Assembly (NCBI GenBank): GCA_028719825.1
Contig: JAQYLW010000043.1
Location: 1-42,869, forward strand
Origin: Spirochaetales bacterium
GTDB taxonomy: Bacteria > Spirochaetota > Spirochaetia > Sphaerochaetales > Sphaerochaetaceae
Length of the DNA stretch: 42,869 bases
Direction of reading: 5' to 3'
A program made the position numbers and the translations under genes. The number at the start of each line of letters is the position of its first letter. The first letter of the stretch is position 1. The notes under the pieces are model-generated. The model was given only the letters and a program-made list of their open reading frames with translations. It was not told where the DNA came from and made no database searches. Shown one piece after another: positions 1 through 42,869 of this stretch.

Positions 1-118
1 CTTGTTCATCATAGCAGCCTATATGGTTTATTTCATACCCCTTTGATGAAAGATGAGCTTTGATTTTATCAACAAGGGATAAACCGCCGTGATCGTTTGC
101 CAAAATTACTTTTTTCAT
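1..118 (-). CDS. rpiB: Ribose-5-phosphate isomerase B, 5' part only
   Basis: Only the first 39 codons are in the window; the gene runs off the left edge. Read on the minus strand it begins MKKVILANDHGG, which matches the RpiB/LacAB N-terminus, where the Asp-His pair contributes to sugar-phosphate binding. The family interconverts ribose 5-phosphate and ribulose 5-phosphate in the cytoplasmic non-oxidative pentose phosphate pathway. The start codon overlaps the terminal TGA of the extended asd frame (ATGA at 115-118), so the two genes are translationally coupled. That coupling also supports 115-117 as the ancestral asd stop. The assignment rests on a short N-terminus but the motif is characteristic. 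Confidence 0.8.
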   Translation of the reverse strand, partial: MKKVILANDHGGLSLVDKIKAHLSSKGYEINHIGCYDEQ

Positions 119-1134
119 ATCAAATTGTACTTTTTAAGGAAGGTTTCGGCATTCTGTATTGAACCGCCGGCTGCTCCTTTTACAATGTTGTTGACAAGAC
201 AAACAAAACCAATCTTGTTGTTTACATTCTTAAGTCTGACGGTATACACCACCATGCCACGAGGATCTCACAAAAATGAGAAGTTCTGCTGAGGAGATGT
301 ATTTTCTGCAGAATACACTATGCTCTGTTTAGGCGTTGACGGTGTTTCATATGGCAGAGAGAAGTTTTTCCAATCCTGAATGACATCTTCAATTTCGGGC
401 GTTTTTCCAAATTCAAGCCAAATTGCTTCAAGATGTCCAAACATCACAGGAACTCTTACGCAATACGGATAAACCTCGCATTTAATATCAAGGATTTTTT
501 GAATCTCCTTAACTATTTTTTCCTCTTCCCCATTGATAAAAGGAATACAGTTATCCGTAATATCGAAAGATGAAAGCCCCGGATAGCCTGCACCTGATAC
601 ACTCTGATATGAACATATATGAATTGACTTGATCCCGTATTTTCTAAGTGGTGCAATAGCCATTGCAAGGCCTGTTGTAACGCAGTTTGCGTTTGTTACG
701 ATAAAGCCTTTTTTAGGATAACCCTGTTCTTCAATTTTTGAAAGCTGTTCCCAGTTTGCTTCAGGAATCAAAATTGGAACATCGTTGTCATATCTGAAAG
801 AAGCTGCATTGGAAAAGACCCAAAAGCCCTCGTCTCTCAAAAGCGCTTCTGCCTCACATGCTATGTTTGCAGGCAAAGCTGAAAAAACAACTTTAACACC
901 TGCTTTTTTCATTTTTTCATATGAAAACTCTTTAATTTCCAAATCGGCGATGTTTGCCGGCATTTCAAACGGCAATACCCAGTGAACACTCTCGTGATAT
1001 TTTTGACCAACACGAGCAGCAGATGCCGTAGGATAAACCAAATTGAACCATGGATGACGTGCTAACATCCACATAAAAACCTGCCCAACGGCCCCGGTTG
1101 CACCTATAACGGCGCACTTAACTTTTTTTACCAT
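115..1134 (-). pseudogene. asd: Aspartate-semialdehyde dehydrogenase with an in-frame TGA
   Basis: The enzyme reduces aspartyl phosphate to aspartate semialdehyde (lysine/DAP, threonine and methionine synthesis). Visible features are the Rossmann motif GATGAVGQ (residues 11-18), the nucleophile Cys151 in NANCVTTG, and His234 in RVPVMFGH. The uninterrupted frame stops after 288 codons at a TGA at 268-270. In the same frame, codons 290-339 continue with unmistakable family sequence (DPRGMVVYTV, then VNNIVKGAAGGSIQNAE), ending at a TGA that overlaps the rpiB start. The total of 339 residues matches the usual length. The break is therefore a single nonsense codon, not a frameshift. It would remove the C-terminal part of the nucleotide-binding fold. 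It could be a real mutation, a sequencing error, or readthrough; CGA to TGA (Arg) is one plausible single change. A GGAGG at 1148-1152 and a GGAAGAAG next to the ATG serve translation, and a TATAAT lies at 1185-1190 on this strand. Confidence 0.85.
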
Positions 1135-1184
1135 CTTCTTCCGATTTCCTCCGTGGTCACTGAAATAAAAAAGTCAAAATTGAT

Positions 1185-1190
1185 ATTATA
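1185..1190 (-). promoter_or_regulatory. Candidate -10 element for asd-rpiB
   Basis: TATAAT on the minus strand, with a leader of about 40-45 nt before the asd ATG. The leader carries GGAGG. A -35 is only loosely matched (TTGAAA at 1206-1211 with a short 15 bp spacer). This divergent 100 bp region also holds the rsmI promoter. Confidence 0.4.
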
Positions 1191-1222
1191 ACAATCATAT
1201 ATATTTTTCAATAATTAATAGA

Positions 1223-1228
1223 TATAAT
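1223..1228 (+). promoter_or_regulatory. -10 element of a likely leaderless rsmI transcript
   Basis: A perfect TATAAT ends 6 nt before the rsmI ATG at 1235 and no Shine-Dalgarno sequence precedes the start. Transcription would begin at or next to the A of the start codon. No convincing -35 box is visible. The region is AT-rich, so one such match alone is weak; the same spacing recurs at several other lead genes. Confidence 0.5.
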
Positions 1229-1234
1229 AATAAA

Positions 1235-1951
1235 ATGAGTATACTGTATATCGTAGCAACGCCCATAGGCAATTTAGACGACATTACTCTTAGGGCCTTA
1301 TCTACTTTTAAAAATGTAAACATAATCGCGTGTGAGGACACTCGTATAACAGGCACACTTCTTGCTCACCACGGAATCACGGGGAAAAAACTTATAACTC
1401 TTGCAGCTCATAACGAAATAAACAGCACAAAAGGAATAATAAAGCTTCTTGAAGAAGATAATGACGTTGCACTTTGTACAGACCGTGGAACTCCGGGAAT
1501 AAGCGATCCCGGAGAAAGGCTTGTTGAAGAAGCCTATAATAGAGGCATTAAAGTAATTCCCATCCCAGGTGTATCCGCCACAACTACGCTTATATCCGTT
1601 GCAGGCAACATAGGCAAAACATGGATGTTTGAGGGGTTTTTACCAAAGACGGCAGGTAAGCTTACACGTCGTCTTGAAGAATTGATGAGCTTCCCTTGTT
1701 CATTTGTTATATACGAATCCCCCTTTAGAATTTTAAAAACCCTTGGGGCAATTACCGAAATAGATAAAAATCGTATAATAGTTGTGGGAAGGGAACTTAC
1801 AAAATTACACGAGGAAGTAATAAAGGGCACAGCAGAGGAAATATACAATGAATTTGCTAAAAGGGATGCTATAAAAGGAGAATTTGCCATTATAGTATGC
1901 CCAAACACACCACAACGGCAGGACGATAAATCTAATCAAGAAATTTGTTGA
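1235..1951 (+). CDS. rsmI: 16S rRNA 2'-O-ribose C1402 methyltransferase RsmI
   Basis: RsmI is an SAM-dependent methyltransferase of the tetrapyrrole-methylase fold that modifies C1402 in the decoding centre of 16S rRNA. The protein starts MSILYIVATPIGNLDDITLR and carries ACEDTR, TDRGTPGISDPGE and IPGVSA, all family hallmarks. At 238 residues it is shorter than the usual roughly 275-290; the catalytic fold looks complete and only the small C-terminal extension is missing. There is no Shine-Dalgarno site; a TATAAT sits 6 nt upstream. Its last 20 bases overlap the 3' end of the convergent ACT-domain gene. Stop codon is TGA. Confidence 0.93.
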   Translation: MSILYIVATPIGNLDDITLRALSTFKNVNIIACEDTRITGTLLAHHGITGKKLITLAAHNEINSTKGIIKLLEEDNDVALCTDRGTPGISDPGERLVEEAYNRGIKVIPIPGVSATTTLISVAGNIGKTWMFEGFLPKTAGKLTRRLEELMSFPCSFVIYESPFRILKTLGAITEIDKNRIIVVGRELTKLHEEVIKGTAEEIYNEFAKRDAIKGEFAIIVCPNTPQRQDDKSNQEIC

Positions 1952-2591
1952 GTACGTCGTAAGCTCTATGAGCGTTCTCATGGCTTATTACAAAGGCCAT
2001 CTTGTTGTGAGTTGAATATATTTCGTAAACATTTATGTTTTCGTAATACAAACGTTTAAATGCTCTATACAGAATACCCTCAGTTTCAAGAAAACCGCTA
2101 CTTCTGAATGTAACAACTATACAAGAGAGATTCGATATCTTTGATAATACCTGTGCTTTTTTGAACATTTCTTCACATAGCACGCGATTTTTTTCGCTTG
2201 TTACAATAGAGATTTCATCTCCGCTTTCCGTGATGTTTAAAAAGTTATCCGTTCCGGAAACAATGCGGTTAAATCTGTTTAGAATATCCCTTGTAACCTC
2301 ACCTTCACTTTTTATATTTATGGCAAAGATACTGCTTGTCATAACCACTTCGTAATCGATGGAGTTTACGCTGATGGGCTGTTTTGAATCATCTTTTTCC
2401 AAATCCTGAACCGCACGCTTAATGTTCATAAATAAGGCACCCTTGTTTACAGGTTCACCCATGAACGCTTCTGCATCCTCTTTCATACTGTCGGCAAGGG
2501 CTGAGAGATTTATTATACCCTTTCTTAAAAGATACAAAAGAGTTTGATCCCTTACTATGGAATTTTTAACAAAGACTGATAATCTTGGCAT
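1932..2591 (-). CDS. ACT-domain-like protein, possible amino-acid-responsive regulator
   Basis: 219 residues, third gene of the fabD-nrdR operon; its ATG overlaps the nrdR stop (TAATG). Residues about 15-65 are helical with a possible winged-helix character. The C-terminal 70 residues (from about NLSCIVVTF) show the alternating strand-helix pattern of aspartokinase-type ACT domains, including a hydrophobic start strand, GILYRAFKRLYYENINV (helix then strand), and a final strand followed by a helix. The middle section (about 85-145) may be a second ACT-like unit. ACT domains usually bind amino acids or other small ligands. I recognise no specific family, so the regulator role is inference. No signal peptide or membrane segment is present. 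Confidence 0.6.
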   Translation of the reverse strand: MPRLSVFVKNSIVRDQTLLYLLRKGIINLSALADSMKEDAEAFMGEPVNKGALFMNIKRAVQDLEKDDSKQPISVNSIDYEVVMTSSIFAINIKSEGEVTRDILNRFNRIVSGTDNFLNITESGDEISIVTSEKNRVLCEEMFKKAQVLSKISNLSCIVVTFRSSGFLETEGILYRAFKRLYYENINVYEIYSTHNKMAFVISHENAHRAYDVLNKFLD

Positions 2592-3046
2592 TATTTTAAC
2601 CTCTTTATTTCTGCAATTATTTGCTTAACATCTGAAAATTCTTTGTAAACGGATGCAAACCTGATATATGCAACAGGCGACACTTCTTTTAACAGTTTTA
2701 AGGCCTCATCCCCTATCATAGTTGTTGTTAAAACATTTCTGTGTTTGCCTGCTTCCTGAAACAGGTGCAATTTTAACGTTGTAAACAGTTTATTTCTTTC
2801 TGAGTTTTCAATATACATACTTGAAAGGGCCGTATTGATGCTTCTCTCAAGCTTATCTTCTGAAAAGGCTTCCTTCTTTCCGCTCTTCTTTATCACGGTT
2901 ATTGAATGATATTCCAGTGTTTCAAGCGTGGAAAAGCGTTTTTTGCACACCGTGCACTGCCTGCGCCTACGAACATACATACCATCCTGTGATAAGCGTG
3001 AATCCACCACATAGGTGTCACCCGAAAAACAAAATGGACACTTCAT
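2591..3046 (-). CDS. nrdR: Transcriptional repressor NrdR
   Basis: NrdR senses ATP/dATP and represses ribonucleotide reductase genes. The 151-residue length is standard. The N-terminal zinc ribbon has Cys3, Cys6, Cys31 and Cys34 around the basic stretch VRRRRQ, and an ATP-cone domain fills about residues 49-139. A strong AGGAGA precedes the ATG, which overlaps the fabD stop (ATGA), so translation is coupled. No nrd genes or NrdR boxes are in the window, so its targets are elsewhere. The grouping with fabD links membrane-lipid and DNA-precursor supply only by position. Confidence 0.96.
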   Translation of the reverse strand: MKCPFCFSGDTYVVDSRLSQDGMYVRRRRQCTVCKKRFSTLETLEYHSITVIKKSGKKEAFSEDKLERSINTALSSMYIENSERNKLFTTLKLHLFQEAGKHRNVLTTTMIGDEALKLLKEVSPVAYIRFASVYKEFSDVKQIIAEIKRLK

Positions 3047-3975
3047 CTCTTATCTCCTATACATTCAATGAATTCATCTATAGAATCGCAAGATAAAATC
3101 TTTATGTCCTCCCCCCTTTTCTTTAAAAATCCTGAAAGCACATGCCCCGTACCAACTTCTATAAATCTGTTGTATCCGCTTTTTATAAGCGTATCCATGC
3201 TATCGCTCCATCTTACCGGAGAATAGACCTGCTTTGACAGCAATAGGCGCACATCCTCGTTTTCTTTTAACACGGTACCCGTTACGTTTGGAATATACGG
3301 AATACTATAGCTATGGAATTCAGTGTTTTTTAATGCGGTCTCAAACAGTTCTTCCCCTGCTTTTTTTAATAACGGAGAATGAAAAGGACCACTTACGGCA
3401 AGACGCACACATCTGCGTGCTCCTTTTTGTTTTAGAAGCTCCATGGCTTGTTGAACACTGTCTATACTTCCGGATATGGTCACCTGTCCGTCATAGTTAT
3501 AGTTCGCAATACCGATATTTTCCATGTTTTTGATAACATCCTCAACCTCGGCATTGGAAAGGCCTATAATTGCAGCCATTCCTCCCTTGCCTTCCCCACT
3601 TTCCCTATCCATGAGCATTCCGCGAATCTTGATTATCCTAAGGGCATCATCCTCACTTACTATGCCGCTTGCGACAAGCGAAGCATATTCTCCAAGCGAA
3701 TAACCCGAGGAGATTGATGGATATACTCCGTTTTCGTTTAACAAGTGCATAACTCCAAGAGAAACACTAAGAATTGCAGGTTGAGTAAATGCTGTTTTAT
3801 TGATTCTGTCATTATCATTAAAACACAACTCTTTTAAATCTATATCAAGTATTTCCGACGCATGATCAAAAAAACTTCTAAATGTTGAATAATTATCGTA
3901 AAAATCCTTTCCCATGCCGATCTTTTGTGAACCCTGACCGGGGAACAGAAATGCTGTTTTATACATATTCTCCAC
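3043..3975 (-). CDS. fabD: Malonyl-CoA:ACP transacylase FabD
   Basis: FabD loads malonyl groups onto acyl carrier protein for fatty acid synthesis. The N-terminal GQGSQ motif is present. The nucleophile is Ser93 in SGYSLGEYASL (numbered from the GTG), where the usual GHSLG has Tyr for His; the catalytic Arg118 (IKIRGM) and His199 (SGPFHSPLL) are intact. Two starts are possible: GTG at 3975, preceded by AAGGAAA, or ATG at 3966, preceded by GGAG at very short spacing. The second gives the more usual N-terminus. The 3' end overlaps nrdR by 4 nt, and the stop is TGA. It is the first gene of the fabD-nrdR-ACT operon. Confidence 0.95.
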   Translation of the reverse strand: MENMYKTAFLFPGQGSQKIGMGKDFYDNYSTFRSFFDHASEILDIDLKELCFNDNDRINKTAFTQPAILSVSLGVMHLLNENGVYPSISSGYSLGEYASLVASGIVSEDDALRIIKIRGMLMDRESGEGKGGMAAIIGLSNAEVEDVIKNMENIGIANYNYDGQVTISGSIDSVQQAMELLKQKGARRCVRLAVSGPFHSPLLKKAGEELFETALKNTEFHSYSIPYIPNVTGTVLKENEDVRLLLSKQVYSPVRWSDSMDTLIKSGYNRFIEVGTGHVLSGFLKKRGEDIKILSCDSIDEFIECIGDKR

Positions 3976-4042
3976 AATTTCCTTATATTGTCATCAGAAT
4001 ATAAGCATATACTACAAGAATCAAACAATTATGTTCAATACG

Positions 4043-4786
4043 TTAAAAATCCATGTCTATTATTTTAAGCCACTCAAGAGAAAGAATTATAAACGCAAGA
4101 AAAACAAAAAGAAATGCTATCGCCACAACTATTGTTTCGTATGAAACTATAAACAAAAACAGACCTAATTCTAACATCAGGTCAGACAAGGTGTTAATAA
4201 AATTAAAATGCACCTTAAGGTTCCATGATCTTAAATTTATAACAAACGTCCTAAAAACTATGCCTATGAACAATAAAAGCATAATCAAAAAATAATGTAA
4301 ATTAAAATCAGTGGTCTTAGGCAACACGCTTACAAGACAGAAGGACAGCGAAACAAGAATAAAAATATGAAGCGAAAAGCCGTGCATACCATAAAAGAAT
4401 CCGCTGTGTCTGTCTACAAACAACAACCCCATGATACATAGGGCAAAAAAACGCCTGATAGCTATAAACACATCCAGTGTGTTATAAGGGAAAAATGAGT
4501 ACAAATCCCTAACGAATACATCAAATATTGCAAAAGCTATAACCGTAATAAACGCTAAAATCCAGCATAGCTTATTATCACTATAAGAAAATTGCCGTGT
4601 GTATAAACAAACCACGGCAAACGAAGCTACTACAAGAAGACTTGCAAAAACGTAATACAAAGGACTCGGAGATGCAGAATTAAAATCTGCATTTACCCAC
4701 ACGGCTATAACTGATGCAAAATAGAACAGCATAAGGAGGACTCCCGTACTCACCAATGCTGTTCTTTTTAAATATGTACTCAACAT
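4043..4786 (-). CDS. Polytopic membrane protein of unknown function
   Basis: 247 residues, with about seven hydrophobic segments separated by short polar loops, predicted to lie in the inner membrane. It begins MLSTYLKRTALVST with the first membrane segment at about residues 13-33. It lies 14 nt downstream of the SDF-type transporter gene and is very likely the third gene of that operon. No Shine-Dalgarno site is visible before the ATG. I do not recognise a family. Membership in the GH13/transporter operon suggests a related role in carbohydrate or solute handling, but nothing in the sequence shows it. Confidence 0.7.
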   Translation of the reverse strand: MLSTYLKRTALVSTGVLLMLFYFASVIAVWVNADFNSASPSPLYYVFASLLVVASFAVVCLYTRQFSYSDNKLCWILAFITVIAFAIFDVFVRDLYSFFPYNTLDVFIAIRRFFALCIMGLLFVDRHSGFFYGMHGFSLHIFILVSLSFCLVSVLPKTTDFNLHYFLIMLLLFIGIVFRTFVINLRSWNLKVHFNFINTLSDLMLELGLFLFIVSYETIVVAIAFLFVFLAFIILSLEWLKIIDMDF

Positions 4787-4800
4787 TTTTTATACTGATA

Positions 4801-6036
4801 CTATTTCACTACACCAATAAGTTCTTTCTCTTGCAGTGCAAGACTTGATACTCCGTAAAAGGATGAAACCGTATCTATAAATGCTGCCAATGCTCCAAAA
4901 ACTGGAACAAATGCCATAAGCAAATAGAAATTGCTTTCTACGCTAATGCCTAAAAACCTTAATGCTATGCTTGCCACAAATGCAATTTCAAATCCGGCCA
5001 TATATCCGCTTGGAATAGAAAGAAGCATTATAATAAAGGGCAATGCGATCAGTTTCCACAGAGTAACATCAACAGAGGAAACTGACAGTATGGCAAGAAC
5101 TAAGATATACGATACAACTGCCACGCCTACTCTTATAAAAGTTATAAAAAGCGGAGATGCGGATGAAACGTGTTTTTTAGGAATGTCATTCTCTTTACGA
5201 GCTATAACTTCAAATATCGGCAAAGTGAACAAGGAACTGCCCGACAACATTGCGCTAAGACCCAAAGTAAACGATGAAAGCATAGTAACTGTAGGATTCT
5301 TGCGATAGAACTTTATTGCAATGAGATGCATAAGCGGATACACAATAAGAAGAAGAACTGCGGCTACTATTGCAATTGTCAATAACAGGTATCCTGCATC
5401 TGTTGCCACTCCGCTTTTCAAAAGCATCTGAATGTAATGAGTTCCCGAGAAGAAAATAATAACGTTGTACAGTTTTGTAAGGAAATTACCGTATCTGAAA
5501 CCGACCTCGGTTATTGAATTAAAAAGCACGTAGGCAGGACGAACAACCTCAATATCCGGTTTCATAAAATAGCCGATAATGTATGAAACAATGATAATAC
5601 AAAGCATCAACAAATAGACGCTTGCAAAATTTCCGCCCGCTCCCCCCTGAAGGAATGGACTTCCTGAAAACATATTAGCTGCGGTCTGTAAACCCTCGTT
5701 AATACTTTCGCTAGATACAGCGGATATGCTGAAACCAAAAGCAGGAAGCAGAAAGTTTCCGGCAATGAACGCAATAATAAGAGAAAATATCATTGAGCAT
5801 AATCCCCATAAAAGCGTTTTACCAAGCGTTGATGCAAAAGATGAAGTCCTTCTTAGTGCTGCAACAGATCCCGATATTGTGAAAAGCGCAAATACGGCTG
5901 AAAGCGCTATCCCTGTTTGAATAAGGGGTTTTGACACAACTGTAAAAAATTGCACAACGCTCTCCTGATCCTTAAATGCAAATGCTGCAACAAGAGAAAG
6001 TGCAAATGCCACTAAATAAGTAAGTTTATATTTCAC
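4801..6036 (-). CDS. Divergent SDF-type (dicarboxylate/amino-acid symporter family) transporter
   Basis: 411 residues, multi-spanning, with the overall layout of the sodium/dicarboxylate (SDF, GltPh-like) fold. The hairpin region retains LSGSSLFTLP, comparable to the SSSxxTLP of the family, followed by the usual helix (IFEVIARKEN). The TM7 NMDGT motif and the TM8 Asp-containing substrate/sodium site are not recognisable; the corresponding positions read roughly FITFIRVG and FGALAAFIDTVS. Substrate is therefore unknown and may not be a dicarboxylate. The start is a GTG at 6036 overlapping the TAG stop of the GH13 gene (TAGTG), with GGAGG lying inside the last GH13 codons: translational coupling. 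Confidence 0.7.
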   Translation of the reverse strand: MKYKLTYLVAFALSLVAAFAFKDQESVVQFFTVVSKPLIQTGIALSAVFALFTISGSVAALRRTSSFASTLGKTLLWGLCSMIFSLIIAFIAGNFLLPAFGFSISAVSSESINEGLQTAANMFSGSPFLQGGAGGNFASVYLLMLCIIIVSYIIGYFMKPDIEVVRPAYVLFNSITEVGFRYGNFLTKLYNVIIFFSGTHYIQMLLKSGVATDAGYLLLTIAIVAAVLLLIVYPLMHLIAIKFYRKNPTVTMLSSFTLGLSAMLSGSSLFTLPIFEVIARKENDIPKKHVSSASPLFITFIRVGVAVVSYILVLAILSVSSVDVTLWKLIALPFIIMLLSIPSGYMAGFEIAFVASIALRFLGISVESNFYLLMAFVPVFGALAAFIDTVSSFYGVSSLALQEKELIGVVK

Positions 6037-9000
6037 TATTTTCCTCCAAATAAAATATTTGAATTGTTTAATAATTTTTCAAATTTATACTCTGTATTTT
6101 CTGCAATTTTTTGCATTTGAGTACAGAAATCGGAAATTTTAAAAACATCGTATTCTTCTATTGCACTTGTGAAAACCTTTGAGAATGCAATAAAAAACAC
6201 CGCCTCCTGATAAATTGATTTATTATACCATGTTATACCGTTGTAATTGTTTACGTCAATTAGAGCACGGAATTTTTCATCTCTCAATACTTCGTCGGCT
6301 TTCAAAGGAAAACTTGAGAGCGTAATGAGTTCTTTTACATATCGTTTTACTGCGTTTGTCAAATTCACATCAACATCGCCTGAATCCTTCATAAACAGGA
6401 ACGTGTAAAACTTTACACTCATACGCGTTATAAAATTAATAAATTCATCGCTGATAGAATTGGGTTGTTTGATGAAGGGCAAAACGTAAAAATAAACGGC
6501 TATAAGCGATGAAAGGGATCCTGTTACTCCGTCTGCACTCTCTATGAATTTATTAGTTTTGCGGCGCATAAGCGAGATGTTTTTAAACACCCTCTTTATA
6601 TCGTTCTCATCTACGTCATACATCTTTATGTTAATTCTTTCATTTTGAATAACCTGTTTCATATTGCTATATGATGTAAGAAGAGCGTTTATAACAGTGT
6701 TTAAGGCCTTATAGCTGTCTTTAGTTACAAGGGTATTCAAAGAAGCCGTATATTCTTTACCGGCAAGAAGCGGAGTGGATCTGTATATGGGCTCAAACAA
6801 CAGTGCCTCTGCTTCTTCCTCTATATTCAGCGCTCCCTTATCACCGTAAACTTCAAAATATTTTGCATAACTTCCGTTTGTATCCGTAACCGTTGTAATG
6901 TTTTCCATTACCCGTGTTTCAAATCCGTTAAGCTTTATGTAGTATCCCTCTTTCTTTATTTTTGAAACAGGATATATATGGTAAAGAGAATCGCTGAGTG
7001 TTCTGTACTTCATAAATTTGTTTTTACCGCTTTCAAGCTTTAGTGCAGAAGCAAAATCAGACTGCGAAATAACCCTGTTTCCGTTTATGAGATTGTTCTT
7101 TTTTGCGCCTTTCTTCATTCTTCCTTCGGCACGGGAATAAGAATTGTTATATATAACAAACACCCTGTCGCTACCGTATCCGTTTGCATAGGCATATACG
7201 TTCTCCTGAGTGCCGCTGTAGTCGTTTATAACATCAAAAAATTCAAAATCCTTTACGCCTGAATAGCAATATCTTTTTTTAAGCAGTGGGAAAATAAGCC
7301 GTTTATGCTCTTCTATAAAATCCGTGTTCTCCTTTTCGTCCATGCGCGGAGAGGTAAATTCCATTCCGTACTTTTCTCTGTATCCCTCAATCTGACCGTG
7401 GCCGAACATCGGAAGCCCCGGAAGGGTTGCAAGAAGTGTACAGCATCCGAAGTATTTATCCCCTGTGCCAAAGCCCTCTATTGCAGGGTTCTCGTCGGGG
7501 TTGTTTAAGAAATTAACGTATCTCCACATTATTTCCGGATCGTAGGAGAGAGTTTCCTTTATTCCCTTACGATATTCCTTGTTATTCTCATCACGCAGCA
7601 TATTCATGAATGCGCTGTTATACACCCTGTGGAAGCCAAGCGATCTTACAAAGTACCCCTCCATCATCCAAAAGGCTTCCGCAAGCAAAAGAGTGTCAGG
7701 AGCTTTTTCCTGTATCGTATCAACAACTCTCTTCCAAAATTCACCGCCAAGACAGGATGCAAACTCCTCATCACTCATGGTATGATCGGCCCTGCCCGGT
7801 ATGTCGCCCGCATTTCCGACCGCAGGATACCACAGGCGCCTTATGTGTCTGGCAGCAAGGGTCATTGCGGCATCAAAACGGATAATGGGGAATGTTTTTG
7901 CAACATGCAATATTATGTCTATTACCGTTCTTCTGACGTTCTCATTAAGATAGTCAAGTTGGGCAGTGTCATTCCATGGCATGCTTGTTCCGTCGTTGCC
8001 ATGATAGATATACCTCACTTCCCCTGTTCTTTTATCACGGCGCATAAATGTTACCGCGCAATCTGTTTTATTGTAATAGTGGTCCTCAATCTTTATTTCA
8101 ATATCATTAGATGATGAGAGATCAACACCAGTATATGAGTAGGAAGCAAACGGCTTGTAATTTTGGGATATAAAATACTCAGGATGTTCTATAACAAGCG
8201 GCGAATCTATACCTGTATGGTTTGGAACCATATCAGATGCAAGTCTTATCCCCCTTTTTATAAGTCTTGAGCGAAGGTTTTCTATGGCGCTTTCTCCTCC
8301 CAAACTTGGGGAAATAACATAGTCGTAAAGCGAATAGGCAGAGCTTTCGGCATCCTTGTTACCGCAAAGCTGTTTAATCGTTTTACTTGCCATACTGCGT
8401 CTCCACAACCCTATCAACCACAGACCGGTAAAACCGCGTGAGGCAAGAATATCAAGTTCTTCATCGGGTATCTGATCAAGGGTTTTTATAGGTCGGGAAT
8501 ATTTTTTTGACAGCTGCGAAAGCCATACAAGGGTATTTTTGGCAAGAAGTACAACATTAGGCATCCATTCCTTGTCGGGAGTATAGTGTTCCTCTCCTTC
8601 CTGCAGTGATAAGCCAAACACGGCTTTTCCGGGCCCCGAAAAATGGGGACGATTATGTTCTTTTATATAATCCTTTGCTTTTATAAGCAGCGCTTTTATA
8701 TCCTCTGATAAAAAATCTCTCCATGCTTTTAGAATATACTCTATCTGTTTTTCAAGCGAATGTGGGAAAAGGCGTGAGGGATAGGTTAAGAATTCAAAAA
8801 GAGACATCGCGCTATCCCCAATTGTAAGTCTTCCGCTCTTGTCACTTGAAATACTGATAATCCTTTCGTCTGCCTGATTTATTTCTTCAAATTGACTTGA
8901 TGAAAAAAGATTATCAAACTTCTCGGTAATGGCGCTGTTGTTTTTAATTACTATATGGATGAATAAACCCCTGAGCGACAGCAATATAGGATCGCTTTCC

Positions 9001-9344
9001 TTTAAAATAAACGGGAATGAAAGGCGATATTGTTCAACTCTCTTTTTGAATTTTTCATCTCGTTCTGCCTCATGCTTCATTTTTTCAAACAACAGCGGCT
9101 GCTTGTTCTTTAAAAAGTAATCGGTTACATCGTGATAAGACGCATGCAATACAGCCGTAAGATACATATCAAGCGGCGAATATTGACCATCGGGGCATGA
9201 TGAATTTAGGGCAAAGATGAATTCATCGGCTTGAATTCTAAGTTCAAGCGCACTCTTATAATCGCTGAACAATGCGCCATAATATTGCATTTGCTCACGT
9301 ACATCGGATGAAATACGAAGCGGATATTTAGAGAGTTTTTCCAT
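6036..9344 (-). CDS. Large GH13 (alpha-amylase) family protein
   Basis: 1102 residues. A GH13 barrel occupies roughly residues 290-760, flanked by about 290 N-terminal and 340 C-terminal residues that I cannot assign. Conserved regions: I, DMVPNH (371-376); II, IIRFDAAMTLA with nucleophile Asp491; III, LLLAEAF with acid/base Glu556; IV, FLNNPDE with Asp617. All three catalytic carboxylates are present, but the usual His before the region IV Asp is replaced (N-P-D). There is no signal peptide, so it should act in the cytoplasm, on glycogen, maltodextrin or a related alpha-glucan or glycosyl donor; substrate is not determinable here. It leads the operon with the transporter and membrane protein. 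No Shine-Dalgarno site; an extended -10 lies 7 nt before the ATG. Confidence 0.85.
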   Translation of the reverse strand: MEKLSKYPLRISSDVREQMQYYGALFSDYKSALELRIQADEFIFALNSSCPDGQYSPLDMYLTAVLHASYHDVTDYFLKNKQPLLFEKMKHEAERDEKFKKRVEQYRLSFPFILKESDPILLSLRGLFIHIVIKNNSAITEKFDNLFSSSQFEEINQADERIISISSDKSGRLTIGDSAMSLFEFLTYPSRLFPHSLEKQIEYILKAWRDFLSEDIKALLIKAKDYIKEHNRPHFSGPGKAVFGLSLQEGEEHYTPDKEWMPNVVLLAKNTLVWLSQLSKKYSRPIKTLDQIPDEELDILASRGFTGLWLIGLWRRSMASKTIKQLCGNKDAESSAYSLYDYVISPSLGGESAIENLRSRLIKRGIRLASDMVPNHTGIDSPLVIEHPEYFISQNYKPFASYSYTGVDLSSSNDIEIKIEDHYYNKTDCAVTFMRRDKRTGEVRYIYHGNDGTSMPWNDTAQLDYLNENVRRTVIDIILHVAKTFPIIRFDAAMTLAARHIRRLWYPAVGNAGDIPGRADHTMSDEEFASCLGGEFWKRVVDTIQEKAPDTLLLAEAFWMMEGYFVRSLGFHRVYNSAFMNMLRDENNKEYRKGIKETLSYDPEIMWRYVNFLNNPDENPAIEGFGTGDKYFGCCTLLATLPGLPMFGHGQIEGYREKYGMEFTSPRMDEKENTDFIEEHKRLIFPLLKKRYCYSGVKDFEFFDVINDYSGTQENVYAYANGYGSDRVFVIYNNSYSRAEGRMKKGAKKNNLINGNRVISQSDFASALKLESGKNKFMKYRTLSDSLYHIYPVSKIKKEGYYIKLNGFETRVMENITTVTDTNGSYAKYFEVYGDKGALNIEEEAEALLFEPIYRSTPLLAGKEYTASLNTLVTKDSYKALNTVINALLTSYSNMKQVIQNERINIKMYDVDENDIKRVFKNISLMRRKTNKFIESADGVTGSLSSLIAVYFYVLPFIKQPNSISDEFINFITRMSVKFYTFLFMKDSGDVDVNLTNAVKRYVKELITLSSFPLKADEVLRDEKFRALIDVNNYNGITWYNKSIYQEAVFFIAFSKVFTSAIEEYDVFKISDFCTQMQKIAENTEYKFEKLLNNSNILFGGK

Positions 9345-9351
9345 ATTATTA

Positions 9352-9360
9352 ATTATATCA
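9352..9360 (-). promoter_or_regulatory. Extended -10 promoter of the GH13 operon
   Basis: Minus-strand TGATATAAT is a perfect extended -10 (TGnTATAAT). The hexamer (9352-9357) ends 7 nt before the ATG at 9344, predicting a start at or within a base or two of the initiation codon. No -35 match is seen at 17 bp, consistent with an extended -10 promoter. Confidence 0.55.
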
Positions 9361-9379
9361 TATAAAGATGATTGCTGAC

Positions 9380-9865
9380 TTACCGTTCTAAACTCAGCTT
9401 AACAGGTGGCATTTGAGTGCATTTGACTCCTGCTGCACTCAGCATTTTTTTTGAAGCAATTGTACTTTCTGTATCCTTATACTTATCCGACACATATACA
9501 ACCTCTTTTATTCCGGCTTGGATAATAGCTTTTGCACATTCGTTACATGGGAAAAGCGTAACATACAGCCTTGCTCCCTCAAGGGAAACGCGACTGTTTA
9601 AAATAGCATTAAGTTCGGCATGTGCAACAAACGGGTATTTGGTATCCAAAGAGCATTCACCCTCCCTGTGCCACGGGAATTCATCATCACTGCACCCTAT
9701 GGGGAAGCCATTATAGCCTACGCTTAGTATTTTGTTTTTATCGCTCACAATACAACAGCCCACCTGTGTATTAGGATCCTTGCTCCTTAGTGCAGAAAGG
9801 ACTGCTATACCCATAAAATACTCATTCCATGAAATATAATCGTTTCTCTTTCCCGTAGTATTCAT
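9380..9865 (-). CDS. Deoxycytidylate (dCMP) deaminase
   Basis: Zinc-dependent deaminase converting dCMP to dUMP for thymidylate synthesis. 161 residues, usual for the family. The zinc site is complete: HAEL (His82, catalytic Glu84) and PCNEC (Cys107, Cys110). The N-terminal SKDPNTQVGCCIV and GYNGFP blocks are typical of dCMP deaminases rather than tRNA or free-cytidine deaminases. It follows purB with GAGG before the ATG in a 7-nt gap, so the two nucleotide-metabolism genes form an operon. The ComE/dCMP deaminase family is the best call; kinetic specificity cannot be read from sequence. Confidence 0.93.
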   Translation of the reverse strand: MNTTGKRNDYISWNEYFMGIAVLSALRSKDPNTQVGCCIVSDKNKILSVGYNGFPIGCSDDEFPWHREGECSLDTKYPFVAHAELNAILNSRVSLEGARLYVTLFPCNECAKAIIQAGIKEVVYVSDKYKDTESTIASKKMLSAAGVKCTQMPPVKLSLER

Positions 9866-9872
9866 ATTTGCC

Positions 9873-11279
9873 TCACTTCTTATTTTTTAATGCTTCTTTT
9901 AATTTAAGCTCAAGGGACTCAAAGCGTGGTGTTTCGTTTAAGATGCACAGTATTTCATCCTTTGTCATAAAGCGCAGAAATTCTTTGTTGTTTGAAAGAT
10001 TTTCCTTTAACGGATTGTTGCCTGTTTTATCAAGCATTTGTTTTGCAACAATGCATTCCTTTCTTATCTCTTCATGCAAAAACTGCCTGTCACCGCCCTT
10101 TTCAACTGCTTTCATAAGCAGCCCCTCGGTAGCGGCAAAAACTCCGTATTTCTCCCTATTGTGGTTTATACCCTCTGTTTTTATTACCAAACCCGACAAG
10201 ACCTTTGTAAGCGTGATTAATATCTCGTCAACTCCAAGGAAGGCTTCGGGCAAGAAAAGCCTTCTGTTTGCGCTGTCGTCAAGTGTTCTTTCAAGAGCGC
10301 TTGAGGCAGTGTTTTCAAACGCTGAGCTTTCAAGGGAATGCACAAAGCGAGCAAGAGAATTTATCTTTTCCGAATTGATGGGATTCCTCTTAAACGGCAT
10401 TGCGCTTGAACCAACCTGATGTTTTGAAAATGGCTCTGAGAGTTCATTATAAGCGGACGACTGTAATAGCCTTATATCAAAGGCTATTTTGGACGACACG
10501 GCAGCTACAAGCGAAAGAGCACTCATAATTTCCATATCCTGATATCGGGGATATACCTGAGTTGTTATATTGAAGGCTTCAAGCGAAAGCTCTTTTAGGG
10601 CTATTTTTTCAAGTGAAACACCGTTTACCGAAGAGGCATTTTTCTTTACGCCCCTTAAAAGAATGTCGTATCCGGAGTAGTTGCCTACAGCTCCTTTAAA
10701 CCCCTTCCCTTTTATTTTCAAAGACGAAATCCTATCATAAGCCTCGTCTATGCTTTCCTTCCAAACAAGAAATCTATGGCCCAAAATGGTTTCTTCGGCA
10801 CTCTGAAGATGCGTGTATGCCATACACGGCACATTGCCGTATTGTTTTATTAGCGATCTTATAGAAAGCGATACTGTCTTAAGATGCGTTTTGATTATCT
10901 TTACAGCTTCCTTAAGTCGAAGCGCCTCGGCATTGTCCAATATATCGGTGCTTGTTGCGCCAAGATGTATCTTTCCTCCACCTATAGGACACTGTTCGGC
11001 ATATGCTTTAATCTCTGCCATCAGATCGTGGTGTATTTCGCTTTCAATTTCCAAAGAGCGCTGTATATCAACATCGTTGCAGTGTTTTTCGATATCCGAA
11101 AGCTCTTCATCGCTTACAAGGCCAAAATGATTCTCTGCTTTTGCCAGAGCACACCAAACCTTTCTTAAAAGTAAACGTTTGTTTTCCTCGCTCCATATTG
11201 CTTTCATTTCATCCCCGGCATACCTCCAGGTAAATGGGGATAAAAAAGTATCGTATGAATATTCTTTTTTACTGCGCAT
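9873..11279 (-). CDS. purB: Adenylosuccinate lyase
   Basis: Catalyses two fumarate-releasing steps, in purine synthesis (SAICAR to AICAR) and in AMP formation. 468 residues. Fumarase/aspartase superfamily features: TSTDILDN (109-116) substrate loop, EIHHDLMAEI with His84, His157 in the THLQSAE block, and the signature GSSAMPFKRNP (290-300) with the mobile-loop serines. The 468-residue form with this signature resembles the longer PurB subgroup. No Shine-Dalgarno site; TATAAT and TAAAAT hexamers lie 11 and 6 nt before the ATG. It leads a two-gene unit with dCMP deaminase. Confidence 0.95.
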   Translation of the reverse strand: MRSKKEYSYDTFLSPFTWRYAGDEMKAIWSEENKRLLLRKVWCALAKAENHFGLVSDEELSDIEKHCNDVDIQRSLEIESEIHHDLMAEIKAYAEQCPIGGGKIHLGATSTDILDNAEALRLKEAVKIIKTHLKTVSLSIRSLIKQYGNVPCMAYTHLQSAEETILGHRFLVWKESIDEAYDRISSLKIKGKGFKGAVGNYSGYDILLRGVKKNASSVNGVSLEKIALKELSLEAFNITTQVYPRYQDMEIMSALSLVAAVSSKIAFDIRLLQSSAYNELSEPFSKHQVGSSAMPFKRNPINSEKINSLARFVHSLESSAFENTASSALERTLDDSANRRLFLPEAFLGVDEILITLTKVLSGLVIKTEGINHNREKYGVFAATEGLLMKAVEKGGDRQFLHEEIRKECIVAKQMLDKTGNNPLKENLSNNKEFLRFMTKDEILCILNETPRFESLELKLKEALKNKK

Positions 11280-11285
11280 GAATTT

Positions 11286-11296
11286 ATTTTATTATA
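11286..11296 (-). promoter_or_regulatory. Candidate -10 for purB
   Basis: Two overlapping hexamers on the minus strand, TATAAT (11291-11296, 11 nt before the ATG) and TAAAAT (11286-11291, 6 nt before). Either gives a very short or absent leader. It lies in the 18-bp gap after rfbD; no -35 is convincing. Confidence 0.4.
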
Positions 11297-11297
11297 A

Positions 11298-12155
11298 TCA
11301 ACCGCGTTGTTCAAATTCCGAAATATATCGTTTTAATGCATCATTCCATAACGGAAGAAGCTCATATCCTCTTGCCCTTAATGTTTGATTATTGAGTACG
11401 CTGTATAAGGGTCTTGTAGCCGGCAATGGGAAAAATGACGAAGGGACGTCGTTAACACAGGCATCTATGTTTTTGATTTTTATAATTTCCCTCACGAGGT
11501 CGCTTTTAGAACACTCACCGCTTCCCGTTATATGATAAATACCAAAATCCCTGTTTTCGAGTATTTTGATAATAACGGGCGCAAGATCCTTAGTATAGGT
11601 AGGGGATGACACCTGATCGGACACAACATTAAGACTCTTATGCGTTTGTAAAAGAGACAGCATTGTCTTTATAAAATTATTGCCGTTTATTCCAAAAACC
11701 GTACTTGTTCTTATTATGATACTCTTGTCGTAGTATTCGTTTATTATCACATCCTCTGCCATCGCCTTAGAAAGACCGTATACGTTCAGTGGATTCTTTT
11801 TGAAAAATGTTTTATACGGTATTTTTGAGCTTCCGTCAAACACATAATCCGTTGAAATAAACACAAACGGAATATCGCGTTTTTTTGCCTCTCGCATAAG
11901 CTGTATCGTACTGTTGGTATTAATGGCAAAGCACCTGTCTTTTTCCGTCTGTGCCTGATCTACCTTTGTATAAGCACCGGAGTGTAAAATAGCGTCAAAT
12001 TCAGCGTTATCGCAATAAGCCTTAATGCTTTTTTCATCAGCAAGATCAAGCTCTTTTGATGATGGGGACAGCAGAGTATGAATATTATTCTGTTCAACAC
12101 AGCGTATGATATCGCCTCCAAGCTGTCCGCTTCCCCCTGTGAGCAGTATCTTCAC
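11298..12155 (-). CDS. rfbD: dTDP-4-dehydrorhamnose reductase
   Basis: Last step of dTDP-L-rhamnose synthesis: NADPH reduction of dTDP-4-keto-L-rhamnose. 285 residues with the Rossmann motif GGSGQLG near the N-terminus, STDYVFDG in the middle and the catalytic YGLSK (YxxxK). It follows rfbC by 2 nt in the same direction, giving the last two pathway steps side by side. rfbA and rfbB are not in the window. The product would feed surface polysaccharide or glycoprotein assembly, in keeping with the outer-membrane-type protein encoded upstream. Confidence 0.95.
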   Translation of the reverse strand: MKILLTGGSGQLGGDIIRCVEQNNIHTLLSPSSKELDLADEKSIKAYCDNAEFDAILHSGAYTKVDQAQTEKDRCFAINTNSTIQLMREAKKRDIPFVFISTDYVFDGSSKIPYKTFFKKNPLNVYGLSKAMAEDVIINEYYDKSIIIRTSTVFGINGNNFIKTMLSLLQTHKSLNVVSDQVSSPTYTKDLAPVIIKILENRDFGIYHITGSGECSKSDLVREIIKIKNIDACVNDVPSSFFPLPATRPLYSVLNNQTLRARGYELLPLWNDALKRYISEFEQRG

Positions 12156-12157
12156 TT

Positions 12158-12703
12158 TTAGTCCTCCAAAACAATATCAGCATTGCTGAAAAGAGGGGCT
12201 GCCTTATCCTTTTCAGAGAGTGTAAACTCCCCTTCTCCCCAATTTATATTAAACAGAGGATCGCTGAACAAAACGCTCCTTTCGCTGTTTTTGTTATATA
12301 CTGCATCAACCTTGTAGCAAACTTCAACATCGTCCGTTAGCGTAACAAAACCATGCAAAAATCCCTTTGGTATAAAGAGTTCATTCATATTGTCTTGGCT
12401 TAACAGCACCACTATGTGTTTAAGATATGTGGGGGAAGATGGACGAACATCAACTATAACATCGTTTATAGCCCCTCTTATACACCTTATAAGCTTACTT
12501 TGAGTATAGGGTGCATTTTGTATGTGCAATCCCCTTATAACTCCTTTTTTTGCCGAATACGAATGATTGTCCTGAATGAACACAACATCATCAAGCGGAA
12601 AGCTTGATGCGGAGTAGCTTTCGGTAAACCACCCTCTTTCATCCTTATACACGTCGGGATGAATAATAAAAGCATCTTTTAAGTCAGTTTGTTCTATCTG
12701 CAT
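12158..12703 (-). CDS. rfbC: dTDP-4-dehydrorhamnose 3,5-epimerase
   Basis: Cupin-fold epimerase that inverts C3 and C5 of dTDP-4-keto-6-deoxyglucose. I place the start at 12703 (MQIEQTDLKDAF, 181 residues) because GAGGG precedes it at correct spacing and the family begins there; a start at 12739 would overlap the upstream gene and add 12 atypical residues. Key features are DERGWFTESY, the catalytic His in RGLHIQ, and PKGFLHGFVTL followed by VCYKVDAVYN. It is the middle gene between the outer-membrane-type protein and rfbD. Confidence 0.95.
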   Translation of the reverse strand: MQIEQTDLKDAFIIHPDVYKDERGWFTESYSASSFPLDDVVFIQDNHSYSAKKGVIRGLHIQNAPYTQSKLIRCIRGAINDVIVDVRPSSPTYLKHIVVLLSQDNMNELFIPKGFLHGFVTLTDDVEVCYKVDAVYNKNSERSVLFSDPLFNINWGEGEFTLSEKDKAAPLFSNADIVLED

Positions 12704-12713
12704 ATACCCTCTT

Positions 12714-13847
12714 TTATACCTGTTCAAGATATACATCAAACGAAAATTTTACAGACCATTTTTCTTCGTTGAGCGACGGTCTGAGATGTTCAACGGGACA
12801 GCGTATACTTATAGCGCCGCCAACATAGTCGTGAATTGCAATACCCACATCCAGACCGACACTGAGTCCCCATTCCAACCTGTTGTTTGTTCTGTCGTAA
12901 TAAAATGATCCCCATGTTGCACCCACCGTAACGAACAAGCGCGCATAAAAACGGAATTCCCACATCAGGGGACCCGTCATTTTTAATGTATTTATCCAGT
13001 ACATTGAAAACGGCTTATCTATCGTATGTCCTCCGGGGATACTGAACTTATAGTCGGATCTGATGAAATTGTTAATTTCAGTATTAGAGTTAAATGCGCC
13101 AATGTGCTTAAATAAAATCGTAGAGTTGTAAACCATGGCAAACATATGCTTGCCGTTTTTGTTTCTTACCTCGGCAAACGGATCGGTTCCGTAAAATGAC
13201 TCTGCTTCCACAGAATAAAAACCACTTGTATAAAACTTGGCCTTACTGCCTACTCCCCACCCGGATACAAGCAGATCCCTTCCGTTCATTATCCTGTAAT
13301 AGGGATTTATCGTGAACACCCCTTCGAACAAAGGCGGTTTTACGGGGTTGCCCTTCATAACGGTGTCTATGCCATGGAAAACACCCTTAAATTCAGTGTA
13401 AATACCAAAATGCGGAATGGTTCTGTACCATTCAAAACCCAATATCATTTGAGCCAGCCAAAGAGCATATTCATCCCTTGTTACATAGTAGTCATTGCTC
13501 TCGGCATAATTATCTTGGGTGTTTTGTTTTCTATACCCGGCTCCGGCTCCTACGCTTAAAACAAAATACGGGCTTAAATTCATGGCAACGGTTGGAGCAA
13601 TACCTATCGGAATAAAATTCCCCATGCGATAAAACCCTATCTCTGCATACGGAAACCATATGTAGCGATATATACTCATCTTTGGCTGCGGCGATACAAC
13701 CGTATACTCTTCAACCTTATTTACTTCATTGTCGACCGCTATTTGAATACTTTCCTCTTTGGGTAATTCATTTGCAAAAACTGATGGTACTATCGTAAAA
13801 AAGGAAATAATAACGAGAAACAACATGATTCTTAATCGAAAACGCAT
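12714..13847 (-). CDS. Exported protein, probable outer-membrane beta-barrel
   Basis: 377 residues with a signal peptide (MRFRLRIMLFLVIISFF..., likely cut after SVFA at about residue 25). The mature part is rich in aromatic residues and alternates polar and hydrophobic residues in short strands (for example FVLSVGAGAGY, WGLSVGLDVGIAIHD), with a C-terminal strand WSVKFSFDVYLEQV. This is typical of outer-membrane barrels. No family is recognised. An extended -10 (TGATATAAT) lies upstream, with the hexamer ending 10 nt before the ATG, so the leader would be only a few bases. rfbC and rfbD follow in the same operon. Confidence 0.65.
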   Translation of the reverse strand: MRFRLRIMLFLVIISFFTIVPSVFANELPKEESIQIAVDNEVNKVEEYTVVSPQPKMSIYRYIWFPYAEIGFYRMGNFIPIGIAPTVAMNLSPYFVLSVGAGAGYRKQNTQDNYAESNDYYVTRDEYALWLAQMILGFEWYRTIPHFGIYTEFKGVFHGIDTVMKGNPVKPPLFEGVFTINPYYRIMNGRDLLVSGWGVGSKAKFYTSGFYSVEAESFYGTDPFAEVRNKNGKHMFAMVYNSTILFKHIGAFNSNTEINNFIRSDYKFSIPGGHTIDKPFSMYWINTLKMTGPLMWEFRFYARLFVTVGATWGSFYYDRTNNRLEWGLSVGLDVGIAIHDYVGGAISIRCPVEHLRPSLNEEKWSVKFSFDVYLEQV

Positions 13848-13857
13848 ATAATGGTTT

Positions 13858-13866
13858 ATTATATCA
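13858..13866 (-). promoter_or_regulatory. Extended -10 for the outer-membrane protein/rfbCD unit
   Basis: Minus-strand TGATATAAT, a perfect extended -10, with the hexamer at 13858-13863. The predicted start lies about 3-4 nt before the ATG at 13847, so no room remains for a Shine-Dalgarno site. Confidence 0.5.
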
Positions 13867-13933
13867 TCTATTGATTATTACTTTCCATACTCCGAAAACA
13901 AGAATGAACTTGATATTCAAAATAAAAATCAGC

Positions 13934-13944
13934 AAAAAAAAAAA
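13934..13944 (-). terminator. U-tract terminator of SRP RNA
   Basis: Eleven consecutive T on the minus strand immediately after the closing stem of the SRP RNA. The long RNA hairpin itself can serve as the terminator stem. Confidence 0.7.
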
Positions 13945-14044
13945 GCGACGGCGAGTATCCGAGCTCACGCATATCTGTCCTACCGCTGCTGTTTTCCAAC
14001 CCTGACGGGGTTCAGAAGATATACGTAGTCGGCTCACCGTCACC
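13945..14044 (-). ncRNA. ffs: Signal recognition particle RNA, small bacterial type (4.5S)
   Basis: A 100-nt element on the minus strand folds into one long hairpin. The 5' GGTGACGGTGAG pairs with 3' CTCGCCGTCGC using G-U wobbles. The apical core has the SRP signature: GTCAGG, a GTT/AAC stem closing a GGAA tetraloop, then AGCAGC, with AACCCC 5' and GGTAGGAC 3' as in the asymmetric-loop region bound by the Ffh M domain. The RNA with Ffh directs signal-peptide-bearing ribosomes to FtsY. Ends are set from the stem and the following T11; they could be off by a few bases. Location next to dnaX-recR is a common bacterial arrangement, here divergent. Confidence 0.93.
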
Positions 14045-14050
14045 GTTTTA

Positions 14051-14079
14051 AATATATATAATTAGAGATTTTCAATCAA
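14051..14079 (-). promoter_or_regulatory. Promoter of SRP RNA
   Basis: On the minus strand TTGATT (14074-14079), a 17-bp spacer, TATATT (14051-14056), and 6 nt to the first base of the SRP stem. Both the spacer and the start distance are ideal for a housekeeping sigma factor. Confidence 0.65.
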
Positions 14080-14126
14080 GCATTACCGGCAGAACGGTTC
14101 TTATAGAATTTTTCACAATAACCCTG

Positions 14127-14132
14127 TAAAAT
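14127..14132 (+). promoter_or_regulatory. -10 element of dnaX-recR
   Basis: TAAAAT ending 7 nt before the dnaX ATG at 14140; no Shine-Dalgarno site is present. The rest of the 292-bp gap between 13847 and 14140 holds the SRP RNA gene, its promoter and its terminator. Confidence 0.4.
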
Positions 14133-14139
14133 TAGATTA

Positions 14140-15738
14140 ATGGCATTTGATACAACAGCGAACCGAAAAAGGCCTCAGAATTTTGAAGCCTTAAAAGGGC
14201 AGGATTTTGTAGTTTCTACCTTAAAAAGCTCCATAGAAAGCGGAAGAATAGCGCATGCATATCTTTTTTCGGGGCCCAGAGGCGTTGGAAAAACCACGTC
14301 GGCCAGGCTATTAGCCAAGGCGCTTTGCTGCAAAAACGGACCCACGGCAAATCCTTGTGGTGAGTGCGAAATGTGTAAAAGCATAGCCTCATCCTCTGCT
14401 GTAGATGTAATAGAAATAGACGGAGCATCAAATACGGGAGTTGATGACATTCGCACCATTAAAGAGGAACTAATGTTCCCTCCACAGTACTCAAGATACA
14501 AAATATACATAATAGACGAAGTTCACATGCTATCAACAAGCGCATTCAATGCCTTGTTAAAAACAATCGAGGAGCCGCCTGAGTGGGCAGTTTTCATATT
14601 TGCGACCACAGAGCTTCAAAAGGTTCCCTCAACCATTCAATCAAGATGCCAATGCTTTAATTTCCGCCTGTTTTGTGAAGAAACAATATCATCGCTGATT
14701 AAAAAGGCAGCAGATGAGGACAGCATAAAAATAGATGACAACAGTGTTCTTTGGATTTCAAAAAGAGCGCGCGGTTCAATGCGTGATGCATATACGCTTT
14801 TTGATCAATGCGCATCGTTTGCAAACGGCGATATCACCTTTGAAAAAATAAAAAGCGAACTGGGCATAACAGGTCCTGATGAACTCTTAGAGCTGTTTTC
14901 GTATGCGATAAACGGCGAAGTCGATAAGGCCATACTTAAGCTGAACACCCTGTTCAAAGCAGGTAAAAGCCCTGAGGCCTTTGTAACGGATGCCGCAAAT
15001 TATCTTAGGGATGCCCTTTTGATAGTGTCGGGCATTGAAGAGAAAACTTTGTTGTTCTCACCCGTGGAATACTTTGACAAACAGTTACTTTTGTCAGTAG
15101 GAAAAACGGGATTAGAAAAAGCACTTGAGAGGTTTTTAAGGCTATATAGGGAAATCAGATATTCTATTGCACCGATATATGAAATAGAATGTGCACTTTC
15201 ATCCTTTTCCGAACTCAAATACTCATTGACAAATGAACAGATCGTAATGCAGCTTGAGGGGCTCAAAAAAACGCTGCTGGAAGGACTGAACAAAACAGAT
15301 CAGAATTTAACATTCAGCATTACAGACACTCAAGAAAACAACAGAGCTCAAAACATCGAACAAAGAGAGGCTGTATCCGTAAGCGAAAATCCTTTTGATG
15401 CCCATACTCCGGTTGAAAACAGTGAAAAGAACACAGACAGCACGGATAAACAGATTGCCGACATCATAAAAAAGAGCAGTATGATTCTTTACAGCGCATT
15501 TTTATCCAAGGCATTCCTTGAGAAAAAGGATGAAGGCTATGTGCTGGGGATAACCTCAGTTTTAGGATATACGGAATGTCAAAAACCCGAGAGTTTAAAG
15601 CTGATTACAAACGCCGTAAACAGCGTGTACGGCACATCGCTCCCCCTTACGATTGAAAAAGTACAAAGCGCAAAAAAAGAAAGAGAATATACAAAGGCAG
15701 ACGAAATAGCAAAAATGTTCAAAGGAGATGTAGTGTAA
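14140..15738 (+). CDS. dnaX: DNA polymerase III subunits gamma and tau
   Basis: Clamp-loader ATPase of the replicative polymerase. 532 residues: Walker A GPRGVGKT (45-52), zinc module with Cys64, Cys73, Cys76 and Cys79, Walker B YIIDEVHML (about 121-130), and the SRC motif in QSRCQCFNF. The lid and collar domains follow, then a low-complexity linker (around residues 390-440) rich in Asn, Glu and Thr, and a C-terminal domain resembling a reduced tau region. The stop is immediately followed by the recR ATG, the classical dnaX-recR pairing; the usual ybaB between them is missing. No slippery heptamer for a gamma frameshift was noted. Confidence 0.96.
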   Translation: MAFDTTANRKRPQNFEALKGQDFVVSTLKSSIESGRIAHAYLFSGPRGVGKTTSARLLAKALCCKNGPTANPCGECEMCKSIASSSAVDVIEIDGASNTGVDDIRTIKEELMFPPQYSRYKIYIIDEVHMLSTSAFNALLKTIEEPPEWAVFIFATTELQKVPSTIQSRCQCFNFRLFCEETISSLIKKAADEDSIKIDDNSVLWISKRARGSMRDAYTLFDQCASFANGDITFEKIKSELGITGPDELLELFSYAINGEVDKAILKLNTLFKAGKSPEAFVTDAANYLRDALLIVSGIEEKTLLFSPVEYFDKQLLLSVGKTGLEKALERFLRLYREIRYSIAPIYEIECALSSFSELKYSLTNEQIVMQLEGLKKTLLEGLNKTDQNLTFSITDTQENNRAQNIEQREAVSVSENPFDAHTPVENSEKNTDSTDKQIADIIKKSSMILYSAFLSKAFLEKKDEGYVLGITSVLGYTECQKPESLKLITNAVNSVYGTSLPLTIEKVQSAKKEREYTKADEIAKMFKGDVV

Positions 15739-16329
15739 ATGGAAGCCCTTGATTCCCTTATATATAAAATTTCAAGATTGCCGGGGCTGGGGCCAAAAAG
15801 TGCAAGGCGAATAGCCTATCATCTTTTAAAAAACGATGCGGAATTTAACAAAACCCTTGGGGAAGCAATAATAAACATAAAGGACAAGGTGCATCCATGC
15901 CCTGTATGCGGAATATACACGGAGCATGATATTTGCTCTATATGTAACGATTCCTCAAGGAATAGGGAGTTCCTTTGCATTGTTGAGGAAACACAGGATG
16001 TTAACGTTATAGAAGACAGCGGAGTGTATAAGGGCTTATACCATGTCCTTGGCGGAGCAATATCCATCTTAGACGGCATATATCCCGAAAATCTCAGGTT
16101 CAAAGAATTGGATAAACGAATAGCCGAAGGACAATTTACCGAAATAATAATAGCTACAAATCCTACCGATCAGGGTGATACCACTGCAGCTTATATCAAA
16201 AAACTGCTATCAAAATACCCTAATTTACATTTTTCAAGGATTGCACAGGGGCTGCAGGCAGGTGGCGATATAGAATTTGCAAACCACAGAGCTCTTTATC
16301 AGTCATTCAAAAACAGATTGAGTTTTTAA
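15739..16329 (+). CDS. recR: Recombination mediator protein RecR
   Basis: RecR works with RecO (and RecF) to load RecA onto gapped DNA. 196 residues, standard length: helix-hairpin-helix [13 protein letters not shown] (about 14-26), four-Cys zinc motif Cys54, Cys57, Cys66, Cys69, then a Toprim domain with [10 protein letters not shown] and [14 protein letters not shown]. Its ATG abuts the dnaX stop. A GGAG lies 11-14 nt upstream inside dnaX. The TAA stop is shared with the convergent ABC ATPase gene over 4 bp. Confidence 0.97.
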
Positions 16330-17069
16330 CTGTCCAACGAGGATATAAAACGCCTTATTCTTTCATTGTTAAGCTCGCTGCCCATAACTTCTTCAGGCGT
16401 TCCCGAATGTATAATTTTACCCTTGTCTAAAAAGATAACCTTGTTTGAAACGTCATGAGCAAATCTCATTTCGTGAGTTATTATAACCATGGTCATGCTG
16501 GTTTTTGCGAGCTCTTTAATAATAACAAGAACCTCTTTTGTGAGTTCGGGATCAAGCGCCGATGTGGGTTCGTCAAAAAACATTATCTCAGGATTCATTG
16601 CAAGAGATCTTGCTATACATACCCTTTGTTGCTGCCCTCCCGATAAGAAGCAGGGATAGGAATCTTTTTTATCACTAAGTCCCATCCTTTCCAAGAGTTC
16701 CTTTGCGTTTTCTTCCGCTTCTTCTTTTGATTTTTTTAACACCTTAATCTGTGGAAGCGTAATGTTTTTTAAAACACTGCAATGTGGAAATAAGTTGAAA
16801 TTTTGGAATACAAGCGATGTTTTTAAAAGAGCAGCCCTGTCGTCATTCTTATTTTGATAAAGCTTTATGCCGCACACCTCTATTTCTCCGCTTGAAGGTT
16901 TTTCAAGCTGCGTGCAGCATCGCATAAGAGTACTTTTGCCTGAACCCGATGGTCCTATGATTGACAACACTTCACCGTATTTAAGATCAAATGACACACC
17001 GTCTAACGCCCTATCCGACGCATTATTAAAGACCTTTGTTAAATTGTTGACTTTAAGTACTGTATCCAT
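16326..17069 (-). CDS. Polar amino-acid ABC transporter, ATP-binding protein
   Basis: 247 residues, GlnQ/HisP type. Walker [10 protein letters not shown] (39-47), Q-loop in [15 protein letters not shown], signature LSGGQQQRV, Walker [13 protein letters not shown] and the switch His in ITHEM are all intact. It is the last gene of a binding protein-permease-ATPase operon, one nt after the permease. The NFNLFPH motif is characteristic of the polar amino-acid uptake family. The exact amino acid is not deducible. Confidence 0.95.
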
Positions 17070-17070
17070 A

Positions 17071-17724
17071 TTAAAAATTATAGTAGTTGAGCTTTTTCTC
17101 CGTCCATCTGAAAAATTCGGACACTAACGCATTGAAAATAAAATAAAACACACCTGCCATAACAAGAGGAGTAAGCGAAAACATACGGCTTGTTGATGTT
17201 TGAGCAACACGGAACAATTCGGCAACTCCGAGTACCGAAGCAAGTGCAGTATCTTTTACAAGCGTTACAACTTCTCCCGCAAATGATGGAAGCACACGCT
17301 TGACGGTAATTGGAAGGGAAATACTGAAGAACACCTGTCTCTTTGAAAAGCCAAGTATCTTGGCGGCCTCTTTTAATCCTGAAGGTATGCTCAAATACCC
17401 TCCTCGGAATATCTCTGCAAAATATGCCGCATAGTTTACCGACATGGCTATTATTAAAGAAACAAATCTGTTTATAGCATGCTTAAATAAAAACGACGGA
17501 ACAAAGTAGAAAAACAATAGCTGTAAAATCAAAGGAGTACCGCGCATTATTATGATATAAATATTGGTAATTCCTGATATTATCCTTGATCTGGAGAGCT
17601 TTAATGAAGTCACCGCACACCCTAAAGGAATAGAGAAAATCAGGGTGAGAAAAAAGATGCTCATCGACACAAGAGATGCCGAGAGCATCTGTACAACAAG
17701 TGCTTGAAATTGAGAAGCGCTCAT
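17071..17724 (-). CDS. Polar amino-acid ABC transporter, permease
   Basis: 217 residues with about five membrane segments, belonging to the HisM/GlnP family. It contains [14 protein letters not shown], typical for this family, and the EAA-type cytoplasmic loop [23 protein letters not shown] that contacts the ATPase. One nt separates it from each neighbouring gene, so the three products are co-expressed. A single permease gene suggests a homodimeric channel. Confidence 0.95.
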
Positions 17725-17725
17725 A

Positions 17726-18523
17726 TTAAATATTTGTTAAATCAGCACCGAACCATTTTTCGGAAATCTTTTTGAGAGTACCGTCCTTTTTCATCTCGTT
17801 GATTTTCTGCTGAACGGCATCTACCAGCTTTTGTTCACCCTTTCTGAAGCCAATAGCATAATCCTCAGAAGCAATGGGCTCAGAGCGCAGTATTTTCAAC
17901 TGGTTTGCAGCAGACGCTTTTTTGATCTGCGAATCCGCAACTATCTCATCAATTATAACCGCATCAACACCGCCGATTTTTAAATCGGTAATGGCCGTGA
18001 GGAAATCCTTAAATGCAACAACGCGTACAGTAGGATACACTTCTGTCTGTTCAAATGCATATTCTCCGCTTGAACCTGCCTGAACGCCAACCTTTTTGCC
18101 GCTAAGAGATGCTATTGAATTAATCTTGCCGTCATTTCTTACAATGACTACCTGTCTGTTTTTAAGATATGGCTCTGAAAAAAGAATCTTCTCTTTTCTC
18201 TCTTCCGTAACCGTAAATCCGTTCCATATGCAATCGATATTCTTTGTAAGCAATTCAAGCTCTTTTGCACTCCAGTCGATAGGTTGAGTTTTGAGCTCTA
18301 CGCCAAGGCGTGAACACACTTCACGTGCAACATCTATGTCAAAACCGACTATTTCGCCGTTCTCGTCCCTATATCCCATAGGGGGATATGAATCGTCAAG
18401 ACCAAGTACAAACACTTTTTTGTCTTGTATAGCCTTAAGTGATTGATCAGAATCCTTTTTACACGAAATAAAAAGCGAACAAATTATTACAGACATAATC
18501 AGTATCTTAATGACCTTCTTCAT
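17726..18523 (-). CDS. Polar amino-acid ABC transporter, substrate-binding lipoprotein
   Basis: 265 residues. The signal peptide ends in LFISC, so Cys21 is the probable lipidated residue (a relaxed, spirochaete-like lipobox). The mature part is a type 3 solute-binding domain: LGLDDSYPPMGYRDENGE, VGFDIDVAREV, IWNGFTVTEERKE and FSEPYLKN, all typical of amino-acid-binding proteins of the GlnH/FliY family. A good GGAGG precedes the ATG. It leads the operon, as usual for the most abundant component. Ligand is not assigned. Confidence 0.95.
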   Translation of the reverse strand: MKKVIKILIMSVIICSLFISCKKDSDQSLKAIQDKKVFVLGLDDSYPPMGYRDENGEIVGFDIDVAREVCSRLGVELKTQPIDWSAKELELLTKNIDCIWNGFTVTEERKEKILFSEPYLKNRQVVIVRNDGKINSIASLSGKKVGVQAGSSGEYAFEQTEVYPTVRVVAFKDFLTAITDLKIGGVDAVIIDEIVADSQIKKASAANQLKILRSEPIASEDYAIGFRKGEQKLVDAVQQKINEMKKDGTLKKISEKWFGADLTNI

Positions 18524-18559
18524 ATATCCTCCAAAAAAAGTTGCCTTTTATCATATACC

Positions 18560-19429
18560 CTATTTATTTTTATTTGCAATAGGGCTGTTCATTGTGAGAT
18601 AAAAAAAATAAATCCATATAGAATTTGTTTTTATTCCGTTTCTTTTTACCAGTACAATGCTTGTAATAAACGAGAGGGCGAACAACAGTGCAAAGAGCGA
18701 TATCTCCAACGTGGCCCTATACAGAGATATATCGCAAATTTTTATCGCTCCGATAGTGTATAACACGTTCCCCTGAGGACGGAAAAACGAAGAAATAAAA
18801 ACACATAGGCAGAACATTACAAAGGACATTACAAAGCGCAAAATCGTTTTTTTCCTAATTTTGTATTCAAGGCTGTGCTTTACGCTGCCGGAAATATCAT
18901 CGGATATGTTATAAAGGTTCAGAATTCTGTTTTCATATCTGTTTGCAATTCCCCCTACAACAACAGACGATATGAACCCTGCAACAAATACAACAGGTGA
19001 CAGTAAAAGGGAAAAATCCCCGAAAAAGATTAAATACGACAACAGAATTTGACTTATGTTAGATACAAACGCAGAAACAACCGAAACGCCCACATGGCTG
19101 ATTTTTACATCTTTTTTGCATTTTAACCTTTCTAAATAAAAAATAGCCGCACCTGAAATAAATGATGATACTATTGTCATTAGAAAAAACGGAGAAAACA
19201 GGGACGCCGAAAGCAATCCGCTTATAAAAGATTTAAACAATATAGCCGTACAAAACTCTTTTAAATTAAGACGTGAGGCAAAAATCATCAAGGGAATGTA
19301 TGCAAAACCGTATCTGATAAACGGTGGGTGCGGAAAGAGAGCTTCAATGGTGGAAAAATACAAGGACAGAGCTATAATAAAACTCAGTTTTTTAGAAAGC
19401 AATCGCATCATAATCGTTTTTCTGTTCAA
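18560..19429 (-). CDS. Gx transporter family membrane protein (Hpre_diP_synt_I type)
   Basis: Up to 289 residues, but the start is more likely ATG 19411 or 19408 (MMRLLSKKL...), reducing the overlap with the upstream gene. There are five to seven hydrophobic segments in the first 165 residues, then a cytoplasmic stretch and two further segments. The N-terminal part resembles the family once called heptaprenyl diphosphate synthase component I, now regarded as a small ECF-S-like transporter family, including a Pro/Phe-rich first loop (ALFPHPPFIRYGFAY). Its partner is the adjacent NusG-domain-II gene, a pairing known from many anaerobes. The C-terminal extension of about 120 residues is unusual. 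Substrate is unknown. Confidence 0.7.
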   Translation of the reverse strand: MNRKTIMMRLLSKKLSFIIALSLYFSTIEALFPHPPFIRYGFAYIPLMIFASRLNLKEFCTAILFKSFISGLLSASLFSPFFLMTIVSSFISGAAIFYLERLKCKKDVKISHVGVSVVSAFVSNISQILLSYLIFFGDFSLLLSPVVFVAGFISSVVVGGIANRYENRILNLYNISDDISGSVKHSLEYKIRKKTILRFVMSFVMFCLCVFISSFFRPQGNVLYTIGAIKICDISLYRATLEISLFALLFALSFITSIVLVKRNGIKTNSIWIYFFYLTMNSPIANKNK

Positions 19430-19784
19430 AAACAGCTTTTAGTTGAACCGAAACCCCGTTTGGTAAACAAACAAGGCTCTCTGCATTTTTTTCAATTTTC
19501 CGGTTAGTGCAGGTTTTGAGTAAACATGGGGACGAGAGTATTTCTACCTCCTTGTTTTTTATCTCTAAAACCGTATCCCCAAGGAGGCCTGACACGTTAT
19601 ATACCGCATCTTTATATAAGGGGTAAACATACTCCTCTCCCTGTGATGTCACAACTACATATGAGGGAGCAGCAAGACTTTTGATATAAAAGAAACAGCA
19701 TACCGCTACAGTAACAGCAAGCACAAAAATACAGATTATTGCATCGCCTGCCGTTATTCTGTAAGATTTTTTATCACCCTCCAA
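19392..19784 (-). CDS. NusG domain II-containing protein
   Basis: 130 residues: a membrane anchor at about 14-35 and then an extracytoplasmic beta domain. The conserved core has Cys87 and Cys92 (SSPCLLKTC) and Cys106 in SLVCLPNGVSV, the family pattern. The family is known as a frequent neighbour of the Gx transporter family and of flavin/extracellular electron-transfer loci; no flavin transferase is in this window. The start overlaps the TetR gene by 11 nt and the end overlaps the Gx gene, so the three form one operon. Confidence 0.8.
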   Translation of the reverse strand: MEGDKKSYRITAGDAIICIFVLAVTVAVCCFFYIKSLAAPSYVVVTSQGEEYVYPLYKDAVYNVSGLLGDTVLEIKNKEVEILSSPCLLKTCTNRKIEKNAESLVCLPNGVSVQLKAVFEQKNDYDAIAF

Positions 19785-20349
19785 AGCTTATCCTCATAAA
19801 TTCCGATTTTAAAAGTGCTATAACGATTTTTTTAAACAACTCCTCATTCGTTGTATGAGAAACGGATGCGAAAGAAGCAACTCCGTGAACATAGCTCCAC
19901 ACGTTGATAAAGGCTTGTTTATATCCCTCATCCGAAATATGGTACATCTTTGAAAAATTGGCAAAAAAATCTCCCATACTACACTTATTTGCTATAAAAC
20001 CGTAAATGCTCTCTGGTCCGATTTCCTCGCTATAATGAGAGAAAAACATAAATTTAAAAATGTTCTCATTGTCTTTTGCAAACTTTACATAGTTTAAACT
20101 AAGAGCCAAAAAAGGATTTTCATCCTTAAGCGATGAGGCGATCATATTAAAAAATTCATCATTCGCCATTTTTGTTAAAACGCCAATCAGATCCTTCATA
20201 TCCTTATAATACGAATAGATGGGCTGTGTAGAGCATTCAAGACCGCCGGCTATTGACCTGGCATTCAAAGCTCCCTCGCCTTCTTTTTTCAAGATTTCAT
20301 ACGAAACATCCGCAATCATTTGCGCATTTATTTTACTTTTAGGTGCCAT
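19774..20349 (-). CDS. TetR/AcrR family transcriptional regulator
   Basis: 191 residues. The N-terminal 50 residues form a TetR helix-turn-helix (ARSIAGGLECSTQPIYSYYKDMKDL); the C-terminal helical domain, with a VNVWSYVHGVASF-like segment near residue 150, is the ligand/dimer domain. It is the first gene of the operon with the NusG-II and Gx genes, so it probably regulates itself and them. AAAGGA lies 9 nt before the ATG. Two related AAC-N4-GTT sites lie in its upstream region (20392-20401 and 20445-20454), one overlapping the -10. The ligand is unknown; a transported molecule is the natural hypothesis. Confidence 0.88.
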   Translation of the reverse strand: MAPKSKINAQMIADVSYEILKKEGEGALNARSIAGGLECSTQPIYSYYKDMKDLIGVLTKMANDEFFNMIASSLKDENPFLALSLNYVKFAKDNENIFKFMFFSHYSEEIGPESIYGFIANKCSMGDFFANFSKMYHISDEGYKQAFINVWSYVHGVASFASVSHTTNEELFKKIVIALLKSEFMRISFGG

Positions 20350-20384
20350 ACCTTATTATCCTTTAGTTTAACAAGTTCAATCAT

Positions 20385-20401
20385 ATTATATAACTTATGT
20401 T
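20385..20401 (-). promoter_or_regulatory. TetR-operon -10 with overlapping operator-like site A
   Basis: Minus-strand TATAAT (20385-20390) directly abuts AACATAAGTT (20392-20401), an AAC-N4-GTT pseudo-palindrome. Bound repressor would cover the promoter. The predicted leader is about 30 nt. Confidence 0.5.
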
Positions 20402-20438
20402 ATTTTAATTGCAACATCGGTTGAAATAATTGTTTGCG

Positions 20439-20454
20439 TTATAAAACTTTTGTT
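20439..20454 (-). promoter_or_regulatory. Operator-like site B
   Basis: AACAAAAGTT followed by TTATAA on the minus strand. It matches site A at 14 of 16 positions, in the same orientation and 53 bp apart (about five helical turns), so two dimers could bind on one DNA face. It sits just beyond the 3' end of the neighbouring exported-protein gene. Confidence 0.4.
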
Positions 20455-20458
20455 ATTA

Positions 20459-20902
20459 TTATGTTTTGTCAATGGAAAGAGCGAGTATCTTATTCTCTTT
20501 TGAATTCATTACCGCAGCGCCCTGCTTAAACTCATCATTTTTTGTTTTCATTATAAACCTGAACGAAACATTCATATCGTTAATTCTGAGTGATGAAAAT
20601 GCAACGCTTTTTGCAGGCATTATTTCAGAAAGATCCCCCGTAATTTCGGAAAGTATGGTTTTAACGCTCGGATCAAAGTATTTTTCGCACCATTCAAAGG
20701 AAAAATCGCTTGTTAGCGCCCTGCTAAACTCAACGAGTGCCGGGTTTGAATTAGGGTCATTCAAGGTGCCGAAGTCTTTATATACCGCATGAAGTCTGGG
20801 TTTTGTGGCAGCGGCTGAGGATATTGCGCTCTCGCTAAGAGCAAAAACGCCAAGTGGCAAGAGCAAAACCGTTCCAAACATTAACAACGACTTATGTTTC
20901 AC
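20459..20902 (-). CDS. Small exported protein of unknown function
   Basis: 147 residues beginning at a GTG (20902). A signal peptide is evident (MKHKSLLMFGTVLLLPLGVFA, cut at about residue 21-22). The mature domain is about 125 residues of mixed helix and strand: FSRALTSDFSFEWCEKYF near the middle and a terminal beta-like section (VSFRFIMKTKND, AAVMNSKENKILALSI). One Cys, no lipobox. It is divergently oriented to ttcA with a 38-bp shared region. I recognise no family; the shape recalls small periplasmic domains, but that is only an impression. Confidence 0.6.
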   Translation of the reverse strand: MKHKSLLMFGTVLLLPLGVFALSESAISSAAATKPRLHAVYKDFGTLNDPNSNPALVEFSRALTSDFSFEWCEKYFDPSVKTILSEITGDLSEIMPAKSVAFSSLRINDMNVSFRFIMKTKNDEFKQGAAVMNSKENKILALSIDKT

Positions 20903-20927
20903 TCTTTATAAACTAATATTTTTTCAC

Positions 20928-20933
20928 TACAAT
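20928..20933 (+). promoter_or_regulatory. -10 element of a likely leaderless ttcA transcript
   Basis: TACAAT ends 7 nt before the ttcA ATG at 20941, with no Shine-Dalgarno sequence. A weak TTTATA sits 17 bp upstream (20905-20910). Confidence 0.45.
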
Positions 20934-20940
20934 GTAAAAC

Positions 20941-21681
20941 ATGAATTTCAAAGATGTTGAAAACGGCACAATCCCCCCTTATCTCATGCGATTTTTCAAA
21001 AAAACAGGCAAAACCATAAACCGATACTCAATGATTAAAGAAAACGACAAGGTTCTTCTTGGAATATCGGGAGGCAAGGATTCCCTTTTACTCAGCCTTG
21101 CTCTTTCAATACGCAAGAAGTGGCTGCCTATTTCCTACGATCTTCAGGCCGTTATGATCAACTGGATTGAACATCCCATCACTGATGAAAACCGCGCTCT
21201 TCTGTTTGAATATTTTGACACTCTCAAAATTCCTTTCACAATAGTTGAAGAAAACATGTTCTCTCAAGGCTTCAACGGCGAATTCAATTGCTATCTCTGC
21301 TCCCGCAACAGACGAAGAATACTTTTTAGCATTGCCGAAGAAAGAGGAATTGATAAAATTGCGCTGGGGCATCATCTTGACGACCATATCGAAACAACCA
21401 TAATGAACCTTGCTTTAAGGGGCAATTTTGAGAGCATGAGGGCAGATCAGGATTTCTTCTTGGGGAAAATACACATAATTCGCCCTTTGATAGAAACCGA
21501 GGAGTCCACCATAAAACGAATTGCCGAACGATTGGAGCTTCCCGTGGTGAAGGCCGTTTGCCCTTTTGATCAGGTTAATATTCGAAGCAAAATCAAACCG
21601 ATAGTTAAAAGCATTGCAACACTTGACAAAAACGCAAAAGAGCATATATACGAGGCAGTGTTGAAAATACAGGACAGATAA
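20941..21681 (+). CDS. ttcA: TtcA-family tRNA 2-thiocytidine synthetase
   Basis: TtcA thiolates C32 of certain tRNAs using ATP and a [4Fe-4S] cluster. 246 residues: the PP-loop SGGKDS at 43-48, the cluster CxxC as Cys117 and Cys120 (FNCYLCSRNRR), and a third Cys207 in VKAVCPFD, the complete TtcA set. GHHLDDHIETT is the second ATP-site block. It is a little shorter than the E. coli protein. A general TtcA/TtuA-type role is secure; the exact tRNA position is by family. It stands before the FecR-barrel gene, which has its own promoter. Confidence 0.9.
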   Translation: MNFKDVENGTIPPYLMRFFKKTGKTINRYSMIKENDKVLLGISGGKDSLLLSLALSIRKKWLPISYDLQAVMINWIEHPITDENRALLFEYFDTLKIPFTIVEENMFSQGFNGEFNCYLCSRNRRRILFSIAEERGIDKIALGHHLDDHIETTIMNLALRGNFESMRADQDFFLGKIHIIRPLIETEESTIKRIAERLELPVVKAVCPFDQVNIRSKIKPIVKSIATLDKNAKEHIYEAVLKIQDR

Positions 21682-21706
21682 GTCCATCTCATTAGATGCC
21701 TGCAAA

Positions 21707-21735
21707 TTGCATTAATATATATTTTAATATATAAT
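21707..21735 (+). promoter_or_regulatory. Strong promoter of the FecR/beta-barrel gene
   Basis: TTGCAT (21707-21712), a 17-bp spacer, and a perfect TATAAT (21730-21735). The predicted start at about 21742 gives a leader of about 60 nt that ends with GGAGAA before ATG 21804. This is the best-formed promoter/leader in the window. Confidence 0.7.
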
Positions 21736-21803
21736 ACGAAATGAATAACGCAGTTTTTTCGTGCCTTTTTATCCACTTTTAAATGCACGTAATTGGAGAA
21801 CAT

Positions 21804-24800
21804 ATGAGAAAAATTGCATTGAGCATGTTAATCGCATCACTTATTGCGAGTATGAGTTTTGCCGCTTCTTACATCTCTTTTATCAATCCCGGAGATGCAA
21901 AAGTTTTCGACAACAAGGGAAACCCCGTAAAACTTGAGGATTTGTACGAGGGATATATTCTTGCAACAGGTGAGACGCCAGTAATTCTTGAAAAGAACAA
22001 TGACACTTTAGTCGTTGACAGTTCATCAATTGTTTCGGCATCTAAGATAAACGAGGACGAACTGCAGTTTTACTTGTTCAGCGGTAAAACGGATGTGACT
22101 CACGGCAATTCAAACGACCTGGTCATATCAACCCCATGGAGCAAATATATTGCCACCGACAACACAAATTTCTTAGTGTCATCGGATGAGAAACAGGAAC
22201 TTGTTGACACCATAAAAGGAACGGTATATGCCGTAAACAATCTTTCCAATGAGATGTCAATAATAAACAGTGGCGAACAGTACGACGCATTATCTGCTCC
22301 TGACCTTACATTCTCTCCGAAAGGAGCATTTGCCATTACACCGGAAAGAGCTTATGAAGTATCAAAGCTTATAATGCCGTCAGCTCCAAAAGCAGCACCC
22401 GGATTTACAAATGCAACTGAATTCCCGACCCCCATTAACAGCGAGGAATACAACAAGGCAGATGACTGGGCTGTAATAAGCGGAGATTACAGACAATTTG
22501 TAAAAACTGATACTGAAGGGGATAAGACAACCGAAACAACAGTCAGCACATTAGTTATCAACAAGAAAGGAGTTGTTAAAGAATACAGCGTCGGACAGCT
22601 GCCTGATCCGAATAGCTACATTGCTAACAAAGTAGACGGCGGAATTAAATTCCAAATGTATTCGAATACAGACTCCATAGGACATCAGAAGGATCCTTCT
22701 GATCTCGGCTGGATTACAAACCCCGGTGAACTATATACAAACAGCCTTTCAATCACAGCATTGCCATATATAAAGTTTGCATCTTCAAATATTGAACTCA
22801 GACTTAATATAGGCATTGACCCATCAACAGGTAAACCTATTTTACCATGGGAGACATTAAAATTTGATAGCGCAGCAACGGCAATATCTTCCATAGTTGA
22901 ATACATAAACGACATCAATATAGAAAACACACTGTTTATATCTCGCTCAAGAGATTTACCTCTTAAATTAAGTCCTCTCAATCTGCTGAGCCATGTAAGC
23001 GACGGAATAAAGGTTCCTATGTTGCTCAATGCGGATATGACATATGTACGCCTTAACGTATTTGCAGAGGATCTATCAAACATCAATGCAAAAGATGGTA
23101 TGAGATCAGCTACATTGTCCATTATTCCTGCAAGGAACATATATGACCTCGCCCTTAGCCTTGGCGTTGTATATCACAGAACAGGCGAAACTTCAGATGG
23201 TTCACAGATGCTGTTCAATGCCTCTCTTGATCTCCCGATTCTTAAGAACAACATTCTTTCAGTCGGCGTTCACGGAGGACTGCCATGGTCATGGCAGGAA
23301 GAAGTCTTTACCGACTTGTTCACATCAGCCGATAAGGCTACATTCTACGCAGGTCTTTACTTCACTTCAGAGTATGGTCCGTTCAAGGGCATGTTAGGTG
23401 TTGACTACAACCAAAACAGAATCTTTACGGGATATATCAACAAATTCACCAACTGGTCATTCCTCAACCTGCTTAATAAGAACGTTGACGGACTTAAGTC
23501 TGTTATTCCATACCTCAACGTAAGTGCTGACTTTGGATATGCAGGAATAGGAGTAATGGCAACGGGTGCAATATTTATAGGCGATACAAAGCCGTCATTG
23601 GATCCAAACTATAACGATCTGGCCATATACGCACTCAATTCCAAGATTTCGGCATTTGTTCGCCCGTTTGGCAATGATGCATTAAAGCTTACGGTTGAAT
23701 ATGATTTAGCAAATGTTTATAAGGATGCCTACACAAGCGCTGCAGGTACATTACAGCCATACGATTCAATTTTACAGAACTGGATACCGAACTTCATTGT
23801 TTCATCCGCAACAGGCCCCGTATTCATCAAGGGAACCCTTGATTTTGATTATGATAAAAACAATACACTTCAACCTAAGATTGGATTGCTGATGTCTGTA
23901 AATCTCGGATCTGATTTCGTATTTAATCCGTCATACTACAGAGCCAAGGCTGCAAGTAATGAAAAACGCTCACAGGAATGGGCCCCGGTTGTAAATCTTG
24001 AAGTGGCAGACGAAGTTCACTTCTTCAACCTTTTGGGAACAGGAGTTTCCGTATTCAATTCATTCAAGTTTAAACCGATAGTTGGTGTTGAACATCCGAT
24101 ATTCGCATTAAAGGTACAGCTTGAGGTTTCAGACATAAGCTTTAGCGACTTTAACAGAGCATCATCATGGACGGCAGGACATTGGATTGACAGACTTGTC
24201 AACCAGTTGAGATTCGGTCAGATATTCAATTTTGAGGCAAATTCAACATATTCAGTTAATAAGCACAGCGTAATCTCCTACTCACCAATTCGTGAAAGAC
24301 TTGAGTTGAATCTCAACCTATTTAATGTATTCGGATTGAACATACGCAACTTTACAACCTGGCTTGATACAATTATTTTAAACCAAACACTTGAACCTAC
24401 GGATGCCTTTATAGGATTTAAGTCTGACAAACTCAATGCATACTTAGCAGTAACGGCAACAGGTTCTTGGACAAATGATCCTGATCAGAATCCGCTTGAT
24501 ATCCTGCTGTATCCTACAGCCAACTTTGATATTAACATCTCAGGAGCGAAAGTAGGACTCTTCTTTGGAACAACAGTGAACTTTGTACAAGACAGATCAA
24601 GGAACAACGAGCTTCAGTTCATTTTGGGGATGAGCGGTAAATTCAATGCATGGGATATGCTTGCCGGTGCAACGATCGGATATGAAAGCCCATCATTCCT
24701 GTTTGAGGTAACAGGCGGTATTCAACAGAACAGAGCTACTTACAAACGATTTGATGCTCTTGCAATAACAACGAACGACGATATCACAGACAGCACATAT

Positions 24801-25277
24801 GCAATAACTACTACAGATATGGCATATAGGGTATTCGACAAAGACGGAGAAGAAGTAACCGGAGCTCTTATACCGTTCTTTGATGTTACAATAGGCGGAA
24901 AGGTTAAAGACATATTCTCATTGAACCTAAGCTATAACATCAACCTCAGCTCTTCATTCAAGACACTATACTACGACAGACTAAGTGCATCTCTTAAAAT
25001 CACAACATCTGTTGTAGATATCTTTGGAGCAGTTGAAAAACGTGGTGCATTCTTCGGTGGAGATATTAAGACACTCTGGACTGTTCCCACAGATGTAAGA
25101 ACAGCATTCGCATACAGAGCAGGCGCAGTTATCAAGGCTGATTTTGCAACATTTACAATAGAATATGCAAATGAATTCTTTGGTGGCAAGATCAATGCAA
25201 GAAAGGCTTCAGGTGAGCTTATATCAAGTAATAATACAGGAACGCTTTCATTTAAGGCTGTCCTTGGAATGCTTTAA
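21804..25277 (+). CDS. FecR-domain protein with a giant beta-barrel-like C-terminal region
   Basis: I choose ATG 21804 (1157 residues) over 21783 because GGAGAA lies 5 nt before it and the signal peptide then begins properly (MRKIALSMLIASLIASMSFAA, cut near residue 20). Residues about 20-190 resemble a FecR-type beta domain, including ILATGETPVILE, VVDSSSIVSAS and VISTPWSKY. Residues from about 280 to the end alternate hydrophobic and polar positions in many short strands with aromatic ends, as in outer-membrane barrels. The protein contains no cysteine, common for exported proteins. Codon use appears more biased than in neighbours, fitting high expression. mutL begins 2 nt after its stop. 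Function unknown. Confidence 0.7.
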   Translation: MRKIALSMLIASLIASMSFAASYISFINPGDAKVFDNKGNPVKLEDLYEGYILATGETPVILEKNNDTLVVDSSSIVSASKINEDELQFYLFSGKTDVTHGNSNDLVISTPWSKYIATDNTNFLVSSDEKQELVDTIKGTVYAVNNLSNEMSIINSGEQYDALSAPDLTFSPKGAFAITPERAYEVSKLIMPSAPKAAPGFTNATEFPTPINSEEYNKADDWAVISGDYRQFVKTDTEGDKTTETTVSTLVINKKGVVKEYSVGQLPDPNSYIANKVDGGIKFQMYSNTDSIGHQKDPSDLGWITNPGELYTNSLSITALPYIKFASSNIELRLNIGIDPSTGKPILPWETLKFDSAATAISSIVEYINDINIENTLFISRSRDLPLKLSPLNLLSHVSDGIKVPMLLNADMTYVRLNVFAEDLSNINAKDGMRSATLSIIPARNIYDLALSLGVVYHRTGETSDGSQMLFNASLDLPILKNNILSVGVHGGLPWSWQEEVFTDLFTSADKATFYAGLYFTSEYGPFKGMLGVDYNQNRIFTGYINKFTNWSFLNLLNKNVDGLKSVIPYLNVSADFGYAGIGVMATGAIFIGDTKPSLDPNYNDLAIYALNSKISAFVRPFGNDALKLTVEYDLANVYKDAYTSAAGTLQPYDSILQNWIPNFIVSSATGPVFIKGTLDFDYDKNNTLQPKIGLLMSVNLGSDFVFNPSYYRAKAASNEKRSQEWAPVVNLEVADEVHFFNLLGTGVSVFNSFKFKPIVGVEHPIFALKVQLEVSDISFSDFNRASSWTAGHWIDRLVNQLRFGQIFNFEANSTYSVNKHSVISYSPIRERLELNLNLFNVFGLNIRNFTTWLDTIILNQTLEPTDAFIGFKSDKLNAYLAVTATGSWTNDPDQNPLDILLYPTANFDINISGAKVGLFFGTTVNFVQDRSRNNELQFILGMSGKFNAWDMLAGATIGYESPSFLFEVTGGIQQNRATYKRFDALAITTNDDITDSTYAITTTDMAYRVFDKDGEEVTGALIPFFDVTIGGKVKDIFSLNLSYNINLSSSFKTLYYDRLSASLKITTSVVDIFGAVEKRGAFFGGDIKTLWTVPTDVRTAFAYRAGAVIKADFATFTIEYANEFFGGKINARKASGELISSNNTGTLSFKAVLGML

Positions 25278-25279
25278 TA

Positions 25280-26980
25280 ATGATTAATGTTTTAGATGAG
25301 GGGTTGGTTTCTCACCTTGCTGCAGGCGAGGTGATAGACCGCCCCTCTTCTGTTATAAGAGAATGTATTGACAACTCAATAGATGCAGAAGCTTCAAAAA
25401 TATCCATAGAATGTATAGATGGCGGTAAAAGCCTTATTGCTGTTGATGACAACGGAAAAGGCATTGAAAGAGAAGATCTTTTGAAGATTGCATCCCCTCA
25501 CGCAACAAGCAAAATTAAGGTTCTTGACGACATATATAATATTTCCACAATGGGATTTAGGGGCGAAGCGTTGTTCAGCCTTGTAAGCGTAGGCGAACTT
25601 GGTATAGACTCCAACGGACATAGCGTGAGCTTCAAGGACTTTAAAAGATCTCAAATCACACGATCTGCCAAGGAAAAAGGAACGCGTATCTGTCTAAAAG
25701 GCATTTTTTCTTCGCTTCCGGCAAGGATGAGTTTTCTTTCATCAGCCTCAAGCGAGAACACAAGATGTAAAAATATTATTGAGGAAAAAGCCCTGCCATT
25801 CCCTGAAATAGAATTTTCTTACTCTAATGACGGCAAAGAGCTTTTACATTTTTATCAAGAAACACCAATAGAGCGCGTAAGCCATTTTTTACAGTCAACA
25901 ATCTCCTCCAAGGTTAAATACATACACTCAGAGAATGAGGATTTTAAAATAGATCTGTACTATTCAAGCGGCGATGTAAGAAGGGATAAGAAAAAAATTA
26001 AAATATACGTAAATAAGAGGGCTGTTGTTGATCCGTATCTTACAAGCGCATTGATACACGCCTTTTCACGTACAATCCCCGGTGGCATGTACCCCTCGGC
26101 CGTGATATTTATTGAAAACAGCCCTGAGCTGACTGATTTCAATGTTCATCCACAGAAAAGGGAGTGTCGCCTTAGAAACGCACATGATATTCATCATACC
26201 ATCGCTACAATTTTTGACAATTCGTTTTTTGAGGAAGAAATAAAACTTACAAGATTGTATGATACGGAATTTAAAGATATTGAAAGACCAAGCGTGATGC
26301 CAAAAGCACATGATGATTTCTCAAACACTGTTAATCAAGTAAACGAAAACAACACTGTTTGTGTCCAAACATCCCTTTCCGTAGTACCAAAAACTGAAAT
26401 TCCGCCCTCTACCATAGAAAAACAAGAAGAGCTTTTTGAACCACCTACACAGGTTTCTTTCACATATATAGGACAATTATGGAGAGAATTCCTATTATAT
26501 TCAATAGATGACACTCTGTATATCATAGACCAGCACGCAGCCGCCGAAAGAATAATGTTTGACAAGCTTAGAAATCACAACGAGGTTCAGGAGCTCCTAT
26601 TCCCCATAACGCTTGAACTGGATGCAATCGTATCTGATGCATTGGATAACAACAAAGACAAATTTATACAAAAAGGAATCGGACTTACTAAAATAGAAAA
26701 AGGATTATGGACCGTCACATCTCTACCCTCATGCTGTAAAAATAGCGAAAGGGAAATCCTTGCTCTTGTTGAAAATGCAAACGATTCTGAACTTGATCAA
26801 AAACTGTACGCAATTATCGCTTGCCACAACAGCGTGAGACAAGGAATGTATCTAAGCGAAAAGGATGCAACAACTCTTATAAAAGACACACTCGCTCTTG
26901 ACGAACGAGTGTGTCCTCATGGCAGAGTTTTTACGCTTAAGATAAGCAAAGAAGAACTTGAAAAACTCGTTTCAAGATAA
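25280..26980 (+). CDS. mutL: DNA mismatch repair protein MutL
   Basis: 566 residues. The N-terminal GHKL ATPase has IRECIDNSIDA (Glu28, Asn32), VDDNGKGI, ATSKI and GFRGEAL. The C-terminal dimerisation/endonuclease domain has DQHAAAERIMFD (417-428), ACHNSVRQG and CPHGRVF (from Cys545). These resemble the endonuclease-type MutL motifs DQHA(X)2E(X)4E, ACR and CPHGRP, though the second Glu is Asp428 and two other motifs are altered. MutL couples MutS mismatch recognition to strand removal. It starts 2 nt after the FecR-barrel stop and overlaps the convergent EFR1 gene by 9 bp. Confidence 0.96.
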   Translation: MINVLDEGLVSHLAAGEVIDRPSSVIRECIDNSIDAEASKISIECIDGGKSLIAVDDNGKGIEREDLLKIASPHATSKIKVLDDIYNISTMGFRGEALFSLVSVGELGIDSNGHSVSFKDFKRSQITRSAKEKGTRICLKGIFSSLPARMSFLSSASSENTRCKNIIEEKALPFPEIEFSYSNDGKELLHFYQETPIERVSHFLQSTISSKVKYIHSENEDFKIDLYYSSGDVRRDKKKIKIYVNKRAVVDPYLTSALIHAFSRTIPGGMYPSAVIFIENSPELTDFNVHPQKRECRLRNAHDIHHTIATIFDNSFFEEEIKLTRLYDTEFKDIERPSVMPKAHDDFSNTVNQVNENNTVCVQTSLSVVPKTEIPPSTIEKQEELFEPPTQVSFTYIGQLWREFLLYSIDDTLYIIDQHAAAERIMFDKLRNHNEVQELLFPITLELDAIVSDALDNNKDKFIQKGIGLTKIEKGLWTVTSLPSCCKNSEREILALVENANDSELDQKLYAIIACHNSVRQGMYLSEKDATTLIKDTLALDERVCPHGRVFTLKISKEELEKLVSR

Positions 26981-27898
26981 TGAGCGTGGTGCTTTGATAC
27001 CATAGCTTTCAAAATCCCTGTCCATAGAATCAAAGTACACATTGAAATTCTTAAAATAGCCTTTTGTGTTTGAATTGACAAAGTTTGATGTTATAGACTC
27101 ATTTGAAAGAATTTCATCAAACTTATATGAGCCGTTCACCTTCCACGGATTTAATATACCTGCGTTAATTGCATCAAACGGACACTTCATTACACATCTC
27201 ATACAAATCATGCAATGGCCGTTGAACTTGGGTCGTCCGTCTTTCTTAGTCATGGAAATATTACCCATAGGGCAATTCTTTGCACATAGTCCGCACTTTG
27301 TACACTTGCTCTTTTTTGCTTTGTACGTAAGACCGATTATAGGTCCGCCTATCCATACAAGTTTGCATATAAAAGAGGCAAAGGCACTAAACGGTCCAAC
27401 CTTATAAAGCTGCTTTTCACCCTCTGCTATTTTTGCAGCGCTTATTGTTGAATAAGAATCCGCATAGCAATACATTTGTTTCGCAAGCGCATCCGGATAT
27501 CTGAACATAATATTGTAAGGCATAAGGAAATGCTTTTCGTATGTAACATTATATCCTTTTTTGGAAAGCGTTCTTTTAATGTAGGATGATGACGGATTGT
27601 TCATTTTGAACGGCTCACCGCTTGTTTTTATTACAAACGCACGCTGTCCGGTTTTGCTTGCGCAGAGCTTTTTTACAAATCTGTTTACTAAATACGGCGC
27701 ATTAAATCCGTAAATCGGATATGCAATTCCAACAATATCATAATCAGAGGGAGAGGGATATTCTGTATTTGAATAGGATTTGTAATCAAAGGAAAAAACA
27801 TCTGTTTCAATGTTCTTCTTACCAAGCTCTCGGGCAACCATATCAGAAACGATACGAGTGTTGCCCGTGCCTGAAAAACAGTATATAACTGCTTTCAT
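26972..27898 (-). CDS. EFR1-type flavodoxin-ferredoxin fusion protein
   Basis: About 308 residues from ATG 27898, which overlaps the preceding gene's TAA (TAATG); an upstream start at 27925 is less likely. Residues 1-150 are a flavodoxin fold starting MKAVIYCFSGTGNTR, the FMN phosphate loop. The C-terminal half carries two [4Fe-4S] ferredoxin motifs: Cys199, 202, 205, 209 and Cys229, 232, 235, 239. Such proteins shuttle electrons between flavin and iron-sulphur partners in anaerobes. The operon partner is an SDR-like protein, so it may supply electrons for a reductive step there; that is inference. Confidence 0.9.
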   Translation of the reverse strand: MKAVIYCFSGTGNTRIVSDMVARELGKKNIETDVFSFDYKSYSNTEYPSPSDYDIVGIAYPIYGFNAPYLVNRFVKKLCASKTGQRAFVIKTSGEPFKMNNPSSSYIKRTLSKKGYNVTYEKHFLMPYNIMFRYPDALAKQMYCYADSYSTISAAKIAEGEKQLYKVGPFSAFASFICKLVWIGGPIIGLTYKAKKSKCTKCGLCAKNCPMGNISMTKKDGRPKFNGHCMICMRCVMKCPFDAINAGILNPWKVNGSYKFDEILSNESITSNFVNSNTKGYFKNFNVYFDSMDRDFESYGIKAPRSLS

Positions 27899-28932
27899 TA
27901 TTTCCATTCCCCCGGATCGTAACAAGCCTTTCCGGATTCTATAACAGCTTCTTCAACTCCGCCTCGTTTAATATGCAATTCGGCGCATGTATCCTCTATT
28001 TCATTTTCAGGATAGTAGAAATAATCGCTCTGAATATCTGTCATTAAATGGAAATAATCAAGACCATGATATATTCCCTTTCTGTTATCGGGCTTTGTAA
28101 TAAGCAAATCCGCCCCTATGGCACAAAGGTATTTCGGGGGATTCCAAATTTTCATGGGCTTACCCTGAATTCCTATAAGAAGTTTATCAAGCATCCAGTT
28201 GTAATCATGATTTTCATCACCTATTGAATAGTGTTTGCACTCTCCGTCAGGCCCATATTCCAAAGAACCAACCAATGCCTCACCTATATGGCGTGTTGTT
28301 GCCATAACGGTACCGCCCTTGGGGAACATAATCATCTTTTTTCCCTTGGCAAAATGATCCAAAAATGTTTCTCTCCATATTGGGCGACGATACGGGCAAG
28401 TTCCAAAAATATACGGAAGTTCCATAACATAAACATCCATCTTTGGAAGATCGCCGTTTTCTTCTGTGGCTATTTTTATTATTGCTTCAGCCTGTTCCTT
28501 TCTGACCTTTATATAAGGGTGATAGGTTGACAGCTTCTTTTTGGGGAATGCTCTGTCGAAATACAGAAAATATGAAGAACAGAGTGAGGCTTTTTTTATC
28601 CCTGCCTTGCGTGCTGCCCTAAATACCTTAGAACATTGATTGACAAGCTTTTCATAAAAGAAATTATATGCGTTTTCATGCGGAGAATATCTGTCGTCCG
28701 GACCAACCGCATATATCATTGAATCATAACCGCCCTGTTTGAAAAATTCATAAAGTTCGTCTTCACTCATGGAAAACACATCGCCCGTATAACTTTTTGC
28801 CTGTTTGCTGTACCACTCTTCGGCGTGTGCATCCTCAACCGCAAGTGAGGAAACGCTATGGCCTCTTTCTAATGCTACATTTGTAGCTTGATTTCCTAAA
28901 AGACCTGTTCCTCCAATAATTATAATATTCAT
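27898..28932 (-). CDS. Atypical extended SDR / NAD-dependent epimerase-dehydratase family protein
   Basis: 344 residues with the nucleotide-binding loop IGGTGLLGNQ at about 6-15, an SDR-type core (YAVGPDDRY, CSSYFLYFDR) and a typical substrate-side half (ELPYIFGTCPYRRP, then GTVMATTRHIGEA). A standard YxxxK is not evident: the nearest candidate, YIKVR, has Arg for Lys, so it may be non-catalytic or use another mechanism. AAGGAG precedes the ATG. A perfect 13-bp palindrome lies in the leader. It is co-transcribed with the EFR1 gene and divergent from an XRE regulator. Substrate unknown. Confidence 0.8.
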   Translation of the reverse strand: MNIIIIGGTGLLGNQATNVALERGHSVSSLAVEDAHAEEWYSKQAKSYTGDVFSMSEDELYEFFKQGGYDSMIYAVGPDDRYSPHENAYNFFYEKLVNQCSKVFRAARKAGIKKASLCSSYFLYFDRAFPKKKLSTYHPYIKVRKEQAEAIIKIATEENGDLPKMDVYVMELPYIFGTCPYRRPIWRETFLDHFAKGKKMIMFPKGGTVMATTRHIGEALVGSLEYGPDGECKHYSIGDENHDYNWMLDKLLIGIQGKPMKIWNPPKYLCAIGADLLITKPDNRKGIYHGLDYFHLMTDIQSDYFYYPENEIEDTCAELHIKRGGVEEAVIESGKACYDPGEWK

Positions 28933-28948
28933 AAATCATTGCTCCTTA

Positions 28949-28961
28949 ACGTTTTAAACGT
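28949..28961. promoter_or_regulatory. Palindrome ACGTTT-T-AAACGT, candidate operator
   Basis: Perfect 6-bp arms with a 1-nt centre, placed just upstream of the SDR Shine-Dalgarno site and downstream of a minus-strand TATAAT at 28978-28983. Good position for an operator used by the divergent XRE protein; no binding data can be inferred. Confidence 0.45.
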
Positions 28962-29008
28962 GCTGTAAATCCTTAATAATTATATATTGCTACATGCTAT
29001 ATTTTCAA

Positions 29009-29023
29009 CTACACAAATTGTAG
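29009..29023. promoter_or_regulatory. Inverted repeat CTACA-N5-TGTAG
   Basis: Five-bp perfect arms in the middle of the 143-bp divergent region, between the two promoters. A second candidate operator; short enough to occur by chance. Confidence 0.3.
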
Positions 29024-29037
29024 AGTAGTAGAATTTG

Positions 29038-29066
29038 TTGAATTTTTGTTTTTTTTACCTTAAAAT
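29038..29066 (+). promoter_or_regulatory. Promoter of the XRE regulator
   Basis: TTGAAT (29038-29043), a 17-bp spacer, TAAAAT (29061-29066). The start would fall within a few bases of the ATG at 29076, again giving no real leader and no Shine-Dalgarno site. Confidence 0.5.
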
Positions 29067-29075
29067 GAACATTAG

Positions 29076-29768
29076 ATGGACTATGATGAAATAAGAACAA
29101 ACGTATCGAAAAATCTCATCATCCTGCGTAAGCGTGCCGGTATGACGCAAGTTGAGTTTGGAGAAAAATTTTCGTTTTCGGACAAAACAATAAGCAAATG
29201 GGAAAGCGGACTGTCCATTCCTGACGTTGCAACATTACAGCTTATAGCCACGGAATTCAACACAACCATAGATGCACTTATAAAGAGCGATGGAATTGAA
29301 GATCAAACAGAAACGCAAAACAATAAGGCGTTTAACTATAATACATTTCAAAAATGCTGTATTCTACTATTGCTTTTAGCCTTTGTTTGGAGCATAGCAG
29401 GGTTGGGATATGTATTTATATCCGAATTTTTTAAAAAATTGCTTTGGCCAATATTTCTATGGGCTATTCCCATATCTTCAATGATAATAGCAAAGTTTAA
29501 CAGCACAACGATTAAAAGCTTTGTTGTTAAGGTTGCTTCATACAGCATAACGAACTGGGGAATACTTATAGCTTCGTATTACTCATTTTTAATGTACAAC
29601 ATATCCTTTACACCCATCTTCTTTTTGGGTATTCCCATACAGCTCTTGATTATTCTGTCTGCTATTACCACAAAATGGCAAGGCGGAGTTAGGCGGTTAA
29701 AAAAACACAAAGATAGGACAAACAACGAAAATAAACAAATTCAAGCATCAGAGGAGAAGACTGAATAA
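29076..29768 (+). CDS. Membrane-anchored XRE-family regulator
   Basis: 230 residues. Residues about 8-68 form an XRE helix-turn-helix (LRKRAGMTQVEFGEKF, DKTISKWESGLSIPDVATL). After a short polar linker come four hydrophobic segments (about 92-112, 116-134, 145-165 and 175-192), then a basic, charged tail (KKHKDRTNNENK...). This layout suggests a DNA-binding head tethered to the inner membrane that senses a membrane or envelope signal. Its divergent position from SDR-EFR1, with palindromes between, makes those genes its likely targets. The 3' end overlaps the convergent HAD gene by 21 bp. Confidence 0.85.
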   Translation: MDYDEIRTNVSKNLIILRKRAGMTQVEFGEKFSFSDKTISKWESGLSIPDVATLQLIATEFNTTIDALIKSDGIEDQTETQNNKAFNYNTFQKCCILLLLLAFVWSIAGLGYVFISEFFKKLLWPIFLWAIPISSMIIAKFNSTTIKSFVVKVASYSITNWGILIASYYSFLMYNISFTPIFFLGIPIQLLIILSAITTKWQGGVRRLKKHKDRTNNENKQIQASEEKTE

Positions 29769-30572
29769 GGTCTTTCCTACCCCGTCCTCCTCGTTTGACG
29801 GTGCGATGTAATCAGAGGCATCCAAAGCGCATTGTGTACCGTTTCTCATGGCAACGCCAAAACCTGCCTCTTTAAGCATTGGAACATCGTTGTCAAAATC
29901 GCCAAAGGACATAATCTGATCCTTTGTTATCCCAAGTTTATCGGCAATCGCAGACACTCCGGAGGCCTTGTTCACTTCCTTTAAAGAAACTTCCAATATA
30001 TCGGGATGTGACAAGAAGAAGCTCAATGAAGGATATAAAATATTCAGTTCTTTTTTTAATGCTGCCATTTTAACATCATCATCAAGGCGAAGCACAAGTT
30101 TTATAGGCTCGCTATCATTGCGCATACGGCTCTTTCTAACCGTTTCCTCAAAAGACTCACACACTCCGCGGCCTTCATAAAATCCGTTTATACGAGCCCA
30201 CCATTTATCCTTTTCTTCAACAACCCATTCCTCGCCTGAAAACAAAACACTGCGTGCATTATAGGAGGATGCAAACCTTGAAACCTCAAGCATCAACGGA
30301 ATCGGAACGCCGTATGATGATGTAGGTTGTCCAAGCACCTCCACATATGCTCCGTTGTCGTATACTCCGGATATCTCTTTGTCAGTAAGTGAAAGCGTTT
30401 CCATAACAGGCAGAACACCCGTTTTAAATCGTCCCGTAACAAGGGCAAAATGTATGCCTCTTTTTACAAGTTCATGTATCGCCTTATATGTAAGTTCCCC
30501 TATTGTCTTGTCACTTTTAATCAATGTGCCGTCTATGTCTGAGCATACTAATTTAATTCTGTTTTTAAGCAT
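29748..30572 (-). CDS. Cof-type HAD-IIB phosphatase
   Basis: 274 residues. Motif I is SDIDGTL with nucleophile Asp12 and acid Asp14, motif II VTGRFKT, and motif IV GDFDNDVPML, with the C2-type cap domain between. Such enzymes dephosphorylate sugar phosphates, nucleotides or flavin/pyridoxal phosphate; the substrate is not predictable. It has its own start signal (a TATAAT ending 6 nt before the ATG, no Shine-Dalgarno) and probably forms a single-gene unit. Confidence 0.93.
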   Translation of the reverse strand: MLKNRIKLVCSDIDGTLIKSDKTIGELTYKAIHELVKRGIHFALVTGRFKTGVLPVMETLSLTDKEISGVYDNGAYVEVLGQPTSSYGVPIPLMLEVSRFASSYNARSVLFSGEEWVVEEKDKWWARINGFYEGRGVCESFEETVRKSRMRNDSEPIKLVLRLDDDVKMAALKKELNILYPSLSFFLSHPDILEVSLKEVNKASGVSAIADKLGITKDQIMSFGDFDNDVPMLKEAGFGVAMRNGTQCALDASDYIAPSNEEDGVGKTLFSLLL

Positions 30573-30578
30573 GTGCTA

Positions 30579-30584
30579 ATTATA
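30579..30584 (-). promoter_or_regulatory. -10 element of a likely leaderless HAD transcript
   Basis: Minus-strand TATAAT ends 6 nt before the ATG at 30572. The 48-bp gap to the glycosyltransferase gene contains no visible Shine-Dalgarno site and no clear hairpin terminator. Confidence 0.5.
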
Positions 30585-30620
30585 TACATAAACTTGCTTT
30601 TTTAGTAGGACGACAAGACA

Positions 30621-31799
30621 TCAAACTTGACTAATCAGCTGCGAATATAAATTAATGTACTTGTCTGCAATTTCACTCCATGACGGTATGTGACAGGCTT
30701 GAACCATTTCCCTCATTTTTATAAAAGAAGGCAATGAATCTGTTTTCAAACCATATAGCTGACTTATTTTCTCTGCAAATGCATCTATATCGTCATCAAG
30801 TGCCCAGCCGTTTTGTTCATCAATTACCCTTTCTGAAGTTCCCGTGTTTTTTATACACAAGGTAGGGCATCCGCAATATCGTGATTCTATACACGCAATA
30901 CTGTCACAGTCAAAAATTGATGGGAACAAAAAGACATCGGATGATGAATATAAATAATTGAGTTCATCTGATGTTTTTAGTCCGACAAATTTTACATTAT
31001 TCTCAATCCCAAGTTCCTTTGCCTTTGTTTCAAAATAAGGTATTTGACCATCTCCGGCAAGAGTAAATGTAAACGGCACGTTCATCTCTTTGAGCTTTTT
31101 GCACACCCGTAAAGAAAAAACTATATTTTTTTCATCGACTATTCGCCCTGCATATAACAGCGATATTACCGCTTTGTCATAATTTTGTTTGTAATAATGG
31201 GTGGGATCAAACAACAGCTTTTTTGATTTATAACCGTTCTTAATAAGGATAACCGGACTTGAAACCCTATATACATCACGCAATTCCTTTTGTATCACAT
31301 ATTCGGAAACTCCCGTGTTTACCGTATATAAAGCCGCAGTATGCTTGGGATATATGGACGGAATGTATGACAATACTCGATGAAGCGGATTTTTAGCCGA
31401 AAACGGCGCATTTTGATTGTTTATAAATCTTAAATATGTATGCGTTGTTAGAACCGACGGAATATGAAGAAGCTTTGCCATATGCGCACCCCACCGTCCC
31501 ATTTCAAACGGTGTGTGAGAATGAACAACATCCGGGCAAAATTCAACCATAAGTTTTTTTATGTTTCTGTCGGTTTTGGGGTGTGGGCACATGGGGTATA
31601 GCGGAATCTTGTGTGATTTTGTCCTGTATATCGGGTATTTTTGCTTTCTGTCGTATTCGCTGTTATCACACATTCTGTCCTGAGTGAACACAGCAACCGT
31701 ATGCCCCTTATTCATGTATTCTTCGCATAAGGCGAGCATTACACTTTCAGTCCCTCCTACATGCGGGGCAAAAACATCTGTACAAAGTGCTATTCTCAC
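30621..31799 (-). CDS. Glycosyltransferase family 4 (GT-B fold)
   Basis: 392 residues. The N-terminal domain starts MRIALCTDVFAPHVGGTESV, with the glycine-rich acceptor-side loop typical of GT4 enzymes. The C-terminal donor domain has LLYAGRIVDEKN, LAGDGQIPYF, VKFVGLKTSDELNYLYSSSDVFLFPS and an EX7E-like block SIFDCDSIACIE in which the first Glu is Asp. Family members transfer sugars from nucleotide donors to lipids or saccharides at the inner membrane; a glycolipid synthase is possible but unproven. GTG start overlaps the serine acetyltransferase stop (GTGA), so translation is coupled. Confidence 0.9.
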   Translation of the reverse strand: MRIALCTDVFAPHVGGTESVMLALCEEYMNKGHTVAVFTQDRMCDNSEYDRKQKYPIYRTKSHKIPLYPMCPHPKTDRNIKKLMVEFCPDVVHSHTPFEMGRWGAHMAKLLHIPSVLTTHTYLRFINNQNAPFSAKNPLHRVLSYIPSIYPKHTAALYTVNTGVSEYVIQKELRDVYRVSSPVILIKNGYKSKKLLFDPTHYYKQNYDKAVISLLYAGRIVDEKNIVFSLRVCKKLKEMNVPFTFTLAGDGQIPYFETKAKELGIENNVKFVGLKTSDELNYLYSSSDVFLFPSIFDCDSIACIESRYCGCPTLCIKNTGTSERVIDEQNGWALDDDIDAFAEKISQLYGLKTDSLPSFIKMREMVQACHIPSWSEIADKYINLYSQLISQV

Positions 31800-32560
31800 T
31801 TTTTGTCATCCTTAACTATTGGTCTAAAAACCATTTCGGGCATTTTCATAATAACCATTGTGTTCTCCGGAACTGATTTGTTTATCCAAACGTTCGATCC
31901 GATAACAGCTCCCTTTTCAATGGTTATATTCCCCAAAATGGAAGCGTTTGAATAAATTGTAACATTATCCTTAATTGTAGGGTGACGTTTTGTGTTTTGA
32001 ACAAATGCTCCGCATGCGTCCTTTGGGAACTTATATGCCCCAAGCGTTACTCCCTGATAGATCGTAACATTATTTCCTATAACCGTAGTTTCCCCTATTA
32101 CCACCCCCGTTCCGTGATCAATAAAAAACGACTCTCCTATTGTAGCACCGGGGTGGATATCAATCCCGGTTTCACGATGGGTTCTTTCGTTCAAAAGACG
32201 TGGTATCAACGGTACTTTATGTACGAATAAAAAGTTGGCAATGCGGTGTACGGACATAACCTTCATATATGGATATGCTATAATAATCTCGCTTATGCTT
32301 TCTGCGGCAGGGTCTCTTGAAAGGGCCGCTGCAGCATCGTTTTTAAGCATTCTCCATATTTTAGGAAAAGCGGATTTTAATTGACATAAAATATTATCAG
32401 TCGTCTGCTCGGGTAGCAAGCCAAGCATTACCTCTTTTAATAACGCTAAAATATTATCGTCCTCCTTTTCACACAAATCACTATCGATATGTGCAACAAG
32501 GGATTGAAATATTGCATCTGTTATAGAATGAATTTGCTTTACACCAGGAAGAACTTTCAT
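31796..32560 (-). CDS. cysE: Serine O-acetyltransferase
   Basis: Acetylates serine with acetyl-CoA, the first step of cysteine synthesis. 254 residues: a helical N-terminal domain, then left-handed beta-helix hexapeptide repeats with DIHPGATIG, FIDHGTGVVIGET and YQGVTLGA, which carry the catalytic His residues. The longer N-terminal part resembles the EpsC/SrpH serine acetyltransferase group more than the E. coli enzyme. It leads a two-gene operon with the GT4 gene. No Shine-Dalgarno site; a TATAAT ends 7 nt before the ATG. Confidence 0.9.
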   Translation of the reverse strand: MKVLPGVKQIHSITDAIFQSLVAHIDSDLCEKEDDNILALLKEVMLGLLPEQTTDNILCQLKSAFPKIWRMLKNDAAAALSRDPAAESISEIIIAYPYMKVMSVHRIANFLFVHKVPLIPRLLNERTHRETGIDIHPGATIGESFFIDHGTGVVIGETTVIGNNVTIYQGVTLGAYKFPKDACGAFVQNTKRHPTIKDNVTIYSNASILGNITIEKGAVIGSNVWINKSVPENTMVIMKMPEMVFRPIVKDDKK

Positions 32561-32567
32561 ATCAAGA

Positions 32568-32573
32568 ATTATA
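32568..32573 (-). promoter_or_regulatory. -10 element of a likely leaderless cysE transcript
   Basis: Minus-strand TATAAT ends 7 nt before the ATG at 32560. The divergent promoter of the YmdB-like gene occupies the other half of the 56-bp gap. Confidence 0.5.
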
Positions 32574-32581
32574 TATAATCT

Positions 32582-32610
32582 TTGACAATTTTCCTATTTT
32601 TTTATTTGAT
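32582..32610 (+). promoter_or_regulatory. Promoter of the YmdB-like gene
   Basis: Consensus TTGACA (32582-32587), 17-bp spacer, TTTGAT (32605-32610), then 6 nt to ATG 32617. A full promoter placed so that the start point is the start codon: the clearest leaderless arrangement in the window. Confidence 0.6.
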
Positions 32611-32616
32611 TTAAAT

Positions 32617-33417
32617 ATGAAAGCACTGATATTGGGCGAAATTGTAGGTAGAGCAGGATACACTGCGATAAAAAAAGGCCTTAAGGATATGAGCGATATA
32701 GACTTGGTTATTGCAAACGGCGAAGGAATGTTTAACGGATACGGAATAAACAAGATCAACGCCATCAACCTTATGAAAGCCGGTGTTGATGTTATAACAG
32801 GCGGAGAAAAACTGTTTTATAAAAGCGATATGCAGGATTTTATCAAAGAGACATCACGCGTTATAAGAGCATATAACTATCCCTCGCCTGATGTCCCCGG
32901 ACATGGAATAAAGTACATTAAAATAAATGACACAAACGTTGCCGTATTAAATCTTATGGGCACTTCGGGAATGAGGGTACCCCTAAACAATCCGTTTACA
33001 TCAGCCGAATACATAGTGAAGAAAATCAAGGAAACAACAGCTGCAATAATAGTTATTTTTCATGCATCGGCAAGCGCTGAAAAACAGAGTATGTTTAGAT
33101 TTTTAGACGGCAAGGTAACCGCCGTTATAGGCACGCACAACAAAATACTCACAGCAGATGCCACAGTATCAGAAAACGGCACGGCATACATAACAGACAA
33201 CGGACGATGCGCAAGCACGCTGTCAGTTGGCGGTTTTAAAGCAGAAGAGGAAATAAAAAAATACCGTTCCACGCTGCTTGTTCGCTCTAAGGAATGTTTT
33301 GACGACACAGAGCTTCAGGGCGTTACGGTGACATTTAATGAAAACGGCAAGGCTGAAAACATCGAAACAATAAGAAAAAAAATAACGATTGACGGCACAG
33401 ATATAAATAAAACCTGA
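32617..33417 (+). CDS. YmdB-family metallophosphoesterase homologue with a degenerate metal site
   Basis: 266 residues, the family length. The framework is clear: ILGEIVGRAG, VIANGEG, ITGGEK, NYPSPDVPGHG, FHASASAEK and GTHNKILTAD line up with the YmdB motifs GDIVGR, NGEN, TGNH, NYP..PG.G, HAEATSEK and GTHTHVQTAD. Of the seven usual metal ligands only Glu36, His149 and His174 remain; Asp8 is Glu, and Asn37, Asn63 and the last His are Gly, Gly and Lys176. The usual acid His after Asn63 is Glu64. Active YmdB proteins cleave cyclic nucleotides such as 2',3'-cAMP. This one is probably inactive or altered and may be a binding protein. No Shine-Dalgarno site. Confidence 0.85.
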   Translation: MKALILGEIVGRAGYTAIKKGLKDMSDIDLVIANGEGMFNGYGINKINAINLMKAGVDVITGGEKLFYKSDMQDFIKETSRVIRAYNYPSPDVPGHGIKYIKINDTNVAVLNLMGTSGMRVPLNNPFTSAEYIVKKIKETTAAIIVIFHASASAEKQSMFRFLDGKVTAVIGTHNKILTADATVSENGTAYITDNGRCASTLSVGGFKAEEEIKKYRSTLLVRSKECFDDTELQGVTVTFNENGKAENIETIRKKITIDGTDINKT

Positions 33418-33425
33418 TTTATTCA

Positions 33426-33434
33426 TGATATAAT
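33426..33434 (+). promoter_or_regulatory. Extended -10 of the GNAT gene
   Basis: TGATATAAT, a perfect extended -10, ends 6 nt before ATG 33441. No Shine-Dalgarno site and no -35. Only 23 nt separate the two coding regions, so readthrough from the YmdB-like gene is also possible. Confidence 0.5.
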
Positions 33435-33440
33435 TATTAT

Positions 33441-34328
33441 ATGGAGATACGTTTCTTTAACGAACTTGATAACATATCAGGCAGCGATATATACAAAAAC
33501 TTTACCGATTTACGATTCAAAACTGAGGACAACAGCTACGAAAATATTAAAAGACGTCTTAACAGAATAAGTGGAGAGCCTGATATAAGCGCATGCGCTA
33601 TGAACAACAAGGAAATTATAGCGTGCTTTATAGGAAGTTCAAACACATGGTCAGGATTAAAGACAATCTACTGCAACGGTTTACTTGTTAATAAAAATAC
33701 GGATAAAAAAACTCTTGAAAAAGCAGTCAATGCCCTAATCAAAAAAGTATTGGATAAGGCCATACAGAATGATTTTGAAAATCTGCTTACGGAAAGCGAA
33801 ACAGGTGGCAGCGAGTTCAAAAAAATATTTTCATCCCTTAAAGAAGTCCATTCAAGAGTTCTGATAAACTATCTGATACCCACAAAAAAGCTTATTGAAA
33901 CCACCGGGGCATCCGCAAAGAATCTTGCTAAAAGCGAATTCAAAATCAAACCTGCAGACGTTAATAATCTAACTCCGTATCTTGGCTTTATGGACACAAG
34001 ACAGGGATGGCTGTCAAGCAATCAAGCAATAGGAAAGGAACATGGGGATGAGCTTATTTGCGTTAAAACCCAGTTTGACAGTATAAACTCCATTTGTGTT
34101 TACAACAGCGAAAGCGGAGTTATATCACGCCTTGCAACAATGCCGCTTGCAAGAAGAGGCGGATTTGCTTCTTCCCTTTTAAACTATGCAGCATCTCACA
34201 TAAAGGCAAAAAATACCATAGTCGTTGATATAAACAAAAAGAATGAAGAAGCACGCTGCTACCTTGAAAATTTAGGATTTAACGAATGCCTTGTTAAGGA
34301 AGAGACCTCGTATTCTTTAAACATCTGA
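33441..34328 (+). CDS. GNAT family N-acetyltransferase-like protein, two-domain
   Basis: 295 residues. The C-terminal 130 residues contain a GNAT core: ICVYNSESGVISRLATMPLARRGGFASSLL (acetyl-CoA pyrophosphate loop, with RRGGFA for the usual Q/RxxGxG/A), then a helix and VDINKKNEEARCYLENLGF, typical of the last helix and strand. The N-terminal half, with AMNNKEIIACFIG and a following strand, could be a second, degenerate GNAT unit. The acceptor is unknown. The gene ends in TGA and overlaps convergent ispH by 35 bp. Confidence 0.75.
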   Translation: MEIRFFNELDNISGSDIYKNFTDLRFKTEDNSYENIKRRLNRISGEPDISACAMNNKEIIACFIGSSNTWSGLKTIYCNGLLVNKNTDKKTLEKAVNALIKKVLDKAIQNDFENLLTESETGGSEFKKIFSSLKEVHSRVLINYLIPTKKLIETTGASAKNLAKSEFKIKPADVNNLTPYLGFMDTRQGWLSSNQAIGKEHGDELICVKTQFDSINSICVYNSESGVISRLATMPLARRGGFASSLLNYAASHIKAKNTIVVDINKKNEEARCYLENLGFNECLVKEETSYSLNI

Positions 34329-35139
34329 CAATGGCTTTGAATCTTTCGTAAGATGATGAGGCTGATGAAATAATCCCTACATTTTGAAAATTAAAAACAT
34401 AATCGGGTATATCGTACTCCGATTCAACAAGAACTCCTTTTGAACCGACACTGTTTATTACTTTTATAAGTTCACCGGCATTTGATGAATGTGATGATCC
34501 TACTACTATAACACAGTCAGAAAGACGAGCAATACGCTCTGCAGAGCACTGTCTGTTGTAACAGTCCTTACACACCGATGATGATACAACAACATCCTTA
34601 TAAAACGGACGCAGTCTATTTACATAATCTTCGGTTTTTTCCTTTTTGAAGGTTGTTTGTGTGTGGACATAAAGGATACGTGAAGGAGATGCTGTTCTGT
34701 TAATAAAATCATTAAGCTCCGTAAGATCGGATACTATATTTAGATTGTTGTCATTTATAAGGGTTTTCACCTCTGCGTGCGACCTTGATTTTACAAACAG
34801 CACAACAAGTTCTCCGCTCTTGTACTGCTTGTCTATCAAACGCTTACGAGCCTCAACAACAGGGCAAGTACCGTTTAATATATTTACACCGGATATGCTT
34901 AGTTTTTTAAGATTTGCATCCGTTTCTCCATGCGCTGCTACTACAACGGTACCGCTTACTTCTTTTTGGTCTATTATCCTTACACCAAGCTTTTGATAAT
35001 ATTCAGTTACCGGTGTATTGTGTATTATTTCTCCTGTTAAAAAAACGGGAGTACCCGTTTTAACCGCCTTATCCACAAGGGATAAAGCGTCGGTTACTCC
35101 CTTACAAAATCCGTTGTATTCAGATTCAATTACGTTCAT
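34294..35139 (-). CDS. ispH: 4-Hydroxy-3-methylbut-2-enyl diphosphate reductase IspH
   Basis: Last enzyme of the MEP isoprenoid pathway, a [4Fe-4S] reductase making IPP and DMAPP. 281 residues. The cluster ligands are Cys12 (GFCKGV), Cys92 (GTCPVV) and Cys190. Substrate residues are His40 (GEIIHN), His70 (AAHGE), His121 and the proton-donor Glu123 (SHAEV), and Thr162-163 (QTT). The region SVCKDCYNRQ differs from the usual TICNATQNRQ, and the following GSSHSSN block is a variant of GSKNSSN. The ATG overlaps the secDF TGA, so it is the last gene of that operon. Confidence 0.9.
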   Translation of the reverse strand: MNVIESEYNGFCKGVTDALSLVDKAVKTGTPVFLTGEIIHNTPVTEYYQKLGVRIIDQKEVSGTVVVAAHGETDANLKKLSISGVNILNGTCPVVEARKRLIDKQYKSGELVVLFVKSRSHAEVKTLINDNNLNIVSDLTELNDFINRTASPSRILYVHTQTTFKKEKTEDYVNRLRPFYKDVVVSSSVCKDCYNRQCSAERIARLSDCVIVVGSSHSSNAGELIKVINSVGSKGVLVESEYDIPDYVFNFQNVGIISSASSSYERFKAIVRCLKNTRSLP

Positions 35140-37841
35140 TCTTTTATTTTCAGCTTAATTGTCATCGGATCAAAAGCCGGATTTTTAATTTTTGAAAGCA
35201 AACAGAGTATATTAGGTGCAACAAAGTTTGCCGAATAAATACCTATAAGCATTCCCACAACAAGGCACAGAGCAAACATCCTGATTTCCGATGTTACAAA
35301 TATTGCTACGGGAAGAACTGCTACTATTGTTGTGAAGGAAGAAAACAGCGTTCTCTTTATACACTGTGCAACAGAGCGCTCAATGATATTGTTCAAATCA
35401 CCCTTTGCGGATGAAAGCATTATATTCTCCCTCACCCTATCGAATATCACTATGGTGTTATTGATTGAATATCCTATAATCGTTAGGATTGCCGCTATTG
35501 TTACGGATGAGATCTCTATGCGAACAACGGAAATGAACGATAACAGGATAAGAACGTCATGCATAAGAGAAAGCACCGCTGCCAAAGCAAAAGACAAACG
35601 GAATCGAACCCAAATATAAATTAACATCAGAACAAGGGATGCTGCTATTCCCAAAAGGCTTCCCTTAATTAATGACGATGAGAATTTAGCCCCTATAAAG
35701 CTTTCTCCGATTACTTCTACATTGCCGTCTGTAAATGCGGTACTCAGCTTCTCCTGCATAACCTTGGATACGGTTTCTCTTGCGTTTTCATCATCGGCAC
35801 TAGCCTTTATAATAAACACACCGTTGTCGCTATCTCCGCTGTTCTGAACAGAGAATGAAGAATCAAGAGCTGAACGAACCTCATCAATTTTTACCACACT
35901 GCCGTCTGCTTTTTCGATTTTTACATTCGCCATGTAACCTGATTCAAAGTCTATACCTAAGGCAAATCCACCCTTTGCGATAAAGAAACCGGCACCTGCG
36001 ATGAATAGTATAGAACTAAAGGCAAGAGCAATCCACGAAGCCTTGATGACTCTCAATTTTTTTGAATTTGCCTTAGAGAGTTCATCATCGCTTAATACCT
36101 TAATCCTACCCATTAAAAGATGAGGTTTTTTCACGTCGGTAATTACTATGTCCATAAACAAATGAAGCATAAACAACATTGTCAAAAGCGAACAAACTAT
36201 ACCTATCGCAAGAGTATTGGCAAATCCCTTAACCTGTGAAGAGCCAAGGAACGAAAGCACAACAGCCGCTATCATCGTTGTAATGTTAGCATCAAGAAGC
36301 GTCCATCGAGCGCGTGAAAAAGCAGTCCTTATTGAACTTTTTACGTCCTTTCCCGACCTGATTTCCTCGCGAATCCTTTCAAAAATAATAATTGCCGAGT
36401 CAACTGCCATACCCAAAGTCAGTATCAAACCTGCGATTGATGTGAGCGTTAGCGTAAATCCCAAAGCTGACAAAACGGATACTATCAAGAACATATCCAA
36501 GGCAAGCATTATTACGGCCAAGAACCCCGGCAGTTTGTAGTAAGCTATAAGGAATACAACAATAAGAGCAAGCCCCACAATCAATGCCTTTAGAGCAAGA
36601 TTGATTGAATCTTCTCCAAGGGAAGCTCCCACTCGCTCCATTGATGAAACCGAAAGCTCAATCGGGAATGATGTAGCTTCAAGAACAACCTTTAAATCCT
36701 CGGCTTCTTTTTCGGTGAACCCTGAAACCTGTACGTTTGTTCTTATTCCGCTTTGTATTGTTGCGATACTCTTTATTTTGCCATCCATCACAACAGCCAT
36801 AGGCTTCTGTATATTAGAGGAGGTAAGGTTATAAAACAGGTCCCCTCCCTCGCTTGTAAGCTCAAAGGTAACAATGGGCTGACGAGTTTGCGCATCCCGC
36901 GAAACTGAGGCGGTTTTGATATATCTTCCGTCCATTGTCTGTGAATTGTCTATTACGGCACAAGGATATGAAGTGACAAGCGTTTCAAGCCCATAATCGT
37001 CGTTTTTGTAATATGCATATGCCGTATACCCCGATTCAATCCATGACGGTGAGATAAACGAGCCTTTTTCATCAAACATTTCACTATAATGTTCTTCTGA
37101 CCATTTTAAAAGCTCCTGCGTTTTTGCACTGTCAACTATTGCAAACTGTAAATTTCCCTGTCCTCGTATGAGGGATTGAACTTTTTCGGGATCAGGATCG
37201 CCCGGCACCTCTACAAGAATTTGATCAGCTCCTTGACGACGTATATCAACCTCGCTTACACCATACTGGTCAACGCGCATTCTTAAAATCTCTATATCCT
37301 GAGCAAACGCAGCGTCTGTTTCTTCAAGGCTTGGCGTGTGTCCAAGACGTTCCGAAAGAGATGAGATATTACCTGAAAGAAGAACAGACATTCCTCCTCT
37401 AAGATCCAATCCGAGTTTTAACGCCTTGCCGGATATGTTTTTTAATGACAGATATTTCTCTCTGTAATACTTTTCAAATGCAGCTACAGCCTGTGCTTCG
37501 GAATCAAAAGCACCAAGTATTGCCTTTGCCGTCCATACTTCAGGAAGGGCCTTATTGTTTTCGATATAGCTGTCTTTTGCAGCATTAACCTGGTGTTTAT
37601 GAGTTGAAGAAAGATCGGCCTCCTTATCGGATTCAGCCTCTGCTTTTATCAGATCCTTAAGTTCTTTAACATCCTCTAACGCATTCTTATGAGATGAATC
37701 CCTGATTGCACTTAAACCGGAATTGGCTATAATTCTGTCTTCTTTATCTGTATATGAATACCACTTAACTGTCGGATACAATAAAAAACAAGCAAGTGCT
37801 AAAGATAATACAACTACTAATACTCTTTCTATCTTATGCAT
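35136..37841 (-). CDS. secDF: Fused SecD-SecF protein-export membrane protein
   Basis: 901 residues; SecD (about 1-575) and SecF (about 595-901) in one chain, together 12 membrane segments. SecD starts with TM1 (9-25) and has LGLDLRGGMSVLL (143-155), the periplasmic P1 head, and the IGLTLTL-type TM4 region around GLILTLGMAVDSAIIIFERIREE. SecF has GIDFESGYMANV (near 630) and GYSINNTIVIFDRVRE. Proton-motive-force use by the SecDF complex drives the late step of Sec export. It lies 18 nt after yajC; ispH follows by overlap. No Shine-Dalgarno site is obvious before the ATG. Confidence 0.96.
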   Translation of the reverse strand: MHKIERVLVVVLSLALACFLLYPTVKWYSYTDKEDRIIANSGLSAIRDSSHKNALEDVKELKDLIKAEAESDKEADLSSTHKHQVNAAKDSYIENNKALPEVWTAKAILGAFDSEAQAVAAFEKYYREKYLSLKNISGKALKLGLDLRGGMSVLLSGNISSLSERLGHTPSLEETDAAFAQDIEILRMRVDQYGVSEVDIRRQGADQILVEVPGDPDPEKVQSLIRGQGNLQFAIVDSAKTQELLKWSEEHYSEMFDEKGSFISPSWIESGYTAYAYYKNDDYGLETLVTSYPCAVIDNSQTMDGRYIKTASVSRDAQTRQPIVTFELTSEGGDLFYNLTSSNIQKPMAVVMDGKIKSIATIQSGIRTNVQVSGFTEKEAEDLKVVLEATSFPIELSVSSMERVGASLGEDSINLALKALIVGLALIVVFLIAYYKLPGFLAVIMLALDMFLIVSVLSALGFTLTLTSIAGLILTLGMAVDSAIIIFERIREEIRSGKDVKSSIRTAFSRARWTLLDANITTMIAAVVLSFLGSSQVKGFANTLAIGIVCSLLTMLFMLHLFMDIVITDVKKPHLLMGRIKVLSDDELSKANSKKLRVIKASWIALAFSSILFIAGAGFFIAKGGFALGIDFESGYMANVKIEKADGSVVKIDEVRSALDSSFSVQNSGDSDNGVFIIKASADDENARETVSKVMQEKLSTAFTDGNVEVIGESFIGAKFSSSLIKGSLLGIAASLVLMLIYIWVRFRLSFALAAVLSLMHDVLILLSFISVVRIEISSVTIAAILTIIGYSINNTIVIFDRVRENIMLSSAKGDLNNIIERSVAQCIKRTLFSSFTTIVAVLPVAIFVTSEIRMFALCLVVGMLIGIYSANFVAPNILCLLSKIKNPAFDPMTIKLKIKE

Positions 37842-37859
37842 AATAAAAAACGTCCCGTA

Positions 37860-38363
37860 TTATTTATTTTCGTTTTCGGCTGTTGTTGGTGTTTCTTCAG
37901 AAACAGGAGCATCAGGCTCCGCCTTAATGTCCTCTTCTGCTTTTTCTTTGTTCTCTTCGCCTTTTCTAACCGGCTTTATATTCAAAGCGGCTGTGTTGTC
38001 TGACGAAGGCGTTCCTTGACTTGGAGCAGATGATGCGTTTATGACTGTCCTTATTGCGTCCTTAGCAAATTCAATCTTAACCCCTGAAGCAACCTTTACA
38101 ATAACCGTGTTATCCTTTACGGATGAAATAACACCTCTTATTCCACCTGTTGTTTCAATCTTGTCTCCTCGCTTTAAACTGCTCAGCATTTGCTTAACCT
38201 TCTTTTCTTTTTTCCTTTGCGGAATAATCATAAGCAGTATCATAGCACCGAAAATTAATATAAGCGGCAGCATTGAACCGAAGCCTCCCTGAGCAGATGC
38301 AGCACTTCCCTGCGATGACGATTGAACGGTGTTACCGAACATGGCAATAAAATTACTAATCAT
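37860..38363 (-). CDS. yajC: Preprotein translocase subunit YajC
   Basis: 167 residues. A single membrane segment at about 30-47 is followed by the YajC signature IIPQRKKEKKVKQMLSSLKRG and a beta-rich cytoplasmic domain with GDKIETTGGIRGVISSV. A Gln/Ser/Ala-rich N-terminus precedes the membrane helix, and an extended acidic tail of about 55 residues (Glu/Lys/Ala/Pro-rich) follows the domain, longer than in E. coli YajC. AAGGAG precedes the ATG. YajC associates with SecDF and SecYEG, and the gene lies directly upstream of secDF as usual. Confidence 0.95.
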   Translation of the reverse strand: MISNFIAMFGNTVQSSSQGSAASAQGGFGSMLPLILIFGAMILLMIIPQRKKEKKVKQMLSSLKRGDKIETTGGIRGVISSVKDNTVIVKVASGVKIEFAKDAIRTVINASSAPSQGTPSSDNTAALNIKPVRKGEENKEKAEEDIKAEPDAPVSEETPTTAENENK

Positions 38364-38384
38364 AAAATCTCCTTAGATATTTTT

Positions 38385-39575
38385 TTATTTATTTAACAAT
38401 CCGACTTGATCAAAGACTTTTTGAATCTTATCTGCAGCCTCATCAATAAGAGCCTCTGTAATAGTAGCCATTAAACTGATACGAATTAAGCAATCATTAG
38501 GATCAACTGCAGGAGGGAAAACACAGTTTACAAACACGCCCTCGTCATAAAGCATTTTATTAATCTGTGCTGTTGTAACAGCATCTTTTGACGGAAGAGG
38601 TATAATCGGTGCTTCGCTTTCTTTGACGGTAAGTCCCCTGTCTATCAGTGCCTTACGACAATAATCGCCAAGGTCATTTACCCTTTTTACAAGTTCAGGG
38701 TGGGCTTTTAGAATACGAAGAGCGGCAAGTGCACATGCAGTTGCGGCAGGAGTTGAGGAAGCCGTAAAAATAAAAGGTCTGGAATTATGCTTTATAAAGT
38801 TAATTACCCTTTCACTTGCAGCTACATATCCGCCAAGGGATGCAAGCGACTTTGAAAATGTTCCCATGAAAATATCAACATCGTTCTGTAAACCATATTT
38901 CCATGCCGAACCCCTTCCTTCACTGCCTGCAACACCCAAAGCATGAGCGTCATCAACCATTGTGCGTGCATCGTATTTTTTAGCAAGGCGTACAATCTCA
39001 GGAAGATTTGCATAGTCCCCACCCATTGAAAATACTCCATCCACCACTATGATTTTTCCGGCATCGGATGGAATAAGCTTGAGAACCTTTTCAAGATCTT
39101 CCATATCGTTGTGGTTGTATCTTTTAAGTTGAGCATAGGAAAGCTGAACTCCTGCATATATTGATGCGTGATCCTCTTTGTCGCAGATTATATAATCGTG
39201 TCTGCCTGCAATAGACGAAAGAATGGCAAGATTTGATCCATAGCCTGTTGAAAAACACAGGGCCTGTTCCTTACCTACAAACTCCGCTATCTCTTTTTCA
39301 AGAATAATATGCTCATCTAAGGTCCCGTTTAAAAAGCGAGAACCGCTACAGCCTGAACCGTACTTATCAAATGCATCTTTTCCTGCCTTTATTACATCAG
39401 GATGAGTTGTAAGACCAAGATAGTTGTTGCTGCCAAGCATTATTCTACGCTTTCCTTCCATAACAACTTCAGGGGCCTGTTTGGATTCCAATGTATGGAA
39501 ATAAGGATATAATCCTTTTGCTTTAAACTCATCGGCCTGTGTATAATCAAAGCACTTTTTAAAAATATCAGCCAT
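38385..39575 (-). CDS. PLP-dependent alpha-oxoamine synthase
   Basis: 396 residues. Family: condensation of an amino acid with an acyl-CoA and loss of CO2 (glycine C-acetyltransferase, serine palmitoyltransferase, 8-amino-7-oxononanoate synthase). Key residues: PLP lysine Lys242 in GTFSKSLASLGGY, His136 stacking on PLP in KEDHASI, Asp208 and His211 in VDDAHALG. The N-terminal YPYFHTLESKQ and SRFLNGTLDEHI blocks resemble bacterial serine palmitoyltransferase-like enzymes as well as Kbl. No biotin genes or threonine dehydrogenase are in the window, so product identity stays open. Its GGAG lies 13 nt before the ATG, longer than ideal. It follows the SUMF1/InlB surface gene by 17 nt. Confidence 0.85.
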   Translation of the reverse strand: MADIFKKCFDYTQADEFKAKGLYPYFHTLESKQAPEVVMEGKRRIMLGSNNYLGLTTHPDVIKAGKDAFDKYGSGCSGSRFLNGTLDEHIILEKEIAEFVGKEQALCFSTGYGSNLAILSSIAGRHDYIICDKEDHASIYAGVQLSYAQLKRYNHNDMEDLEKVLKLIPSDAGKIIVVDGVFSMGGDYANLPEIVRLAKKYDARTMVDDAHALGVAGSEGRGSAWKYGLQNDVDIFMGTFSKSLASLGGYVAASERVINFIKHNSRPFIFTASSTPAATACALAALRILKAHPELVKRVNDLGDYCRKALIDRGLTVKESEAPIIPLPSKDAVTTAQINKMLYDEGVFVNCVFPPAVDPNDCLIRISLMATITEALIDEAADKIQKVFDQVGLLNK

Positions 39576-39592
39576 TAATTGCGTTTATCTCC

Positions 39593-42500
39593 TTATCTAA
39601 TATTTCGACATAATCTAAATCCGGTGTTTTTGTTATTTACAGTCTGTGACGACGAATTAACAAGAGTAGGAGCGGAACTAGCGAATGAAGCAATTGTATA
39701 ATCAAGTCCATTCACATTCCATGCTCCTCCGTTTACATATCTGTATCCAACACTTTCCATATCCTCTGCCCATTCAAATACGTTACCACACATATCATAA
39801 AGTCCAATATCGTTTGCTTTACTCTCGGCTCTGTATGGACGAGCAGCGTTGTACTTTCCGATAAACTGTGTGCCGTAATCATCGGATGAGACAAATTCAG
39901 GTGCAGCGTACACGCTGTAGGAAAGAAGATATTCGGATGAAGACTGTAAAAGTGCATCATGCGCACCGCTTATAGTTCCGTATGATGATCCAAAGAACGT
40001 TTCTGGCAATGCAACTCCCGAATAAGTCAATTCCGTTGCTTCGTTAAGCTTAACAGGTGAAACACTTGCCGCATATGACCACTCCGTGCGTGTTGGCAAT
40101 CTAAACCCTGTTGAATCTCCCACGTGAGAATATGTTCTTGCGCCACCGGACAGATGCTGTTTTGGATCTATTTTATCCAGCTCCGAAACATTTGTTGCAT
40201 CCCTTATTATTTCGCCTGCTCCCGTGCCACCTATCTTGTAGGCGCAGGTAAGCTGTTCACCGGGGTTCTTAGTTGCATTATACCATTCAGTTGCTGCATT
40301 ACAGAATACAACGGCGTTGTACCATGAAATACCGGTGATAGGATCTAAGGCGCTGTCCTTGTTTGAAAAATCAGCATTTTTATATCCAAGATAATACGGA
40401 ATTGTATCGTCAAATCTGTATCCGTTATTTATTGCCCACTTATAAACCGTCATGAAGAATCCGGCAGAAACCTCTGTATCCGCTATTGCAAAATCGCTTT
40501 TAACGGTTGCTTTTTCGGATGGACTTACAGAAGTGCTTGATGAGGGTTTTTGCCATACGACGGGCCAATCCTGTTCGCCCTTTAGAGAAATAAACGTCAT
40601 GGCCTGATCCTGCACGGTACCATTTGCCCATGATTCATAACTCTTATCCTGCTCGGTTGAGGTGAGATTAATTTCAAACACGGGAAGGAAATACTTTGTA
40701 TCGTAATATACGTTTATATTATGCGATTTTGTGCTGTCCGTAATGCCGCCCTTTAGGTCGGTAAACGGAATTGAAATCTGTTTATAGCCTCTTCTTTCAT
40801 TTGAAGGAATACCGCTTATAAGGATTTTCACATATGAAGCTCCGCTGCCGCCGTCCTCAATGCGATATTTGATATTGTTTCCTATCTCGTCGCTGAGCGG
40901 TTTAAACCAAGCTTCCACATCGGAAGATGTGAGATTTTGTTTAAAATAAGCATTTGTAAGATCAATTCTTAAAGGAACACCCGTAAGAGAGTCTCCTAAA
41001 CGTGATGTTACGCTTCCCATAACAGGATGTGCAACGGTTCCCACAAAGCTCTCTTCTTCCGTAAATGCGGCGAGAGAAACGGCAGCAACCTTATAATTCA
41101 TTCTTATTGTAACAGGTCCGGTATAGTTGTATTTTATGTCATCTGCAGGTATTACAACATTTGTATAATAAACAACCGTTTCCTCTTTTTTCAGCAAGTC
41201 AATCAAACCTTTTATTACAACTGTTACGTAATTATAGCCTTTTCCGCCTTTCTTGATATAAATGTCAGAATTTATAAGATGTTGCGCAAAAGTATTGGGC
41301 ATTGAATCTTCATCGTATATGAACCAGGATTTAACCTTGTTGTTATCAAGAGAATCCGAGAAGATACCACCGTTCTCAAGGTTTATTGTTATAACGGCAC
41401 CTTCTCCGTTGTTGAGGTATATGTTTTCCACACCAAAGATTGATGTAGAATCACAGCCGTCCTGATATTCTATATTTGCGTTGTATACTGTTTTTTCCCA
41501 TACGGCATACAGCGTTATATCGGATATCGGGTTATATTTTTCATCAAGAGGAATAACGGGGGATGTTTCTGCCTCGCCTTCTCTCCATCCTACAAATGTA
41601 TATCCGTTTTTAACAGGACGCGGCAAATCAAGCGATGGAACTTCCCATCGTCCGTTAACTTCCACGGGAGTGGAAACGTCCTCGCTTATAATACTCTTGC
41701 TTAGGATTTTTCCGTTTCCGTCAACATAGCACACATCGTTTTCATCGAAATAGCCCCTAAAACCGTATTCGGCAACGGAAGGCTTGAGTGCCTCCACATC
41801 GTCATAGACACAGTTGTATGAAACCGTATATTTTCGTTGAGGCACAGTGATAGTCCAGTTAGCATCCTTTGTTTTTTCCTTGTCGGAATACCACCTATCC
41901 TCCGTACAGTAATAAACGGCATTATCTCCACGGCTTGTGTATTCGCCCTCCTGAAGATTAAGCGACAGCGTATAAACATTGGGTGTCCAGAAAGCAAAAA
42001 CAGTCTCGTCTTTTTTAGACGGTGTGTATGGATTATCACATACATTACCCTCTGCGTTCTTCCATCCCGAAAGAGTGTAGCCCGAACGGCGAACCGCATC
42101 GCCTAACGGGAGGTTGACAGCCACCGATCCCCATTCTGCATTAGCAGTTTTTTCTGAATATATTGCTGTTTTGTTGTTGTTTTCGTCTTTAAATTCCCCG
42201 TTAGGGTTAACTATCATGGACTTCTTGGCATTTTCACTTACAAAATATCCGTTGAATACGTAGTTGACTTTCATCTCATTTGTAAGTTGATTTTGCTCTT
42301 CACCCTCTGCAGGAGGTACAAATTCTCCGTTTTGTAAATCAAGTTTAACGGTGAATTGATTTTCAGGTATCTGAATACTCTCTATTGGTGTAGAAGATGA
42401 TATACTTTCGTAGCTATCAAACCACTCTCCACCCCTTCCGGAAGCATCAACTTTAAAGAAAATCTGATCAACACCGTGTGTTTGAGTGCCACCCTCGGAC

Positions 42501-42869
42501 AAAAGATTCAGGCTGTATATTTTACCGCTTGCCCATACGGCTCTCAGTTCATTATTCTCCAGTTTGGGAGTATATGACTGGAATTCTATGGATCCCACCT
42601 CTACAACATGACCGTCTGCTTCCTGCCATCCTAAAAAGGTGTAGCCGTCGTTCTGTATCGGTTCAAGCTTGACAGTTTTGGTGTTGGACCAGCCGGCATC
42701 GAATGTCCTGTCGCCGGTAAAAGTTATGTTATTAATCCAGCCTTCTTTGGTTATGAAGTCTCCATAGCCGCTAAAATCTGCCGTATATACAACATCGTCT
42801 AATGGCTGAACCGTTATATCCTCCGCACCACTTGGGTTTGGAATATACTTGATTGTTCTTTTTAATACC
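39593..42869 (-). CDS. Surface protein with InlB-type repeats and a C-terminal SUMF1/FGE-like domain, 5' end missing
   Basis: The frame is open through the right edge, so the N-terminus and signal peptide lie outside. An internal GTG at 42598 is not the true start, since repeat sequence (GYTFLGWQEADG) continues in frame above it. At least three InlB/Listeria-Bacteroides-type repeats are visible, marked by GYTFLGW (near 42640), GYTLSGW (near 42070) and GYTFVGW (near 41595), each followed by a strand ending in AVW or AFW. A region of about 300 residues of unknown type follows. The C-terminal 290 residues are a formylglycine-generating-enzyme/SUMF1-like domain: TEVSAGFFMTVYKWA, GISWYNAVVFCNA, GFRLPTRTEWSYAA, GLYDMCGNVFEWAED, GFRLCRN. 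It probably binds or displays at the cell surface; enzymatic activity is not implied. Confidence 0.85.
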   Translation of the reverse strand, partial: VLKRTIKYIPNPSGAEDITVQPLDDVVYTADFSGYGDFITKEGWINNITFTGDRTFDAGWSNTKTVKLEPIQNDGYTFLGWQEADGHVVEVGSIEFQSYTPKLENNELRAVWASGKIYSLNLLSEGGTQTHGVDQIFFKVDASGRGGEWFDSYESISSSTPIESIQIPENQFTVKLDLQNGEFVPPAEGEEQNQLTNEMKVNYVFNGYFVSENAKKSMIVNPNGEFKDENNNKTAIYSEKTANAEWGSVAVNLPLGDAVRRSGYTLSGWKNAEGNVCDNPYTPSKKDETVFAFWTPNVYTLSLNLQEGEYTSRGDNAVYYCTEDRWYSDKEKTKDANWTITVPQRKYTVSYNCVYDDVEALKPSVAEYGFRGYFDENDVCYVDGNGKILSKSIISEDVSTPVEVNGRWEVPSLDLPRPVKNGYTFVGWREGEAETSPVIPLDEKYNPISDITLYAVWEKTVYNANIEYQDGCDSTSIFGVENIYLNNGEGAVITINLENGGIFSDSLDNNKVKSWFIYDEDSMPNTFAQHLINSDIYIKKGGKGYNYVTVVIKGLIDLLKKEETVVYYTNVVIPADDIKYNYTGPVTIRMNYKVAAVSLAAFTEEESFVGTVAHPVMGSVTSRLGDSLTGVPLRIDLTNAYFKQNLTSSDVEAWFKPLSDEIGNNIKYRIEDGGSGASYVKILISGIPSNERRGYKQISIPFTDLKGGITDSTKSHNINVYYDTKYFLPVFEINLTSTEQDKSYESWANGTVQDQAMTFISLKGEQDWPVVWQKPSSSTSVSPSEKATVKSDFAIADTEVSAGFFMTVYKWAINNGYRFDDTIPYYLGYKNADFSNKDSALDPITGISWYNAVVFCNAATEWYNATKNPGEQLTCAYKIGGTGAGEIIRDATNVSELDKIDPKQHLSGGARTYSHVGDSTGFRLPTRTEWSYAASVSPVKLNEATELTYSGVALPETFFGSSYGTISGAHDALLQSSSEYLLSYSVYAAPEFVSSDDYGTQFIGKYNAARPYRAESKANDIGLYDMCGNVFEWAEDMESVGYRYVNGGAWNVNGLDYTIASFASSAPTLVNSSSQTVNNKNTGFRLCRNIR

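Follow-up and report, generated by a model that had tools for sequence, protein, structure and literature searches.

Organization of the asd locus

The stretch of DNA analyzed here (the window) comprises positions 1 to 42,869 of contig JAQYLW010000043.1 (42,869 nucleotides), from a Spirochaetales genome of 1.15 Mb that is distributed over 92 contigs and is 94% complete. The tail of asd and the start of rpiB lie at the left edge of this contig, as follows.

1 to 118, minus strand: beginning of rpiB, which is truncated at the contig end and overlaps the normal asd stop as ATGA
118 to 1134, minus strand: frame of asd (aspartate-semialdehyde dehydrogenase [Asd]), 339 codons, interrupted at codon 289

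On the reverse strand, asd runs from the ATG at 1134 through codon 288 to a TGA at 270 to 268. Another 50 sense codons follow before the normal stop, a TGA at 117 to 115 that overlaps the rpiB ATG (118 to 116). The initial annotation had pointed out both the in-frame TGA at 268 to 270 (codon 289 of 339) and the intact frame downstream of it as far as rpiB, and both are borne out; the tail is true Asd sequence. Read through the TGA, the frame aligns without gaps with the homologs of two genomes of the same genus, at 87% identity over 339 amino acids with G001 and at 74% identity with G002. The NAD-binding (PF01118) and dimerization (PF02774) domains that identify Asd are found in the truncated frame of 288 amino acids, which passes the Pfam cutoffs with 98.8 and 68.9 bits, respectively, and also in the frame continued through the TGA; a complete, uninterrupted Asd frame is missing. 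The gene is present as a single copy, and neither a second intact copy nor an overlapping contig was found in the genome.

The protein resembles the branch of Asd with solved structures (2ep5 and 1ys4; PF01118 plus PF02774) in the full-length alignment of the read-through frame and in both Pfam domains, and we count the overlap of asd with rpiB as a further likeness to Asd systems. It differs from known Asd proteins in that it departs from the spirochaete relatives at three invariant residues and its open frame ends at codon 289 of 339.

A cluster of G-to-T changes in asd

The gene was compared with 93 homologs of the Sphaerochaetaceae type (85 distinct sequences), several of them from relatives titled Sphaerochaeta, Pleomorphochaeta, or Ornithospirochaeta. 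The comparison revealed the following differences in the vicinity of the TGA.

271 to 273, minus strand: TTG (Leu288) in place of the TGG (Trp) of all relatives, a single-base G-to-T change
268 to 270, minus strand: in-frame TGA (codon 289) in place of a Gly codon, which is GGN in 85 of 85 distinct relatives
238 to 240, minus strand: GTC (Val299) in place of the GGN (Gly) of all relatives, a single-base G-to-T change
226 to 228, minus strand: AAT (Asn303) in place of the AAG, AAA, or GAG of relatives, a single-base G-to-T change relative to both G001 and G002

All four changes are from G to T on the coding strand, and they span 46 bases (the patch, 226 to 273). Apart from the window, 106 asd columns are invariant among the relatives; the window departs from three of these, which lie together in a span of 12 codons: W288 is replaced by Leu, G289 by a stop, and G299 by Val, each residue being invariant in 93 of 93 relatives. 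The change of K303 to Asn, four codons past G299, is not one of the three. The statement that a single codon was the only lesion is therefore wrong, because codons 288 to 303 hold four G-to-T changes, three of them at invariant residues. The TGA is real in the assembly but was misdescribed, and its membership in this cluster points to a single event or an artifact rather than to one nonsense codon. Separately, the asd gene of a rumen Spirochaetales metagenome-assembled genome (L116) has changes at 8 otherwise invariant Asd residues, three of them adjacent (193 to 195), which may reflect either a local error or a divergent stretch.

In order to evaluate the cluster, private changes were defined as differences of the window at asd sites where G001 and G002 agree. 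Outside codons 288 to 304 there are 80 such changes, 28 of which are G to A and only 1 of which is G to T; inside, 4 of 7 are G to T. Four of the five private G-to-T changes in asd thus fall within 51 nucleotides, and for this clustering alone a permutation test gives a P value of 0.003, which is indicative only because the borders of the patch were chosen after the data had been seen. An independent yardstick was provided by 93 genes with at least 80% identity to G001 (29,487 segments of 17 codons). Four nonsynonymous single-base G-to-T changes occur in one such segment of asd, and the other genes never show more than two. One other gene has four C-to-A changes in one segment, all of them conservative replacements.

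A one-step origin of the TGA by template switching in a quasi-palindrome was also considered. On the minus strand, the TGA is part of TCTCA-TTTTTG-TGAGA, an inverted repeat with two perfectly matched 5-bp arms, and the TCTCA arm could have templated TGAGA across a short hairpin. We consider this highly improbable, as it would explain only one of the four G-to-T changes; codons 288, 299, and 303 lie outside the arms of the repeat.

Arguments against readthrough and recoding of the TGA codon

The initial annotation had offered a nonsense mutation, readthrough, and a base-call error as explanations; it missed that the TGA is part of a four-change cluster, and readthrough is now disfavored. A full-length Asd would be made if the TGA were read through, in a programmed or leaky manner, or recoded as Sec, Trp, or Gly, and it is true that the frame past the TGA is open and conserved and that the relatives carry Gly at codon 289. 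However, alignment to related genomes, which had been proposed as a check, shows a TGA at this codon in none of the 93 relatives, so that the conservation among orthologs expected of a selenoprotein or of programmed recoding is absent. The TGA replaces an invariant Gly codon, and the neighboring invariant Trp and Gly are lost as well, which recoding would leave unexplained.

The decoding machinery points in the same direction. TGA terminates 32 of 115 conserved genes in the genome, in agreement with the earlier remark that it is a normal stop elsewhere in the window, and RF2 is intact. A code in which TGA specifies Gly or Trp was rejected on these grounds, together with the lack of other genuine internal stops in the conserved genes compared. 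As for selenocysteine, selA was not found in the 94% complete genome, and a scan of all but about 30 of the contigs detected neither a tRNA-Sec nor a suppressor tRNA. The RNA downstream of the TGA shows no unusual structure and folds no better than shuffled sequences (z = 0.85). With RF2 intact, TGA serving as a normal stop, selA not found, and the TGA present in no relative, readthrough or recoding is very unlikely.

State of the genome and of the aspartate pathway

We next consider the possibility that a very recent, genuine multibase G-to-T cluster inactivated asd in the strain or in part of the population, for example, through oxidized guanines on a single-stranded stretch or through one error-prone repair patch. 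Loss of genes of this branch is known in the family. Both asd and dapA are absent from a genome of 1.2 Mb (G008; 97% complete), and in G001, of the same genus as the genome studied here, asd has been kept but no dapA match is found. This pattern suggests piecemeal loss of the diaminopimelate (DAP)/lysine branch in small spirochaete genomes, and the present genome, at 1.15 Mb, is also small. Moreover, a full-score MutY was not found in any of the 37 genomes searched in the family, which could favor G-to-T changes. This shortfall does not single out the present genome as a MutY-loss mutator, since it is common to all 37 genomes, and yet no relative carries a stop in asd.

Other observations argue against a genuine loss. 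The remainder of asd shows no decay, and the changes that the lineage itself has accumulated in asd are mainly G to A rather than G to T. The frames of aspartokinase, dapA, and dapB are open, as is a frame of 715 amino acids that matches aspartokinase plus homoserine dehydrogenase. Among conserved genes, no other genuine internal stop was found in the approximately 680 kb (682 kb) compared, and a frameshift scan returned a single doubtful short frame; the other candidate stops appear, from our reading of the alignments, to lie in chance antisense or upstream-extended frames. Genome-wide decay was accordingly rejected. No match to plasmid records was obtained. Compared with the nonsense pseudogenes of reduced, host-associated genomes, the case is alike in the small genome, the biosynthetic gene, and the relatives lacking asd or dapA; it is unlike them in that asd is free of decay elsewhere, no other conserved gene checked is interrupted by a stop, and the pathway is otherwise retained.

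Taken together, a genuine mutation cluster is possible, at less than even odds. Its fuller version, in which a real, strand-specific G-to-T burst knocked out asd in one event in a reduced spirochaete that otherwise retains the DAP and threonine pathway, so that pathway loss would be seen at its first step, seems to us somewhat unlikely.

Contig ends and probable sequencing error

The patch lies 226 to 273 bases from the end of the contig. We consider the most likely explanation (probability of roughly 0.6) to be that the TGA is one of several clustered base-call errors, G to T on the coding strand, at 226 to 273. Such errors would have been fixed into the consensus because the assembly is a draft of the metagenome type, in which this sequence close to a contig end would rest on very few reads, and the real asd of the organism would then be intact. 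The changes are clustered, are of a single type, and break invariant residues within an otherwise intact gene, pathway, and set of conserved genes; four changes of the same type in 46 bases near the end of a draft contig most likely represent a sequencing-error patch or, failing that, a group of mutations that arose recently and are private to this genome. Low coverage and miscalling at the patch are what we infer.

Published error profiles fit this explanation, on the assumption that the assembly derives from Illumina reads. In HiSeq data, a sequenced G is mainly miscalled as T, and substitutions cluster (PMC4787001); swaps between G and T rank among the most frequent HiSeq errors, and the authors relate this to the sharing of a laser by the dyes (PMC3334598). 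The patch resembles these errors in that G appears as T, several times in a short stretch, and near a contig end, and it differs from them in being known from the consensus alone. Against miscalling, the contig runs on for 225 bases beyond the patch, and the majority of the G bases within the patch are unaltered. In addition, differences, radical changes, and G-to-T changes are not in excess in codons within 300 bases of the ends of other contigs, which is consistent with a genuine mutation cluster. A general excess of errors at contig ends was therefore rejected, and the assembly is not generally error prone there. Because the G-to-T and clustered error profiles fit but the other contig ends show no excess, we favor the artifact and leave a substantial minority share to the mutation cluster, which would be an ordinary recent pseudogene; neither represents a new kind of system.

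In a comparison of the ends of 61 contigs, 13 of which were represented by stretches truncated at 20 kb, no terminal sequence common to the contig of the window and the 60 others was found. Thirty of the 122 ends of these stretches have an exact match of at least 127 bases in another contig and so suggest that assembly overlaps were left unresolved; the left end of the window has no such match.

These results indicate that it is unsafe to deduce auxotrophy for lysine, threonine, or methionine, or recoding, from the TGA in asd. They also illustrate that comparison of the surrounding invariant residues can expose a nonsense codon in a draft genome as part of a patch of errors or mutations of one type.

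Additional features of the window

Near asd, positions 1932 to 2591 (minus strand) encode a protein of 219 amino acids with a C-terminal ACT domain slightly under the Pfam cutoff. It weakly matches the regulatory end of aspartokinase, with no match to the N-terminal part, and its gene adjoins two others, one nrdR-like and one encoding a fabD-like acyltransferase. The sole Rfam result in the window is a bacterial small SRP RNA (RF00169; 60 bits) at 13943 to 14042 on the minus strand.
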